Assembly: GCF_020618415.1 (NCBI RefSeq)
Contig: NZ_CP085344.1
Span: forward strand, 310,001-374,000
Source of the DNA: Cupriavidus sp. MP-37
GTDB taxonomy: Bacteria; Pseudomonadota; Gammaproteobacteria; Burkholderiales; Burkholderiaceae
DNA: 64,000 nucleotides
Direction of reading: 5' to 3'
Positions 1 through 64,000 of the stretch are shown here, piece after piece. The position numbers and the translations under genes were made by a program. Positions within the stretch are counted from its first letter, which is position 1. Every line of letters starts with the position of its first letter. Under the pieces are notes generated by a model that did no database searches, was not told where the DNA came from, and saw only the letters and a program-made list of their open reading frames with translations.

Positions 1-1
1 C

Positions 2-163
2 TTCGGCTACCTGCCCAAGGGCAAGGTCTCGGTCGAATACACGGTGCGGCTGAACAACGCCGGCGAGTTCGCGCTGCCGCCCACGCGGGTCGAGGCGATG
101 TACGCGCCCGATGTATTCGGCGTGGCGCCCAATGCGCGCCTGGCAGTGGGGGCGCGCCCATGA
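2..163 (+). CDS. Alpha-2-macroglobulin family protein, C-terminal end (partial)
   Basis: Only the last 53 codons are inside the window, and the gene begins upstream. The visible residues (KGKVSVEYTVRLNNAGEF, then LPPTRVEAMYAPDVFG) match the end of bacterial alpha-2-macroglobulins of the YfhM type. In those proteins this segment closes the beta-sandwich receptor-like domain. Family members are large periplasmic or lipoprotein protease traps thought to protect the envelope together with PbpC. The stop codon overlaps the next start (ATGA), so the two genes are translationally coupled. The pbpC neighbour two genes on supports the call, because yfhM-pbpC pairing is classical. The thioester region, if present, lies outside the window. 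Confidence 0.8.
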   Translation, partial: FGYLPKGKVSVEYTVRLNNAGEFALPPTRVEAMYAPDVFGVAPNARLAVGARP

Positions 164-864
164 GCTGGCTGGCGATGATGATGCCGGCGCGCGTGCGCGA
201 GTGGTGGCTCGCGGGCGCGATGGCCGGCCTCATCTACGGCGCGCTGCTGGTGCAGGTGGCGCTGGACCTTCCCGAGGGCGCGCCGCTGACCGGGCATATC
301 GCCATGCAGCCGGCGTGGAAGACGGCGATGGCGCTGCTGCTGGCGCGCGCCGCGTGGTTCCACCGCGTCCCCGGCGAACGCCGCTGGCTGGTCACCGCGC
401 TGCTGTGCTCGGCGCTGGGCGATTTCCTGCTGGCGCTGCCGACGCTGTCATTCTCATTCATGGGCGGGCTCGGCGCCTTCCTGCTGGCGCACTTGGCCTA
501 CCTGCGCCTGCTGGTGCCGCTGGCCGGCGACACCCGCCCGCACCGGCTGGTTGCCTGCGGCGCCATGCTCGGCGTGGCGGGCACCATGCTGGGCCGCTTC
601 TGGCCCAACCTCGGCACGCTGGCCGTGCCGGTCACGCTGTATGTGGGGGTGCTCGCGGCCATGGTGTGCAGCGCGCTGGTGGCGCGCCTGCCGACGCCGC
701 TGGCGGCGCTGGGGGCGCTGTGCTTTGCCGCGTCCGACCTAATGATCGGCATTGCGCGCTTCCTGGTGCCGTTCGAATCGTTCCAGCTGGGCATCTGGTG
801 GACCTACGCCGCGGCGCAGGTGCTGCTGGTGGCTGGGCTGGTATCGGGGCGTCCGCAGCCATGA
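160..864 (+). CDS. YhhN/TMEM86-family integral membrane protein (lysoplasmalogenase-like)
   Basis: This 234-residue protein is almost entirely hydrophobic, with about seven or eight predicted membrane segments. The layout and the conserved polar stretches (QPAWKTAMALLLARA near residue 50, CSALGDFLLALP near 85, CFAASDLMIGIARF near 190) are those of the YhhN/TMEM86 family, where buried aspartates form the putative active site. Some members hydrolyse the vinyl-ether bond of lysoplasmalogens. Bacterial substrates are mostly unproven, so the enzymatic role here is family knowledge only. The start overlaps the preceding stop by four bases and the stop overlaps the pbpC start, so the gene sits inside a tight envelope operon. 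Confidence 0.75.
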   Translation: MSWLAMMMPARVREWWLAGAMAGLIYGALLVQVALDLPEGAPLTGHIAMQPAWKTAMALLLARAAWFHRVPGERRWLVTALLCSALGDFLLALPTLSFSFMGGLGAFLLAHLAYLRLLVPLAGDTRPHRLVACGAMLGVAGTMLGRFWPNLGTLAVPVTLYVGVLAAMVCSALVARLPTPLAALGALCFAASDLMIGIARFLVPFESFQLGIWWTYAAAQVLLVAGLVSGRPQP

Positions 865-3086
865 AGCGGCGCGTGGCTGTCGTGGCGCTGGCGGCGGCGC
901 TGGCGTGGGCCGCGCCGGCCGCGGCCTTGCCCACGTTCGCGCAGGTGCGCGCCGACTGGCGCAGCGCCGACGTGGTGGTGCTGGACCGCCACGGCGAGCC
1001 GGTGGGCCGCGTGCGCGACGACTTCCGCGCGCGCCGCGGCGACTGGGTGGCGCTGGCCGACACCTCGCCCGCGCTGCGCACGGCGATCGTGCTGTCGGAG
1101 GACCGGCGCTTCTATGCGCACAGCGGCGTCGACTGGCAGGGCGTGGCCGCGGCCGCCTGGGCCAACCTGTGGAACACGCGCACGCGTGGCGCCTCCACGC
1201 TGACGATGCAGCTGGCCGGCCTGCTCGATGAAGACCTGCGCCGCCCCGGCGCGCCGGGGCAGGGGCGCAGCCTGACGCAGAAGCTGGGGCAGGCGGCCAG
1301 TGCCGCGGTGCTGGAACGCAGCTGGAGCAAGGACCAGATCCTGGAGGCCTACCTCAACCTGGTGCCGTTCCGCGGCGAACTGGTGGGCCTGTCGGCGATG
1401 TCGCAGGTGCTGTTCGGCAAATACCCCGAGGGGCTCGATGCGCGCGAAGCGGCGCTGGCGGTGGCGCTGGTGCGCGCGCCCAATGCGCGCGCGGCGCAGG
1501 TGGCCAGCCGTGCCTGCGGCATCCTGCGCGAGATGCGCCTGCCGCGCGAATGCGACGGCCTGGAAGGTTTTGCGCAACTGGCGCTGCTGCGCACCGGGCC
1601 GGTGGCGCAGCGCGCCGCGGCGGCCGCGCCATCGGCGGGGTTCAGGCCGCTGGCGCCGCACCTGTCGCGGCACCTGGTCAGCGAGACCCGCACGCAGCTG
1701 CCAGCCGGCGCCGCCATGCCCGCGCGCATCGCATCGACGCTCGACGCCCGGCTGCAACGCGCTGCCGTCGCCAGCCTGGACCGCCACCTGCGCGAACTGG
1801 CCGGACGCCATGTCGAGGACGGCGCGGTGGTGGTGATCGACAACGCCAGCGGCGACGTGCTGGCCTACGTCGGCTCGTCCGGCGCGCTGTCCGGCGCCGC
1901 GCAGGTCGACCACGCCGCGGCGCTGCGCCAGGCGGGATCGACGCTCAAGCCTTTCCTCTATGAGCAGGCGCTGGAAGAGAAGCGGCTGACCGCGGCCTCG
2001 CTGCTCGACGACCGGCCGGTGAACCTGCCGGTGGGCGGCGGGCTCTACGTGCCGCAGAACTACGACCACCGCTATGCCGGCTGGGTCAGCCTGCGCGCGT
2101 CGCTGGCGGCATCGCTGAACGTGCCGGCGGTGCGCACGCTGGTGATGGTGACCCCGCACCGCTTCCACAAGCGCCTGGTGGCGCTGGGGCTGCCGCTGAC
2201 CGAGGCGGGCGACTACTACGGCTACAGCCTGGCGCTGGGCAGCGCGGATGTGTCGCTGCTGGCGCTGACCAATGCCTACCGCGCGCTCGCCAATGGCGGC
2301 AGCTATGCGCCGCCACGATTGCGGCAAGGCGTGCCGGCTGTGCCGGCAAAGGCCGTGATGCAGCCGGGCGCGAGCTACGTGGTCGCCGATATCCTGTCCG
2401 ACCGCCATGCCCGCGCCCGCACCTTCGGCCTCGACAGCCCGCTCACCACGCGCTTCTGGACCGCGGTGAAGACCGGCACCAGCAAGGACATGCGCGACAA
2501 CTGGTGCATCGGCTGGTCGCAGCACTACACCGTGGGCGTGTGGGTCGGCAATGCCAGCGGCGCCAGCATGCGCGACGTCTCCGGCGTGTCGGGCGCGGCG
2601 CCGGTGTGGCACGACGTGATGGAAGTCCTGCACCAGGGGCGCGCCAGTCTCGCGCCCGCGATGCCCGCCGGGGTGGAGCGCGTGGCGCTGCGCTTCGACG
2701 ACGGCCTGGAGCCCGCGCGCGAAGAAGTGTTCCTGGCGGGCACCGCGATCCGGCGCGTCAGCGTGGGCGCGCCCGCCGCGCGCGCAGGCACGCCCATGAT
2801 CGCCACGCCGGCCGACGGCACCGTGTTTGCGCTGGATCCCGACATGCCGCCGGCCTCGCAGCGCGTGTGGTTCCATGCGCAGGGCGTGGCTGGCCAGTCG
2901 GCGCGCGCGGTCAGCTGGCGCATGGACGGCAAGCCGCTCGGACGCGGCGGCGAGGTGGCATGGCTGCCCTGGCCGGGACGCCACCAGGTGGAACTGCTCG
3001 ATGCCGCCGGCAAGGTGGTGGACCGCATCGGCATCGAGGTGCGCGGCGCTTCGGTGCGCGCGCCCGTGCCCGCGGCCCGGCACTGA
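861..3086 (+). CDS. pbpC: Penicillin-binding protein 1C (bifunctional peptidoglycan glycosyltransferase/transpeptidase)
   Basis: The protein has 741 residues. An N-terminal hydrophobic segment (residues 5-23) acts as signal or anchor. A GT51 transglycosylase domain follows, with catalytic Glu80 in LSEDRRFYAHSGVD, then RGASTLTMQLA and the QILEAYLNLVPF stretch. The transpeptidase domain has the serine motif STLK at about residue 360, SLN near 415 and KTGTS at about 537. The last 90 residues form the small beta-rich domain typical of PBP1C (from TPADGTVF onward). All catalytic motifs are intact. The ATG at 861 overlaps the previous stop. A longer in-frame extension upstream is ignored because it would run back through the YhhN gene. 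The partner A2M gene upstream suggests a periplasmic defence and repair role. Confidence 0.93.
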   Translation: MKRRVAVVALAAALAWAAPAAALPTFAQVRADWRSADVVVLDRHGEPVGRVRDDFRARRGDWVALADTSPALRTAIVLSEDRRFYAHSGVDWQGVAAAAWANLWNTRTRGASTLTMQLAGLLDEDLRRPGAPGQGRSLTQKLGQAASAAVLERSWSKDQILEAYLNLVPFRGELVGLSAMSQVLFGKYPEGLDAREAALAVALVRAPNARAAQVASRACGILREMRLPRECDGLEGFAQLALLRTGPVAQRAAAAAPSAGFRPLAPHLSRHLVSETRTQLPAGAAMPARIASTLDARLQRAAVASLDRHLRELAGRHVEDGAVVVIDNASGDVLAYVGSSGALSGAAQVDHAAALRQAGSTLKPFLYEQALEEKRLTAASLLDDRPVNLPVGGGLYVPQNYDHRYAGWVSLRASLAASLNVPAVRTLVMVTPHRFHKRLVALGLPLTEAGDYYGYSLALGSADVSLLALTNAYRALANGGSYAPPRLRQGVPAVPAKAVMQPGASYVVADILSDRHARARTFGLDSPLTTRFWTAVKTGTSKDMRDNWCIGWSQHYTVGVWVGNASGASMRDVSGVSGAAPVWHDVMEVLHQGRASLAPAMPAGVERVALRFDDGLEPAREEVFLAGTAIRRVSVGAPAARAGTPMIATPADGTVFALDPDMPPASQRVWFHAQGVAGQSARAVSWRMDGKPLGRGGEVAWLPWPGRHQVELLDAAGKVVDRIGIEVRGASVRAPVPAARH

Positions 3087-3180
3087 GGCCCGCATCGACG
3101 TGTTCGGACCCGCGCCGCGGCCAACCGCCGGTGGCGGTGGGCAATAATGGCGCTTCGCCATATCCCGCAGGAGCCCGCGC

Positions 3181-4134
3181 ATGTCCCTCGTTGCCCTCGA
3201 TGCCGCCGCCACCGCGGCACGCCTGCCGTATCCCGAACTGGCGCAAGCCATTGCCGACATGCTGGCCGAACTGCGCGACGGCACCGCCATGGCGCCGCCG
3301 CGCATCGCGCTGCCGGTCGGCGATGCGCAGCAGGGCGCGGGCACGCTGCTGGTGATGCCGGCGCGCAACCGCCAGTTGGTGATGACCAAGAACATCACCG
3401 TGCATCCCGGCAACCCGCAGCGCGGCCTGCCCAGCATCCTCGGTGAAGTGGTGGTGGCCGACGCGCACACCGGCGCGCGCCTGGCCATGCTCGACGGTCC
3501 CACCGTCACCGGGCGGCGCACCGCGGCGGTGTCGCTGCTGGCGGCGCAGCGCTTTGCCGCGCGGCCCGATGGCGAACTGCTGATCGTCGGCGCGGGCGTG
3601 CAGGCGCTGACGCACCTGGAGGCCTTCGTCGCCGGACTGGGCGTGCGCCGGCTGTGGCTGCATTCGCGCACGCGCGACAAGGCCGAGGCGCTGGCCGCGC
3701 ATGCGCGCACGCTGGGGGTGGAAGCGCAGGTGGCGGAGTCGGTCGCGGCGGTATTGCCGCGCGTGTCGATGGTGGTCACGGTGACGTCGAGCCGCAGCCC
3801 GGTGCTGCCGGATCTCGACAGCGGCCTCTGGCGCGACCAGCACTTCATTGCCGCGGTCGGTGCGTTCCGTCCCGACATGTGCGAGCTGCCGCCGGCGCTG
3901 TGCCACGCCGCGGCGGACCACGGCCGCCTGCTGGCCGATACGCTGTTCGGCATCGAGGACGAGGCCGGCGACCTGCTGCAGGCCGGCATCGACTGGGCCG
4001 ACGTGCAGCCGTTCGAGAGCGCGATCCTGCAGGCCGACGCCATCCGCGCGCGCACCGGCAGCCCGCTGGTGTTCAAGAGCGTGGGCTACGCGCTGTGGGA
4101 CCTGGCGGCGTGCGTGCTCGCCAGCCGCGCCTGA
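3181..4134 (+). CDS. Ornithine cyclodeaminase/mu-crystallin family protein, probable delta1-pyrroline/piperideine-2-carboxylate reductase
   Basis: This 317-residue protein is of the OCD/mu-crystallin fold. MTKNITVHPGNP (residues 64-75) and LDGPTVTGRRTAAVS (about 105-119) are the substrate-site blocks, and LLIVGAGVQALTHLEAF (about 137-153) is the dinucleotide-binding glycine motif. The spacing and the GRRTAAVS form resemble NAD(P)H-dependent reductases of cyclic imino acids (proline or pipecolate formation from trans-3-hydroxyproline or lysine) more than true ornithine cyclodeaminase, but sequence alone cannot settle the substrate. The ATG lies behind a GGAG-like site at about 3170. It is convergent with the TetR gene, with stop codons directly adjacent. 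Confidence 0.75.
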   Translation: MSLVALDAAATAARLPYPELAQAIADMLAELRDGTAMAPPRIALPVGDAQQGAGTLLVMPARNRQLVMTKNITVHPGNPQRGLPSILGEVVVADAHTGARLAMLDGPTVTGRRTAAVSLLAAQRFAARPDGELLIVGAGVQALTHLEAFVAGLGVRRLWLHSRTRDKAEALAAHARTLGVEAQVAESVAAVLPRVSMVVTVTSSRSPVLPDLDSGLWRDQHFIAAVGAFRPDMCELPPALCHAAADHGRLLADTLFGIEDEAGDLLQAGIDWADVQPFESAILQADAIRARTGSPLVFKSVGYALWDLAACVLASRA

Positions 4135-4797
4135 TCAGCGCTCGCGTTCGCGGTCGCGTTCGCGGTCGCGACTGCGCAGCCAGTCACCGAACAACTCGCG
4201 CGCCGGCGCCAGGAAGGCGGCGATCGGTTCGCTGCGGTCGCTGGCGTACCAGTGGCAGTAGCAGCCATGGATGGTCGCGATCATCAGCCGCGCCATCGGC
4301 GCGGGCAGCGGACGGCCGGGGGACGACAGCGCCGCCACCAGGTCTTGCACGTGGCCGTCCCAGCTGCGGCGGATTTCCTCGCGCACGCTGGCCGGCACGC
4401 TGCCGGAGAACAGCAGGGCCAGCACGACGCCCTTGGCCTCGGGATTGGCGGTGAGATAGCCGGCGACCCGGTCGAAGCTGTTCTCGAGCCGCCGTGCCGC
4501 CGTCCTGCCGCGGTGCGGCTCTGCGCCCAACTCGTTGCCGATCTGGCGGAACAGGCTGGTGGCGGCCTCCGCCAGCAGCATTTCCTTGCTGCCGAAATGC
4601 CAGAGCAGGCTGCTCTTGGCCACGCCGGCCTCGGCCGAAATCTGGTCGAGGGTCACCTCGGCATAGCCATGCGCGCTGATCAGCCCGCGCGTGACCGCGA
4701 GCACGCGTTCGCGGGTGTCCAGCCCGCGCCGGTTCTTGGCGATCGGCGCGGAAGGGGTGGGGGCGGCGCGTTCGGCGGACTGTCGGGTTGGTGGCAT
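4135..4797 (-). CDS. TetR-family transcriptional regulator, divergent from the alkylsulfatase
   Basis: A 220-residue TetR repressor. The N-terminal helix-turn-helix domain (about residues 27-75) contains TRERVLAVTRGLISAHGYAE and a typical SSLLWHFGSKEMLL recognition-helix region. The C-terminal ligand domain is not specific enough to name an effector. The ATG at 4797 was preferred to one 15 codons upstream because the extra residues are low-complexity proline-rich. The protein ends in an odd Arg/Asp/Glu tail (RSRDRERDRERER) encoded by a 12-bp tandem repeat. It lies head to head with the sulfatase gene, with a palindrome between them, so it most likely represses that gene and itself. In Pseudomonas the comparable sdsA1 gene uses a LysR activator instead. 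Confidence 0.85.
   Translation of the reverse strand: MPPTRQSAERAAPTPSAPIAKNRRGLDTRERVLAVTRGLISAHGYAEVTLDQISAEAGVAKSSLLWHFGSKEMLLAEAATSLFRQIGNELGAEPHRGRTAARRLENSFDRVAGYLTANPEAKGVVLALLFSGSVPASVREEIRRSWDGHVQDLVAALSSPGRPLPAPMARLMIATIHGCYCHWYASDRSEPIAAFLAPARELFGDWLRSRDRERDRERER
4144..4167. repeat. 12-bp tandem repeat encoding the charged C-terminus of the TetR protein
   Basis: Two exact copies of GCGTTCGCGGTC, with degenerate flanking copies, lie at the 3' end of the TetR gene. On the minus strand they read as an alternating Arg-Asp-Arg-Glu tail. The unit is a multiple of three, so copy-number change would alter tail length without a frameshift. Confidence 0.8.
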
Positions 4798-4903
4798 GGA
4801 TGGGGGCGGCAAAAAAGGCGGTGCAGCAAAAAGTGGGCGCAACGCGGCGTCGGCGGCCGGGCTCTATTTGACAGTAGACGAGCTCTGCCAGCAAACTCCT
4901 GAA

Positions 4904-4925
4904 TTGTACTGAACGTTCAGCACAA
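4904..4925. promoter_or_regulatory. Palindromic operator between the TetR gene and the alkylsulfatase gene
   Basis: A 22-bp inverted repeat centred between 4914 and 4915. The left half is TTGTaCTGAAC and the right half GTTCAGcACAA, with one mismatched pair (lower case). It sits about 55 bp upstream of the sulfatase start and about 105 bp from the TetR start, in the shared promoter region. Size and symmetry are typical of a TetR dimer-pair operator. A TTGACA hexamer at 4868-4873 lies just upstream and could serve as a -35 box, but no good -10 was found at matching distance. Confidence 0.75.
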
Positions 4926-4982
4926 TGACATAAGCGCTGCCGGCCACCTGCCCGCGCCGGGCGCAGGATCCAGGAGACCAGG

Positions 4983-6968
4983 ATGCCGAATCCGACTGCC
5001 TTTGCCGCCGCCGCCACCGCGCTGGCTGCCGCCTTAAGCCTTGCCGGGACCGCCGGTGCCGCTTCCGCCGCGGCCAGTGCGGGCAAGCCCGCCACCGACG
5101 CCACCGCCCGCGCCAACGCCGCCGTCCTGCAGCAACTGCCGTTCCAGGACCGGCGCGACTTCGACGCGGCGCGCCGCGGCTTTATCGGCACGCTCGACAA
5201 GACCGAGATCCGCGACGCCAGGGGCAACGTGGTGTGGACCCTGGAGCCTTACGACTTCCTCAAGCCCGAGACGGCACCCGCCACGGTCAATCCCAGCCTC
5301 TGGCGCCAGGCCCGGCTCAACCTGCACCACGGCCTGTTCCAGGTGACCGACCGCATCTACCAGCTGCGCGGCTTCGATATCGCCAATATGACCATCATCG
5401 AGGGCGAGTCCGGCCTGATCGTGATCGACCCGCTGACCGCGACGGAAACCTCGCGCGCCGGCCTCGAGCTTTACTTCCGGCACCGGCCGAAGAAGCCCGT
5501 GGTGGCGGTGATCTATACCCATAGCCATGGCGACCACTTCGGCGGCGTCAAGGGCGTCGTCAGCGAGGAAGACGTCAAGGCGGGCCGGGTCAAGGTGCTG
5601 GCGCCGGAAGGCTTCATGGAAGAAGCCGTCAGCGAGAACGTCTTCGCCGGAAACGCCATGAGCCGCCGCGCGCAGTACATGTATGGCTTCAACCTGCCGC
5701 GCTCGGCCACCGGCCAGGTCGACGTGGGGCTGGGCAAGGCCGTCGCGCACGGCACGCTGACGCTGATCGCGCCGACCGACCTGATCCACAAGACCGGCGA
5801 AACCCGCACCATCGACGGCGTGCAGATCGAGTTCCTGATGGCGCCCGGCACCGAAGCCCCGGCCGAGATGCTGATGTACTTCCCGCAGTGGCAGGCCCTG
5901 TGCGCGGCCGAGGACGCCACCCACAACCTGCACAACCTCTACACCATCCGCGGCGCCCAGGTGCGCGACGCCAACCAGTGGTGGCGCGCGCTCGACCAGA
6001 CCATCGACCGTTTCGGCGCGCGCACCGAGGTGCTGTTCGCCCAGCACCACTGGCCCACCTGGGGCCGCCAGGAGATCGTCACCTACCTGGGCAAGCAGCG
6101 CGACGGCTACAAGTACATCCACGACCAGTCGCTGCGGCTGGCCAACCTGGGCTACGTGCCGGCCGAGATCGCCGAGCGCGTGAAGTTGCCGCCGTCGCTG
6201 GCGCGCGAATGGCATCTGCGCGACTACTACGGCACCGTCAGCCACAATGCCAAGGCGGTGTACCAGCGCTACCTGGGCTGGTATGACGCCAACCCGGCCA
6301 ACCTGAACCCGCTGCCGCCGGAAGAGGCGGGCAAGCGCTACGTCGAATTCATGGGCGGCGCGGCACGCGTGCTGGAGCAGGCCCGCGCCGCCTACGCGCG
6401 CGGCGAGTACCGCTGGGTCGCCGAGGTGGTCAAGCACGTGGTCTTTGCCGATCCGTCCAACCAGGCGGCGCGCCAGCTCGAGGCCGATGCGCTGGAGCAG
6501 CTTGGCTACCAGGCGGAATCGTCGACCTGGCGCAACGCCTACCTGAGCGGCGCCGCCGAGTTGCGCGCCGGGCCGCCCAGGACCGGCCGCCGCGCCGGCA
6601 GCCCGGACGTGCTGCGCGCGATGACCGACACCATGTTCCTGGACTACCTGGCGATCAGCCTCAACGGCGACCGTGCCGCCGGCAAGACGCTGGCGCTGAA
6701 CTGGGTGCAGCCGGACACCGGCAAGCGTTTCGCGCTGACCGTCGAAAACGGCGTGTTCCGCTACAAGGCCGACGCGCAGCACGCCGCGCCGCAGGCCACG
6801 CTGACCATGCCGCGCGCCGTGCTGATGGGCGTGCTGGCCGGCCAGACCACGCTGGCGGCGGAAACCCAGGCGGGCCGCGCGCGCGTTGAGGGCGACCCGC
6901 AGGCGCTGGCGGCGTGGGCCGGGCTGATGGACAAGTCCGAGCCGAACTTCGCCATCGTCACGCCCTGA
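4983..6968 (+). CDS. Secreted alkyl sulfatase (SdsA-type metallo-beta-lactamase fold)
   Basis: This 661-residue protein has a signal peptide of about 30 residues ending in AGAASAA. The MBL domain carries the zinc motif THSHGDHFGG (His180, His182, Asp184, His185) and downstream ligands in EAPAEMLMYFP and AAEDATHNLHN, as in SdsA1. A helical dimerisation region follows (ARVLEQARAAYARGEY onward, about 460-530), then a C-terminal SCP2-like domain (about 535-660) that binds the alkyl chain. The family hydrolyses primary alkyl sulfates such as SDS to alcohol and sulfate in the periplasm or outside the cell. All metal ligands appear intact. Ribosome-binding site AGGAG precedes the ATG. Control is probably by the divergent TetR through the palindrome at 4904. 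Confidence 0.88.
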   Translation: MPNPTAFAAAATALAAALSLAGTAGAASAAASAGKPATDATARANAAVLQQLPFQDRRDFDAARRGFIGTLDKTEIRDARGNVVWTLEPYDFLKPETAPATVNPSLWRQARLNLHHGLFQVTDRIYQLRGFDIANMTIIEGESGLIVIDPLTATETSRAGLELYFRHRPKKPVVAVIYTHSHGDHFGGVKGVVSEEDVKAGRVKVLAPEGFMEEAVSENVFAGNAMSRRAQYMYGFNLPRSATGQVDVGLGKAVAHGTLTLIAPTDLIHKTGETRTIDGVQIEFLMAPGTEAPAEMLMYFPQWQALCAAEDATHNLHNLYTIRGAQVRDANQWWRALDQTIDRFGARTEVLFAQHHWPTWGRQEIVTYLGKQRDGYKYIHDQSLRLANLGYVPAEIAERVKLPPSLAREWHLRDYYGTVSHNAKAVYQRYLGWYDANPANLNPLPPEEAGKRYVEFMGGAARVLEQARAAYARGEYRWVAEVVKHVVFADPSNQAARQLEADALEQLGYQAESSTWRNAYLSGAAELRAGPPRTGRRAGSPDVLRAMTDTMFLDYLAISLNGDRAAGKTLALNWVQPDTGKRFALTVENGVFRYKADAQHAAPQATLTMPRAVLMGVLAGQTTLAAETQAGRARVEGDPQALAAWAGLMDKSEPNFAIVTP

Positions 6969-7237
6969 CGGCAGCGGGCGGGGCCGGCGCGCGTGCGCTG
7001 TTGCGCGTCTGGCCTATAAAACCGCTTCCATGTGAGGGTTTTTTCCGCCTTGCGGGATAAACCGTTGCGTGGACGCTGCGGACCCGCGTCCCCGGCGGGC
7101 CGCTGCCGCCGCTTTTTTCATGGTTAACCCTGCCTTTAGGGGGCGTCCTCTACGAATCTGTGTCATTGATGAAACAACCGCGCGGGGGCTGGCCGGATAA
7201 TGCACGCGGCAGTTACCGAAAGAGGAGTAAGAGGATT

Positions 7238-7960
7238 ATGAAATCGACTTATAAGAAGATGCTGGCCGCCGGCGCCGTGATGGCGCTGACCGGAGCCGCA
7301 CACGCGCAGTCCGCGGGCAGCAATATCGTCAGCCTGGGCTGGTTCCGCGTGATGCCGAACAGCTCCGCCGATCCGCTCACCGTGGACAGCATCGGCGGCC
7401 GCCCGGTCGGCATGACCCGGCCGAACACCGGCGCGGAAATCGAGTCCGCCGACACGCTGGGCCTGGCCTTCAGCCACTACTTTACCGACAACATCTCCGG
7501 CGAGATCGTTGCCGGCATTCCGCCCAAGCATGACGTCAAGGGCACCGGCAACTACGCCCAGTATGGCAAGCTGGGTTCGGTCAAGCAGTGGAGTCCGGCG
7601 CTGGTGGTCAAGTACCACTTCTTCGACGCCAAGACCAAGTTCCGTCCCTATGTCGGCCTCGGCGTGAACTACACCTGGTTCACCGACGAAACCATCACCA
7701 ACCAGAACTTCGTCAACCGCGAGTTCGCGCCGGGCGCGCGCATGACCGCGAGCGCCAAGCCGTCGTGGAACCCGGTGTTCAATATCGGCGCCAACTACGC
7801 CATCAACGACAACTGGTTCGTCGGCCTGTCCGTGTCCTATGTCCCGATCTCGACCCGGGCCTCGTTCACCACCCAGGCGGGGCCGGTGACGATCCAGTCG
7901 CACACCAAGATCAAGATCGATCCGGTGGTGACGTACCTGAACGTGGGCTACCGCTTCTGA
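7238..7960 (+). CDS. ompW: OmpW-family outer membrane protein
   Basis: This 240-residue protein has a signal peptide cleaved after AHA (about residue 24). The body alternates short polar and hydrophobic stretches typical of an eight-stranded beta-barrel and ends in the outer-membrane signature GYRF with terminal Phe. Blocks such as GLAFSHYFTDNISGEIVAG, PALVVKYHFF and RPYVGLGVNYTWF are diagnostic of OmpW. OmpW forms a narrow hydrophobic channel implicated in uptake of small hydrophobic molecules and in stress responses. The ATG at 7238 is chosen because a strong AGAGGAG site and the signal peptide start there. Longer in-frame extensions lack both. A rho-independent terminator follows. Confidence 0.9.
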   Translation: MKSTYKKMLAAGAVMALTGAAHAQSAGSNIVSLGWFRVMPNSSADPLTVDSIGGRPVGMTRPNTGAEIESADTLGLAFSHYFTDNISGEIVAGIPPKHDVKGTGNYAQYGKLGSVKQWSPALVVKYHFFDAKTKFRPYVGLGVNYTWFTDETITNQNFVNREFAPGARMTASAKPSWNPVFNIGANYAINDNWFVGLSVSYVPISTRASFTTQAGPVTIQSHTKIKIDPVVTYLNVGYRF

Positions 7961-7984
7961 GCGGCACACGGCAGGCTGAACAAA

Positions 7985-8009
7985 AGGGCGTCCGTGGGGC
8001 GCCCTTTTT
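7985..8009 (+). terminator. Rho-independent terminator after ompW
   Basis: Stem AGGGCG / CGCCCT with a nine-base loop, followed by a run of T. It lies between the ends of the convergent ompW and copZ genes. Confidence 0.8.
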
Positions 8010-8025
8010 GCTGCGTGGCGACGGC

Positions 8026-8226
8026 TTACGCCACCGACCTGACCGGATAGCCGGCTTCCTCGATGGCCTCGCGCAACGCCTGCGTGTCGGCGCCGCTGTC
8101 GACGCGAACGGACTGGGCCGGCACATCCGCGCTGACGCGCGCGGCGGGGTCGACGGCGAGCACGGCGCGCGTGATGGCGCCGACGCAGTGGTTGCACGTC
8201 ATGCCTTCTACCTGGAACTGGATCAT
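8026..8226 (-). CDS. copZ: Copper chaperone, CopZ-like heavy-metal-associated protein
   Basis: A 66-residue single HMA-domain protein. The metal-binding motif GMTCNHC places Cys11 and Cys14 in the first loop, and the remainder follows the beta-alpha-beta-beta-alpha-beta pattern, ending with the conserved EEAGYPV. Such proteins carry Cu(I) in the cytoplasm and hand it to CopA or to a CueR-type sensor. The gene is divergent from copA, with the shared regulatory region between. Tandem 10-bp repeats lie directly upstream of its start. A merP-like mercury role is less likely given the CopA/CueR neighbours. Confidence 0.9.
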   Translation of the reverse strand: MIQFQVEGMTCNHCVGAITRAVLAVDPAARVSADVPAQSVRVDSGADTQALREAIEEAGYPVRSVA

Positions 8227-8255
8227 GCTGGAACGCTCCTGAACGGGATGGAAAC

Positions 8256-8285
8256 GCGACCTCGGGCGACCTCGGGCGACCTCGG
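8256..8285. repeat. Three tandem copies of a 10-bp unit upstream of copZ
   Basis: Exact triplication of GCGACCTCGG in the copZ-copA intergenic region, in the copZ leader about 30-60 bp before its start codon. No function is evident. Copy number could alter leader length or spacing. Confidence 0.85.
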
Positions 8286-8379
8286 GCCGCGACAGACACA
8301 TTGTGAACCTTGCCACGATGGGAAGCACAAGGGGAAATTTCCGCGGTCGACGTGAGGCTGGCGCCATCGGCAGCGGGCC

Positions 8380-8410
8380 TTGACCTTCCAATGATGGTAA
8401 GGTCCATGAT
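8380..8410 (+). promoter_or_regulatory. CueR-type copA promoter with 19-bp spacer
   Basis: A -35 TTGACC (8380-8385) and a -10 CATGAT (8405-8410) are separated by 19 bp, the overlong spacing typical of MerR-family-activated promoters. The spacer holds the dyad GACCTTCCA - ATGAT - GGTAAGGTC (8382-8404), which matches the CueR box pattern ACCTTCC...GGAAGGT. The copA start is 33 bp downstream of the -10. Confidence 0.88.
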
Positions 8411-8442
8411 GCTGACATCGACACTGTGGATGACTCAGAACC

Positions 8443-10968
8443 ATGCCAGATTCCAGCGCTGTGCTCGCTTCGCAACCGGTCCGCACGGACCTTAAGCCGC
8501 CCGCCGACGCCATGCCCGAGTGGCGGCTGCCGGTCGAAGGCATGACCTGCGCCTCGTGCGTGGGACGCGTCGAAAAGGCCCTGGCCAGGGTGCCGGGCGT
8601 GCGCGACGTGGCCGTCAACCTGGCGACCGAGGCCGCCACGCTGCGCGCGGCGTCCGCCGCGGTGCTGCCCGCCGCCGCGCGCGCCGTGGCCGAGGCCGGC
8701 TACGCCGTGCCCCACGACACCCTCGAACTGAATATCGCCGACATGACCTGCGCCTCGTGCGTGGCCCGCGTGGAAAAGGCGCTGCGCGCCGTGCCGGGCG
8801 TGGTCGAGGCCACCGTCAACCTGGCCACCGAGCGCGCCAGCGTGACGCTGCTGCGCGGCGCCACCGATACCGCGGCGCTGGTCAGCGCGGTCGCGCGTGC
8901 CGGCTATGGCGCGACACCGGTGGCGCAGGCGGCGCAGGCCGGCGCCGCGGCCCGGGCCGGCGAGCCGGGGCAGGCCACGCCCGCGGCGTTCTGGGACGGC
9001 CCGTGGCCGGTGGCGATCTCGGCGGCGCTGTCGCTGCCGCTGGTGGCGCCGATGGTGCTGGAATGGTTCGGCGTGCACTGGATGCTGCCGGCGTGGGTGC
9101 AGTGGCTGCTGGCGACGCCGGTGCAGTTCGTGTTCGGCTGGCGCTTCTACAAGGCCGGCTGGAAGGCGGTGCGCGCCGGCGCGGGCAATATGGACCTGCT
9201 GGTGGCGCTCGGCACCACCGCCGCCTACGGGCTGTCGCTGTGGCTGATGTGGCGCACCCCGGCCGATGCCATGCCGCACCTGTACTTCGAGAGCGCGGCG
9301 GTGGTGATCACGCTGGTGCGCCTGGGCAAGTGGCTGGAGACGCGCGCCAAGCGCCAGACCGCCGATGCCATCCGCGCGCTGGCGGCGTTGCGTCCCGATA
9401 CCGCGCGGGTGCGGCGCGGCGGCGTCGAGCACAGCGTGCCGCTGTCCGCCGTGACCGTCGGCGACGAAATCGTGGTGCGCCCCGGCGAGCGCATCCCGGT
9501 GGACGCCGAGGTGGTCGAAGGCACCAGCCATGCCGATGAATCGATGCTGACCGGCGAAAGCCTGCCGGTGCCGAAGCAGCCCGGCGACCGCATCACCGGC
9601 GGCGCCATCAATTTCGAAGGCCTGCTGGTGGCGCGCACCGTGGCGGTGGGCGCCGAGACCGTGCTGGCGCGCATCATCCGCATGGTCGAGCACGCGCAGG
9701 CGGCCAAGGCGCCGATCCAGCGCCTGGTCGACCGCGTCAGCGCGGTGTTCGTGCCGGTGGTGCTGGCGATTGCGCTGGTGACCGTGCTGGGCTGGGGCCT
9801 CTTTGCCGGCGACTGGGAAGCGGCGCTGCTCAATGCCGTGGCGGTGCTGGTGATCGCCTGCCCGTGCGCGCTGGGGCTGGCCACGCCCACCGCGATCATG
9901 GCCGGCACCGGCGCCGGCGCGCGCGCCGGCATCCTGATCAAGGACGCCGAGGCGCTCGAGATCGCGCACCGGGTCGGGGTGGTGGCGTTCGACAAGACCG
10001 GCACGCTCACGGTGGGCAAGCCCGAAGTGGTGGCGCTGCATGCGGCCGATCCTGCCGACGCCGACGGCAGCGCGTTGCTGGCGCAGCTGGCCGCGCTGCA
10101 GGCCGGCAGCGAGCATCCGCTGGCGCGGGCGGTGCTGGCCGCGGCGCAGGCGCGCGGCCTCGCCGTGCCGCAGGCCGGCGAAGTGCAGGCGCTGCCGGGC
10201 CGCGGCATTGCCGGCGTGGTCGGCGGCCAGGCCCTGCAACTGGGCAGCGAGCGCCTGCGCGCGTCGCTGGGCGCGCCGGCCGGCGCGCTGGCAGCGGTCG
10301 CGGACCGGCTACAGGCCGAAGGCCGCACCGTGTCGTGGCTGGTGCAGACCGCGCCGCCGCGCGTGGCCGGGCTGGTCGCGTTCGGCGATGCCATCAAGCC
10401 GGGCGCGCCGGCGGCGATCGCCAGGCTGCGCGCCGCCGGCGTGCGCACGGTGATGCTGACCGGCGACAATGCCGGCGCCGCGGCGCGCGTGGCGCAGGGG
10501 CTGGGGCTCGATGACGTGCAGGCCGAAGTCCTGCCCGAGGACAAGGCCGCGCGCGTGCAGGCGCTGGGCCGCGATGGCGCGGTGGTGGCGATGGTGGGCG
10601 ACGGCATCAACGATGCGCCGGCGCTGGCCGCGGCCGACGTGGGCATCGCCATGTCGACCGGCACCGACGTCGCCATGCATGCCGCCGGCATCACCCTGAT
10701 GCGCGGCGACCCGGCGCTGGTGGCCGATGCGCTGGCGGTCTCGCACCACACCGTGCGCAAGATCCGCCAGAACCTGTTCTGGGCCTTTTTCTATAACGTG
10801 GTGGGGATTCCGCTGGCCGCGGCCGGGCTGCTCAATCCGGTGGTGGCGGGCGCGGCGATGGCGTTTTCCAGCGTCAGCGTGGTGGGCAATGCGCTGCTGC
10901 TGCGCCGCTGGCATGCGCAGGCGGGCACCGCGCCGGGCGCGTCGCCCGCGGCGCGAGGAGGCGAGTGA
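8443..10968 (+). CDS. copA: Cu(I)-exporting P1B-type ATPase
   Basis: This 841-residue pump has two N-terminal HMA domains, with GMTCASC (Cys36/Cys39) and DMTCASC (about Cys104/Cys107). The membrane segments lead to the ion-selectivity motif CPC (Cys473-Pro-Cys475), which defines Cu(I)/Ag(I) transporters. The catalytic core has TGES in the actuator domain, the phosphorylation motif DKTGT (Asp517), SEHPLA (nucleotide-binding HP motif) and GDGIND (about 719). It exports cytoplasmic copper to the periplasm. It is transcribed from the CueR-type promoter, and its stop overlaps the cueR start by one base (TGATG), so pump and sensor are co-expressed. Confidence 0.95.
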
Positions 10969-11387
10969 TGAATATCGGCGAAGCGGCACAGGCCTCGGGC
11001 GTATCGGCCAAGATGATCCGCCACTATGAATCGATCGGGCTGGTGGCGGCGCCGCCGCGCACCGACGGCGGCTACCGCCGCTATGACGAACGCGCGGTGC
11101 ATAACTTGCGCTTCGTGCGGCGTGCCCGTAATCTGGGCTTCTCGCTCGACGAGATCCGCAACCTGCTGTCGCTGTGGCACGACCGCGGCCGCGCCAGCGC
11201 CGACGTCAAGGCGCTGACGCTGCGGCACGTGGCCGACCTGGAGCAGCGCATCGCCGAACTGGCGGCGATGCGCGACACGCTGCGCGAACTGGCGCAGCAC
11301 TGCAGTGGCGATGACCGGCCGGACTGCCCGATCCTGGCCGACATGGCGCAGCCGGACGCACCGGCCCGGCCGGACTGCCACGGCTGA
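10968..11387 (+). CDS. cueR: Copper-responsive MerR-family regulator
   Basis: This 139-residue protein has an N-terminal winged helix (NIGEAAQASGVSAKMIRHYESIGL), a dimerisation helix (about 80-110) and a metal loop HCSGDDRPDC that places cysteines at 112 and 120. These are the same positions as the Cu(I) ligands of E. coli CueR. Residue 77 is serine, the hallmark of monovalent-ion sensors; divalent sensors have cysteine there. It therefore should sense Cu(I)/Ag(I)/Au(I) and activate the copA promoter at 8380. The ATG overlapping the copA stop is preferred to a GTG one codon earlier. Being downstream of copA, it is within its own target operon. Confidence 0.93.
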   Translation: MNIGEAAQASGVSAKMIRHYESIGLVAAPPRTDGGYRRYDERAVHNLRFVRRARNLGFSLDEIRNLLSLWHDRGRASADVKALTLRHVADLEQRIAELAAMRDTLRELAQHCSGDDRPDCPILADMAQPDAPARPDCHG

Positions 11388-11489
11388 AGCCATAGCAGGG
11401 CCGGCGCAGGCCGGCGCAGCGGACTCCATAACAACAACGATAGCTGGCGCCGCATCTGGCTCGCGTGCGCCGGCAGGAGACCTGTGCAA

Positions 11490-12422
11490 ATGGAACAGCC
11501 GATGACCGACGATCCGGCCGTGGCCGGCGTTGCCAGCCCACCCGCCGCGAGCCCGGCGGGGACCCATGCGCCGGTGCAGAGCCGCCAGCGCATGCGCGAC
11601 GGCACCGAACTGTTGCTCCGTACTTGGCAACCCGATCCGGCGCGCTTTGCCGAACCGCTCGGCTCGGTGCTGCTGGTGCACGGGCTTGCCGAACACGCCG
11701 GCCGCTACCAGCATGTCGCCGAGGTGCTGTGCGGGCTGGGACTGCGGGTGCGGGCCTTCGACCTGCGCGGCCACGGCGCCAGCGGTGGCGCGCGCATGGT
11801 GGCGGAGCATCCGGACGCCTACCTGAACGACCTGGCCGAGATCTACGATGCCGCGGTGCCGGGCTGGCACGAACTGCCGATCCTGCTCGGCCACAGCATG
11901 GGCGGGCTGATCGCGGCGCGCTTTGCCACCGCGCGCGTGCGGCCGGTGCGCGCCCTGGTGCTGTCGTCGCCGGCGCTGGCGCTGCGGCTGTCCCGGCCGG
12001 CGCTGGCGCTGCACCGCGTGCTGCTGACGCTGGCGCCGCGCCTGCGCGTGCCCAATCCGATCGATGCGCGCCACCTGTCGCACGATCCGGCGGTGGTCGC
12101 CGCCTATCGCGCCGATCCGCTGGTGCAGACCACCATTACCGCCGGCGTGCTGGAAGGCATGATCCGCGGCATGGCGCAAGCGCAGGCCGACGCGGCGCTG
12201 CTGGAGGCGCCCACGCTGATGCTGGTCGGCGGCGCCGACCGCGTGGTGGACCCGGCCGGCAGCCGCACCTTCTTCGACAATGCGCCGCCCGACCTGCGCG
12301 AACAAGTCTGGTTCGACCACGGCTACCACGAGATCTTCAATGAAGCGCAGCCGCTGCGCGGCGAAGTGTTCGCGGCACTGACCGGCTGGCTGCAGCGCCG
12401 GCTGGCCAGCCCGCAGCGCTAG
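11490..12422 (+). CDS. Alpha/beta hydrolase, monoacylglycerol-lipase-like
   Basis: A 310-residue cytoplasmic hydrolase of the lysophospholipase/monoglyceride lipase group. The oxyanion segment is VLLVHGLAEHAGRY, the nucleophile elbow is GHSMGG (about residue 135), the acid is in GGADRVVDP and the catalytic His is in HGYHEIFNE near the C-terminus, so the triad is complete. It probably cleaves monoacylglycerols or related esters; the substrate is unproven. The ATG at 11490 is preceded by AGGAG at a normal distance. A GTG two codons earlier is too close. It is convergent with the LysR gene, with the ends overlapping by four bases. Confidence 0.82.
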   Translation: MEQPMTDDPAVAGVASPPAASPAGTHAPVQSRQRMRDGTELLLRTWQPDPARFAEPLGSVLLVHGLAEHAGRYQHVAEVLCGLGLRVRAFDLRGHGASGGARMVAEHPDAYLNDLAEIYDAAVPGWHELPILLGHSMGGLIAARFATARVRPVRALVLSSPALALRLSRPALALHRVLLTLAPRLRVPNPIDARHLSHDPAVVAAYRADPLVQTTITAGVLEGMIRGMAQAQADAALLEAPTLMLVGGADRVVDPAGSRTFFDNAPPDLREQVWFDHGYHEIFNEAQPLRGEVFAALTGWLQRRLASPQR

Positions 12423-13306
12423 GTCCGGAACACCGACTCGGCCACGCCGAACGCGGCCGCGACCACCGGGTCGTCGCGGCGCGCGGCCAGGCAGACCAGG
12501 GTCAGCTCGGTCTGCACCGAGACCCCTTCGACGATCACCAGCCCGTGCGCATGCGACTCGCGCAGCGCGATCGCATCGCGCACCAGCGACAGCCCCACGC
12601 CGGAGCGCACCAGGTCGCGCATCGACGCTTCCTGGTCGACGTGCGCCACCTTGGGCACGCTCGCCGGATCCACGCCCGCCTGCGCGAAGTGCGCCGACAG
12701 CAGCCGGTTGTGCGCGGATTCGGGCGGGGTCCAGATCCACGGCAGCGTGGCCAGCTGCGCCCATGAGCGCAGTGCGGTGCGCTCCTTCCAGCCCTTGGGC
12801 GCGACCACGTAATACGAGAACGGCGTCAGCGTCAGCGTGTGGAAGCCGGGCTCGGACGGCTGGCCCAGGTAGAAGCCGACGTCGAGCGCGCCGCTGCGTA
12901 CCTGCTGCAGCACCCAGCCCGACATGCCGTGGCGCAGCTCCGTGCCGATCTGCGGGTGGCGCTCGACCAGCGTGCGCAGCATCGGGCCCAGCCGCGTGAA
13001 TTCGGGATCGAGGATGGTGCCGATCGCCAGCCGCCCGCGCACGGTGTGATGCATGGCGTTGACGGTGTGCTGCAGGTCGCCCACGCCATCGAGGATGCGT
13101 TCGGCCAGCGGCAGCAGCGCGGCGCCATCGGCGGTCAGCGTCAGCCCCGCCGCGGTGCGCTCGAACAGCCGGATGCGCCACGCCGACTGCAGCGCCTTCA
13201 GCTGCAGGCTGACCGCGGGTTGGGTCAGGTGCAGGCGCTGCGCCGCGCGGGTCAGGTTGCCTTCGCGCGCGACGGCAACAAAGGCGCGCAGGTGATGGAG
13301 GTCCAA
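12419..13306 (-). CDS. hpdR: LysR-family regulator of the 3-hydroxypropionate locus (HpdR-like)
   Basis: A LysR protein with N-terminal HTH (LDLHHLRAFVAVAREGNLTRAAQRLHLTQPAVSLQLKAL) and a two-lobed effector domain. It is divergent from mmsA and the GMC dehydrogenase, the arrangement described for 3-hydroxypropionate-inducible HpdR systems in Cupriavidus and Pseudomonas, so HpdR is the likely identity. The start is uncertain. An ATG at 13381 gives 320 residues with an atypical Arg/Pro-rich leader and would put the operator-like repeat at 13339-13364 inside the gene. A TTG at 13306 gives 295 residues beginning at the canonical LysR N-terminus, the usual family length. I favour the TTG, although neither has a clear ribosome site. 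Confidence 0.72.
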   Translation of the reverse strand: MDLHHLRAFVAVAREGNLTRAAQRLHLTQPAVSLQLKALQSAWRIRLFERTAAGLTLTADGAALLPLAERILDGVGDLQHTVNAMHHTVRGRLAIGTILDPEFTRLGPMLRTLVERHPQIGTELRHGMSGWVLQQVRSGALDVGFYLGQPSEPGFHTLTLTPFSYYVVAPKGWKERTALRSWAQLATLPWIWTPPESAHNRLLSAHFAQAGVDPASVPKVAHVDQEASMRDLVRSGVGLSLVRDAIALRESHAHGLVIVEGVSVQTELTLVCLAARRDDPVVAAAFGVAESVFRT

Positions 13307-13338
13307 GGGGGGCGGCGGCAGGTGGTGGGTGGTGCGTC

Positions 13339-13364
13339 GCAATATTTTGCGCGGCTTATATTGC
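13339..13364. promoter_or_regulatory. LysR-type operator between the regulator gene and mmsA
   Basis: Perfect inverted repeat GCAATAT - 12 bp - ATATTGC in an AT-rich patch unlike the GC-rich surroundings. The form (ATAT...ATAT with a T-N11-A core) is that of a LysR recognition site. It lies about 30 bp before the TTG start of the regulator and about 200 bp before mmsA, suited to divergent control. Confidence 0.72.
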
Positions 13365-13562
13365 GATTGACGATAAATCATTGGACGGGGCCGCGCAACT
13401 GCACCAAGCTTGCGCTCAACCATGGCCCGAAGTCTGGTGCCGCACGCCCTGCGTGCCGCGGCCGGTGCGCGGCGCAGCGTGGCAGCGTCTTCACCGGACG
13501 CAAAGATCGACGGGACCAGGCCCGGGCCGCATCGCCCGGGGAACCAGCATCCAGGAGCGGAA

Positions 13563-15089
13563 GTGGAAGACATTCTTGCAGAGGCCAGCGCAGTGCAGGC
13601 CATCATCGGCCACAGCATCGCAGGCCGGCAGACACGCGGCGCCTCGCAGCGCCAGGCCGACGTATTCAACCCCGCCACCGGCGCAGTCGCCGCGCGCGTC
13701 GCGCTGGGCACCGCGCAGGACGTGGCCGAGGCCGTGGCCGCCGCCAAGGCCGCCTTCCCGGCGTGGGCCGATACGCCGCCGCTGCGCCGCGCGCGCATCC
13801 TGTTCAAGTTCAAGGAGTTGCTGGACCAGCACCACGACGACCTCGCCGCGCTGATCACGCGCGAGCACGGCAAGGTGTTCTCCGATGCGAAGGGCGAGGT
13901 CACGCGCGGCATCGAGGTGATCGAGTTCGCCTGCGGCATCCCCAACCTGCTCAAGACCGATTTCACCGACAACATCGGCGGCGGCATCGACAACTGGAAC
14001 CTGCGCCAGCCGCTGGGCGTGGTGGCCGGCATCACGCCGTTCAACTTCCCGGTGATGGTGCCGATGTGGATGTTCCCGGTGGCGCTGGCGTGCGGCAATA
14101 CCTTCGTGCTCAAGCCGTCCGAGCGCGATCCGTCGCCGAGCCTGCTGATCGCCGATCTGCTGCGCCAGGCCGGCCTGCCCGATGGTGTGTTCAACGTGGT
14201 GCAGGGCGACAAGGAAGCGGTCGACGCGCTGCTGGCGCACCCCGACGTGCAGGCGCTGTCGTTCGTCGGCTCGACCCCGATCGCTGAATACATCTATACC
14301 GAAGGCACCAAGCACGGCAAGCGCGTGCAGGCATTGGGCGGCGCAAAGAACCACCTGGTGGTGATGCCCGATGCGGACCTGGACCAGGCTGTCGACGCGC
14401 TGATCGGCGCCGCCTATGGCTCGGCCGGCGAGCGCTGCATGGCGATCTCGGTGGCGGTGGCGGTCGGCGAGGTGGCCGACCAGCTGGTGCCGCGGCTGGC
14501 CGAACGCGCGCGCGCGCTGAAGATCCGCAACGGCATGGACGCCGATGCCGAGATGGGCCCGCTGGTGACCGGCGCGCACAAGGCCAAGGTCGAAGGCTAC
14601 ATCGCCAAAGGCGTGGAAGAGGGCGCGACGCTGGTGACCGATGGCCGCGGCCACCAGGTCGACGGCCACGAGAACGGTTTCTATGTCGGCGGCACGCTGT
14701 TCGACCACGTGAAGCCTGACATGACGATCTACAAGGAAGAGATCTTCGGCCCGGTGCTGTCGGTGGTGCGCGTGCATGACTTTGCCGAGGCGGTGGCGCT
14801 GATCAACGCGCACGAGTACGGCAACGGCGTATCTTGCTACACCAGCGACGGCGGCATCGCGCGCGCGTTCGCGCGGCAGATCCAGGTGGGCATGGTCGGC
14901 ATCAACGTGCCGATCCCGGTGCCGATGGCGTGGCATTCGTTCGGCGGCTGGAAGCGCTCGCTGTTCGGTGACCACCATGCCTATGGCGAAGAGGGCGTGC
15001 GCTTCTACACGCGCTACAAGAGCGTGATGCAGCGCTGGCCGGACTCGATCGCCAAGGGCGCGGAATTCACCATGCCGGTGGCGAAATAA
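13563..15089 (+). CDS. mmsA: CoA-acylating methylmalonate/malonate-semialdehyde dehydrogenase
   Basis: A 508-residue aldehyde dehydrogenase. [18 protein letters not shown] and the NAD-binding [11 protein letters not shown] lead to [17 protein letters not shown], the MMSDH signature that lacks the general-base glutamate of ordinary aldehyde dehydrogenases. The catalytic Cys292 is in GERCMAIS. It converts (methyl)malonate semialdehyde, NAD+ and CoA to acetyl- or propionyl-CoA and CO2, in valine, inositol and 3-hydroxypropionate breakdown. GTG at 13563 is chosen because AGGAG precedes it and it gives the family length. The in-frame extension to 13410 has non-homologous composition. Adjacent to the GMC dehydrogenase, it probably completes 3-hydroxypropionate oxidation (mmsA1 type). 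Confidence 0.9.
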
Positions 15090-15115
15090 ACCTGACGACC
15101 ACTACAACAAGCGCC

Positions 15116-16807
15116 ATGGAGACATTCGACTACATCATCGTGGGGGCCGGTTCGGCCGGCTGTGTCCTGGCGAACCGGCTGACGCAGGACCCGGACGTCA
15201 ACGTGCTGCTGCTGGAAGCCGGCGGCAAGGACGACTACCACTGGATCCATATCCCGGTGGGCTACCTCTACTGCATCGGCAACCCGCGCACCGACTGGCT
15301 CTACCGCACCGAAGCCGAAGCGGGGCTGAACGGGCGCTCGCTGGGCTATCCGCGCGGGCGCGTGCTGGGTGGCTGTTCGTCGATCAACGGCATGATCTAC
15401 ATGCGCGGCCAGCGCGAAGACTATGACGAGTGGGCGCGGCTGACCGGCGACGACGGCTGGCGCTGGGACAACGTGCTGCCGCTGTTCAAGCGCAGCGAAG
15501 ACCATCACCGCGGCCCCAGCGAATTCCACGGCGCCGGCGGCGAATGGCGCGTGGAAGGGCAGCGGCTGCGCTGGGACATCCTGGAGCGTTTTGCCGATGC
15601 CGCCGAGCAAGCGGGCATCCCGCGTACCGACGACTTCAACCGCGGCGACAATTTCGGCGTCGGCTATTTCGAAGTGAACCAGCGCCGCGGCATCCGCTGG
15701 AACACGGCCAAGGCGTTCCTGCGGCGCGCCTCGGAGCGGCCCAACCTGACCATCGTCACCGGCGCGCAGGTGAGCGGGCTGAGCTTCGACGGGCGCCGCT
15801 GCACCGGCGTCAACTATTTCGGCGGCGGCCGCGCGCATGCGGCGGCGGCCACGCTCGAGGTGATCCTCGCCGCCGGCGCGGTCAATACCCCACAGTTGCT
15901 GGAGCTGTCGGGCATCGGCCAGGCCGAACGGCTGCAGGCGCTGGGCATTCCGGTGCGCCACGCGCTGCCCGGGGTGGGCGAGAACCTGCAGGACCACCTG
16001 CAGCTGCGCAGCGTGGTCAAGGTCGACGGCGTGCGCACGCTGAACACGCGCGCCGCGAGCCTGTGGGGCAAGTTCTGCATCGGCGTGCAGTACGCCTTCA
16101 ACCAGAGCGGGCCGATGAGCATGGCGCCATCGCAGCTGGGCGCGTTCGCGCGCTCGGATCCGTCGCAGGCGCGCCCGAATATCGAGTACCACGTGCAGCC
16201 GCTGTCGCTGGACAAGTTCGGCGATCCGCTGCATGCCTTCAACGCCTTTACCGCCAGCGCCTGCAACCTGCGCCCGACCTCGCGCGGCAGCGTGCATGCC
16301 GGCAGCGCGGATTTCCGCCAGGCCCCGGTGATCGCGCCCAACTACCTGTCGACCGACGAGGACCGCAAGGTCGCCGCCGATGCGATCCGGCTCACGCGCC
16401 GCATCGTCGCCTCACCCGCGCTAGCGCCGTACCGGCCCGAGGAATGGCTGCCGGGACCGGCCTTCCAGAGCGACGAGGAACTGGCCGAGGCCGCCGGCAA
16501 TATCGGCACCACCATCTTCCATCCGGTCGGCACCTGCAAGATGGGCCGCGCCGACGATCCCATGGCGGTGGTCGACCATCGGCTGCGCGTGCTGGGCGTG
16601 CAGGGGCTGCGCGTGGTCGATGCCTCGGTGATGCCGCTGATCACCTCGGGCAATACCAACTCGCCGACCATCATGATCGCCGAGCGCGCCAGCGACATGA
16701 TCCGCGAAGACCGGAGGAATCATGCCGCGGCGGCGGAAGTGGCAGGCCCCGCGGCAACGCCTGTGCAAGCCACGCCGGCGCCGGCGACGGTCAGCGCAAG
16801 CGCATGA
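15116..16807 (+). CDS. hpdH: GMC-family FAD dehydrogenase, probable 3-hydroxypropionate dehydrogenase
   Basis: A 563-residue GMC oxidoreductase. It has the N-terminal FAD motif DYIIVGAGSAGCVLANRL (residues 5-22), the GMC signature GGCSSINGMIYMRGQ, VILAAGAVNTPQLLELSGIG, and the C-terminal active-site region FHPVGTCKMG plus SGNTNSPTIMIAERASDMI. Generic annotation would be choline or alcohol dehydrogenase. The placement 26 bp after mmsA and next to a divergent LysR is that of HpdH, which oxidises 3-hydroxypropionate to malonate semialdehyde for MmsA. The gene name rests on this context and remembered literature, not on a residue test. The last about 40 residues are an Ala/Pro-rich tail of low complexity. 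Confidence 0.75.
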   Translation: METFDYIIVGAGSAGCVLANRLTQDPDVNVLLLEAGGKDDYHWIHIPVGYLYCIGNPRTDWLYRTEAEAGLNGRSLGYPRGRVLGGCSSINGMIYMRGQREDYDEWARLTGDDGWRWDNVLPLFKRSEDHHRGPSEFHGAGGEWRVEGQRLRWDILERFADAAEQAGIPRTDDFNRGDNFGVGYFEVNQRRGIRWNTAKAFLRRASERPNLTIVTGAQVSGLSFDGRRCTGVNYFGGGRAHAAAATLEVILAAGAVNTPQLLELSGIGQAERLQALGIPVRHALPGVGENLQDHLQLRSVVKVDGVRTLNTRAASLWGKFCIGVQYAFNQSGPMSMAPSQLGAFARSDPSQARPNIEYHVQPLSLDKFGDPLHAFNAFTASACNLRPTSRGSVHAGSADFRQAPVIAPNYLSTDEDRKVAADAIRLTRRIVASPALAPYRPEEWLPGPAFQSDEELAEAAGNIGTTIFHPVGTCKMGRADDPMAVVDHRLRVLGVQGLRVVDASVMPLITSGNTNSPTIMIAERASDMIREDRRNHAAAAEVAGPAATPVQATPAPATVSASA

Positions 16808-17156
16808 AGCGGCGCGCCGCATGACCGCCAGACGGGGGGATGTCATGCGGCGATTGCGGCGCTTTTGCGGCCGCCAAAAAACTGACACTTGGTTCATGTT
16901 TCATAGTGCAAACCCCGATGTTTTGCGATGCAACAGGCGCACACAATAGACGCCTCACAGGGTGCTTCGGCCGCACATCCCATGCCGCCGTCGCAACCAC
17001 CGCGGGTGCCGCCCCGCACGATAAAACACCGCAGGCAGCGCCGCTATTACGGCGCGCCTGACGGACAAGCGGCAGCAAGGGCCTACAAGGCCGGTTCGGA
17101 CCATTGTCAGTGCCGGGCATCACCCCGGCAGTTCAGCAAGAGGGCGGGCAGGAGAC
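16808..17156. other. Intergenic region upstream of the first HAAT-type ABC transporter
   Basis: About 350 bp without a convincing gene. The first part contains an A-rich stretch and the segment around 16895-16930 is less GC-rich than its surroundings, with a loose inverted repeat (TGCAAA at 16907, TTTTGC at 16920). It probably holds the transporter promoter, but no clear -35/-10 pair was found. Short open frames here lack family features. Confidence 0.5.
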
Positions 17157-17933
17157 ATGAACCAGCAGGAAACCATCCTGGAAACGCGGAACCTCACCAA
17201 GGAGTTCAAGGGGTTCACGGCGGTGAGCGACGTCAACCTGAGGGTGCGCCGCGGGTCGATCCATGCATTGATCGGCCCCAACGGCGCCGGCAAGACGACC
17301 TGCTTCAACCTGCTCACCAAGTTCCTGGAGCCGACCACCGGCACCATCCTATTCAACGGCATCGACATCACCCGCGAAAAGCCGGCGCAGATCGCGCGGC
17401 GCGGCGTGATCCGCTCGTTCCAGATCTCGGCCGTGTTTCCGCACCTGACGGTGATGGAGAACGTGCGCATCGGCCTGCAGCGGCAACTGGGCACCGCGTA
17501 CCAGTTCTGGCGCAGCGAGCGCTCGCTCGACGTGCTCAACGACCGCGCCATGGAGCTGCTCGACCAGGTCGGCCTGACCGAGTTCGCGCATACGCTCACG
17601 GTGAACCTGCCGTACGGGCGCAAGCGCGCGCTGGAGATCGCCACCACGCTGGCGATGGAGCCGGAGCTGATGCTGCTCGACGAACCCACGCAGGGCATGG
17701 GCCACGAGGACGTCGACCGCGTCACGCAGCTGATCAAGCAGGTCTCGGCGGGCCGCACCATCCTGATGGTGGAGCACAACATGAGCGTGGTCTCGTCGAT
17801 CGCCGACAAGATCACGGTGCTGCAGCGCGGCGCGATCCTGGCCGAGGGCCCGTATGCGGAAGTGTCGAAGGACCCGCGCGTGATGGAGGCCTACATGGGC
17901 ACCGCCGACGCGGAATTGCAGGGCGCGCACTGA
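17157..17933 (+). CDS. HAAT-family ABC transporter ATP-binding protein (LivG-like)
   Basis: A 258-residue ABC ATPase. Walker A is GPNGAGKTTCFN (about residue 39), the Q-loop is in RSFQISAVFPHLTVMENV, and Walker B is LMLLDEPTQGMGHEDVDRV. The usual ABC signature LSGGQ is replaced by VNLPYGRKRALEIA, as in LivG proteins. The D-loop region TQGMGHEDV differs from classical LivG (AAGLN), placing it in a less-studied branch of hydrophobic-amino-acid-type importers. It forms an operon with the following LivF-like ATPase (16 bp gap), a binding protein and two permeases. The substrate is unknown. Location after the 3-hydroxypropionate genes makes a carboxylate or alcohol substrate conceivable. Confidence 0.85.
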   Translation: MNQQETILETRNLTKEFKGFTAVSDVNLRVRRGSIHALIGPNGAGKTTCFNLLTKFLEPTTGTILFNGIDITREKPAQIARRGVIRSFQISAVFPHLTVMENVRIGLQRQLGTAYQFWRSERSLDVLNDRAMELLDQVGLTEFAHTLTVNLPYGRKRALEIATTLAMEPELMLLDEPTQGMGHEDVDRVTQLIKQVSAGRTILMVEHNMSVVSSIADKITVLQRGAILAEGPYAEVSKDPRVMEAYMGTADAELQGAH

Positions 17934-17949
17934 GGCAGGGGGACGACAC

Positions 17950-18675
17950 ATGAGCACAGCCAATACTCCCGCCCTGGAAATCAAGGGCCTGCACGCCTGG
18001 TATGGCGAATCGCACATCCTGCACGGCGTGGACCTGACCGTGAACGCCGGCGAAGTGGTCACGCTGCTGGGCCGCAACGGCGCCGGGCGCACCACCACGC
18101 TGCGCGCGATCATGGGCCTGACCGGCGCGCGCAAGGGCTCGATCCGGGTCAATGGCCACGAGACCATCGGCCTGCCCACGCACAAGATCGCGCACTACGG
18201 CATCGGCTATTGCCCGGAAGAGCGCGCCATCTTCTCCAGCCTCTCATGCGAAGAGAACCTGATGCTGCCGCCGGTGCTCAAGGGCGCCGACGCCAGCCAG
18301 GGCATGAGCGAGGCCGACATCTACGAGATGTTCCCGAACCTGAAGGAGCGCCGCCAGAGCCAGGGCACGCGCCTGTCGGGCGGCGAGCAGCAGATGCTGG
18401 CGGTCGGGCGCATCCTGCGCACCGGCGCCAACCTGCTGCTGCTGGACGAGATCTCGGAAGGGCTGGCACCGGTGATCGTGCAGGCGCTGGCGCGCATGAT
18501 CCGGATGCTCAAGCAGAAGGGGTACACGGTGGTGATGGTGGAGCAAAACTTCCGCTTCGCCGCGCCGCTGGCCGACCGCTTCTACGTGATGGAGCACGGC
18601 ACCATCGTCGAACGCTTCGCAGCCAGCGAGCTCGAGGCCAAGATGCCGGTGCTGCATGAATTGCTCGGGGTCTGA
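17950..18675 (+). CDS. HAAT-family ABC transporter ATP-binding protein (LivF-like) with Arg in Walker A
   Basis: A 241-residue ABC ATPase. The P-loop reads GRNGAGRTTTLRA (about residues 40-52): arginine (codon CGC) stands where nearly all ABC ATPases have the catalytic lysine. The signature RLSGGEQQMLAVGR and Walker B LLLLDEISEGLAPVIV are present, the latter with Ile in place of the usual Pro (DEP). The other key residues look functional, including the switch His-equivalent region VMVEQNFRFA. Both substitutions together suggest a defined subfamily and not a random lesion; the paired LivG-like subunit has a normal Walker A. The gene follows its partner by 16 bp. Confidence 0.85.
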   Translation: MSTANTPALEIKGLHAWYGESHILHGVDLTVNAGEVVTLLGRNGAGRTTTLRAIMGLTGARKGSIRVNGHETIGLPTHKIAHYGIGYCPEERAIFSSLSCEENLMLPPVLKGADASQGMSEADIYEMFPNLKERRQSQGTRLSGGEQQMLAVGRILRTGANLLLLDEISEGLAPVIVQALARMIRMLKQKGYTVVMVEQNFRFAAPLADRFYVMEHGTIVERFAASELEAKMPVLHELLGV

Positions 18676-18754
18676 TCCGCGCAACGCGGGTCGATGGTTG
18701 CTTGTTGGCAGGAACGGGTGGCGCGCACGCCGCCGCAAATCAGGAGACAGGGAA

Positions 18755-19963
18755 ATGAAAAAGACTCGGCTCGCGGCCGCGATGGCGGCCATTGCCATGG
18801 GTGCGGTGTCCTTCGGCGCTGCCGCACAGGTATCGGGCGACACCGTCAAGATCGGCTACATCACCGACATGTCGGGCCTGTATGCCGATATCGACGGCCC
18901 CGGCGGCCTCGAAGCCATCAAGATGGCGATCGAGGACCGCGGCGGCAAGGTGCTGGGCAAGCCCATCGAGATCGTCTCGGCCGACCACCAGAACAAGGCC
19001 GACATCGCCGCCTCGAAGGCGCGCGAATGGATGGACCAGCAGGGCCTGGACATGCTGCTGGGCGGCACCAACTCCGGCACCGCGCTGGCGATGAACAAGG
19101 TGGCTTCCGAGAAGAAGCGCGTCTACATCAACATCGGCGCCGGCACCGCGCGCCTGACCAACGAAGAGTGCTCCCCTTACACGGTGCACTACGCCTATGA
19201 CACGGTGGCGCTGGCCAAGGGCACCGGCAGCGCGGTGGTCAAGCAGGGCGGCAAGTCGTGGTTCTTCCTGACCGCCGACTACGCCTTCGGCCACTCGCTC
19301 GAAAGCGACACCGCGGCGGTGGTCAAGGCCAACGGCGGCACGGTCGCCGGGCAGGTGCGCCATCCGCTGTCGGCTTCGGACTTCTCGTCGTTCCTGCTGC
19401 AGGCGCAATCGTCCAAGGCGCAGATCCTGGGCCTGGCCAATGCCGGCGGCGACACCATCAACTCGATCAAGGCGGCCAAGGAATTCGGCATCACCAAGTC
19501 GATGAAGATCGCCGGCCTGCTGATGTTCATCAACGACATCCATAGCCTGGGTCTGAAGAACACCGAAGGCCTGCTGATGACCGACAGCTGGTACTGGGAC
19601 ATGAACGACGACACCCGCAAGTTCGCCAACCGCTTCTTCGGCAAGATGAAGAAGATGCCGAGCAGCCTGCAGGCAGCGGACTATTCGGCCGCCAGCACCT
19701 ACCTGAAGGCCGTCGAAGCCGCCAAGACCGACGATCCGGACAAGGTCATGGCCGAGCTGAAGAAGATGAAGATCAACGACTTCTACACCAAGGGCTATAT
19801 CCGCCAGGACGGCCGTGGCATCCACGACATGTACCTGATGCAGGTGAAGACCGCGGCCGAATCGAAGAAGCCGTGGGATTACCTGAAGGTGGTCGCGACC
19901 ATCCCGGGCGAGCAGGCCTTCACCACGGTGGCCGAGTCGAAGTGCGCCATGTTGAAGAAGTAA
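18755..19963 (+). CDS. Periplasmic substrate-binding protein of a HAAT-family ABC transporter
   Basis: A 402-residue type I periplasmic binding protein with a signal peptide cleaved after AAA (about residue 24). The mature start VSGDTVKIGYITDMSGLYADIDGPG is the ligand-site entry found in LivK-like proteins. GGTNSGTALAMNKVASEKKRVYINIGAGTARLTNEECSPYTVHYAYDT forms the first-lobe pocket. This subtype (LTNEECSPYTVHY, FFLTADYAFGHSLE) is seen in transporters of aromatic or short-chain carboxylates as well as amino acids, so the ligand is open. The ATG at 18755 follows AGGAG. Reading upstream would add residues overlapping the previous gene. Confidence 0.85.
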   Translation: MKKTRLAAAMAAIAMGAVSFGAAAQVSGDTVKIGYITDMSGLYADIDGPGGLEAIKMAIEDRGGKVLGKPIEIVSADHQNKADIAASKAREWMDQQGLDMLLGGTNSGTALAMNKVASEKKRVYINIGAGTARLTNEECSPYTVHYAYDTVALAKGTGSAVVKQGGKSWFFLTADYAFGHSLESDTAAVVKANGGTVAGQVRHPLSASDFSSFLLQAQSSKAQILGLANAGGDTINSIKAAKEFGITKSMKIAGLLMFINDIHSLGLKNTEGLLMTDSWYWDMNDDTRKFANRFFGKMKKMPSSLQAADYSAASTYLKAVEAAKTDDPDKVMAELKKMKINDFYTKGYIRQDGRGIHDMYLMQVKTAAESKKPWDYLKVVATIPGEQAFTTVAESKCAMLKK

Positions 19964-20007
19964 GAGGGAAGGCCGGCTTGCGCCGTTGGCAAGCCGGCCG
20001 GTTTGCT

Positions 20008-20155
20008 CCCCTCTCCCGCGCGCGGGAGAGGGGCCGGGGGTGAGGGCTGGCCTTACCAAGGCCGCCATGCTGGAACACACCGAAGGCTTCGCTTGATGTG
20101 GTTCCTCGCTAAACCGCCCCTCACCCCAACCCTCTCCCCGTGAGGGGAGAGGGGG
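20008..20155. repeat. Inverted pair of palindromic intergenic elements
   Basis: Left copy (20008-20046): a perfect 26-bp palindrome, CCCCTCTCCCGCG and its complement, followed by GGGGTGAGGG. Right copy (20116-20155) is the same kind of unit in opposite orientation (CCCCTCACCCC, then CCTCTCCCCGTGAGGGGAGAGG). The type of element, C/T-rich arms around a hairpin with a GGTGAGGG tail, is common between genes in beta- and gammaproteobacteria. Here the pair lies between the binding-protein gene and the permease genes of one operon. Confidence 0.75.
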
Positions 20156-20240
20156 AACACCTTGCTTAGGCTAGCTCGGGCGGCTTTGGCGCACCCAAAA
20201 CCGTTGGCTCCGCTTCGTGTCTGCCAACAACCAGCAATCG

Positions 20241-21131
20241 ATGCCCATGGACATCTTCGGAATCCCCCTGCCTGCGATGCTTTCCCAGCTCTTGCTGGGG
20301 CTGGTCAACGGCGCCTTCTATGCGATGCTGAGCCTGGGCCTGGCGGTTATCTTCGGCCTGCTCAACGTCATCAATTTCGCGCACGGTGCGCTCTTCATGC
20401 TGGGCGCGGTGCTGGCCTGGATGGGCATGGAGTACGCCGGGCTGAACTACTGGATCATGCTGCTGCTGTCGCCGCTGGTCGTCGCCGCGCTGGGCGTGGT
20501 GATCGAGAAGACCATGCTGCGCTGGATCTACAAGCTCGACCATATCTACGGCCTGCTGCTGACGCTGGGTATCACGCTGGTGATCGAAGGCATCTTCCGC
20601 TCGGTCTACGGCGTCTCGGGCCTGCCGTACCAGACTCCGGACGCGCTCCAGGGCGCCACCGACCTCGGCTTCATGACCCTGCCCAACTACCGCGCCTGGG
20701 TCGTGGTGGCGTCGCTGGCGGTGTGCTTTGCCACCTGGTACGTGATCGAGAAGACCAAGCTGGGCGCCTACCTGCGCGCCGGCACCGAGAACCCCAAGAT
20801 GGTCGAGGCCTTCGGCGTCAACGTGCCGCTGATGGTGACGCTGACCTACGGCTTCGGCGTGGCGCTGGCGGCGTTTGCCGGCGTGCTGGCGGCGCCGGTG
20901 ATCCAGATCTCGCCGCTGATGGGGCAGAACCTGATCATCGTCGTGTTCGCGGTGGTAGTGATCGGCGGCATGGGTTCGATCATGGGCTCGATCCTGACCG
21001 GCCTCGGCCTGGGCGTGATCGAAGGCCTGACCAAAGTGTTCTATCCGGAAGCATCGGCGACCGTGGTGTTCTTCATCATGGTGATCGTGCTGCTGCTGCG
21101 CCCGGCCGGGCTGTTCGGCAAGGAGAAGTGA
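20241..21131 (+). CDS. HAAT-family ABC transporter permease (LivH-like)
   Basis: A permease of about 296 residues with eight predicted membrane helices. The N-terminus MPMDIFGIPLPAMLSQLLLGLVNGAFYAMLSLGLAVIFGLLN and NVINFAHGALFMLGA are typical of LivH. The cytoplasmic coupling segment lies around RAGTENPKMVEAFGVNV. ATG at 20241 or 20247, or an upstream GTG at 20217, are possible starts. None has a clear ribosome site, and the first was chosen because homologues begin close to MDIFGIPL. The stop overlaps the livM-like start (TGATG). It is separated from the binding-protein gene by the inverted palindromic elements. Confidence 0.85.
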   Translation: MPMDIFGIPLPAMLSQLLLGLVNGAFYAMLSLGLAVIFGLLNVINFAHGALFMLGAVLAWMGMEYAGLNYWIMLLLSPLVVAALGVVIEKTMLRWIYKLDHIYGLLLTLGITLVIEGIFRSVYGVSGLPYQTPDALQGATDLGFMTLPNYRAWVVVASLAVCFATWYVIEKTKLGAYLRAGTENPKMVEAFGVNVPLMVTLTYGFGVALAAFAGVLAAPVIQISPLMGQNLIIVVFAVVVIGGMGSIMGSILTGLGLGVIEGLTKVFYPEASATVVFFIMVIVLLLRPAGLFGKEK

Positions 21132-22186
21132 TGAGCGCACCGTCCACATCATCGACGCCAGCCACCGTGGCGGCCAATGCAGGCAAGGCAGGAAAGGGAC
21201 AAGGCGTGCACAAGAAACTGTTGTACGGATTGCTGCTGCTGGCACTGCTGGTGGCGCCGCTGGCCGGGGCGTATCCGGTGTTCGTGCTCAAGGTGCTGTG
21301 CTTCGCGCTGTTTGCGTGCGCCTTCAACCTGCTGATCGGCTACACCGGGCTGCTGTCGTTCGGCCATGCGGCTTTTTTCGGCGGCGCCGGCTACGCCGCC
21401 GGCCATGCCATGAAGGTGTGGGGCGTGACGCCGGAGGTGGGCCTGATCCTGGGCACCGCCACGGGCGCGCTGATCGGCTACGTGGTGGGCTCGCTGGCGA
21501 TCCGGCGCCAGGGCATCTATTTCTCGATGATCACGCTGGCGCTGGCGCAGATGCTGTTCTTCATCTGCCTGCAGGCGCCGTTCACCGGCGGTGAGGACGG
21601 GCTGCAGGGCATTCCGCGCGGCAAGCTGTTCGGCGTGCTGCCGTTGTCGGATGACCTGACGCTGTACTACGTGGCGCTGGTGATCATCGTGGCCGCTTTC
21701 GCGCTGATCGTGCGCACCGTGCATTCGCCGTTCGGCCAGATCCTGAAGGCGATCAAGGAGAACGAGCCGCGCGCGGTGTCGCTGGGCTATGACGTCGACC
21801 GCTTCAAGCTGACCGCGTTCGTGCTGTCGGCGGCGCTGTCGGGGCTGGCCGGCTCGATCAAGGCGCTGGTGCTGGGCTTCGAGACGCTGACCGACGTGCA
21901 CTGGTCGATGTCGGGCTCGGTGATCCTGATGACGCTGGTCGGCGGCCTCGGCACGTTGTCGGGCCCGATCGTCGGTGCGTTCGTGATCGTCGCGCTCGAG
22001 AACAAGCTGGGCGACATCGGCAACTTCCTGGCGTCGGTGACCGGCATCTCGTGGTTCGGCACGCTGGGCGAGTCGGTGACCATGGTGACCGGGGTGATCT
22101 TCGTGATCTGCGTGCTGACCTTCCGCCGCGGCATCATGGGCGAGCTGCTGGCGCGCTTCGGCGGACACGCCGGGCGCAAGGAGTGA
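21131..22186 (+). CDS. HAAT-family ABC transporter permease (LivM-like)
   Basis: A 351-residue permease. A short hydrophilic N-terminus of about 35 residues precedes the first helix (LLYGLLLLALLVAPLAGAYPVF). The LivM marker region FNLLIGYTGLLSFGHAAFFGGAGYAAG is followed by further helices and the coupling loop KAIKENEPRAVSLGYDVDRFKL (about 218-240). The end VICVLTFRRGIMGELLARFGG is standard. The start overlaps the preceding stop by one base. Unlike the second transporter in this window, no ATPase is fused to it, because both ATPase genes come first in this operon. A strong terminator follows at 22352. Confidence 0.87.
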   Translation: MSAPSTSSTPATVAANAGKAGKGQGVHKKLLYGLLLLALLVAPLAGAYPVFVLKVLCFALFACAFNLLIGYTGLLSFGHAAFFGGAGYAAGHAMKVWGVTPEVGLILGTATGALIGYVVGSLAIRRQGIYFSMITLALAQMLFFICLQAPFTGGEDGLQGIPRGKLFGVLPLSDDLTLYYVALVIIVAAFALIVRTVHSPFGQILKAIKENEPRAVSLGYDVDRFKLTAFVLSAALSGLAGSIKALVLGFETLTDVHWSMSGSVILMTLVGGLGTLSGPIVGAFVIVALENKLGDIGNFLASVTGISWFGTLGESVTMVTGVIFVICVLTFRRGIMGELLARFGGHAGRKE

Positions 22187-22503
22187 CCGCGGGTCGACAT
22201 GCCCGATTCTGGGGCTAGGGTTTTTTCTAGCTTGTCCGCAATGCACCGCTTCGTTACATTCCATATACGGTTTTCGCAGGTTAAATGGAGGCGGAAGCGA
22301 GGAGACGACAGGCGCGCACCCGGTGTCGGGTAGCAGCGTTATAAATAAAGGGCGTTGCCGGGTGATCCTCGGCAACGCTTTTTTCATTGAGGCTTCGCAC
22401 CCGTTAGTGACGCTTTCGCCCTGTTTTGGGGCATTCATGCCGCATCGGCATCACCTTGCGGCCTCACGCATGCGACAATGCGGGCGCTTCTTGCTGCTCG
22501 CCC
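22187..22503. other. Intergenic region after the first ABC transporter operon
   Basis: A 317-bp gap. It contains a short T-loop hairpin (GCTAG...CTAGC, about 22213-22231), a lower-GC patch around 22230-22285 and the operon terminator at 22352. No gene was recognised. Confidence 0.5.
22352..22384 (+). terminator. Rho-independent terminator of the first ABC transporter operon
   Basis: Perfect 9-bp stem GCGTTGCCG / CGGCAACGC with a nine-base loop, followed by six T. It lies 166 bp after the livM-like stop. Confidence 0.88.
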
Positions 22504-23040
22504 ATGTCCGCAACCGTTCCCCCTGATCCATCCCCAACTGTCCCGCGCGCGGGCGGCCATGTCCCGCCGCAGGTCCGCGTACGCGTGGGGCAGGGCGCCG
22601 ACGCTGCCCTGGTGTCGGACTGGCTGGACCGGATCCAGCCCTTGCCCGTGCCCGACGCGCGCGCGCGGCAACTGATGCTGGGCGAACTGCTGGCCCAGTC
22701 CGGGCGCGGCATCTGCCTGCTGGCCAGCGACGCGCCGGACGGCGGCGCTCCGCTCGCCTGCCTGCCGGTGGCCTTGCTGCCCAGCCTCGAGCTGGCGGGC
22801 CTTGCGGCCTGCGCCACCGAATGGTGGGTACGACCAGAGCTGGACGCGGCCGCCCGCCGCGCCTGCCTGGAAGCCTGCTGCGCCACGCTGGCCGAGTGGG
22901 GCCGTGCGCACGGCATCCGCCACGCGCTGCTGGCGCCCGGGCTGGTGGCCGGCCACGGCGGCGCGCCGCCCGGCTTCCGCCTGCACGGCAACGGCATGTG
23001 GCACGGCAGTCTGGTGCCCGCGGCCAAGGTACTCGGCTGA
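22504..23040 (+). CDS. Hypothetical protein, weakly acetyltransferase-like
   Basis: A 178-residue cytoplasmic protein with no signal peptide or membrane segment. After a Pro-rich N-terminus (about 25 residues) it has alternating strand/helix character. ATEWWVRPELDAAARRACLEACCATLAEWGRAHGIRHALL (about 100-140) vaguely recalls the acetyl-CoA region of GNAT enzymes, but the Q/RxxGxG/A motif is missing. Function is therefore unknown. Codon use is typical of neighbours, and the ATG at 22504 fits better than upstream starts, which would run into the AT-richer spacer. It may share a transcript with the TSUP gene 89 bp downstream. Confidence 0.6.
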   Translation: MSATVPPDPSPTVPRAGGHVPPQVRVRVGQGADAALVSDWLDRIQPLPVPDARARQLMLGELLAQSGRGICLLASDAPDGGAPLACLPVALLPSLELAGLAACATEWWVRPELDAAARRACLEACCATLAEWGRAHGIRHALLAPGLVAGHGGAPPGFRLHGNGMWHGSLVPAAKVLG

Positions 23041-23129
23041 TCCGCTTTGCGCCGGTGGTGCGCCGGCGCCGCGGTTCCGGCCGTTGCTGGCCATCCTCCT
23101 TTCCTTTTCCCCCTTTTCGCTTTTCTGCA

Positions 23130-23891
23130 ATGACGGAATTCGCATTCCTGGCGCTTGCCGCCTTTCTCGCCGGCCTGATCGACGCGGTCGCCGGCGGCGG
23201 CGGGCTGGTCCAGATCCCGGCGCTGTTCTCGGCCTATCCCAACCTGGCGCCGGCGACCCTGCTCGGCACCAACAAGGTCGGATCGATCGCCGGCACCGCC
23301 AGCGCGGCGCTGCGCTACGGCCGCAGCGTGCGCATCTACTGGGGCGCGACCGCGCCGGCGGTGGTGGCGGCCTTCGCGTGCTCGATGGCCGGCGCCTGGG
23401 CGCTGACCATGATCCCGGCCGAGCCGCTGCGCAAGGCGCTGCCGTTCGTGCTGGTGGCACTGCTGGTCTACACCGTCGCCAAGAAGGACCTGGGCGCCGA
23501 GCATGCGCCCACGCTGAGCGGCTGGGGCGAGCGCGGCGCGGCGCTGCTGGCCGGCGCCGTGCTGGGCTTCTATGACGGCGTGTTCGGGCCCGGCACCGGC
23601 AGCTTCCTGATGATCGTGTTCGTGCGGGTGTTCGGCTATGACTTCCTGCACGCGGCGGCGTCGACCAAGCTGGTCAACCTGGCCACCAACCTGGCGGCGC
23701 TGCTGCTGCTCGCCAGCAAGGGCCATATCTGGTGGCAGCTGGGCCTGGTGATGGCGGTGGCCAACGTCGCCGGCAGCCAGGTCGGCAGCAGGCTGGCGCT
23801 GCGCCACGGCAGCGCCTTCGTGCGCAAGGTGTTTATCGTGGTGGTGAGCGCGCTGATCCTGAAGACCGCCTGGGATGCCTTCGTGCGCTGA
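23130..23891 (+). CDS. TSUP (TauE/SafE/YfcA) family membrane transporter
   Basis: A 253-residue protein with about seven or eight membrane helices in two related halves. The conserved TSUP motifs are present: the N-half GLIDAVAGGGGLVQIPAL (about residues 15-32) with LLGTNKVGSIAGT, and the C-half GFYDGVFGPGTGSFLMI with ASTKLVNLATNLAAL. It matches YfcA-type members. The family exports or imports sulfur-containing or organic anions such as sulfite, sulfoacetate and taurine-derived compounds. The substrate here cannot be told from sequence. The ATG at 23130 has only a weak upstream purine site. It stands between two HAAT transporter operons. Confidence 0.85.
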   Translation: MTEFAFLALAAFLAGLIDAVAGGGGLVQIPALFSAYPNLAPATLLGTNKVGSIAGTASAALRYGRSVRIYWGATAPAVVAAFACSMAGAWALTMIPAEPLRKALPFVLVALLVYTVAKKDLGAEHAPTLSGWGERGAALLAGAVLGFYDGVFGPGTGSFLMIVFVRVFGYDFLHAAASTKLVNLATNLAALLLLASKGHIWWQLGLVMAVANVAGSQVGSRLALRHGSAFVRKVFIVVVSALILKTAWDAFVR

Positions 23892-23973
23892 CGGGACAGC
23901 GGGACGGGGCGGGCGATGCGGGTTAGTCCTCGCTGTTCGCGCCAGGGCCCTGTGATAGACTCGATCCGCATTC

Positions 23974-23989
23974 CCGACCGCACGGTCGG
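23974..23989. promoter_or_regulatory. 16-bp perfect palindrome upstream of the second binding-protein gene
   Basis: CCGACCG-CA-CGGTCGG, about 190 bp before the start at 24182. This size and symmetry suit a TetR- or GntR-type dimer operator. A possible extended -10 lies just upstream (TGTGATAGACT, 23951-23961). The cognate regulator is not identifiable within the window. Confidence 0.5.
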
Positions 23990-24121
23990 TGAATCACCGA
24001 AGCGCCTTTCCGGGGGGAGTGGCGTGGACGGGAAATTGGGGAGCGGCCTGTGTCGTTCCTGGTTGTAGCGCAGGTGCCGGCGCTGTGCCTGCGTTGACCC
24101 GAGGGGTCGAGCCAAAAAAGG

Positions 24122-24152
24122 GGCATCCGCCGGCGGACGCCGGACGGATGCC
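24122..24152 (+). terminator. Strong hairpin in the leader of the second binding-protein gene (attenuator or terminator)
   Basis: A 13-bp stem with a single bulged A: GGCATCCG + CCGGC, loop GGAC, GCCGG + A + CGGATGCC, then TTTCCGTTT. Six A at 24114-24119 precede it. It ends 29 bp before the ATG at 24182, so it must form in the leader of that mRNA. It could attenuate, protect the 5' end or terminate an upstream transcript. Confidence 0.6.
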
Positions 24153-24181
24153 TTTCCGTTTCAGGAACCGAAGGAGACAAG

Positions 24182-25330
24182 ATGGATTTCAAGCGCGCCA
24201 GCCTGCTGGCAATCGCTGCGGCCAGCCTGGTTGCCGGGGCCGCCCAGGCGCAGGTCAAGGTCGGGGTGACGGTATCGGCCACCGGTCCGGCGGCATCGCT
24301 GGGCATTCCGGAAAAGAACACCTTCACGCTGATGCCCAAGGAGATCGCGGGCAAGAAGATCGAGTACATCGTGCTGGACGATGCCTCGGACACCACCACG
24401 GCGGTCAAGAACACGCGCAAGCTGATCAGCGAAGACAAGGTCGACGTGATGGTCGGCTCGACCGTCACGCCCAACTCGCTGGCGATGGTCGACGTGGTCG
24501 CCGAGAACGAGACCCCGATGATCACCATGGCGGCCTCGGCCCGCATCATCGAGCCCATGGACGCCAAGCGCGCGTGGGTCTTCAAGACCCCGCAGAACGA
24601 CTCGCACATGGCCACCGCCATTGCCGAGCACATGAGCAACAACAACGTGAAGACGGTGGCGTTCATCGGCTTCGCGGATGCCTATGGCGACAGCTGGGCG
24701 CAGGAATTCGCCAAGGTGGCCGAGCTGCGCAAGATCAAGGTCGTCGCCAACGAACGCTTTGCCCGTACCGATACCTCGGTCACCGGGCAGGTGCTGAAGA
24801 TGATGGGCGCCAACGCCGACGCGGTGCTGATCGCCGGCTCGGGCACGCCCGCCGCGCTGCCGGCCAAGACGCTCAAGGAACGCGGCTACAAGGGCAAGGT
24901 CTACCAGACCCACGGCGTGGCCAATGCCGACTTCCTGCGCGTGTGCGGCAAGGATTGCGAAGGCACCTTCCTGCCCGCCGGACCGCTGCTGGTGGCCGAG
25001 CAGCTGCCCGACAGCAATCCGGTGAAGAAGCCGGCGCTGACCTACAAGACCGCCTATGAGAAGGCCTTCGGCGGACAGGTCTCGACCTTCGGCGGCCATG
25101 CCTGGGATGCGGGCCTGATCCTGCAGCACGCCATCCCGGAAGCGCTGAAGAAGGGCCAGCCGGGCACCAAGGAGTTCCGCAAGGCACTGCGCGACGCCAT
25201 GGAGCAAACCAGGAACCTGCCGGTGTCGCACGGCATCATGAACATGAGCGCCACCGACCACCTCGGCTTCGACCAGCGCGCGCGCGTGATGGTGCAGATC
25301 GTCGACGGCAAGTGGAAGCTGCTGAAATAA
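24182..25330 (+). CDS. Branched-chain amino acid ABC transporter substrate-binding protein (LivK-like)
   Basis: A 382-residue periplasmic binding protein with a signal peptide cleaved after AQA (about residue 23), then QVKVGVTVSATGPAASLGIPEKNTF, a LivK-type ligand entry. VGSTVTPNSLAMVDVVAENETPMITMAASA forms the pocket in lobe 1 and GFADAYGDSWAQEFAKVAELRKIKVVANERFARTDTSVTGQVLKM the hinge and lobe 2. It serves the livH / livMG / livF genes downstream. A 10-bp-stem terminator after its stop probably makes the binding protein more abundant than the membrane parts. AGGAGACAAG precedes the ATG. Confidence 0.88.
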   Translation: MDFKRASLLAIAAASLVAGAAQAQVKVGVTVSATGPAASLGIPEKNTFTLMPKEIAGKKIEYIVLDDASDTTTAVKNTRKLISEDKVDVMVGSTVTPNSLAMVDVVAENETPMITMAASARIIEPMDAKRAWVFKTPQNDSHMATAIAEHMSNNNVKTVAFIGFADAYGDSWAQEFAKVAELRKIKVVANERFARTDTSVTGQVLKMMGANADAVLIAGSGTPAALPAKTLKERGYKGKVYQTHGVANADFLRVCGKDCEGTFLPAGPLLVAEQLPDSNPVKKPALTYKTAYEKAFGGQVSTFGGHAWDAGLILQHAIPEALKKGQPGTKEFRKALRDAMEQTRNLPVSHGIMNMSATDHLGFDQRARVMVQIVDGKWKLLK

Positions 25331-25389
25331 GCGGCTGACCCGGGCGTCTGGCGCCGGCCGGCCAGACCTGCCGGCGTTTCAGTGAAGCA

Positions 25390-25419
25390 GGGCGCATGGC
25401 TGACCATGCGCCCTTTTTT
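25390..25419 (+). terminator. Rho-independent terminator between livK-like and livH-like genes
   Basis: Perfect 10-bp stem GGGCGCATGG / CCATGCGCCC with loop CTGA and six T. It lies 60 bp after the binding-protein stop and 170 bp before the permease start. Confidence 0.92.
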
Positions 25420-25586
25420 CTGGCGCGCCGGCTCGCGTGTCCGCCAACCTAGGGTTGCTCTGTATTTCCGCAATGCGCAACCCGTTTACTATTTCGTAAC
25501 CCGAAGCGAGCACCACCCTGTCGGCCCGTCGGCGCCCCGCTGACCCCGTTCGATGCAGGCAGGTTTTCCAACAAGACGGGGAGACA

Positions 25587-26639
25587 ATGGACTTATCTAT
25601 CGCCGCCATCCTGGCGCAGGACGGCATCACATCGGGCGCGATCTACGCGTTGCTGGCACTGGCGCTGGTGCTGGTGTTTTCGGTGACCCGCGTCATCTTC
25701 ATCCCGCAAGGCGAATTCGTTGCCTATGGCGCGCTGACGCTGGCGGCGATGCAGGCCGGGCACGCCCCGCAGACCAGCTGGCTGTTGCTGGCGATGGGCG
25801 TGCTGACTTTCCTCTACGAGACCGTCACCGTGCTGCGCAGCGCCGAGCTGCGGCGCACGCTGGGCCAGCGGCTGGCGGTGCTGGCCGGCAAGTACCTGGT
25901 ATTTCCACTGGCGGTGCACTGGGTGGTGCAGCAGTACGGCGCGCAGCCGCTGCCGATGCTGGCGCAGGTCGCCCTGACGCTGCTGATCATCATTCCGCTG
26001 GGGCCGATGCTGTACCGGCTGGCCTACCAGCCGCTGGCCGAGGCCAGCACGCTGGTGCTGCTGATCGTCTCGGTGGGCGTGCACTTCGCGCTGGTGGGGC
26101 TGGGGCTGGTGATGTTCGGCGCCGAGGGCTCGCGCACCAATCCGTTCTCGGATGCGCGCTTCGAAGTCGGCGCGCTCAGCATCTCGGGGCAAAGCCTGTG
26201 GGTGGTGGCGGTGTCGGGCCTGCTGATTGGCGCGCTCTACTTCTATTTCGAACGCACGCTGCAGGGCAAGGCGCTGCGCGCAACCGCGGTGAACCGGCTG
26301 GGCGCGCGCCTGGTCGGCATCGGCACCACGCAGGCGGGACGCCTGTCGTTCACGCTGGCGGCGGCGATGGGCGCGCTGTGCGGCATCCTGATCGCGCCGC
26401 TGACCACGGTGTACTACGAGTCGGGTTTCCTGGTCGGCCTGAAGGGCTTTGTCGGCGCCATCGTCGGCGGGCTGGTGAGCTATCCGGTGGCGGCGCTCGG
26501 CGCGCTGCTGGTGGGGCTGCTGGAATCGTATTCGTCGTTCTGGGCCAGCGCGTTCAAGGAGGTCATCGTCTTCACACTGATCATTCCGGTGCTGCTGTGG
26601 CGTTCGCTGACGAGCAAGCATGTCGAGGAGGAGGAATAA
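25587..26639 (+). CDS. livH: Branched-chain amino acid ABC transporter permease (LivH-like)
   Basis: A 350-residue permease, longer than typical LivH (about 300) because of an insert after the third helix (around residues 75-125: ETVTVLRSAELRRTLGQRLAVLAG). The N-terminus DLSIAAILAQDGITSGAIYALLALALVLVFSVTRVIFIPQGEFVAYGAL fits the family, as does the coupling loop KALRATAVNRLGARLVGIG (about 230-248). The start follows GGGGAGACA. It ends 3 bp before the next ATG, implying coupled translation with the fused LivM-LivG subunit. The upstream terminator at 25390 means it probably has its own promoter or depends on read-through. Confidence 0.87.
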   Translation: MDLSIAAILAQDGITSGAIYALLALALVLVFSVTRVIFIPQGEFVAYGALTLAAMQAGHAPQTSWLLLAMGVLTFLYETVTVLRSAELRRTLGQRLAVLAGKYLVFPLAVHWVVQQYGAQPLPMLAQVALTLLIIIPLGPMLYRLAYQPLAEASTLVLLIVSVGVHFALVGLGLVMFGAEGSRTNPFSDARFEVGALSISGQSLWVVAVSGLLIGALYFYFERTLQGKALRATAVNRLGARLVGIGTTQAGRLSFTLAAAMGALCGILIAPLTTVYYESGFLVGLKGFVGAIVGGLVSYPVAALGALLVGLLESYSSFWASAFKEVIVFTLIIPVLLWRSLTSKHVEEEE

Positions 26640-26642
26640 GCC

Positions 26643-28484
26643 ATGACCATGCTGACCGACAAGCAGGCGCGCGTGGCCGGCGCCGAGGCCGGCAGCCGCG
26701 CGCGGCTGAACCGCAACCGGCTGCTGGTGCTGGCCCTGATCGTGGTGCTGGCGCTGCTGCCGGTGCTGCCGACGCCGGAGTTCTGGATCACGCTGGGCAA
26801 CTACATCGGGCTGTACAGCATCGTCGCGATCGGGCTGGTGCTGCTCACCGGCGTGGGCGGCATGACCTCGTTCGGGCAGGCGGCGTTTGTCGGCCTGGGT
26901 GCGTACAGCACCGCGTACCTGACCACGCAGTTCGGGCTGTCGCCGTGGTTCGGGCTGCTGGTGGGGCTGGTGATCACGATGGCGTCGGCGTATGTGATCG
27001 GGCTGATCACGATGCGCATGTCCGGGCATTACCTGCCGCTGGCGACCATCGCCTGGGGCCTGTCGCTGTTCTTCCTGTTCGGCAACCTGGAGTTCCTGGG
27101 CAAGTATGACGGGCTGAACGGGATCCCGGTCTTGTCTTTCTTCGGCATCGAGCTGCAGTCCGGACGTTCGATGTTCTACCTGATCTGGGCGGTGGTGCTG
27201 CTGGCGGTGCTGGCGATGCAGAACCTGCTGAACTCGCGCCCGGGGCGCGCCATCCGCGCGCTCAAGGGCGGCGGCGTGATGGCCGAGGCCATGGGCGTGA
27301 ACACCGCGTGGATGAAGGTGGTGATCTTCGTGGTTGCGGCGATCCTGGCATGCGTGTCGGGCTTCCTGTACGCGCACCTGCAGCGCGCGGTGAACCCGAC
27401 GCCGTTCGGACTGAACTACGGCATCGAGTACCTGTTCATGGCCGTGGTCGGCGGCGTCGGGCACGTATGGGGCGCAGTATTGGGTGCGGGCATCCTGACC
27501 ATCCTGAAGGACGTGCTGCAGGGCGTGCTGCCCCGGCTGCTCGGCGCCAACGGCAACTTCGAAATCATCGTCTTCGGCGTGCTGCTGGTGCTGCTGCTTC
27601 AATACGCGCGCGATGGCATCTGGCCGTTCCTGCGGCGGCTGGTGCCTTCCGGTCCGCCGGTGCTGGCGCCGGCGCAGGCCCAGGCCCTGGCCGTGCGCCA
27701 GAAGCCCGAGGCTGGCGAGCTGATCCTGGATGTGCGCGCTGCGCGCAAGGAGTTCGGCGGGCTGGTGGCGGTCAACGATGTCAGCTTCCAGGTGCGCGCG
27801 GGCGAGATCATCGGCCTGATCGGTCCCAATGGCGCCGGCAAGTCGACGACTTTCAACCTGGTGACGGGCGTGCTGCCGGTCACGCGCGGCGAGGTGCGTT
27901 ACCGCGGTGAAGTGATCTCGGGCCTGCCGTCGCGCGAGATCGTCAAGCGTGGCATCGGCCGTACCTTCCAGCACGTGCACCTGCTGCCGACCATGACGGT
28001 GCTGGAGAACGTTGCCATCGGCGCCCACCTGCGCGGTGATTTCCGCGCCCAGGGCGGTGTCTCGGCAGCAATCCTGCGCATGAACAAGGCCGAGGAAGAA
28101 AAGCTGCTGTTCGAGGCGAAGCGCCAGCTGGAGCGCGTCGGCCTGGCCGACTGCATGTACATGGAAGCCGGCAGCCTGGCGCTGGGCCAGCAGCGGATTC
28201 TCGAAATCGCGCGAGCACTGTGCTGCGACCCGGCCCTGCTGTTGCTCGACGAGCCGGCCGCGGGCCTGCGCTACAAAGAAAAGCAGGCGCTGGCCGAACT
28301 GCTGCGCAAGCTCAAGAGCGAGGGCATGAGCGTGCTGCTGGTCGAGCACGACATGGACTTCGTGATGAACCTGACCGACCGGCTGGTGGTGATGGAATTC
28401 GGCACGCGCATTGCCGAAGGCGTGCCCGAGGAGGTGCAGAAGAACCCCGCGGTGCTGGAAGCCTATCTGGGTGGCGTGGAATAA
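26643..28484 (+). CDS. Fused branched-chain amino acid permease and ATPase (LivM-LivG)
   Basis: A single 613-residue open frame joins two subunits that are usually separate. Residues 1 to about 335 are a LivM-type permease ([27 protein letters not shown]; coupling loop near [20 protein letters not shown]). After a linker rich in Ala, Pro and Gln (about 336-358), residues 360-613 are a LivG-type ATPase: Walker [13 protein letters not shown] (about 397), Walker [18 protein letters not shown] and switch His in LVEHDMDF. No stop or frameshift interrupts the junction, so it is a real fusion, a variant also known in other Burkholderiales. It follows livH by 3 bp and precedes livF by 20 bp. Confidence 0.9.
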
Positions 28485-28504
28485 AAGTGGAGCACGGACC
28501 GGAC

Positions 28505-29248
28505 ATGAGCCTGATTCTCGAAGTGAAGGACCTGCACGTCCGCTACGGCAAGGTGGAAGCGGTGCACGGCGCCAATCTGAAGGTGGAGGCCGGCAAGATC
28601 GTGACCGTGATCGGCCCCAACGGCGCCGGCAAGTCGACCATGCTCAATGCGATCATGGGCGCGCTGCCGGTGACGGGGTCGTCGAGCGGCGCGGTCAGCT
28701 ACCTCGGCCACGACATGGCCGGCATCCCCGTGGAAGGGCGGGTCGCGCGCGGCATGTGCCTGGTGCCGGAAAAGCGCGAGCTGTTCGCCTCGATGACGGT
28801 GGAGGACAACCTGCAGCTGGGCGCCTTCCGCCGCAAGCGCGCTGGCGAGAAGAACTACCTGGACCAGATGGACGTGGTCTACGACCTGTTCCCGCGCCTG
28901 CGCGAGCGCGCCCGCCAGGACGCCGGCACGCTCTCCGGCGGCGAACGCCAGATGCTGGCAGTCGGCCGCGCGCTGATGGCCAAACCGCAGTTGCTGATGC
29001 TGGACGAGCCCAGCCTTGGCCTGGCGCCGCTGATCGTCAAGGAAATCTTCCACATCATCAGCAACCTGCGCCAGACCGGCGTGGCCACGCTGCTGATCGA
29101 GCAGAACGCCCGCGCGGCGCTGCAGGTGGCGGACTACGGCTATGTGATCGAGACCGGCGACATGGCGATGGAAGGCCCGGCCGATGAACTGGCGGCTAAC
29201 CCGAAGGTGATTGAAACCTATCTTGGATTGGCAAGAAAGGCGGCATAA
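28505..29248 (+). CDS. livF: Branched-chain amino acid ABC transporter ATP-binding protein (LivF)
   Basis: A 247-residue ABC ATPase with canonical motifs: Walker [13 protein letters not shown] (about residue 36), Q-loop in CLVPEKRELFASMTVEDNLQLGAF, signature LSGGERQMLAVGRAL, Walker B LLMLDEPSLGLAPLIV and switch region LLIEQNARAAL. All are intact, in contrast to the LivF-like protein at 17950. It is the second ATPase partner of the fused LivM-LivG. The ATG at 28505 follows GGAC only weakly, and the close spacing implies coupling. A terminator directly follows the gene. Confidence 0.92.
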   Translation: MSLILEVKDLHVRYGKVEAVHGANLKVEAGKIVTVIGPNGAGKSTMLNAIMGALPVTGSSSGAVSYLGHDMAGIPVEGRVARGMCLVPEKRELFASMTVEDNLQLGAFRRKRAGEKNYLDQMDVVYDLFPRLRERARQDAGTLSGGERQMLAVGRALMAKPQLLMLDEPSLGLAPLIVKEIFHIISNLRQTGVATLLIEQNARAALQVADYGYVIETGDMAMEGPADELAANPKVIETYLGLARKAA

Positions 29249-29274
29249 GTCCTCCCGATTTCGCCAGAGGAATG

Positions 29275-29302
29275 AGGGCCCGCGCATGCGGGCCCTTTGT
29301 TA
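29275..29302 (+). terminator. Rho-independent terminator of the livH-livMG-livF operon
   Basis: Perfect 9-bp stem AGGGCCCGC / GCGGGCCCT with loop GCAT, then TTGTT. It starts 27 bp after the livF stop. Confidence 0.88.
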
Positions 29303-29506
29303 TTGGTGGTGTGAATAACTTTGGGGATAACCTGATTTTCTTCGCCTTTAACACCCTGCCAACAGGTCCACGGCGCTCAGTCGCATTTGTATTTACCCGA
29401 TGAATGTATTGCCTTTGTAATGAGGGCAATCCATTGATCATGCCGATGTGGCTGTCATCTAAATTCACCGGGTGGATGATTCTGGCCGATTTGACGGAGA
29501 TAAAAC

Positions 29507-30442
29507 TTATCCGCCGAATAGCGTGGCATTCTCTCTGGCGGTATCCTCGGCGGCAATCTCCAATAGCCATGCGCGGAAACAATGCAGGGCCGGATGATCA
29601 CGGCGCTCCTTCGGCGCGCACAGGAAATAGCCGCGCTGCAGCGTAATCGGCAGGTCAAACGGTGCCGCCACGCGTCCTGCCGCAATTTCCTCGCGCACCA
29701 GGCAGCGCTGCAGCACCGCCACGCCCATGTCGGCGCGCACCGCCTGGATCAGGATCGAGACCTGGTCGAACGCTGTGGATAACCTGGGCGCAGCGTTGGG
29801 TACGCCGGCAGCCTGCAGCCAGTTTTGCCAGTTCGCCGGCGCGGTGGTGTGGTAGAGCAAAGGCTCGTCCAGCAGCTCGGCGGGAGACTGCCAGCGGCCT
29901 GCGTCGCGCCGCGCGCGGGCGCGGTCCGGGTGGCAGACCGGCACCATTTCCCGGCCGACCACATAGTCGGCTTGCAGGCCGGGCCATTTGCCGGCTTCGC
30001 CGGCCAGGATGGCGGCGTCGGGGGAGGGGCCGGACAAGTCTTCGTCACGCTGGTAGGGAACGAAGTCGAGCCGGATTTCCGGGTGGCGGCGGTGGAAGTC
30101 CGGCAGGCGCGGCACCAGCCAGACGCTGGCTAGGGTGGGCACTACGGACAGGGTCAGATGGTGCCGGCGGTCGCCGGCGCGCAAGGCGGCGCTGGCGTGT
30201 TCGATCGCGGCGAGCGGTTCGGCCACGGCATCGAGCAATCGGCGGCCGGCATCGGTCAGCCCGAGGCGGTGGGCATTACGCTGCAGCAGCGGCTGGCCGA
30301 AATGCGCTTCCAGCCTTGCGATGGCGCGGCTGACCGCACCCTGCGTCACGCACAGTTCTTCCGCCGCCCGCGTAAAGCTGCCCAGCCGCGCCGCGGTGGC
30401 AAAGGCGTGCAACTCGGACATCGAAGGGGAATGCAGCCGCAT
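29507..30442 (-). CDS. LysR-family regulator divergent from a Bug-family binding protein
   Basis: A 311-residue LysR protein of the GcvA-like subgroup. The HTH is in LHAFATAARLGSFTRAAEELCVTQGAVSRAIARLEAHFGQPLLQRN (residues about 11-55), followed by an effector domain beginning LTLSVVPTLASVWLVPRLPDFHRRHPEIRLDF. The ATG at 30442 gives a short leader before the HTH; ATG at 30421 is an alternative. It is divergent from the TctC-like gene with 156 bp between, so it probably controls that gene and the coupled N-formylglutamate amidohydrolase. A perfect DnaA-box-like 9-mer within the gene (29774-29782) is probably chance. Confidence 0.85.
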   Translation of the reverse strand: MRLHSPSMSELHAFATAARLGSFTRAAEELCVTQGAVSRAIARLEAHFGQPLLQRNAHRLGLTDAGRRLLDAVAEPLAAIEHASAALRAGDRRHHLTLSVVPTLASVWLVPRLPDFHRRHPEIRLDFVPYQRDEDLSGPSPDAAILAGEAGKWPGLQADYVVGREMVPVCHPDRARARRDAGRWQSPAELLDEPLLYHTTAPANWQNWLQAAGVPNAAPRLSTAFDQVSILIQAVRADMGVAVLQRCLVREEIAAGRVAAPFDLPITLQRGYFLCAPKERRDHPALHCFRAWLLEIAAEDTARENATLFGG

Positions 30443-30510
30443 GGAGGACTGGGGGAGGGCGCGAAGGAGGTCATCGCCCGCGGGCTCGGCGCAAGGATGA
30501 TCTTTGGTAA

Positions 30511-30537
30511 TGCAAAGGTGCAATATAGTCGTTTGCG
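30511..30537. promoter_or_regulatory. Candidate LysR site in the divergent promoter
   Basis: Inverted hexamers TGCAAA (30511-30516) and TTTGCG (30532-30537) flank a TATAGT-like -10 (30524-30529) in a locally AT-richer patch between the LysR and TctC-like genes. The symmetry is imperfect, so this is a weak prediction. Confidence 0.4.
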
Positions 30538-30598
30538 CACAGCCGGTAAACGGCTGACACTCGGCCGGTTCATGCACAACACCAACAGGAGAAACCCC

Positions 30599-31594
30599 AT
30601 GATCCGAGCCCGGATGTCCCGCCGCCAGCTGCTGCTGACCGGCACCGCCGCCACCGCCACGCTGGTCTTTGCCGGCAGCGCCCTGGCGCAGGCCAACTAC
30701 CCGACCCGCCCGATCCGGCTGATCGTGCCGTTTGCCGCGGGCGGCTCCACCGACCTGTCGGCGCGCCTGGTGGCGGAGTTTGCCGGCCGCGAGCTGGGTC
30801 AGTCGATCGTGGTGGAAAACAAGGGCGGCGCCGGCGGCTCGCTGGGCATGGAGCAGGTCGCCAATGCCGCGCCGGATGGCTACACCATCGGCATGGCCAC
30901 GGTCAGCACGCATGGCTCCAATCCGGCCGTGTACCCCAAGCTCAAGTACGACCCGATCAAGGACTTTGCCCCGGTCACCAACGTGGTGGCGATCCCCAGC
31001 GTGTTCGCCGTGCACCCGAGCGTGCCGGCCAAGACCATGCAAGAGTTCATCGCGCTCGCCAGGGCCAACCCCGGCAAGTACAGCTTCGCCTCGCCGGGTG
31101 CCGGCTCGCTGGGCCACGTCAACATCGAGAACTTCATGATGCTGGCCAAGATCGACCTGCTGCACGTGCCTTACAAGGGCGCCGGGCTGGCGCTGAACGA
31201 CGCCGTCGCAGGGCAGGTGAACGCGATCACCGACAACCTGTCGTCGACGCTGCCGCACGTGAAGGCCGGCCGGCTGCGCGCGCTGGCAGTGCTGGGCGCG
31301 GCGCGCTCCGCGCAGCTGCCCAACGTGCCGACCTACGCCGAACTGGGCTTCAAGGACATGGGCGAGGGCGGCTGGTTCGGCATTGTCGCGCCGGCCAATA
31401 CGCCGCCCGCCATCGTCGCCAGGCTGAACCAGGCGATCCACAAGGCCATGCAGAACCCCGAGTTCAAGCGCAAGGTGGACGAGTCCGGCGGCACCCTGGT
31501 GCCGACCACGCCGGAACAGTTCAAGGCACAGATCCAGCAGGCCATGGCGCGCTATGCCCGCGTCGCCAAGGCCGCCGAGATCAAGCTGGACTAA
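30599..31594 (+). CDS. Bug-family (TctC) extracytoplasmic solute-binding protein with Tat-like signal
   Basis: A 331-residue periplasmic binding protein. The N-terminus has a twin-arginine motif, SRRQLLL (residues 7-13), then a hydrophobic stretch and cleavage after ALA (about 31). The mature part starts YPTRPIRLIVPFAAGGSTDLSAR, the signature of Bug proteins, with KGGAGGSLGMEQVANAAPDGYT and PYKGAGLALNDAVAGQVNAI forming the carboxylate-binding loops. Bug proteins bind dicarboxylates, nicotinate, pyroglutamate, amino-acid derivatives and similar ligands. No TctAB membrane genes are adjacent. AGGAG precedes the ATG. The stop is 2 bp before the amidohydrolase start, so a formylated or acylated amino acid ligand is plausible. 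Confidence 0.87.
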   Translation: MIRARMSRRQLLLTGTAATATLVFAGSALAQANYPTRPIRLIVPFAAGGSTDLSARLVAEFAGRELGQSIVVENKGGAGGSLGMEQVANAAPDGYTIGMATVSTHGSNPAVYPKLKYDPIKDFAPVTNVVAIPSVFAVHPSVPAKTMQEFIALARANPGKYSFASPGAGSLGHVNIENFMMLAKIDLLHVPYKGAGLALNDAVAGQVNAITDNLSSTLPHVKAGRLRALAVLGAARSAQLPNVPTYAELGFKDMGEGGWFGIVAPANTPPAIVARLNQAIHKAMQNPEFKRKVDESGGTLVPTTPEQFKAQIQQAMARYARVAKAAEIKLD

Positions 31595-31596
31595 GC

Positions 31597-32469
31597 ATGG
31601 CGGAAGCAACCAACCACGCGGCCGCGCTGCCGCCGGTGATCGTGCGCTTGTCGGAAGGGGAGGCCCTGCCGCTGGTGTGCGATTCGCCGCATAGCGGTAC
31701 CGCTTACCCGGCGGACTTTGGCGCCGCGGTGCCCGCCGCGCGCCTGCGCGGCGGCGAGGATACGCATGTGGACGCGCTGTGGCAGGCCGTGCCCGCGGCT
31801 GGCGGCACGCTGCTGGCGGCGACCTTCCCGCGCGCCTATATCGATCCGAACCGGATGGTCGATGACATCGACCCGGCCCAGCTCGACGGTGCATGGCCGA
31901 CGGCGCTGGCCCCGGGGCCGAAGACGCAACTGGGCTACGGGCTGATCTGGAGCCGGATCGACGCGGCCACGCCGATCTACGACCGTCGGCTGTCGGTCGC
32001 GGAAGTGCAGGCCCGCATCGAGCGCTACTATCGGCCGTACCATGCGGCGCTGGCCGAGGCGGTGGAGGGCGCTTACGCGCGCTTTGGCGCGCTCTGGCAC
32101 CTGAACCTGCACTCGATGCCGAACAATGCCTACGAGCGCCTGAAGATCGCCAGCCCGCATCCGCTGGCGGACTTTGTGCTGGGCGATCGCGATGGCACGA
32201 CCTGCGAGCCGGGGCTCGTGGATCTGGTCGAGCGGGAGCTGCGCGGCATGGGATACACCGTCGCGCGCAACGACCCGTACAAGGGCGTGCAGTTGATCGC
32301 GCAGATCGGGCGGCCGGCGGAGCGGCGCAACAGCCTGCAGATCGAGATCCGGCGGCCGCTGTACATGGATGAGGTGACGCGCGAGCGCAATGCCGGCTTT
32401 GCTTCGCTGCAGCGCGACCTGGGCAAGCTGACGGAGCAAGTGGCGGCCTATATCCGTTCACAGCTGTGA
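31597..32469 (+). CDS. N-formylglutamate amidohydrolase family protein (HutG-type)
   Basis: A 290-residue enzyme of the FGase family. Conserved blocks are LVCDSPHSGTAYPADF (residues about 27-42, with metal-site His), GGEDTHVDALW, FPRAYIDPNRMVDDID, LHLNLHSMPNN-type HLNLHSMPNN (about 168) and NSLQIEIRRPLYMDE. It would release formate from N-formyl-L-glutamate, the last step of one histidine degradation route. No other hut gene is nearby, and coupling to a Bug binding protein suggests scavenging of an N-formyl amino acid instead. The ATG is 2 bp after the previous stop. The first parS site and a terminator follow its stop codon. Confidence 0.85.
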   Translation: MAEATNHAAALPPVIVRLSEGEALPLVCDSPHSGTAYPADFGAAVPAARLRGGEDTHVDALWQAVPAAGGTLLAATFPRAYIDPNRMVDDIDPAQLDGAWPTALAPGPKTQLGYGLIWSRIDAATPIYDRRLSVAEVQARIERYYRPYHAALAEAVEGAYARFGALWHLNLHSMPNNAYERLKIASPHPLADFVLGDRDGTTCEPGLVDLVERELRGMGYTVARNDPYKGVQLIAQIGRPAERRNSLQIEIRRPLYMDEVTRERNAGFASLQRDLGKLTEQVAAYIRSQL

Positions 32470-32475
32470 GGCGCT

Positions 32476-32491
32476 TGTTCCACGTGAAACA
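32476..32491. promoter_or_regulatory. parS site 1 (one mismatch)
   Basis: TGTTCCACGTGAAACA matches the universal parS palindrome TGTTTCACGTGAAACA except for C at position 5. It lies 7 bp after the amidohydrolase stop. ParB (gene at 36238) should load here. Confidence 0.9.
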
Positions 32492-32495
32492 TATG

Positions 32496-32520
32496 GCCGG
32501 GCCTAGTGCCCGGCTTTTTT
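32496..32520 (+). terminator. Rho-independent terminator between parS sites 1 and 2
   Basis: Perfect 7-bp stem GCCGGGC / GCCCGGC with loop CTAGT and six T. The last T is also the first base of parS site 2. It ends the TctC-amidohydrolase transcript. Confidence 0.92.
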
Positions 32521-32535
32521 GTTTCACGTGAAACA
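32520..32535. promoter_or_regulatory. parS site 2 (perfect)
   Basis: Exact TGTTTCACGTGAAACA palindrome, the ParB-binding centromere element, abutting the terminator upstream of mnmG. Confidence 0.96.
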
Positions 32536-32577
32536 CGACGTCGCTTTCAAGCGACTAGCGGCGTACCGTAGGCGCCA

Positions 32578-32593
32578 TGTTTCACGTGAAACA
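32578..32593. promoter_or_regulatory. parS site 3 (perfect)
   Basis: Exact TGTTTCACGTGAAACA, 42 bp after site 2 and 35 bp upstream of a TATAAT -10 (32629-32634) that probably belongs to the mnmG promoter. ParB spreading here could influence mnmG transcription. Confidence 0.96.
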
Positions 32594-32628
32594 TGGTGTC
32601 GGCCGGAAAGCGGAAACACGAATGCCGC

Positions 32629-32634
32629 TATAAT
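32629..32634 (+). promoter_or_regulatory. Probable -10 element of the mnmG promoter
   Basis: Perfect TATAAT, 47 bp upstream of the mnmG ATG. No good -35 is present at 16-18 bp, and parS site 3 lies just upstream. Confidence 0.55.
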
Positions 32635-32680
32635 TTCGCATTCCCGTATTTTCCCGCCAGCCTCCCGGAGGAGGTGTCCC

Positions 32681-34639
32681 ATGCTTTACCCGAAAGAATT
32701 CGATGTCATCGTCGTCGGCGGTGGCCATGCCGGCACTGAAGCCGCCCTTGCTGCGGCCCGCATGGGCTGCCAGACGCTGCTGCTGACCCATAACATCGAG
32801 ACGCTTGGGCAGATGAGCTGCAATCCGTCGATCGGCGGCATCGGCAAGGGGCACCTGGTCAAGGAGGTGGATGCCATGGGCGGCGCCATGGCCGCGGCCA
32901 CGGACGAGGCCGGCATCCAGTTCCGCATCCTGAATTCCAGCAAGGGGCCGGCCGTACGTGCTACGCGCGCCCAGGCGGATCGGGTCTTGTACCGCAAGGC
33001 GATCCGCACCCGGCTGGAGAACCAGCCGAACCTGATGCTGTTCCAGCAAGCCGTCGACGACCTGCTGGTGGAGGGCGACCGCGTCGTTGGCGCCATGACG
33101 CAGGTCGGCATCGCCTTCCGTGCGCGCGCCGTGGTGCTGACCGCCGGCACCTTCCTGGACGGCAAGATCCACGTGGGGCTGGATAACTACACTGGCGGGC
33201 GCGCGGGCGACCCTGCCGCGGTGTCGCTATCGGCACGCCTGAAGGACCTGAAGCTGCCGCAGGGCCGCCTGAAGACGGGTACGCCGCCGCGCATTGACGG
33301 TCGCACCATCGATTTTTCGGTGATGGAAGAACAGCCGGGCGACCTTGATCCCGTGCCGGTCTTCTCCTTCCTGGGCCGGCCCGAACAGCACCCGCAGCAA
33401 CTGCCGTGCTGGATCACCCATACCAACAGCCGTACCCACGACATCATCCGCGGCGGACTGGACCGCTCGCCGATGTACACCGGCGTGATCGAAGGGGTAG
33501 GGCCGCGTTACTGCCCCAGCATCGAGGACAAGATCCATCGCTTTGCCAGCAAGGAAAGCCATCAGATCTTCCTGGAACCGGAAGGCCTGACCACCAATGA
33601 GTTCTATCCCAACGGGATCTCGACCAGCCTGCCGTTCGACGTGCAGCTGGAACTGGTGCACTCGATCCGCGGCCTGGAGAACGCCCATATCCTGCGTCCG
33701 GGCTATGCGATCGAATACGACTACTTCGACCCCCGCGGCCTGAAGGCGTCCTTGGAGAGCAAGGCGATCCGGGGGCTGTTCTTCGCCGGCCAGATCAATG
33801 GCACGACCGGGTACGAAGAAGCCGCGGCGCAGGGCCTGCTGGCCGGTATCAATGCCGGTTGCTACGTGCGCGAACGCGATCCATGGACACCGCGCCGTGA
33901 CCAGGCTTACCTGGGCGTACTGGTCGACGACCTGATCACGCGCGGCGTCACCGAGCCGTATCGCATGTTCACCAGCCGCGCGGAATTCCGTCTGAGCCTG
34001 CGGGAAGACAACGCCGACATGCGGCTGACCGAGGTCGGGCGCGAGCTGGGTGTGGTCGATGATGCGCGCTGGGACGCGTTCAACCGCAAGCGTGATGCTG
34101 TTTCACGTGAAACAGAACGCCTCAAGAGCACATGGGTGAACCCGGCGATGCTGCCGGCCGAAGAGGCGGTCCCACTGCTGGGCAAGCCGATCGAACGCGA
34201 GTACAGCCTGGCCGACCTGCTGCGCCGCCCGGAAGTCAGCTACGAAGCGCTGATGGCACTGCAGGGCGGTCGCCATGCTCCTGACGCACCGCTGGACGCG
34301 GAGCCGATGCTGGCGGAACAGATCCGCGAGCAGATCGAGATCGGCATCAAGTACCACGGCTATATCGCCCGCCAGGCTGCCGAAGTCGACAAGCTGGAAG
34401 CCAACGAATCGACGCGCCTGCCGGAAGGGCTGGATTACACCGAAGTACGCGGGCTCGGTTTCGAGGTCAGCCAGAAGCTGAACCAGCATCGCCCGGAGAC
34501 ACTGGGCCAGGCTTCGCGCATCTCCGGCGTGACGCCGGCGGCGGTGTCGCTGCTGCTGGTACACCTGAAGAAGAAGGGACTGGGCCGCGGCCGTGCCGAC
34601 GCCGGCGCATCGTCCGGCAACGGTGAAGAGGCTGCCTGA
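32681..34639 (+). CDS. mnmG: tRNA uridine 5-carboxymethylaminomethyl modification enzyme, FAD subunit
   Basis: A 652-residue GidA/MnmG protein. The FAD dinucleotide motif is [17 protein letters not shown] (residues about 12-28). The active-site stretch [22 protein letters not shown] (about 47-68) is followed by [15 protein letters not shown] and the [13 protein letters not shown] region. The helical C-terminal domain ends in [41 protein letters not shown]. With MnmE it installs the carboxymethylaminomethyl group at wobble U34 of several tRNAs. The ATG follows GGAGGAGG. A perfect parS sits inside its coding sequence (34099). Followed by rsmG and parAB, as in many proteobacterial origin regions. 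Confidence 0.96.
34099..34114. promoter_or_regulatory. parS site 4 (perfect), inside the mnmG coding sequence
   Basis: Exact TGTTTCACGTGAAACA within mnmG. In frame it contributes the residues Ala-Val-Ser-Arg-Glu-Thr around codons 473-478. It is about 1.5 kb from site 3 and 1.3 kb upstream of parA. Confidence 0.95.
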
Positions 34640-35362
34640 GTGCCCGCTCCGCGACACACCATGACCGACGACGCCACGCAGCGTCGTCGCCTTGAAGCGG
34701 GCCTGGCCGAGATCGGGCTGGCCTTGCCGCCAGCCCGGCTCGACACGCTGTTCGCCTACCTGGCGCTGCTGCGCAAATGGAATGGCGTCTACAACCTGAC
34801 CGCCATCCGCCATCCCGACGAGATGCTTACGCATCACCTGCTGGATTCGCTCGCCGCGGTGCCGGCGCTGGCCGAAGCCGCCCATGCCGCGGAAGTCGAG
34901 GCGCCGGCGCGGGGCAGGGTGCTCGATGTGGGCTCGGGTGGCGGCATGCCAGGCCTGCCGCTGGCCATCGCCTGTCCGGAGGTGTCGGTGCTGATGGTCG
35001 ACATCGTGCAGAAGAAAACAGCGTTCCTGACGCAGTGCCGCGCCCAGCTGGGCTTGTCCAATGCCGCCGCGCATTGGGGGCCGGTGGAGCAACTGGACGA
35101 TGCCGACGGCTTTGCCGTGATCACCTCGCGCGCGTTTGCCGAACTGACGGATTTCGTCAATCTGTCGGGCCAGTTGCTCGCGGCCGGCGGCAAGCTGATC
35201 GCGATGAAGGGCGTGTATCCGCAGGCCGAGCTGGACCGCATGGAAGCCGCCGGACTGATGGCGCAATGGCAGGTCGACGCCGTGCCGCGGCTGACCGTGC
35301 CCGGGCTGGAGGCGGAGCGCCACCTGGTGGTGCTGTCGCGCCGCGCGGGCGCCCCCGCATGA
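34640..35362 (+). CDS. rsmG: 16S rRNA (guanine527-N7)-methyltransferase
   Basis: A 240-residue GidB/RsmG protein. The SAM-binding motif is VLDVGSGGGMPGLPLAIACP (about residues 94-113), preceded by LLRKWNGVYNLTAIRHPDEMLTHHLLDSLA, a family hallmark. SRAFAELTDFVNL and GGKLIAMKG complete the fold. It methylates G527 of 16S rRNA; loss gives low-level streptomycin resistance. A GTG directly after the mnmG stop has a purine-rich site upstream; an ATG seven codons later (34661) is the alternative start. It lies between mnmG and parA in the conserved origin-region operon. Confidence 0.93.
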   Translation: MPAPRHTMTDDATQRRRLEAGLAEIGLALPPARLDTLFAYLALLRKWNGVYNLTAIRHPDEMLTHHLLDSLAAVPALAEAAHAAEVEAPARGRVLDVGSGGGMPGLPLAIACPEVSVLMVDIVQKKTAFLTQCRAQLGLSNAAAHWGPVEQLDDADGFAVITSRAFAELTDFVNLSGQLLAAGGKLIAMKGVYPQAELDRMEAAGLMAQWQVDAVPRLTVPGLEAERHLVVLSRRAGAPA

Positions 35363-35447
35363 CCTACGCCGCGGCGCCGCGCGAGCGCGCCGCGAACTGC
35401 CAGCCGCGTGCTGGCCGGATGAATTGAAGCAGGAGCCGCAGGAGCTT

Positions 35448-36221
35448 ATGGCCAAGGTATTCGTGATCGCAAACCAGAAGGGCGGAGTCGGCAAGACCAC
35501 CACCACTGTGAACCTTGCCGCGGGCCTGGCGGCACAGGGCCAGCGCGTGCTGCTGGTCGACCTGGACCCGCAGGGCAACGCCTCGATGGGCTCCGGCATC
35601 GACAAGCAGGCGCTGGAAACCAGCGTGTACCAGGTGCTGGTGGGCCTGGCCGGCATCCCCCAGGCGCGCCAGCGCTCCGAAACCGGCAAGTACGACGTGC
35701 TGCCGGCCAACCGCGAACTGGCCGGCGCGGAAGTGGAACTGGTCGAGCTGGACCAGCGCGAGCGCCGGCTGCGCCAGGCCATCGCGGAGGTCGACGGCGA
35801 CTATGACTTCGTGCTGATCGACTGCCCGCCGTCGCTGTCGCTGCTGACGCTGAACGGGCTGTGCGCGGCGCACGGCGTGATCGTGCCGATGCAGTGCGAG
35901 TACTTTGCGCTGGAAGGTCTGTCGGACCTGGTCAACACCATCAAGCAGGTACACGCCAACCTGAACCGCGACCTGCAGGTGATCGGCCTGCTGCGCGTGA
36001 TGTTCGATCCGCGCGTGACGCTGCAGCAGCAGGTGTCGGCGCAACTGGAATCGCACTTCGGTGAAAAGGTCTTCAAGACACTGATCCCGCGCAATGTGCG
36101 GCTGGCCGAGGCACCGTCCTATGGCATGCCGGGCGTGGCGTTCGATCCATCATCGAAGGGTGCCAAGGCGTACCTGGACTTCGGCGCCGAGATGATCGCG
36201 CGGGTCCGGCAGCTGGGCTGA
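35448..36221 (+). CDS. parA: Chromosome partitioning ATPase ParA (Soj)
   Basis: A 257-residue chromosomal-type (short, no HTH domain) ParA. The deviant Walker A is KGGVGKTTTTVNLA (residues 11-24) with the signature lysine, then VLLVDLDPQGNASMGSG (A' motif) and VLIDCPPSLSLLTLNGL (Walker B). It binds DNA non-specifically as an ATP dimer and moves or positions the ParB-parS complexes located just upstream. ATG at 35448 is preceded by AGGAG; an upstream in-frame ATG at 35424 lacks homology. It precedes parB by 16 bp. Confidence 0.95.
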   Translation: MAKVFVIANQKGGVGKTTTTVNLAAGLAAQGQRVLLVDLDPQGNASMGSGIDKQALETSVYQVLVGLAGIPQARQRSETGKYDVLPANRELAGAEVELVELDQRERRLRQAIAEVDGDYDFVLIDCPPSLSLLTLNGLCAAHGVIVPMQCEYFALEGLSDLVNTIKQVHANLNRDLQVIGLLRVMFDPRVTLQQQVSAQLESHFGEKVFKTLIPRNVRLAEAPSYGMPGVAFDPSSKGAKAYLDFGAEMIARVRQLG

Positions 36222-36237
36222 AGGAGAGGGCAAGAGC

Positions 36238-37140
36238 ATGAGCACTGCAAAGAAGAAGGGCCTGGGCCGCGGCCTGGAAGCGCTGTTGGGCGGGCCCGCC
36301 GAAATCGTCGAATCGGTCAAGCAGGAGGGGGCGCCCACGGTGCTGAACCTGAACCAGCTGCAGCCGGGCAAGTACCAGCCGCGCACCCGCATGGACGAGG
36401 GCGCGCTGCAGGAACTGGCGGCGAGCATCCGCGCCCAGGGCCTGATGCAGCCGATCCTGGTGCGGCGCGTGGCCGAGCCCGACCACTACGAGATCATTGC
36501 CGGCGAACGCCGCTTCCGCGCTTCCAAACTGGCCGGGCTGGACAAGGTGCCGGTGCTGGTCAAGGACGTGGCCGACGAAGCCGCGGCGGCGATGGCGCTG
36601 ATCGAGAACATCCAGCGTGAAGACCTGAATCCGCTGGAAGAGGCGCAAGGCATCATGCGGCTGATCCGCGAGTTCAGTTTCACGCACGAGCAGGCGGCCG
36701 AGTCGGTCGGCCGCTCGCGCAGCGCGGTGTCCAACCTGCTGCGCCTGCTGAACCTGGCCGCGCCGGTGCAGACCATGCTGATGGCTGGCGACCTCGACAT
36801 GGGCCACGCGCGCGCGCTGCTGGCCGTGGACGGCGCCAACCAGATCACGCTGGCCAACCAGATCGTCAACAAGCGGCTGTCGGTGCGCGAGACCGAGAAG
36901 CTGGTGGCGTCGACGCTGAAGCCGTTCGACCTGAAGTCGCTCAAGCAGAAGGGCGGCAACAATGTGCGCGACGTGGCGCGGCTGGAAGAGGAGTTGTCGG
37001 ACGCGCTCGGGCTGGCGGTGCAGATCAAGCTGTCGGCACGCGGCAAGGGCCAGCTGACGATCCACTTCAGCAACAACGATGCGCTCGAAGGGGTGCTGGT
37101 GCGCCTGCGCGAATCGCGCGAAGGGCAGCAGGCTGCCTGA
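36238..37140 (+). CDS. parB: Chromosome partitioning CTPase/DNA clamp ParB (Spo0J)
   Basis: A 300-residue ParB. The N-terminal peptide [15 protein letters not shown] is the ParA-stimulating arginine-containing leader. The CTP-binding domain has QYQPRTRMDEG-type LQPGKYQPRTRMDEG, ELAASIRAQGLMQPILVR and GERRFRASKLAGL (about residues 87-99), followed by ENIQREDLNPLEEAQG. The parS-reading HTH is in FTHEQAAESVGRSRSAVSNLLRLLNL (about 146-171). The C-terminal dimerisation domain closes the protein. It loads at the four parS sites at 32476-34114 and slides as a CTP-dependent clamp. The ATG follows AAGGAGAGGG. Confidence 0.95.
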   Translation: MSTAKKKGLGRGLEALLGGPAEIVESVKQEGAPTVLNLNQLQPGKYQPRTRMDEGALQELAASIRAQGLMQPILVRRVAEPDHYEIIAGERRFRASKLAGLDKVPVLVKDVADEAAAAMALIENIQREDLNPLEEAQGIMRLIREFSFTHEQAAESVGRSRSAVSNLLRLLNLAAPVQTMLMAGDLDMGHARALLAVDGANQITLANQIVNKRLSVRETEKLVASTLKPFDLKSLKQKGGNNVRDVARLEEELSDALGLAVQIKLSARGKGQLTIHFSNNDALEGVLVRLRESREGQQAA

Positions 37141-37457
37141 TTTACTGCGCGATTAACGGCCATTGCTGCCGCGACTGTTGCGCGCACGCAGCACTGGCCG
37201 GGTCGATCCCCGGTATACCTTGTGCCTGACCGGTAATCCCCCATCATGCGCAGGGTTCGCTGCGCAATCCAATTACGTCAAACATCATTGCCGCGCAATT
37301 TTCGCGCAGCCATCATGCAATCGTGATGGCAACCGTTGTGCGCAACGCACTGCAAGGTAAATGTAAGCAGATTGACGCGAATCAGTAGTTCCCCTTAAAA
37401 TCGTGCGGTTTGAATTCTGGTCGGGCCGAAAAGTTCCGGCCCGGATAAGGCAGGCAG
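37141..37457. other. Intergenic region between parB and the ATP synthase operon
   Basis: A 317-bp spacer without a gene. It becomes markedly less GC-rich toward its end and contains the probable atp promoter at 37371. Several GCGCAA/TTGCGC words occur around 37265-37350, giving possible short hairpins. Confidence 0.6.
37371..37401 (+). promoter_or_regulatory. Probable sigma-70 promoter of the ATP synthase operon
   Basis: A -35 TTGACG (37371-37376) and a -10 TAAAAT (37396-37401) with 19-bp spacing; a shifted reading TTAAAA gives 18 bp. It ends 56 bp before the atpI start in a low-GC patch. Confidence 0.6.
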
Positions 37458-37964
37458 GTGGTGGTTCGAGACCGTCAGCAACGAAGCGCCGGGTCCCGTC
37501 AGGAAGATGACTGGGACGACTGGAAAGAAGGCGCGGAGCGTGAGGAAGAAGCTGTCGATCCGCTGTCGCATGCCGAAGCGGTGACGCTGTTTGGCGAGCG
37601 CGCGCTGCGTCCTTCGCGCATGACCCCGGGCAAGGTTGTCCTGGCGCAGGTGGCGGTTTCCCTGCTGTCGGCACTGTGCTGGGCGCTGTTTGCGAAAGAG
37701 CCGGGGCCATATGGATGGTCGGCGCTGTTCGGCGGCATGGTGTGCTTCGTGCCGAGCGGGTTCTTCGCCTTCCGCCTGTGGCTGGCACGCGACCGGGCTT
37801 CGGTGGGCGGGCTGGTGCTGGGCGAGGCGATCAAGGTCTTTGCCACGGTGGCGCTGCTGGTGCTGGTGGTGGTGCTGTACCGGGATCTGCGTTGGGTGCC
37901 GATGCTGGTCACGTTCCTGCTGGCGCTGAAGACATACTGGGTGGTGGCCCTGGCCTTGCGCTAG
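37458..37964 (+). CDS. atpI: ATP synthase subunit I (AtpI)
   Basis: A 168-residue membrane protein. A hydrophilic, acidic N-terminus (about 55 residues, with DDWDDWKEGAEREEE) precedes four hydrophobic segments from VVLAQVAVSLLSALCWALF onward. It ends with the conserved LALKTYWVVAL. AtpI assists assembly of the c-ring and is poorly conserved in sequence; the position before atpB makes the call safe. The start is a GTG, with a second GTG one codon later. It is first in the atp operon, with 242 bp before atpB. Confidence 0.85.
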   Translation: MVVRDRQQRSAGSRQEDDWDDWKEGAEREEEAVDPLSHAEAVTLFGERALRPSRMTPGKVVLAQVAVSLLSALCWALFAKEPGPYGWSALFGGMVCFVPSGFFAFRLWLARDRASVGGLVLGEAIKVFATVALLVLVVVLYRDLRWVPMLVTFLLALKTYWVVALALR

Positions 37965-38206
37965 GGCGGCTGCCTGAAAACGGTGCTTGCTTTGCAAGTG
38001 GTGGCACCAAAACGGAATATCAAGAGTTTCCGTGACGGCTGCGGCGGGTTTCATGGCGCTGACACCGGACACGGCCAAGGTTGGAAACCCGCTTGCATCG
38101 CGGTGACCGGCGAATCCGCCGCAGGCAATGCAAGACGCGTACCGGGTGCTGCAAGACTGTGCGGCGCGCGGCCCGAAGATTTCGCAATATACCGTTCGAT
38201 TCGACA

Positions 38207-39073
38207 ATGGCAGAAGCTACCCAAAGCGCGGAACACGTGCTGACACCCTCCGGCTATATCGCCGAACACTTGCAGAACTTGAACTCGGTCGGCGGCAAGC
38301 AGGCGTCGGTGGTCGATTTCTCCGTGATCAACTACGACACGGTGTTCTGGTCGGTGCTGTGCGGCGCCATCGCCGTGCTGTTCCTGTATGCCGCCGCGCG
38401 CCGCGTCACCGCGGGCGTGCCGGGCCGCTTCCAGGCCTTCGTCGAGATGATCGTCGAGATGGTCGACGACCAGGCCAAGGGCATCATCCATGGCGACCGT
38501 TCGTGGATCGCCCCGCTGGCGCTGATGGTGTTCTGCTGGATCACCATGATGAACGCGATCGACCTGATCCCGGTCGACTGGGTCACCGGCCTGAACAAGG
38601 TCCTCGAGATCTTCCACATCCATATCCCCCACCACCGCGCAGTGGCCACGGCCGACCTGAACGGCACGCTGGGCATGTCGTGCGCCGTGCTGGTGCTGAT
38701 GATCTACTACAGCTTCAAGATCAAGGGCGCGGGCGGCTTCATGCACGAGCTGTTCTCGGCCCCGTTCGGCGCCAAGTGGTACCTGGCCCCGTTCAACCTG
38801 GTCCTGAACATCATCGAATTCCTGGCCAAGGCCGTGTCGCTGGGCATGCGGTTGTTCGGCAACATGTACGCCGGCGAACTGGTGTTCCTGCTGATCGCGC
38901 TGCTGGGTTCGATCTGGACCTTCGGCGCGGACCTGTCGGCGCTGGGCTTTGTCGGCCATGTCGTGGCCGGCGCGGTCTGGGCGATCTTCCACATCCTGAT
39001 CGTCCTGCTGCAGGCCTTCATTTTCATGATGCTGACGCTGGTGTATATCGGCCAGGCTCACGATCACCACTGA
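38207..39073 (+). CDS. atpB: F0F1 ATP synthase subunit a
   Basis: A 288-residue membrane protein. The essential arginine lies in the fourth core helix, [22 protein letters not shown] (about residues 207-228). The conserved C-terminal [19 protein letters not shown] completes the proton half-channel region. The N-terminal periplasmic segment (residues 1-45) is usual for proteobacteria. Subunit a forms the two half-channels through which protons reach the c-ring. ATG at 38207 is chosen by homology to the MAE...SGYI N-terminus. A longer in-frame extension is Arg/Cys-rich and unlike the family. There is no strong ribosome site. Confidence 0.94.
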
Positions 39074-39088
39074 TCACTGCAAGTTTCA

Positions 39089-39113
39089 GGTTTTTGGTTT
39101 TTTGGTTTTTTGG
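39089..39113 (+). repeat. U-rich tandem GGTTTTTT repeat upstream of atpE
   Basis: Three T-runs of 5, 6 and 6 separated by GG lie between the atpB stop and the AAAGGAG ribosome site of atpE. In E. coli a U-rich stretch before atpE is a translational enhancer that raises c-subunit synthesis. This repeat may do the same here. Confidence 0.75.
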
Positions 39114-39129
39114 TTCTAAGTCTCTCTAA

Positions 39130-39411
<282 letters not shown>

Positions 39412-39437
39412 TTCTTTTCGGTCTGCATGATGCTGAC

Positions 39438-39470
39438 GGGCGGCGCGGGCCACCAGCCTGGCCGCCTTTT
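39438..39470 (+). promoter_or_regulatory. Hairpin with T-run between atpE and atpF
   Basis: GGCGGC...GCCGCC arms around an inner GGCCA/TGGCC pairing are followed by TTTTG. It resembles a weak terminator or an mRNA-end protector that could set the ratio of atpE to downstream products. The GC-rich stem has mismatches, so strength is uncertain. Confidence 0.5.
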
Positions 39471-39510
39471 GTGCATTTATCTGTAGTTTGATTACCGAAA
39501 GGAACACACC

Positions 39511-39981
39511 ATGAATCTGAACGCAACGTTTTTTGCGCAGATGGTCGTGTTCTTCATCCTGTGGTGGGTTGTTGCCAAATTCATTTGGCCGCCGCTGGTG
39601 AAGGCGCTCGACGAACGCGCAAAGAAGATCGCCGATGGCCTCGCCGCTGCCGAGAAGGGCAAGGCCGAGCTTGAACTCGCCAACAAGCGCGTGGACCAGG
39701 CCCTGGCCGAAGCCCGCACCGAAGGCGCTCAACGCGTCGCTGACGCCGAGAAGCGCGCCCAGCTGACGGCCGACGAGATCAAGCAGAACGCCCAGGCAGA
39801 AGCCGCACGCATCATTGCCCAGGCCAAGGCCGAAGCCGAGCAGCAGGCTACCCGCGCACGCGAAGCACTGCGCGACCAGGTCGCCGTGCTGGCCGTCAAG
39901 GGTGCCGAGCAGATCCTCAAGCGTGAAGTGAACGCGCAGGTCCACGCTGACCTGCTCAATCAACTCAAGGCTGAGCTCTAA
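39511..39981 (+). CDS. atpF: F0F1 ATP synthase subunit b
   Basis: A 156-residue subunit: one N-terminal membrane helix (residues about 5-27, [23 protein letters not shown]) and a long, highly charged alpha-helical stalk rich in Ala, Glu, Lys and Arg. Two copies form the peripheral stator linking subunit a to delta and alpha. Length equals the E. coli protein. It starts after GAAAGGAACACACC and ends 2 bp before atpH. Confidence 0.95.
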
Positions 39982-39983
39982 TC

Positions 39984-40529
39984 ATGGCTGAAACCGCAAC
40001 CATTGCCCGTCCCTACGCTGAGGCGCTGTTCCGCGTCGCCAGCGAATCGAGCGCAGGCAATCTGGGTGCATGGTCCGAGCTGGTGTCGGAAATGGGGCAG
40101 GTTGCCGCCAATCCCGACATGAAGGCGGTCGCCGACGATCCGAACGTTCCCGGCGACAAGCTGGCCGAACTGTTCCTGTCGGTGCTGAAGTCCCCGGTCA
40201 GCGACGAGGCACGCCGCTTCGTCAAGCTGCTGGTGGAAAACGGCCGCCTGACGGTGATGCCGGACATCGCCGAACAGTTCCATGCGCTCAAGAACGCCCG
40301 CGAAGGGTCGTCCGACGTTGAAATCACCAGCGCTTTCCCGCTGGAGGATGGTCAGCTGAACGACCTCGTCGCCGCACTCGAACGCAAGTTCGGCCGCAAG
40401 CTGTACGCGCAGGTGGCGGTGGACCCGTCCCTGATCGGCGGCGTCAGCGTCAAGGTTGGCGACGAAGTGCTCGACACCTCCGTGCGTGCGCGCCTGGCAG
40501 CCATGCAAACCGCGCTGACCGCCGCCTGA
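39984..40529 (+). CDS. atpH: F0F1 ATP synthase subunit delta
   Basis: A 181-residue protein (E. coli 177). The N-terminal helical domain begins with the conserved [13 protein letters not shown] (residues about 7-19), and the C-terminal part contains [28 protein letters not shown] and the end signature [28 protein letters not shown]. It caps the F1 head and binds subunit b. The start is 2 bp after atpF, and the next gene follows after 38 bp. Confidence 0.95.
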
Positions 40530-40567
40530 GCGGCCGTCCGGCGGATTGAAGAATTAGGAGCATTGTG

Positions 40568-42109
40568 ATGCAACTGAACCCCTCAGAAATCAGCGAGCTG
40601 ATCAAGACCCGCATCTCGGGCCTTGGCGCCGAAGCTGAAGTGCGCAACACCGGCACGGTGATCTCCGTGACCGATGGTATCTGCCGCGTGCATGGCCTGT
40701 CTGGCGTGATGCAGGGCGAGATGCTGGAATTCCCCGGCAACACCTTCGGCCTCGCGCTGAACCTCGAGCGCGACTCGGTCGGCGCCGTGGTGCTGGGCGA
40801 GTACGAACACATTTCCGAAGGCGACACGGTCAAGTGCACCGGCCGCATTCTGGAAGTGCCGGTGGGCAAGGAACTGCTGGGCCGCGTGGTCAACACGCTG
40901 GGCCAGCCGATCGACGGCAAGGGCCCGATCAACGCCAAGGAAACGGACGTGATCGAGAAGGTCGCCCCGGGCGTGATCGCGCGTCAGTCGGTGAGCCAGC
41001 CGGTGCAGACCGGCCTGAAGTCGATCGACGCGATGGTGCCGATCGGCCGTGGCCAGCGCGAGCTGATCATTGGCGACCGCCAGACCGGCAAGACCGCCGT
41101 CGCGGTCGACGCCATCATCAACCAGAAGGGCAAGGGCGTCTTCTGCGTCTACGTGGCAATCGGCCAGAAGGCTTCGACCATCGCCAACGTGGTGCGCAAG
41201 CTGGAAGAGCACGGCGCGATGGAATACACCGTCGTGGTCGCCGCCGCCGCTTCGGACTCGGCCGCCATGCAGTACCTGGCCGCCTACGCCGGCTGCACCA
41301 TGGGCGAGTACTTCCGCGACCGCGGCGAAGACGCGCTGATCGTCTATGACGACCTGACCAAGCAAGCCTGGGCCTACCGCCAGGTGTCGCTGCTGCTGCG
41401 CCGCCCGCCGGGCCGCGAAGCCTACCCCGGCGACGTGTTCTACCTGCACTCGCGCCTGCTCGAGCGTGCCGCCCGCGTGAACGCCGACTACGTCGAGAAG
41501 TTCACCAACGGCGCCGTCAAGGGCAAGACCGGTTCGCTGACCGCGCTGCCGGTGATCGAAACGCAGGCCGGCGACGTGTCCGCGTTCGTGCCGACCAACG
41601 TGATCTCGATCACGGACGGCCAGATCTTCCTGGAAACCGACCTGTTCAACGCCGGTATCCGCCCCGCCATCAACGCCGGTATCTCGGTGTCGCGCGTCGG
41701 TGGTGCTGCGCAGACCAAGGTGGTGAAGAACCTGTCCGGCGGTATCCGTACCGACCTGGCCCAGTACCGTGAACTGGCTGCGTTCGCGCAGTTCGCCTCG
41801 GACCTGGACGATGCCACCCGCAAGCAGCTCGAGCGCGGCCGCCGCGTGACCGAACTGCTGAAGCAGCCGCAATACCAGCCGCTGCAAGTGTGGCAGCTGT
41901 CGGCTTCGCTGTTCGCCGCCAACAACGGCTTCCTCGACAACGTGGAAGTGAAGGACATCCTGCCGTTCGAGAAGGGCCTGCACGACCACCTGAAGACCAA
42001 GTACGCCGACCTCATCAACCGCATCGAAGAGACCAAGCAGCTCTCGAAGGAAGATGAAGCCGCCCTGCGTGCCGCTGTCGAGGATTTCAAGAAGTCCGCC
42101 GCGTTCTAA
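40568..42109 (+). CDS. atpA: F0F1 ATP synthase subunit alpha
   Basis: A 513-residue subunit, the same length as in E. coli. The P-loop is [13 protein letters not shown] (about residues 169-181). [19 protein letters not shown] is the alpha/beta signature containing the arginine that completes the neighbouring catalytic site. Alpha binds nucleotide without turning it over. The ATG at 40568 is preferred to a GTG one codon earlier; AGGAG lies upstream. It is the fifth structural gene of the operon, with codon use shifted toward the highly expressed set. Confidence 0.97.
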
Positions 42110-42183
42110 CCGCGTAATTCCACGACATCGTCGCCGCGCCTGGCTCACGCCGGCGCGGCGATGGTTCGGATGGAGAGGAAGAT

Positions 42184-43059
42184 ATGGCCGGAACGAAAGA
42201 GATTCGAACCAAGATCAAGAGCGTGCAGAACACGCGCAAGATCACCAAGGCGATGGAGATGGTCGCCGCATCCAAGATGCGCAAGGCGCAGGAACGGATG
42301 CGCAATGCCCGTCCCTATGCCGAGAAGGTGCGCAACATTGCGGCGCACCTGGCTACGGCCAACCCCGAGTTCAAGCATCCGTTCATGCAGGAGCGCGAAG
42401 TCAAGCGCGTCGGCATGATCGTGGTCACGACCGACAAGGGGCTGTGCGGCGGCCTGAACACGAACGTGTTGCGCTCGGTGACCAATGAGCTGAAGGCCCT
42501 GCAAGGCCGTGGCGTGGATGTGCAAGCCACCGCCATCGGCACCAAGGGCATGCAGTTCCTGGGCCGTATCGGCGCCAAGGTGATCTCGCACGTGGTGCAC
42601 CTCGGTGACACCCCGCATCTGGAAAAGCTGATCGGCGCGATCAAGGTCCAGCTCGATGCCTTCACCAATGGTGAGGTCGACGCGGTGTACCTGGCGTACA
42701 CCAAGTTCATCAACACGATGAAGCAGGAACCGATGGTTGAGCAGCTGCTGCCGCTCGCCGCCGACAAGCTGTCGCAGACCGAAGAAGAGAAGCGCGCCTA
42801 CTCGTGGGACTACATCTACGAGCCTGACGCCCAGACCGTCGTGGAAGAGCTGCTGGTCCGCTACGTCGAGGCGCTGGTGTACCAGGCCGTGGCCGAGAAC
42901 ATGGCGTCCGAGCAATCGGCGCGCATGGTGGCCATGAAGGCTGCGTCCGACAACGCCAAGAACGTGATCGGCGAACTGCAACTGGTCTACAACAAGACCC
43001 GTCAGGCCGCGATTACCAAGGAACTGTCGGAAATCGTCAGCGGTGCAGCTGCGGTCTAA
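42184..43059 (+). CDS. atpG: F0F1 ATP synthase subunit gamma
   Basis: A 291-residue rotor shaft. The N-terminal coiled coil begins [35 protein letters not shown], the family signature, and the C-terminal helix includes [45 protein letters not shown]. These two helices form the central stalk inside the alpha-beta ring. The middle Rossmann-like domain contains [15 protein letters not shown]. It starts after GAGAGGAAGAT. Confidence 0.96.
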
Positions 43060-44496
<1,437 letters not shown>

Positions 44497-44506
44497 GCGT
44501 CGTTTC

Positions 44507-44586
44507 GTCGTTCCCGCGGAAGCGGGAACCCAGCGTCTTTGAACGTCGTTCCAAAGTCACTGGGCCCCCGCGTTCGCGGGGGCGAC
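44507..44586. repeat. REP-like palindromic element between atpD and atpC
   Basis: An 80-bp unit with two hairpins, GTCGTTCCCGCG/GCGGGAACCCAG and CTGGGCCCCCGCG/CGCGGGGGCGAC, that also mirror each other as one large inverted repeat around CTTTGAACG/CGTTCCAAAG. The wording (TTCCCGCG..CGGGAA..CCAGCGTC) is typical of mobile intergenic repeats widespread in beta- and gammaproteobacteria. It sits inside the operon without touching either gene. Confidence 0.85.
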
Positions 44587-44646
44587 GGTAAATCGCGTAA
44601 GGCGTTTTTGCCGTCGGAAGCGAAGTGAGTGGAGAAAGGATCAGAT

Positions 44647-45063
44647 ATGGCAACCATTCTTGTAGACGTCGTCAGCGCGGAAGCGTCGATCTTCTCCGGC
44701 CAGGCGAAGTTCGTGGCGCTGCCGGGCGAGTCGGGTGAGCTGGGCATCCTGCCCGGCCACACGCCGCTGATCACGCGCATCCAGCCGGGTGCGGTGCGCA
44801 TCGAGAAGGAAGACGGCAGCGAAGAGTTCGTGTTCGTTGCCGGCGGCATTCTCGAAGTGCAACCCAAGCACGTCACCGTGCTGGCCGACACCGCGATCCG
44901 CGGTGGCGACCTGGACGAAGCCAAGGCCCAGGAAGCCAAGCGCGCCGCCGAGGAGCTGATGCAGAACCAGAGCAGCGACCTCGACCTGGCGCGTGCCCAG
45001 AGCGAACTGGCCGTGGCCGCCGCGCAACTGGCAGCGATCGCGCGTCTGCGTCGGAAGAAGTAA
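44647..45063 (+). CDS. atpC: F0F1 ATP synthase subunit epsilon
   Basis: A 138-residue subunit. The N-terminal beta-sandwich contains [44 protein letters not shown], the family signature, and the C-terminal helix-loop-helix is Ala/Glu-rich ([16 protein letters not shown]...[25 protein letters not shown]) and can inhibit ATP hydrolysis. ATG at 44647 is chosen over an upstream in-frame ATG at 44629; GAAAGGA precedes. It ends the operon, with a strong terminator 53 bp later. Confidence 0.95.
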
Positions 45064-45115
45064 GCATCGGGCAGGACCGTCGCATTGTTGTTTTTTCGAT
45101 GCGACATTTAAAAAA

Positions 45116-45139
45116 GGCAGCCGCGAGGCTGCCTTTTTT
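45116..45139. terminator. Bidirectional terminator of the ATP synthase operon
   Basis: Perfect 7-bp stem GGCAGCC / GGCTGCC with loop GCGA, flanked by A-run and T-run (six T), so it can work on either strand. A second, looser hairpin (GTCGCAT...ATGCGAC) lies just before it. Confidence 0.92.
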
Positions 45140-45728
45140 ACGAGCCCGCGCTATGCTTTTGCCGCGCCCTGGGCAAAAAAAAGCGCGCGGGCCGGGGAGG
45201 CTCCGCGCGGACGGGAAAATCCCTTCGAGGGGTCAATTCGAAGGAACGGGTTCGGTCCAGGTCGACAAGCAAGGCGCACCGGATATCCAAATATCCACTC
45301 ACAGGCCGCAAAGGCCACGCGCTGCAACGGTCTTCCTGGTGCTCCGGTCCAGCAAGCTTGACGCTGGATCGGAAAATCGGGTTACTGCCGGAAACGCTAC
45401 AAAAAGGCTTTCTTCAGCACGCCCCTTTAGTCTGCACTGCCATTTTCACCGGGGCGCCACGCCCGCACAGCGGGTGTGTCAATGCATTGTGGGGGAAACT
45501 CCCTGGCATGGCAGTAACAAAATGTATCGTTTTGAAAGAAGTTGAAAGCCGGAGCGCTTAAAATCCGGCGTGATCGGCATATTTTCGCGCGTGCGCGTCA
45601 CGTTTGATGGCGCCAGGTGTTGCGCGATTATCTTTATAACCGCGATTTCCATGTTCGTTTCCGCACCAAATCCTGCGGGACAATTGCGGTTACGATTCCC
45701 CTGCCCACGTCCATACCCCGGAGACGCC
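45140..45728. other. Gene-poor region after the ATP synthase operon
   Basis: Nearly 600 bp with no recognisable protein. An open frame covers 45099-45545 on the plus strand, but its product is Arg-rich without family features and it runs through the terminator. Notable structures are a minus-strand terminator (45175-45209), hairpin CCTTCGA...TCGAAGG (45222-45244), GGGA..TCCC (45213-45223), TCCG..CCAGC / GCTGG..CGGA (45344-45373) and an AT-richer stretch from 45500 to 45660. The last part probably contains the promoter of the downstream CoA-binding protein gene. Confidence 0.55.
45175..45209 (-). terminator. Minus-strand rho-independent terminator
   Basis: Read on the minus strand: CGCGCGG, inner GCC/GGC pair, CCGCGCG, then C and eight T. 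It faces away from the atp operon and would end a leftward transcript coming from the gene-poor region to its right. No protein gene on that strand accounts for it. Confidence 0.75.
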
Positions 45729-46169
45729 ATGCCGCCTGAGATGCAGCAAGCCATACCAGCCATGCTGGCGATGAAGACTGTCGCCGTGGTCGGCCTGTCC
45801 GACCGGCCGGAGCGGCCCAGCCATGAGGTCGCCGAGTTCCTGCAAGGCCACGGCTTCCGCATCGTGCCGGTCAATCCGCGCCATGCCGGCCAACGCATCC
45901 TGGGCGAGACCTGCCACGCCACGCTGCGCGAGGCAGCCGATGCCGCCGCCGCGGCCGGCGCGCCGATCGAATGGGTCGATATCTTCCGCCGTGCCGAGGA
46001 CACGCCCGGTGTGGTCGACGAAGCCATCGCCATCGGCGCGCGCGGGGTCTGGCTGCAGCTTGGCATCGTCAACGACCAGGCGGTGCGCCACGCCACCGAT
46101 GCGGGGCTGCTGGCGGTGCAGGACTGCTGCAGCAAGATCGAGCTGACGCGCCAGCTTGGCGGGGCCTGA
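45729..46169 (+). CDS. CoA-binding domain protein (YccU family)
   Basis: A 146-residue single-domain Rossmann-like protein. TVAVVGLSDRPERPSHEVAEFLQGHGFRIVPVNP (residues about 17-50) is the CoA_binding_2 motif, and the end GARGVWLQLGIVNDQAVRHATDAGLLAVQDCCSKIE matches the conserved C-terminal half including a cysteine. The domain equals the CoA-binding part of succinyl-CoA synthetase alpha, but stand-alone members such as YccU have no settled function. The ATG at 45729 follows CCCGGAGACGCC. Upstream in-frame codons run through the AT-rich promoter region. Confidence 0.85.
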   Translation: MPPEMQQAIPAMLAMKTVAVVGLSDRPERPSHEVAEFLQGHGFRIVPVNPRHAGQRILGETCHATLREAADAAAAAGAPIEWVDIFRRAEDTPGVVDEAIAIGARGVWLQLGIVNDQAVRHATDAGLLAVQDCCSKIELTRQLGGA

Positions 46170-46217
46170 TCCCCCGCGGTTCCTCGTTCCTCCCGATTTC
46201 CCCATCTGCCGCCGACC

Positions 46218-47168
46218 ATGGCCATCGATCCGCAACTGCTCGCCTACTACCGCCGCCTGGCCGAACGCTATGCCACCGAGCCGGTGCCTGCCGACGTCCC
46301 GGCACAGCGCGCCCGTTTCGCCGAGATTGCCGCCGCCTCGTTGCGGCCGGATCCGGATGGCGTGGTCGTGCAGCAGCTCGACGTGGCGCTGGCCGGACGC
46401 ACGCTGGGGGCACGGCTGTTCCGCCCGCCCGGCGTGGCCACACCGCGGCTGCTGGTGTACTTCCACGGCGGCGGCTGGGTGATCGGTTCGACGCAGACCC
46501 ACCACACCGTCGCGGCCCTGCTGGCGGCGGATACCGGCTGTGCCGTGGCCAGCGTCGATTACCGGCTCGCCCCCGAACACGCCTTCCCGGCGCCCTGCGA
46601 CGATGCCGCCGACGCCGTCGTCTGGCTCGCCGGCCAGCGCCAGGCGCTGGATCTCGCCCCCGATTTCCTGGCGGTGGCCGGCGACAGCGCCGGCGGCCAC
46701 CTCGCGGCGCAGGCGGCGCAGCAACTCAATGCCGGCGACGCGGTGCGGGTCGATGCCCAGCTGCTGATCTATCCGGTCGCGGCGCCGGTGCTCAGCACCG
46801 AAAGCTATCGCGCCTTCGCCGACGGCCCCGGCCTGACGCGTGACGAAATGGCCTGGTTCTGGACCCAGTTCATCGGCGCCGAGGCGCTGGCGCAGGGCGC
46901 CGCCCACCGCGATCCGCGCGTGCACCTGATGGCCGCGCCGCCGGTGCGGCCGCCGGCGACCGTGCTGATGGTGGCGGCGCACGATGTGCTGCGCGACGAC
47001 GGCCTGGCCTATGCCGACTTCCTGGTGCGCCACGATGCCCCGGTCATCACCATCGAGGCCAGCGGCATGACCCACGGCTTCGCGCGGCTGCAGCCCGAGG
47101 CCGAACGCGCGCGGGAATGGATGCGCCGCGCCGCGTCGGCGTTCGCCGGGATGATCGACGACCTCTGA
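46218..47168 (+). CDS. Alpha/beta hydrolase, hormone-sensitive-lipase (family IV) esterase
   Basis: A 316-residue carboxylesterase. The HSL oxyanion motif is HGGGWVIGS (about residues 83-91), the nucleophile motif is GDSAGGHLA (about 155-163), the acid is in AHDVLRDDG and the catalytic His in MTHGF. SVDYRLAPEHAFPAPCDDA is the adjoining family block. Such enzymes hydrolyse short- to medium-chain esters in the cytoplasm. The natural substrate is unknown. It starts 48 bp after the CoA-binding protein and ends 52 bp before hemE. Confidence 0.87.
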   Translation: MAIDPQLLAYYRRLAERYATEPVPADVPAQRARFAEIAAASLRPDPDGVVVQQLDVALAGRTLGARLFRPPGVATPRLLVYFHGGGWVIGSTQTHHTVAALLAADTGCAVASVDYRLAPEHAFPAPCDDAADAVVWLAGQRQALDLAPDFLAVAGDSAGGHLAAQAAQQLNAGDAVRVDAQLLIYPVAAPVLSTESYRAFADGPGLTRDEMAWFWTQFIGAEALAQGAAHRDPRVHLMAAPPVRPPATVLMVAAHDVLRDDGLAYADFLVRHDAPVITIEASGMTHGFARLQPEAERAREWMRRAASAFAGMIDDL

Positions 47169-47220
47169 GCGGCATCCGCGTGCGGCCATCCCTTAGAATG
47201 GCGGTCTTACGAGGATGACC

Positions 47221-48312
47221 ATGACCGCACTGCAGAACGATACTTTCCTGCGCGCGCTGCGCCGCCAGCCGACCGAATACACGCCGCTGTGGCTGATGCG
47301 CCAGGCAGGCCGCTACCTGCCCGAGTACAACGCCACGCGCGCGCGCGCCGGCAGCTTCCTCGGGCTGGCCAAGAACCCGGCCTACGCCACCGAAGTGACA
47401 CTGCAGCCGCTGGACCGCTATCCGCTCGACGCGGCCATCCTCTTCTCGGACATCCTGACGGTGCCGGATGCGATGGGCCTGGGCCTGTCGTTCGCGCAGG
47501 GCGAAGGGCCGCGCTTCGCGCATCCGCTGCGCACCGAGGCCGACGTGCACAAGCTGGCCGTGCCCGACATGGCGTCGCTGCAGTACGTGTTTGACGCCGT
47601 GCGCGAGATCCGCCGCGCACTGGTGCAGGACGGCCGCCAGCGCGTGCCGCTGATCGGCTTCTCGGGCAGCCCGTGGACGCTGGCTTGCTACATGGTCGAG
47701 GGCGGCGGCTCGGACGACTTCCGCACGGTCAAGGCGATGATGTACGGCCGCCCCGACCTGATGCACCGCATCCTCGAGATCAATGCGCAGGCGGTCACGG
47801 CGTACCTGAACGCGCAGATCGAGGCGGGGTCGCAGGCCGTGATGATTTTCGACACCTGGGGCGGGGCGCTGGCCGACGGCATGTACCAGGCGTTCTCGCT
47901 GGCCTACATGCGCCGCGTGCTGGCCGGCCTGAAGCGCGAGCATGCCGGACAGCAGGTGCCGGCGATCGTCTTCACCAAGGGCGGCGGCCTGTGGCTGGAA
48001 GCGCTGGCCGACACCGGCGCCGATGCCATCGGTCTGGACTGGACCGTCAACCTGGCCGAGGCGCGCCGGCGCACCGGCGGCCGCGTGGCACTGCAGGGCA
48101 ATATCGACCCGACCGTGCTGTTTGCGCCCGAGGCCGCCATCCGCGAGCAGGTGCGTGGCGTACTCGACAGCTATGCCGCCGGCGGCGGCAGCGACGGCCA
48201 TGTCTTCAATCTTGGCCACGGCATTTCGCAGTTCACCCCGCCGGAGAACGTTTCCGTGCTGGTCGACGAAGTGCACCGGCACAGCCGCCAGCTGCGCGCA
48301 GCAGGGAAGTGA
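47221..48312 (+). CDS. hemE: Uroporphyrinogen decarboxylase
   Basis: A 363-residue enzyme of haem synthesis that removes four acetate carboxyls from uroporphyrinogen III to give coproporphyrinogen III. The N-terminal signature is [21 protein letters not shown] (two substrate-binding arginines), [14 protein letters not shown] includes the essential Asp, and [19 protein letters not shown] is the second family block. ATG at 47221 leaves a proper gap from GAGG at 47211. The ATG two codons earlier is too close. A TAGAAT -10-like element lies about 25 bp upstream. Confidence 0.96.
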
Positions 48313-48835
48313 CGGCCGCGGTATGCCCGCAGGCCGGCTGGCCCGGTGCCGCCCCGCGCTGCAGCGTCCCGGCCGCGCCCGTACCCAGTGCTGCGCGAGC
48401 CGCGCGGGCGTATCGTGTCAAGTTAACTTTTTCGCCAGCGCCCACCAAAAAGGTGCGCTGAGTTGACTGGCGGCACTTGACTTATGCACACCGATAGGTT
48501 TGCCGCAGTGCAGGACAGGGTTACTCCTTAGCCTATCTGGGGTATGTTTGCAAGCCATTGATTTTTAAGGCTTTGGAAGATTTGCAAAGAAGGGCTCGAT
48601 GCCAGTGGATCCCTTGTTTTTCGGGGCTTCCGGGCCATGCAAAGCGACTTTTCAACAAAGTTATCCACAGGGGCGCTGGAATTAGTGGAAAACCAGTCAT
48701 CTATCATCGACTTAGGGCCACATTTGAAGTTTTACTTTAAGTTGATGTTGCGCCGCACACCAAACTTCCGCCATGGGTGGGCAGGTCGCCAGTGGACCGA
48801 CCGCTGCCCCATGGCGAAGCACCTCCAAGTCGTGC
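48313..48835. other. AT-richer intergenic region upstream of priA, with a DnaA box
   Basis: A 523-bp region, the least GC-rich of this size in the window from about 48420 to 48760. It contains the palindrome AAGTTAACTT (48420-48429), a hairpin AGCGC..CACC-AAAAA-GGTG..CGCT around 48437-48461, and a consensus DnaA box TTATCCACA (48661-48669). A second perfect box in opposite orientation is at 49066-49074 inside priA. No gene was recognised; short open frames lack family features. dnaA is not adjacent, so this is not evidently oriC. Confidence 0.6.
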
Positions 48836-51151
48836 ATGCTGCCCGATAGCGGCACGCTCCCTCCTGACGCCGCGGCGCCATCGTCCGCCACGGCGACAGC
48901 GTCGGCGCCCCCGGTGATCCGGGTTGCGCTCGACACGCCCGCCGACGACTGCTTCGACTACCTTGCTATTGCCGATGTCGCGCCCGGGGACCTGGTGGTG
49001 GTGCCGTTCGGCCGCCGCAGCATGGTCGGCGTGGCGGTCGAATTCGCGCAAGATTCGGAAGTACCTGTGGATAAGTTGCGCCCCGTGGCGCAACGGCTGG
49101 ACTGGCTGCCGCCCCTGCAGCCGGACTGGATCGCGCTGGCAGACTTTGCCGCACGCTACTATCAGCGCCGGCTTGGCGAAGTGATGTTGCCGGCCTTGCC
49201 GCCCGCCTTGCGCGAGGCGGAAAGCTGGCCCAACCTGGCGCAGCGTGCCCGCACCGATGAATACCGCCTGCTGCCGGGCCATGCCGACACCCTGCTGGCG
49301 GCCGTGCCGCCCCGCGCCCGCAGCGTGCGGGCCCTGGCCCAGGCGCTGGCCGAGGGCGCTGCCGCGGGCGAACCGCTGTCCCTGGCGCAGGCGCGTGCGC
49401 TCTGTGCCGCGGCACCGTCGCGCCTGGCCGAATGGCAGGCCGCCGGCTGGATCGAGGCCCGGCGCACCGCGCGCACCTTGTTGCCAACCGATCCCGCCCG
49501 GGCGCCATCGGCCGCGCCGCCGCTGCATGACGAGCAGCGCGCCGCGGTGCAGGCCATCGCCGAGGCCGAAGGCTTTGCCCCATTCCTGCTGCATGGCGTG
49601 ACCGGCAGCGGCAAGACCGAGGTCTACCTGCATGCGATGCAGGCGGTGCTGGCGCGCGATCCGCGGGCCCAGGTACTGATGCTGGTGCCGGAAATCAACC
49701 TGACCCCGCAGCTGCAGGCGCGCATTGCCGCGCGCTTCCCGCAGCTGCCGCTGGCGGTGCTGCACAGCGGCCTGGCCGACCAGGAGCGCAGCCTGCAGTG
49801 GCTGGCGGCGCACCGCGGCGAGGCCCGCATCGTGCTGGGCACGCGCATGGCGGTGATGGCGTCGCTGCCGGCGCTGGCGCTGATCGTGGTCGACGAGGAG
49901 CACGACACCTCTTACAAGCAGCAGGAAGGATTGCGTTACTCCGCGCGCGACCTGGGCGTGTGGCGCGCCAAGCAGCGCGGCATTGCGGTGGTGCTGGGCT
50001 CGGCCACGCCGTCGATGGAAACCTGGTGGCGCGCCGGGCAGGGCGCCTACCGCAAGCTGGTGCTGCGCGAGCGCGCCCAGGCCGATGCGGCGCTGCCGGC
50101 AGTGCGGCTGATCGACCTGAACCACGAGCGCCAGCGCCAGCGTGCCTTGTTCGAAGGCCTGTCCGTGCCGCTGCTGGAGGCGATCGACGCGCGCCTGGCG
50201 CGCGGCGAGCAGAGCCTGCTGTTCCTGAACCGCCGCGGCTACGCGCCGGTGATCGCCTGTGATAGCTGCGGCTGGCTGTCGGGCTGCCCGCGCTGCTCCG
50301 CGTACCTGGTGCTGCACCGGCCCGAACGGCGCCTGCGCTGCCACCACTGCGGCCTCGAGGCGCCGGTGCCGCACCACTGCCCGGACTGCGGCAACGTCGA
50401 TATCGCGCCGCTCGGACGCGGTACCCAGCGCATCGAAGAAGCGCTGGCGGCGCGCTTCCCCCAGGCCCGCATTGCCCGCATCGACGCCGATTCCACACGC
50501 CGCAAGGGCAGCGCGCAGGCCATGTTCGACGAGGTCCACGCGGGCGAGGTCGACATCCTGGTAGGCACGCAGATGGTCGCCAAGGGGCATGACTTCCAGC
50601 GCGTGACCCTGGTCGGCATCGTGCATCCGGACGCGGCCATGTTCAGCCACGACTTCCGCGCCGCCGAGCACCTGTTTGCGTCGCTGATGCAGGTGGCGGG
50701 GCGGGCAGGGCGGGCCGGGCTGCCGGGCGAGGTGCTGATCCAGACCCGCTATCCCGATACCCCGGCATTGCAGGCCCTGACGCGCCATGACTATGATGGA
50801 TTCGCGGCCACCCAGTTGCGCGAGCGGCGCCAGGCCGGGTTGCCCCCGTTCTGCTTCCAGGTGCTGGTGACGGCGGAACACGGGCAGCTGGAGCGGGCGC
50901 TGCAGTTCCTGGAAGCCGCGCGCCGGCATGCCGGGCACTGCACCCTGGCGCCCGAGGTGCAACTGCATGATCCGGTGCCGATGTCGATGGTGCGCGTGTT
51001 CAACCGGGAGCGTGCCCAGATGCTGGTGGAAGCCACTGCAAGGCCCGTGCTGCAACGCTTTGTCGCCGAGTGGGTACAGACTTTCGCAGAGGTTGGCACG
51101 GAGGTGAAGGGGGTGCGCTGGCAGCTGGAAATCGATCCGTTGCGGATCTAG
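48836..51151 (+). CDS. priA: Primosomal replication restart helicase PriA
   Basis: A protein of about 771 residues. The N-terminal 3'-fork-binding domain begins at IRVALDTPADDCFDYL. The helicase domain has Walker A GVTGSGKTEVYL (about residues 247-258), DEEHD (about 354), and GSATPSMETW. Paired zinc modules with eight cysteines follow (CDSCGWLSGCPRCSAY...RCHHCGLEAPVPHHCPDCGN, about 473-520), then motifs V/VI (LVGTQMVAKGHDF, QVAGRAGRAGLPG). It reloads the replisome at collapsed forks. The ATG at 48836 adds a short Ala/Pro-rich leader before the first conserved strand. A DnaA-box 9-mer lies inside the early coding region. Confidence 0.94.
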   Translation: MLPDSGTLPPDAAAPSSATATASAPPVIRVALDTPADDCFDYLAIADVAPGDLVVVPFGRRSMVGVAVEFAQDSEVPVDKLRPVAQRLDWLPPLQPDWIALADFAARYYQRRLGEVMLPALPPALREAESWPNLAQRARTDEYRLLPGHADTLLAAVPPRARSVRALAQALAEGAAAGEPLSLAQARALCAAAPSRLAEWQAAGWIEARRTARTLLPTDPARAPSAAPPLHDEQRAAVQAIAEAEGFAPFLLHGVTGSGKTEVYLHAMQAVLARDPRAQVLMLVPEINLTPQLQARIAARFPQLPLAVLHSGLADQERSLQWLAAHRGEARIVLGTRMAVMASLPALALIVVDEEHDTSYKQQEGLRYSARDLGVWRAKQRGIAVVLGSATPSMETWWRAGQGAYRKLVLRERAQADAALPAVRLIDLNHERQRQRALFEGLSVPLLEAIDARLARGEQSLLFLNRRGYAPVIACDSCGWLSGCPRCSAYLVLHRPERRLRCHHCGLEAPVPHHCPDCGNVDIAPLGRGTQRIEEALAARFPQARIARIDADSTRRKGSAQAMFDEVHAGEVDILVGTQMVAKGHDFQRVTLVGIVHPDAAMFSHDFRAAEHLFASLMQVAGRAGRAGLPGEVLIQTRYPDTPALQALTRHDYDGFAATQLRERRQAGLPPFCFQVLVTAEHGQLERALQFLEAARRHAGHCTLAPEVQLHDPVPMSMVRVFNRERAQMLVEATARPVLQRFVAEWVQTFAEVGTEVKGVRWQLEIDPLRI

Positions 51152-51175
51152 CGGGCCGGCGATGGGAATGAAAAG

Positions 51176-51221
51176 TGCAACCCTGGCATTAGGGTTTTCG
51201 ATAGGGTTGCACCAGGTTGCA
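51176..51221. promoter_or_regulatory. PutA operator: three GTTGCA boxes upstream of putA
   Basis: GTTGCA, the consensus bound by the ribbon-helix-helix domain of E. coli PutA, occurs at 51206-51211 and 51216-51221 on the plus strand and at 51176-51181 on the minus strand. Centre spacings are 10 and 30 bp, one and three helical turns. The last box overlaps a candidate -35 (TTGCAC, 51217-51222) paired with TATGAT (51241-51246, 18-bp spacer). Confidence 0.8.
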
Positions 51222-51246
51222 CCTTGGTGATTTTCGGGAGTATGAT
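51217..51246 (+). promoter_or_regulatory. Candidate putA promoter
   Basis: TTGCAC -35 and TATGAT -10 with 18-bp spacing, about 100 bp before the putA ATG. The -35 overlaps a PutA box, so bound PutA would block RNA polymerase. Confidence 0.6.
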
Positions 51247-51346
51247 CGCGCCAGCTCACAGGCTGCGGCCGGTCGCGCGCCCCTGCCTGTCGGCACGGAC
51301 GAGGTAGCACCGGCGGCGGCTCCAGTCTTTCGGAGAATTGCCCGCA

Positions 51347-54300
51347 ATGGCCACCACCACCCTTGGCGTCAAGCTCGACGACGCCTCGCGCGACCGCCTC
51401 AAGCGCGTTGCCCAATCGATCGACCGCACCCCGCACTGGCTGATCAAGCAGGCCATCTTCTGCTACCTCGAGCAGATCGAGCGCGGCCACCTGCCGTACG
51501 AAGCCGGCGCGGCCGGTGCCGAGGGCGAGGGCAGCGACGGCGCGGAAGCGCTGCATGGCGACGGCGCGCCCCAGCCCTTCCTGGAATTTGCGCAGAGCAT
51601 CCAGCCGCAGTCGGTGCTGCGCGCCGCCATCACTTCGGCCTATCGCCGTCCGGAAACCGATTGCGTGCCGGTACTGCTGGAGCAGGCGCGGCTGCCACAA
51701 CAGCAGGCCGAGGCCGCGATCAAGATGGCCAAGGCACTGGCCACGCGCTTGCGCGAGCAGAAGGTGGGCACCGGGCGCGAGGGCCTGGTGCAGGGGCTGA
51801 TCCAGGAATTCTCGCTGTCGTCGCAGGAAGGCGTGGCGCTGATGTGCCTGGCCGAGGCGCTGCTGCGCATTCCCGACAAGGCCACGCGCGACGCGCTGAT
51901 CCGCGACAAGATCAGCGGCGCCAACTGGCAGTCGCACCTGGGCCAGAGCCCGTCGCTGTTCGTCAACGCCGCCACCTGGGGCCTGCTGCTGACCGGCAAG
52001 CTGGTCGCCACCCATACCGAATCGGGCCTGACCAAGGCGCTCACGCGCATCATCGGCAAGGGCGGCGAGCCGCTGATCCGCAAGGGCGTGGACATGGCGA
52101 TGCGGCTGATGGGCGAGCAGTTCGTCACCGGCGAGACCATTTCCGAGGCGCTGGCGAACGCGCGCCGCTACGAGGCCGAGGGCTTCCGCTACTCCTACGA
52201 CATGCTGGGCGAGGCGGCTATGACCGAGGCCGATGCCGCGCGCTACCTGGCGTCGTACGAGCAGGCCATCCACGCCATCGGCCAGGCCTCGCGCGGCCGC
52301 GGCATCTACGAAGGCCCGGGCATCTCGATCAAGCTGTCGGCGCTGCACCCGCGCTACAGCCGCGCGCAGCACGAGCGCGTGGTGGGCGAGCTGTACGAGC
52401 GCCTGAAGTCGCTGACGCTGCTGGCGCGCCAGTACGACATCGGCATCAATATCGATGCCGAGGAAGCCGACCGCCTCGAGATCTCGCTGGACCTGCTCGA
52501 GCGCCTGTGCTTCGAGCCCGAGCTGGCCGGCTGGAACGGTATCGGCTTCGTGGTGCAGGGCTACCAGAAGCGCTGCCCGTTCGTGATCGACTACCTGATC
52601 GACCTGGCCCGCCGCAGCCGCCACCGCCTGATGATCCGGCTGGTCAAGGGCGCCTACTGGGACAGCGAGATCAAGCGTGCCCAGGTGGAAGGGCTGGAAG
52701 GCTATCCGGTCTATACGCGCAAGGTCTACACCGACGTGTCGTACATCGCCTGCGCGCGCAAGCTGCTGTCGGTGCCGGACGCGATCTACCCGCAGTTCGC
52801 CACGCACAACGCGCACACGCTGTCGGCCATCTACCAGATTGCCGGCCACAGCTACTACCCGGGACAGTATGAGTTCCAGTGCCTGCACGGCATGGGCGAG
52901 CCGCTCTACGACCAGGTGGTTGGCCCCACCGCCGACGGCAAGTTCAACCGTCCGTGCCGCATCTACGCGCCGGTCGGCACGCACGAAACGCTGCTGGCCT
53001 ACCTGGTGCGCCGGCTGCTGGAGAACGGCGCCAACACTTCCTTCGTCAACCGCATCGCCGACGACACCATCTCGCTCGACGAGCTGGTTGCCGATCCGGT
53101 GGCCGTGGTCGAGGCCATGCACCGCGACGAAGGCGTGCTGGGCCTGCCGCATCCGCGCATTCCGTCGCCACGCACGCTGTATGGCAAGAGCCGGCCCAAT
53201 TCGGCCGGCATCGACCTGGCCAACGAGCATCGCCTGGCGTCGCTGTCGTCGGCGCTGCTGGCCGGCACCGGCGAGCGCCTGGTCGCCGAGCCGCTGTTGG
53301 GCGCCGAGGTGGCGCGTGGCGCCGATGCGGTCACCACCCCGGTGCTGAATCCGGCCGACCACCGCGACGTGGTGGGCCATGTCACCGAAGCCAGCCAGGC
53401 CGACGTCGACGCCGCGCTGCAGGCCGCCGTCAATGCCGCGCCGATCTGGCAGGCAACGCCGCCGGACGTGCGCGCCGCCGCGCTGGAGCGCGCCGCCGAC
53501 CTGATGGAAGCCCAGATGCAGTCGCTGATGGGCATCATCATGCGCGAAGCCGGCAAGACCTTCTCCAATGCCATCGCCGAAGTGCGCGAGGCGGTGGACT
53601 TCCTGCGCTACTACGCCGCCGAGGTGCGCCGCGGCTTCGACAACGAGACCCATCGCCCGCTGGGCCCGGTGGTCTGCATCAGCCCGTGGAATTTCCCGCT
53701 GGCGATCTTCACCGGCCAGGTGGCGGCCGCGCTGGCGGCGGGCAACCCGGTGCTGGCCAAGCCCGCCGAGCAGACCCCGCTGATCGCCGCCGCCGCGGTG
53801 AAACTGCTGCGCGAGGCCGGCGTGCCGGCCGGCGCGGTGCAATTGCTGCCGGGCCGCGGCGAGACCGTCGGCGCCGCGCTGGTGGGCGATGCCCGCGTCA
53901 AGGGCGTGATGTTCACCGGCTCGACCGAGGTCGCGCGCATCCTGCAGCGCAATGTCGCCGGCCGCCTCGACGCCGCCGGCCGCCCGATTCCGCTGATCGC
54001 CGAAACCGGCGGCCAGAACGCGATGATCGTCGACTCGTCGGCGCTAGCCGAGCAGGTGGTCGGCGACGTGGTCAACTCCGCCTTCGACTCGGCCGGCCAG
54101 CGCTGCTCGGCGCTGCGCGTGCTGTGCCTGCAGGAGGACGTGGCCGAGCGCGTGCTGGAAATGCTCAAGGGCGCGATGCAGGAACTGAGCATGGGCAACC
54201 CGGACCGCCTGTCGACCGACGTCGGCCCGGTGATCGACGAAGAGGCGCGCGCCGGCATCGTGCGCCATATCGATGCGATGCGCGCCAAGGGCCGCCGCGT

Positions 54301-55330
54301 CCACCAGGCCGATCCCAACGCCGCGCAGGGCGCCAGCTGCCGCCACGGCACCTTCGTGCCGCCGACGCTGATCGAACTGGACAGCATCGAGGAACTCAAG
54401 CGCGAGGTCTTCGGCCCGGTGCTGCACGTGGTGCGTTTCCCGCGCGCGGCGCTCGACACCATGGTCAGCCAGATCAACGGCACCGGCTATGGCCTGACGC
54501 TGGGCATCCATACCCGCATCGACGAGACCATCTCGTTCATCGTCAGCCGGGCCCGGGTGGGCAACCTGTATGTGAACCGCAATATCGTCGGCGCGGTGGT
54601 GGGGGTGCAGCCGTTCGGCGGCGAGGCGCTGTCGGGCACCGGTCCCAAGGCGGGCGGCCCGCTCTACCTGCACCGGCTGCTGTCGGTCTGTCCGCAGGAC
54701 GCGGTGGCGCGCAGCGTGCGCGCGGCCGACGTCAATGCCGGCGCCGGCGGTGCCCAGACGGTGGGGCCGGACGACGAAGCCGTGCGCGCCACCGAGGCCT
54801 TCCGCGAGTGGGCACGCCGCGAGCTGCCCGAGGTGGCGGCCGCCTGCGAGCGCTTCGCCGAGGCCTCGGCCTCGGGCCTGGCGGTGACGCTGGCGGGCCC
54901 CACCGGCGAGCGCAACACCTACACCCTGCTGGCGCGCGAGCGGGTGCTGTGCCTGGCCACGCAGGAGGCCGACCTGGCGCTGCAACTGGGCGCCGTGCTG
55001 ACCGTCGGCGCCGAGGCGGTATGGCCGGAAAACCCTGTCGGCCAGGGGCTGTTTGCGCGCCTGCCTAAGGGCGTACAATCGCGCGTCCGCATGGTGGCCG
55101 ACTGGACCGCGGCGGACACGGCAATCGATGCGGTGCTGCACCACGGCGATTCGGACCAGCTGCGCACGGTGTGCGAGCAGGTGGCGGCGCGCCCCGGTCC
55201 GATCATCGGCGTGCAGGGCCTGGCGCAGGGGGAACGGAACATTGCGCTCGACCGCCTGCTGATCGAGCGCTCGCTCTCGGTCAACACCGCGGCCGCGGGC
55301 GGCAATGCCAGTTTGATGACGATCGGCTGA
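51347..55330 (+). CDS. putA: Trifunctional proline utilisation protein PutA (repressor, proline dehydrogenase, P5C dehydrogenase)
   Basis: This 1327-residue protein has the long, trifunctional architecture. Residues 1-50 are a ribbon-helix-helix DNA-binding domain (TTLGVKLDDASRDRLKRVAQSIDRTPHWLIKQAI). About 85-560 form the linker and FAD-dependent proline dehydrogenase barrel (GPGISIKLSALHPRY, NIDAEEADRLE, YQKRCPFVIDYL, RLVKGAYWDSEIK). About 620-1110 form the NAD-dependent P5C dehydrogenase (ISPWNFPLAIF, ETGGQNAMIVDSS, catalytic Cys920 in GQRCSAL). The C-terminal domain of about 200 residues helps close the substrate channel. It oxidises proline to glutamate at the membrane and represses its own gene when not reduced. 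GGAGA precedes the ATG. Confidence 0.96.
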   Translation: MATTTLGVKLDDASRDRLKRVAQSIDRTPHWLIKQAIFCYLEQIERGHLPYEAGAAGAEGEGSDGAEALHGDGAPQPFLEFAQSIQPQSVLRAAITSAYRRPETDCVPVLLEQARLPQQQAEAAIKMAKALATRLREQKVGTGREGLVQGLIQEFSLSSQEGVALMCLAEALLRIPDKATRDALIRDKISGANWQSHLGQSPSLFVNAATWGLLLTGKLVATHTESGLTKALTRIIGKGGEPLIRKGVDMAMRLMGEQFVTGETISEALANARRYEAEGFRYSYDMLGEAAMTEADAARYLASYEQAIHAIGQASRGRGIYEGPGISIKLSALHPRYSRAQHERVVGELYERLKSLTLLARQYDIGINIDAEEADRLEISLDLLERLCFEPELAGWNGIGFVVQGYQKRCPFVIDYLIDLARRSRHRLMIRLVKGAYWDSEIKRAQVEGLEGYPVYTRKVYTDVSYIACARKLLSVPDAIYPQFATHNAHTLSAIYQIAGHSYYPGQYEFQCLHGMGEPLYDQVVGPTADGKFNRPCRIYAPVGTHETLLAYLVRRLLENGANTSFVNRIADDTISLDELVADPVAVVEAMHRDEGVLGLPHPRIPSPRTLYGKSRPNSAGIDLANEHRLASLSSALLAGTGERLVAEPLLGAEVARGADAVTTPVLNPADHRDVVGHVTEASQADVDAALQAAVNAAPIWQATPPDVRAAALERAADLMEAQMQSLMGIIMREAGKTFSNAIAEVREAVDFLRYYAAEVRRGFDNETHRPLGPVVCISPWNFPLAIFTGQVAAALAAGNPVLAKPAEQTPLIAAAAVKLLREAGVPAGAVQLLPGRGETVGAALVGDARVKGVMFTGSTEVARILQRNVAGRLDAAGRPIPLIAETGGQNAMIVDSSALAEQVVGDVVNSAFDSAGQRCSALRVLCLQEDVAERVLEMLKGAMQELSMGNPDRLSTDVGPVIDEEARAGIVRHIDAMRAKGRRVHQADPNAAQGASCRHGTFVPPTLIELDSIEELKREVFGPVLHVVRFPRAALDTMVSQINGTGYGLTLGIHTRIDETISFIVSRARVGNLYVNRNIVGAVVGVQPFGGEALSGTGPKAGGPLYLHRLLSVCPQDAVARSVRAADVNAGAGGAQTVGPDDEAVRATEAFREWARRELPEVAAACERFAEASASGLAVTLAGPTGERNTYTLLARERVLCLATQEADLALQLGAVLTVGAEAVWPENPVGQGLFARLPKGVQSRVRMVADWTAADTAIDAVLHHGDSDQLRTVCEQVAARPGPIIGVQGLAQGERNIALDRLLIERSLSVNTAAAGGNASLMTIG

Positions 55331-55450
55331 GGCAACCCTCGGACGGCGTCATGTCGAAGCGCGCGGCGGTGGCGGCGATCCCGTCCCGCTGCGCAGAGAA
55401 AGCACGGCGCGGCACTGCCAGGCCGCGCCGCAATACAACTGCCGGTAACA

Positions 55451-55478
55451 GCACCACATCGGCACCACATCGGCACCA
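55451..55478. repeat. 11-bp tandem repeat before the orphan binding-protein gene
   Basis: GCACCACATCG occurs twice in tandem plus a six-base partial third copy, 22-50 bp upstream of the start at 55500, in the mRNA leader. Confidence 0.8.
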
Positions 55479-55499
55479 TTTGGGACCCAAGGAGATCTG

Positions 55500-56651
55500 A
55501 TGAGCTCGACTTTCCACAAGACGGCAATGACCGTTGCCCTGACCCTGGCCGGCCTGACCGCCGCCTCCGCCGCGTTCGCGCAGGCGCAGGAAATCAAGCT
55601 GGGCTACGCCGGCCCGATGACCGGCGGCCAGGCCCAGTACGGCAAGGACATGCAGAACGGCATCATCCTCGCGATCGAGGACATGAACGCCACCAAGCCC
55701 AAGATCGGCGGCAAGGAAGTCAAGTTCGTGCTGGTATCCGAAGACGACCAGGCCGATCCCAAGACCGGTTCGGTGGTGGCGCAGAAGCTGGTCGACAACG
55801 GCATCCAGGGCATGCTGGGCCACTTCAACTCGGGCACCACCATCCCGGCGTCGATGGTCTACAACCGTGCGGGGATTCCGCAGATCGCCATGGCGACGGC
55901 GCCGGAATACACCAAGCAAGGCTTCAAGACCACCTTCCGCATGATGACCTCCGACACCCAGCAGGGTTCGGTGATCGGCGCCTTCGTGGTGAAGAAGCTG
56001 GGCGCGAAGAACATCGCCATCGTCGATGACCGCACCGCCTACGGCCAGGGCCTGGCCGACGAGTTCGAAAAGGCCGCCAAGGCCGCCGGCGGCAAGATCG
56101 TGCGCCGCGAGTTCACCAACGACAAGGCGGTGGACTTCAAGGCCGTGCTGACCAACATCAAGCGCAGCAACCCGGACATCATCTTCTACGGCGGCGCCGA
56201 GACCCAGTCCGCGCCGATGGCCAAGCAGGTCAAGGAGCTGGGCATCAAGGCTCCGCTGGTGTCGGGCGAAATGTCCAAGACCGACAACTTCCTGAAGCTG
56301 GCCGGCCCGGCCGCGGAAGGCACCGTGGTGTCGCTGGCCGGCCTGCCGCTGGACCAGATGCCCGGCGGCGCCGCGTACGAGAAGAAGTACGAGAAGCGCT
56401 TCGGCTCGAAGGTCCAGACCTACTCGCCGTACGCCTATGACGGCGCCACCGCGATGATGACCGCCATGGTCAAGGCCGGCTCGACCGACCCGGCGCGCTA
56501 CCTGCCGGTGCTGGCCGCGACCAACATGCAGGGCGTGACCACCAAGACGCTGGCGTATGACGCGCGCGGCGACCTGAAGGACGGCGGCATCACGGTCTAC
56601 AAGGTCGTGGGCGGCAAGTGGACGGTGCTGGAGACGGTGGGCGGGAAGTAA
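55500..56651 (+). CDS. Branched-chain amino acid ABC transporter substrate-binding protein (LivK), orphan
   Basis: A 383-residue periplasmic binding protein. The signal peptide ends AFA (about residue 27) and the mature protein starts QEIKLGYAGPMTGGQAQYGKDMQNG, very close to classical LivJ/LivK. GHFNSGTTIPASMVYNRAGIPQIAMATAPEYTKQGF provides the ligand serine/threonine positions, and DDRTAYGQGLADEFEKAAKAAGGKIVRREFTNDKAVDF the second lobe. No permease or ATPase gene is adjacent, so it probably feeds a transporter elsewhere. It follows putA, fitting amino acid use. AAGGAGATCTG precedes the ATG, and a terminator follows. Confidence 0.9.
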   Translation: MSSTFHKTAMTVALTLAGLTAASAAFAQAQEIKLGYAGPMTGGQAQYGKDMQNGIILAIEDMNATKPKIGGKEVKFVLVSEDDQADPKTGSVVAQKLVDNGIQGMLGHFNSGTTIPASMVYNRAGIPQIAMATAPEYTKQGFKTTFRMMTSDTQQGSVIGAFVVKKLGAKNIAIVDDRTAYGQGLADEFEKAAKAAGGKIVRREFTNDKAVDFKAVLTNIKRSNPDIIFYGGAETQSAPMAKQVKELGIKAPLVSGEMSKTDNFLKLAGPAAEGTVVSLAGLPLDQMPGGAAYEKKYEKRFGSKVQTYSPYAYDGATAMMTAMVKAGSTDPARYLPVLAATNMQGVTTKTLAYDARGDLKDGGITVYKVVGGKWTVLETVGGK

Positions 56652-56680
56652 GCTGCCAGCCGCGCCAGGCTGACGGGAGA

Positions 56681-56709
56681 ACGCTGCCTGCGGGCGGCGT
56701 TTTTCTTTT
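56681..56709 (+). terminator. Rho-independent terminator after the orphan binding-protein gene
   Basis: Stem ACGC-t-GCC / GGC-g-GCGT with loop TGCG, followed by TTTTCTTTT. It starts 29 bp after the stop. Confidence 0.88.
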
Positions 56710-56802
56710 GGCGCCGCGGGGCGGGTGGCTAAACCAAATCCCGATCGCCGCCATTGGCGCATAATCCCGCACTCGCACTTTTTCAATCCATAGGAGCAGT
56801 AC

Positions 56803-58785
56803 GTGTCCGAGCAGGAAGCCAGCTACGACCACGCCATCGGGCTAGCCAACCAGGGGCGCTTCGCCGAAGCGCTGCAGATTGCCGACCAGTTGTCGCTGGC
56901 GCGTCCCGAGGTGGTGGATTTCGTCACGCTGCGGGCGCGGCTGCACTTTGACAATGGCGACGCCAACGCCGCGCTGGCGGTGCTGGACGAGGCGCTGGCG
57001 CGGCTCGATACGCTGCCGCTGCAGCCGCCGCACCGCTGGGTCTCGCGCGGCGTGATCGCGCACCGCTACGGCGCCATGCTGATGAGCCTGGGGCGCGATG
57101 CCGAGGCCCGCCCGTGGCTGCATGAGGCGGCGCAGCGCAGCGGCCTGCTGACCGGCGAATGGGCCGCGCATTTCCACGCCGGCCTGGCGGCGCTGCGGCT
57201 GGGCGACATGGCAGCCGCGGCGCGCTACTGGTACGACCTGATGGTGCGCAACCCGGACCTGGGCGCCGACGATATCGCGCCGCTGGTGTCGGACTACATC
57301 GCCCGCACCGAGGCCGCCGGCGTGCCGGCGGAGCCGCTGATGCGCGTCTGCCTGGGCCGGGTCGCGCTGGACAACCCGCACCTGCTGCAGCTCGACGCCG
57401 CGGCCGGCGATGCCGTCGCCGCTGACCAGGCCGCGCGCGTGCTCGCCGAGCACCCGGACCACCCCGAGGCGCGCCGGCTGCGCGCGCCGCTGCGCCATGG
57501 CGTCGGTGACCTGCAAGGTGCGCTCGAAGACCTCGGCGTCTACCTGCGCCAGGTTCCGGACCCGCAGAGCCAGGTACGCGAACTGGCCTGGCGCTACCAG
57601 CTGGCGCAGCGCGAGGCCGGCAATGCGGGCACCGCGGGCACCGCCGCCGCCGAGCGCGAACCGTGGCTGCGCTTTACCCTGACCGACCAGTGCGACGACG
57701 GCGCCGGCTACTACCGCGCCGCGATGGCGCTGGGTGAGTTCATCGATGACGTGCCGGCCGCCGAGGCCGCGCTGCGTCCGGTGCTGGTGCAGGCCGGGCG
57801 CGCGGGGGTGGCGCGCTTCGACCAGTACTTTGCCAGCGGCCAGGGCGATGCCGCCGGCCATGGCGGCAATGCCGACCCCCATGTCTATTCGCTGCTGTGC
57901 CGGCTGCTGGCGCGCAGCCTGCCGGCCGACGCCGCGCATGCCGACGAGCGCATCGCGCTGCACCGGCAGGGCATGGCCGCCAGCGAGTTCATCGAGCACT
58001 GGATCGACCTGCTCGATTGCCACGCCGATGCGGGCCGGCACCAGCAGGTGGCGGAGCTGGCGGGCGAGGTGCTCAACCGCTACCCGCTCGAGCGCAATCC
58101 GGCCGACGTGACCTGGGCCTTCAGCCGCATGATCGCCGCCTGGAAGGCCATCGGCGGCGCCGAGCCGACCGAGGCCGCGCGCGCCGCGATGGCGCACATG
58201 GATGCGCGCCTGGACGCGCTGCCGGTGGAAGCCCGCAGCGAGGCCGCGCATCCGATGGCGCATGCGCGCGCGCACTATGCCGCGCTGCTGCAGGCCCGCA
58301 TGGCGGGCATGGACGAACACGACCGCACCGATGCGCTGGCGGAGATCGAGACCCAGCAGCGGCGCGCGCTGCTGGTCGAGGATGCGTGGCTGTACAACCG
58401 TTTCGGCCAGGTCTGGCGCGACCTGGGCGAGCCCGAGCGCGCGCTGCCGCTGTTCGAGCAGGCGGTGGCGCTGACCGAGGGCGATCCTCAGGACCAGGCC
58501 GGCCCACGTGTGCAGCGCGGCCTGGTGCACAACGCCGCGCACCGCCACGACGCGGCGCTGGCGGACTTCGTCGCGGCCTTCGCCGCGCATGACGACTGGG
58601 ACGCCGAAGTGTATCTGCGCGCGGTCCAGTCGGCACTCGGGCAGGGCCAGCGCGAAGCCGCGCTCGGCTACTTCGACAAGGCGCGTGCCCGCGGGGCCGC
58701 GCAGGGCGCCACACGCACCCTGTACGGGCAGGTCGAGGCAGCATTGAAGGCCACCCGCCCGGTGTGGAAGGTGTGGGGCGTCTGA
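56803..58785 (+). CDS. Large tetratricopeptide-repeat-like protein of unknown function
   Basis: A 660-residue, Ala-rich, almost wholly helical protein with no signal peptide or membrane segment. TPR-like helix pairs are visible at the N-terminus (ASYDHAIGLANQGRFAEALQIADQLSLARPE; residues 5-36, then LRARLHFDNGDANAALAVLDEAL) and toward the C-terminus (AWLYNRFGQVWRDLGEPERALPLFEQAVALTEGD; RGLVHNAAHRHDAALADFVAAFAAHDDWD). The centre is less repetitive. The start is GTG at 56803. TPR scaffolds bind other proteins, and nothing here names the partner. It is a single-gene unit bounded by terminators on both sides. Confidence 0.7.
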   Translation: MSEQEASYDHAIGLANQGRFAEALQIADQLSLARPEVVDFVTLRARLHFDNGDANAALAVLDEALARLDTLPLQPPHRWVSRGVIAHRYGAMLMSLGRDAEARPWLHEAAQRSGLLTGEWAAHFHAGLAALRLGDMAAAARYWYDLMVRNPDLGADDIAPLVSDYIARTEAAGVPAEPLMRVCLGRVALDNPHLLQLDAAAGDAVAADQAARVLAEHPDHPEARRLRAPLRHGVGDLQGALEDLGVYLRQVPDPQSQVRELAWRYQLAQREAGNAGTAGTAAAEREPWLRFTLTDQCDDGAGYYRAAMALGEFIDDVPAAEAALRPVLVQAGRAGVARFDQYFASGQGDAAGHGGNADPHVYSLLCRLLARSLPADAAHADERIALHRQGMAASEFIEHWIDLLDCHADAGRHQQVAELAGEVLNRYPLERNPADVTWAFSRMIAAWKAIGGAEPTEAARAAMAHMDARLDALPVEARSEAAHPMAHARAHYAALLQARMAGMDEHDRTDALAEIETQQRRALLVEDAWLYNRFGQVWRDLGEPERALPLFEQAVALTEGDPQDQAGPRVQRGLVHNAAHRHDAALADFVAAFAAHDDWDAEVYLRAVQSALGQGQREAALGYFDKARARGAAQGATRTLYGQVEAALKATRPVWKVWGV

Positions 58786-58830
58786 AACGTCTCCCGCAGC
58801 TCGCGAAACGGCTGAAGATGTAAGGTATGT

Positions 58831-58860
58831 AAAAAACGCCATCCGCAGATGGCGTTTTTT
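58831..58860. terminator. Bidirectional terminator after the TPR gene
   Basis: Perfect 7-bp stem CGCCATC / GATGGCG with loop CGCA, flanked by six A and six T. Confidence 0.93.
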
Positions 58861-58951
58861 ACGTGAAGATGACCGAAATAAGGCGCGCGTTTGGTGCGGT
58901 GTCGGACAATCACTGACATGGATTGTGAAGTGCTTACATTACCATGTCGCC

Positions 58952-60178
58952 ATGAATGGACTGAGCCAACTTTTTCCTAGCCTCCCGCTCGCGCCCGGCG
59001 GCCTCTTCTGGGTCGGGCTGGCCCTGGTCGGCGCCGGCCTGGCGGGCGAGTTGAGCCGGCGCTGGCTGCGCTGCCCGCGCATCGTCGGCTACGCCGCGGC
59101 GGGGCTGTGCGCCGGCATGCTGGGCCGCGGCATCGTCGACGAGAACATGATCAACCAGACCCGTATCCTGATCGATATGGCGCTGGCGCTGGCCTTGTTC
59201 GAACTCGGCCACCGGCTGTCGCTGACCTGGCTGCGTGCCAACCGCTGGCTGCTGCTGACCAGTGCCTTTGAAAGCCTGCTGACCTGGGGGCTGGTGGCGG
59301 CGGTGCTGCAGTGGATCGGCGCCTCGCCCGGCGTGGCCATCCTGGCCGGCGGCATCGCGGTCAGCACCTCGCCCACCATCGTGCTGCAGCTCAAGAACGA
59401 ACTGCGCGCCGACGGCCAGGTCACCGAGCGGCTGCTGGCCATGGCCGCGCTCAACAGCATCTACGCCGCCGCCATCGTGCAGGTCGCCACCGGCTGGCTG
59501 CATTCGGAATACGGCAACCTGGGCGCGGCGCTGCTGCATCCGCTGTACCTGCTGGTGGGCTCGTGCCTGCTGGCCTGGGTGGTGGGCAAGCTCGGCCATG
59601 CCATCTACGACCGCATGTCGGCCGACGACCACTACAGCTTCCTGGTGCTGGTGGGCCTGGTGCTGTTCACGCTGGCGCTGACCCGGGTACTAAAATTGTC
59701 GATGCCGCTGACGCTGATGCTCGCCGGCGTGGTGTTCAAGCACCAGGACAACCAGCCGCACGTGTGGCCGCCGCATTTCGGCAGCGCCGGCAGCCTGCTG
59801 ATCATCGTCATGGTGGTGTCGCTGGGCCTGCCGCTGACGGCGCAGGACTGGGCCGTGGGCGGCGTCTACGCCATCGCGCTGGTGCTGCTGCGCCATGTGG
59901 CCAAGCTGGCCGGGGTGGTCTCGCTGGGTTCGTTCTCGGGACTGAGCCTGCGCCAGTGCATGGCGCTGGGGCTGGCACTGGCGCCGATGTCGGGCCTGGC
60001 CTACCTGCTGATGCATGACGTCGCGCGCCTCTACCCCGGCACCGGGCAGCCGCTGGCCGCCATCATCCTGTGCGCGCTGGCCATCGAACAACTTTTCGGT
60101 CCCGTGATCGCGGCCTGGGCGCTGCGCTACGCAGGCGAAGTCCGCGTCGATATCCGGGCCAATGGAGGAGGGCGCTGA
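58952..60178 (+). CDS. Kef/CPA2-type cation:proton antiporter membrane domain protein
   Basis: A 408-residue membrane protein with about 11-13 helices. [18 protein letters not shown] (about residues 34-51) and [23 protein letters not shown] (about 72-94) are the Na/H exchanger-like core of KefB/YbaL proteins, and [23 protein letters not shown] is the crossed-helix region. It stops after the transmembrane domain: there is no TrkA-N/RCK nucleotide-binding domain at the C-terminus. The ion is unproven. The start ATG at 58952 follows weakly purine-rich sequence. The stop overlaps the YbdK-like start (TGATG), implying co-translation. Confidence 0.82.
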
Positions 60179-61293
60179 TGTCGCTCGAACCGTTCAAGCA
60201 ATCCGAGGCGCTGACCTTCGGCGTCGAGCTGGAGCTGCAGCTGGTCAACCGGCATGACTATGACCTGGCGCCGTTTGCGCCCGACCTGCTGCGCGCGCTC
60301 AAGGGCGCCGAGCATGCCGGCGACATCAAGCCCGAGATCAGCCCGTCGATGATCGAGATCAGCACCGGCATCTGCCACAGCTACCAGCAGGCGCTGCAGG
60401 AGCTGACCGTGATGCGCGACCTGATGGTGGCGGCGTCGCACCCGCTGAACCTGGGCATTGCCGGCGGCGGCACGCATCCGTTCCAGCAATGGTCCGACCG
60501 CACCATCTCCGATTCGCCGCGCTACCAGTACATCTCCGAACTGTACGGCTACCTGGCCAAGCAGTTCACCGTGTTCGGCCAGCACGTGCACATCGGCTGC
60601 CCCAGCGCCGACGAATCGCTGTTCCTGCTCCATGCCATCGGCCGCTATGTGCCGCACTTCGTCGCGCTGGCGGCGTCCTCGCCTTATGTGCAGGGGGTCG
60701 ATACCGGCTTTGCCTCGGCGCGGCTGAATTCGGTCGCGGCGTTTCCGATGAGCGGGCGCGCGCCGTTCCTGCTGACCTGGGATGCCTTCACCGCGTACTT
60801 CGACAAGATGCGCAATACCGGCGTGATCGAAAGCATGAAGGACTTTTACTGGGATATCCGTCCCAAGCCGGAGTTCGGCACCATCGAGGTCCGCGTGATG
60901 GACACGCCGCTGACGGTGCAGCGCGCCTGCGATATCGCCGCGTATATCCAGATGCTGGCGCGCTACCTGCTGCTGTCGCGCCCGTTCATGCCGCAGGAAG
61001 ACGACTACCTGGTGTACACCTTCAACCGCTTCCAGGCGTGCCGCTTCGGGCTGGAAGGCGAATACGTGCACCCCAACGAACTGACCCGCATGCCGATCGC
61101 GGACCACATCCTGTCGATCTGCGACGCGCTGGTGCCGCATGCCGAGGCGCTCGGTTCGCTCGAGGCGCTGGCCAATATCCGTGCACTGGCCGAGCGCCGC
61201 GACGGCGATGCCCGCTGGCTGCGCCAGGTCGACGCGGAAGCGCGCAGCCAGCGCGAAACCGTGCGCAAGGCCTGCGATCGCTGGGCCACGTAA
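60178..61293 (+). CDS. YbdK-type carboxylate-amine ligase (GCS2 family)
   Basis: A 371-residue protein of the glutamate-cysteine ligase 2 family. [13 protein letters not shown] (residues 11-23) provides the metal-binding glutamates, [23 protein letters not shown] (about 50-72) and [39 protein letters not shown] (about 140-178) are the diagnostic blocks, and [12 protein letters not shown] contains further ligands. E. coli YbdK makes gamma-glutamylcysteine only weakly, and the real substrates of most members are unknown. It overlaps the antiporter stop by one base. It ends close to the convergent hydrolase gene. Confidence 0.87.
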
Positions 61294-61311
61294 AGTCGCG
61301 TCGGACAGCCG

Positions 61312-62160
61312 TCAGCGCTGCTGTCGCGGCAGCAGGAAGGCCAGCGCGTCGCGCCACCAGCCCGCGTCGACGTGCGCGGTCCAGTCGTTGTGGCCGGCCC
61401 CCTCGATCACCGCCAGCCGCCGCGGTTCGCCCAGCGACGCATGCAGCGCCTCGCCGAAGCGCGCCGGCACGATGGTGTCGCGTTCGGCCACCGCCACCAT
61501 CACCGGGCGGCCGAAGCCCGCCAGGTTGGCGACGCTGTCGTAGCGGTCGCGCAGCACCCAGCCTGCCGGCAGCCACGGATAGTGGTGCGAGGCCAGGTGG
61601 GCCAGCTTGTCCCACGGCGTGATCAGCAGCACGCCGGCAACGCTGTCGCGCTGGCGCGCCGCCGCGGCTGCCGCCACGCCGGCGCCCAGCGATTCCCCGA
61701 TCAGCAGCAGCGGCCCGTCGAACTGGCGCCGCGCCAGCGCAATCGACTGCTCCGCGTCGGCGACGAAGCTGCGCTCGCCCAGCGTGCCCGCACGCGGCCC
61801 GTACCCGGGATACTCGGCCAGGATCACGCGGACGCCCAGCGGCGCCAGCGCGCTGGCGTAATAGTCGCGATGCCCGGCATGTCCGGCGTTGCCGTGGAAC
61901 ACGATGGCGGTGGCGCGCACCGGCCCGCGTGGCTCGGCCACCAGTCCGCGGAAATCCTCCGGATCCGGCCACGCACGCAGCCCGGGCGAGACCATGTCGT
62001 CGACCGCGGCGCGTTCGGGGAAATAGAGGAAGTGGTCCTGCAGCATGGCGATTGCGGCTAGCCCCGCCAGGGCCGCTGCCAGCCACCGCCACAGGCGCGG
62101 CCGCGCCGTGCGTGGCGGTGCCGAGGGTGCGGTGGCGGCGGCTGGCACGCTGGCGCGCAT
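61312..62160 (-). CDS. Membrane-anchored alpha/beta hydrolase (BEM46/ABHD13-like)
   Basis: A 282-residue protein. An N-terminal hydrophobic segment (about residues 25-42, WLAAALAGLAAIAMLQ) anchors or exports it. VFHGNAGHAGHRDYYASALAPLGVRVILAEYPGYGPRAG is the ABHD13-type oxyanion and strand region. The nucleophile elbow is GESLGAG (about 154-160), the acid lies in VAERDTIVP and the His in GAGHNDW. The triad is complete, and the substrate is unknown. It is convergent with the YbdK-like gene, with 18 bp between, and heads the minus-strand group of the right end, though 19 bp separate it from OsmC upstream. Confidence 0.82.
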   Translation of the reverse strand: MRASVPAAATAPSAPPRTARPRLWRWLAAALAGLAAIAMLQDHFLYFPERAAVDDMVSPGLRAWPDPEDFRGLVAEPRGPVRATAIVFHGNAGHAGHRDYYASALAPLGVRVILAEYPGYGPRAGTLGERSFVADAEQSIALARRQFDGPLLLIGESLGAGVAAAAAARQRDSVAGVLLITPWDKLAHLASHHYPWLPAGWVLRDRYDSVANLAGFGRPVMVAVAERDTIVPARFGEALHASLGEPRRLAVIEGAGHNDWTAHVDAGWWRDALAFLLPRQQR

Positions 62161-62179
62161 GGCCGTATGTCCGTGGCGG

Positions 62180-62653
62180 CTAGGCGCCGGCGTACACCGG
62201 TTCGCAGCGCACTTCGGTCCTGACCGAGTTGGCGATAAAGCAGGCCTCGTGCGCGGCGTGGTGCAGCGCGTCGAGCTGGTCGCGCGTGGGTTCGCGCTCG
62301 CCGCCGAACGTGACCTGCGGGCGCAGCGTTACCACCGTCATCGCCATGCGCCCGTCGGCGTTCTTTTCCATCACGCCGGTGGCGGCGTCCAGGTAGCGGT
62401 CGACCACCAGGCGCTGCTTGGCCGCCAGCGACAGGAACCACAGCATGTGGCAGCTGGACAGCGAAGCGATGAACATTTCTTCCGGGTCGATCGCGCTGGC
62501 ATCGGACATCGGCAGCGGCACCACGTGCGGCGACGACGAGCCCGGCACTTCGGCGCCGCCATCAAAGCGCAGCAGATGCCGGCGGCTGTAGCGGTTGCCG
62601 GCGAAATCCTGGCCGTCTCGTTGCCACAGGACTTCAGCGGTGTAGGTGGACAT
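62180..62653 (-). CDS. OsmC/Ohr-family protein
   Basis: A 157-residue protein of the OsmC fold. It begins YTAEVLWQRDGQDFAGNRYSRRHLLRFDGGAEVPGS and has EEMFIASLSSCHMLWFLSLAAKQRLVVDRY with the first redox cysteine (about Cys68). The second expected cysteine region, HHAAHEACFIANSVRTEV (about Cys139), is also present. OsmC/Ohr proteins reduce organic or fatty-acid hydroperoxides with dihydrolipoamide. This subgroup (DGGAEVPGSSSPHVVPLPMS) is YhfA-like and less studied. ATG at 62653 fits homologues; an upstream in-frame ATG does not. It follows the persulfide dioxygenase-like gene by 28 bp, probably in one transcript. Confidence 0.87.
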   Translation of the reverse strand: MSTYTAEVLWQRDGQDFAGNRYSRRHLLRFDGGAEVPGSSSPHVVPLPMSDASAIDPEEMFIASLSSCHMLWFLSLAAKQRLVVDRYLDAATGVMEKNADGRMAMTVVTLRPQVTFGGEREPTRDQLDALHHAAHEACFIANSVRTEVRCEPVYAGA

Positions 62654-62681
62654 GCATGGACTCCTAGGGTTGGGAAGGCAT

Positions 62682-63419
62682 TCAGGCGCCGTGCGGCACG
62701 CTTTCGCCGTCGCGCAGGCCCAGGCGCTGGTTGGCGGGCACGGCAACATCGATCAGCTTCGGGCGCGGCAGGTTCAGGTTGCGCATCATCTCGACGAACT
62801 GCTCGCGCGTGCGGCCGGCGACGCGGCTGTTGTGCGCGCGTTCATGGCCGATGGTGGAGACGGTGCGGCCCTTGTAATCGTGCGCCGGATAGACCAGCGT
62901 GTCGTCGGGCAGCGCGAACAGCTTGCGGGTCAGGCTGTCGTACAGCGTGCCGGCGTCGCCGGACTGGAAATCGGTGCGGCCGCAGCCATCGATCAGCAGC
63001 GCGTCGCCGGTGAAGATGCGGCGCACGATGCCGTCGGCGGTGCTTTCTTCCCACAGGTAGCTCATGCTGCCGGCGGTGTGCCCGGGCGTATGGATGGCGC
63101 GCAGCACCTGCTTGCCGAAGGCGATGGTGTCGCCGTCGATCAGCTGCTTGTGCGCGGGCTTGATGTCGCAGCCGGACGGCGCCGCGGTATGCGCGCCGGT
63201 CTGCAAGGCCAGGTGGCCGGCCGAGGTGATGTGGTCGGCATGGGCGTGGGTTTCGATCACCCACGCCAGGCGCGCGCCGGTTTCTTGCAGCAGTTTCAGG
63301 TCGCGCTCGAGCTGGTGGTCGACCGGATCGATCAGCAGCGCGTCCCCGGTGGCGGCGTCGATCAGCAGGTAGGTGAAGGTGGACGAGGTCTCGTCAAAGA
63401 GTTGGTGGAAGGTCTGCAT
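62682..63419 (-). CDS. Metallo-beta-lactamase-fold persulfide dioxygenase-like protein (ETHE1/SDO family)
   Basis: A 245-residue cytoplasmic protein. The metal motif is THAHADH (His58, His60, Asp62, His63). [41 protein letters not shown] and [19 protein letters not shown] are the diagnostic ETHE1 blocks supplying the remaining Fe(II) ligands and the glutathione pocket. ETHE1-type enzymes oxidise glutathione persulfide to sulfite, detoxifying sulfane sulfur. Glyoxalase II is a less likely alternative, because the CGRTDFQ block is specific to the dioxygenases. It sits between sdaA and osmC on the minus strand. Confidence 0.87.
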
Positions 63420-63474
63420 GGCCGTCCTCTTGTTGTTTGGCCGGGGAACGCCGCCATGATACGCCGCACCGGCG

Positions 63475-64000
<526 letters not shown>

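Follow-up and report, generated by a model that had tools for sequence, protein, structure and literature searches.

Gene neighbourhood and parS sites

The window, meaning the whole 64,000-nucleotide stretch of Cupriavidus sp. MP-37 DNA that was analysed, carries a string of four genes on its forward strand. The first, mnmG (gidA; 32681..34639, + strand), encodes a 652-residue enzyme of tRNA uridine-5-carboxymethylaminomethyl synthesis, which scores 903.5 bits against TIGR00136 (cut-off 524.85) and matches the Pfam families GIDA, GIDA_C_1st (residues 461-565) and SAM_GIDA_C. It is followed by rsmG (gidB; 34661..35362, + strand), a 16S rRNA methyltransferase gene matching TIGR00138 with a possible alternative GTG start upstream at 34640, and by parA (35448..36221, + strand), encoding a partition ATPase with the KGGVGKTT motif, for which the best ParA-type models score under their equivalog cut-offs. 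The last gene, parB (36238..37140, + strand), encodes the presumed parS-binding protein, matching TIGR00180 at 200.1 bits together with Pfam ParB_N, HTH_ParB and ParB_C. The closest named relatives among the matches listed belong to Cupriavidus, with MnmG identities of 95-96%, and the order mnmG-rsmG-parA-parB is kept in 47 of the 49 non-genus carriers with at least 3.2 kb of downstream sequence.

In ParABS systems, ParB dimers load at parS, form CTP-dependent sliding clamps and recruit SMC, and ParA moves the resulting complexes. A search of the whole window for the pattern TGTTTCACGTGAAACA, allowing up to three mismatches, returned four matches only. Those at 32520..32535, 32578..32593 and 34099..34114 have no mismatch and the one at 32476..32491 has a single mismatch, none of the four being assigned to a strand, so the original prediction of a four-site parS cluster with three perfect members is borne out; the cluster lies upstream of parAB, as it also stated, and rsmG, parA and parB follow mnmG on the same strand. 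All four carry the 16-bp palindrome TGTTNCACGTGAAACA of primary-chromosome parS, three perfectly and one as a tolerated variant, and a cognate parA and parB, the latter with an HTH domain, lie on the same replicon 1.3 kb downstream. Noc-binding sites (NBS) have a CCCGGG centre in place of CACGTG; CACGTG is the centre of all four sites, and the window ParB stays under the Noc model cut-off (228.2 vs 315 bits).

The 32476 site (TGTTCCACGTGAAACA) begins 7 bases past the stop of the upstream gene and departs from the palindrome solely by a T-to-C transition at position 5 (T5C), a variant that, according to the available text of PMC5450999, is a natural one among chromosomal parS sites and still interacts with ParB. 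T5C is frequent among intergenic sites of the genus, being present in 37 of 162 sites with at most two mismatches. The 32578 site stands 103 bases 5' of the mnmG start, and the 34099 site lies inside mnmG. Chance origin of the cluster is ruled out by shuffling and by genome-wide uniqueness: the expectation for TGTTTCACGTGAAACA sites per window is 0.08 (sd 0.27, maximum 1; 100 shuffles), none of the 100 shuffles contained four, and the pattern GTTNCACGTGNAAC occurs in the genome (6,114,217 bases, two contigs) only at these four places, its backwards control giving 0 matches in the same genome.

The cluster is located about 342 kb from dnaA, or about 9.5% of the 3,615,976-base replicon, the distance being measured to dnaA and not to a mapped origin; dnaA matches occur at both ends of this contig (C1, 3.62 Mb). 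A second ParB homologue is encoded on the other replicon (G000:C2:1662444-1662911, L257; 73.9 bits vs a cut-off of 58.45), and that replicon has no GTTNCACGTGNAAC place.

Several other elements lie near the upstream sites. The sequence TATAAT (32629..32634, + strand) is a probable -10 element of the mnmG promoter; 58 of 59 genus members have it at a distance of 50-56 bases 5' of the mnmG start, and the window copy stands 35 bases past a parS. A consensus scan of 32400-36300 found no full sigma-70 promoter. In several genus members, the inverted repeat ATGCCG ... CGGCAT flanks this TATAAT (32620-32643 in the window). A terminator-like stem (32495-32515) is followed by a T-run whose last T is the first base of the 32520 parS, and 32 of 59 genus members have a T-run no more than 3 bases away from an upstream parS core. 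A palindrome at about 32540-32555, between two of the sites, was discarded as an additional element, its pattern occurring in just 2 of 59 genus members. No Rfam family reached its gathering score in 30000-38000, which rules out a known RNA element there.

The site within mnmG

The 34099 site lies wholly within the intact mnmG open reading frame (32681-34639). Translation of that frame gives codons 473-478 (34097..34114, + strand) as GCT GTT TCA CGT GAA ACA, or AVSRET, the very peptide the original prediction had read there. Residues 474-478 fall in the C-terminal helical domain of MnmG, as judged from Pfam and from sequence alignment to the E. coli structure, and in E. coli MnmG the residues IERER are aligned against VSRET.

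The comparison covered 246 mnmG genes: 59 from the genus, 79 from the order, 28 from other members of the class and 80 named loci. The genus set has one gene from each of the 59 of 60 genomes with an mnmG match, the sixtieth genome being 54% complete. The order set comprises 79 of 244 matching non-genus genomes, mostly the better-scoring ones, the class set 28 of 137 further matches, and the named set 80 of at least 584 loci. Two duplicates (L115 and L144, the same places as L182 and L208) and the window itself (L001-L004, L085) were removed before counting, and the genus set leaves out minor fragments and a broken second copy in G038. That copy (C1:4135084-4137035) has two in-frame stops, the intact gene being at C1:19215, and the G038 genome holds four exact cores. 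In two further loci, L200 (G043) and L201 (G047), the mnmG match is in pieces across frames, a possible frameshift or assembly error, and the embedded core is exact in both.

Exact 14-base cores number 147 within the mnmG genes and are found in 126 of the 246, with 21 genes holding two, and all 147 are read in one frame. The second core, where present, lies in a variable linker of Comamonadaceae-type genes. At the embedded position, the exact core occurs in 59/59 genus genes, 14/79 order genes, 50/80 named loci and 0/28 class genes.

Synonymous constraint on the embedded codons

The codon comparison concerns genes that encode V-S-R-E at residues 474-477, a set chosen by peptide and not by codons. 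All 127 such genes among the 246 use GTT TCA CGT GAA: every one of the 59 genus members does so, and so does each of the 68 V-S-R-E genes outside the genus. Named loci and genome rows may share species, an overlap addressed by thinning to less than 82% nucleotide identity, after which 37 of 37 V-S-R-E genes still have these codons. Synonymous changes were counted by parsimony on trees built without the embedded-site part of the gene. Among the 68 genes outside the genus, codons 474-477 are the only columns with zero synonymous changes of 346 eligible, against a mean of 18.94. Within the genus, columns 474-478 likewise have zero changes, with a mean of 9.26 over 522 eligible columns; 26 of those 522 are at zero, which makes a lone frozen column no rarity in this set, and the only zero windows of four columns, of 346, begin at 474 and 475. 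The frozen codons are also uncommon ones, since elsewhere in the genus mnmG genes GTT accounts for 123/2273, TCA for 19/1768 and ACA for 60/2022 of the synonymous choices.

Constraint on synonymous positions, as expected of an intragenic parS, is thus present. The proposal that one set of bases is under constraint from both protein and centromere is supported by the absence of synonymous change at 474-477 across the 127 genes, and the alignment of related mnmG genes that was suggested as its check revealed no drift. As far as these alignments tell, the constraint reaches past the original guess, extending over Burkholderiaceae, Comamonadaceae and Sphaerotilaceae and shaping the peptide as well.

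Conservation of the peptide itself could be offered as the whole explanation, with MnmG requiring V-S-R-E-T and the palindrome merely following from codon bias in a conserved stretch of protein. In its favour, the 127 carriers all have the same peptide, which sits in a conserved domain. It is, however, variable in the other 119 of 246 genes, those without V-S-R-E, where residue 474 is I, V or L, 475 mostly A or E, 476 R, A, L, Q or others and 478 Q, L, T, R or others, residue 477 being E in 118 of 119; E. coli has IERER there. Moreover, the frozen codons are uncommon, while all other V, S, R and E columns outside the genus change. Conservation through the protein only is contradicted by these synonymous data and is rejected, being hardly credible at all.

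Comparison of carriers with the other genes gives the two largest drops in amino-acid entropy at residues 476 and 478. The third largest is at residue 469, outside the embedded site, which indicates that the relatedness of carriers is partly behind the amino-acid contrast; the synonymous test is free of this weakness. The embedded mark appears to set a few MnmG amino acids.

Base-by-base tolerance

Upstream sites reveal which positions of the palindrome may vary outside a reading frame. Across the 246 loci, 309 upstream sites with at most two mismatches carry those mismatches at positions 1 (44), 5 (78), 12 (63) and 16 (41), with one exception each at positions 2 and 10 and none elsewhere; the same search in a control stretch of mnmG found no sites. 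These variable positions agree with the surface plasmon resonance (SPR) data reported in the available part of PMC5450999 for ParBc1 of B. cenocepacia, the ParB of another species, which tolerates symmetric changes at 1/16 and the 5/12 transition. The SPR changes described there are mostly symmetric doubles, and some single-arm changes (T3, T4, T5A) bound in SPR and not in vivo (PMC5450999).

The embedded copies follow a different pattern. In the mnmG frame, T5C changes Ser to Pro and A12G changes Glu to Gly; neither occurs in any of the 127 embedded copies, and positions 2-13 are invariant in all of them. Position 1 is changed in 12 copies and position 16 in 11, each of them the third base of a codon; in four decayed copies (L068, L081, L119, L120) the changes are at 15, or at 14 and 15. 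Even the free ends favour the parS letters, with T at codon 473 in 115/127 genes and A in 114/123 Thr codons at 478. Since changes at 5 and 12 alter MnmG, ParB and the protein would each veto changes that the other permits.

Distribution and turnover

The embedded core is general in Burkholderiaceae proper, Comamonadaceae and Sphaerotilaceae; on the Oxalobacteraceae side and in most other families it is missing or has decayed. The embedded site is therefore dispensable within the order. On an mnmG tree (FastTree, 194 rows, 71 with the exact core, some nodes weak), the core changed state at least 8 times, gains and losses being pooled. Two isolated distant rows, L078 and L232, have an exact core. 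L226, reading GTT GCA CGT GAA ACA with Ala for Ser, is one step off and still matches GTTNCACGTGNAAC; it illustrates a possible route, whether of gain or of loss.

Within the genus, the best-kept intergenic site (-106..-101; 32578 in the window) has an exact core in 44/59 members, against 59/59 for the embedded site. In 6 of the 59 members the 300 bases upstream of mnmG contain no exact core, though the 1.5 kb upstream holds, in all 59, some site with one core mismatch or none. In the genomes compared, intergenic sites turn over more than the embedded site does.

All 17 named Comamonadaceae loci have an embedded core. None shows a site with one core mismatch or fewer in the 1.5 kb upstream, or any upstream site with up to two mismatches in the available stretch. 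Seven genomes of one GTDB family (f48) were scanned whole; in four of them (G107, G217, G275, G303) every GTTNCACGTGNAAC place is inside mnmG and rsmG, and the other three (G149, G186, G247) have further sites. A 1.2 Mb genome of the window's own family (G238) has a single GTTNCACGTGNAAC place, in mnmG.

Unlike rsmG of Comamonadaceae-type relatives, rsmG of the window is without a parS. The rsmG site of those loci (e.g. L036, L043, L208) is TGTTTCACGTGGAAC plus A or C and reads F-H-V-E, a peptide present in 37 of 235 rsmG genes, and its palindrome frame differs from the mnmG frame. T5C is synonymous and tolerated in this frame, and those four codons vary in no other way (TTT in 35 and TTC in 2 of the 37 genes). 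In two Oxalobacteraceae loci (L026, L027), a parS-like site spans the rsmG stop and the TGA of the palindrome ends the protein (...ERST*). Two other loci (L074, L084) have one-mismatch parS-like sites about 3.8-4.0 kb past the mnmG start, in long frames reading AVSRETL or AVPRETL.

Interpretation and alternative explanations

The four sites very probably constitute the parS centromere of the main chromosome, with the mnmG site held in place by ParB and the reading frame together. By analogy with ParABS systems in general, ParB dimers would load on the four sites and close into CTP-dependent clamps, which would slide over the adjoining mnmG-rsmG-parAB DNA, recruit SMC and be moved by ParA. The mnmG site would be an old element, kept at the homologous codon across much of Burkholderiales by two locks: ParB would reject changes to T4, A7, T10 and A13, the third bases of their codons, and the mnmG frame would turn the core changes that ParB accepts (T5C, A12G) into amino-acid changes, in addition to purging indels. 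Only bases 1 and 16, third codon positions tolerated by ParB, would be left free. Binding of ParB at 34099 is likely given the motif and the selection upon it, and participation of this site in segregation is likewise the probable consequence.

There are two further rival explanations. The palindrome in mnmG might be kept for a different nucleic-acid role, such as a rare-codon pause, an mRNA hairpin or the operator of another regulator, and the scarcity of TCA and GTT in these genes would suit a pause. The same 14-mer, however, also stands between genes beside parAB and, in variant form, within rsmG, where the frame is different; its variable positions track ParB tolerance, and the Rfam scan of 30000-38000 gave no family at its gathering score, which leaves such a role very improbable. 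More plausible, though still unlikely, is a true parS kept in mnmG for control of its own operon, where ParB, bound inside mnmG and also at the parS preceding the TATAAT, would be a roadblock or repressor of mnmG-rsmG-parAB and give feedback on ParA and ParB levels, and segregation would proceed via the intergenic sites. The site lies upstream of parAB in a same-strand gene string conserved in 47 of the 49 non-genus carriers, the TATAAT before mnmG stands close to a parS in the window, and P. aeruginosa ParB represses promoters near parS3 and parS4 according to the title of PMC5521831. What weighs against it is the complete lack of intergenic sites in several Comamonadaceae-type genomes, where segregation must depend on the coding sites if ParABS is functional. 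Action of ParB inside its own gene string is plausible as a further role of the centromeric site.

A broader form of the centromere reading, to which we give somewhat less than an even chance, sees a dual-coded centromere: an mnmG-interlocked parS across much of Burkholderiales, its peptide dictated by segregation, and a Comamonadaceae-type centromere that would have moved wholly into reading frames, with up to two sites in mnmG and, in a different frame, one in rsmG. A coding location would then act as a ratchet through which a site outlasts its intergenic counterparts, and ParB may thereby be able to throttle the operon that encodes it.

Relation to known systems

Chromosome 1 of B. cenocepacia has two parS sites, tGTTNCACGTGAAACa (PMC7022226, available text), and these share motif, taxonomic order and tolerance pattern with the window sites (PMC7022226, PMC5450999). 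The accessible portions of the two papers give no gene placement for them, in contrast to the mnmG site described here. Two Burkholderia loci (L008, L009) have two sites each with at most two mismatches in the available stretch, one upstream and one in mnmG, a pattern suggesting that one of the two known B. cenocepacia chromosome 1 sites is probably in mnmG.

Intragenic parS as such is already known. In P. aeruginosa, nine of ten predicted parS lie within coding sequences and were mutated without protein change, and the available part of that report states neither a homologous coding site across families nor shaping of a protein (PMC4368675). The sole chromosomal parS of Thermus thermophilus is within gidB (rsmG), directly upstream of parA (PMC4409726); it belongs to a distant phylum and to gidB, not mnmG, and codon-level conservation is undescribed in the accessible text of that source. 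A parS of B. cenocepacia chromosome 2 lies inside parB, where it can be hit by silent mutation (PMC4948915, in the part available); that site belongs to another replicon's system, has another motif and lies in a host gene outside the conserved housekeeping set. In the open-licence library searched, neither the mnmG site nor its cross-family conservation nor the interlock was found described, and Dubarry 2006, Livny 2007 and Passot 2012 may already place parS in gidA.

The locus offers a clean natural example of a DNA-segregation element that writes a portion of a protein, with two constraints that can be separated base by base against measured binding data. The available text of PMC7333895 lists how many parS sites there are and how they cluster among the open questions, and the persistence of centromere sites at their places becomes testable here. 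In these bacteria, the identity of MnmG residues 474-478 is probably informative about ParB and not about the enzyme.
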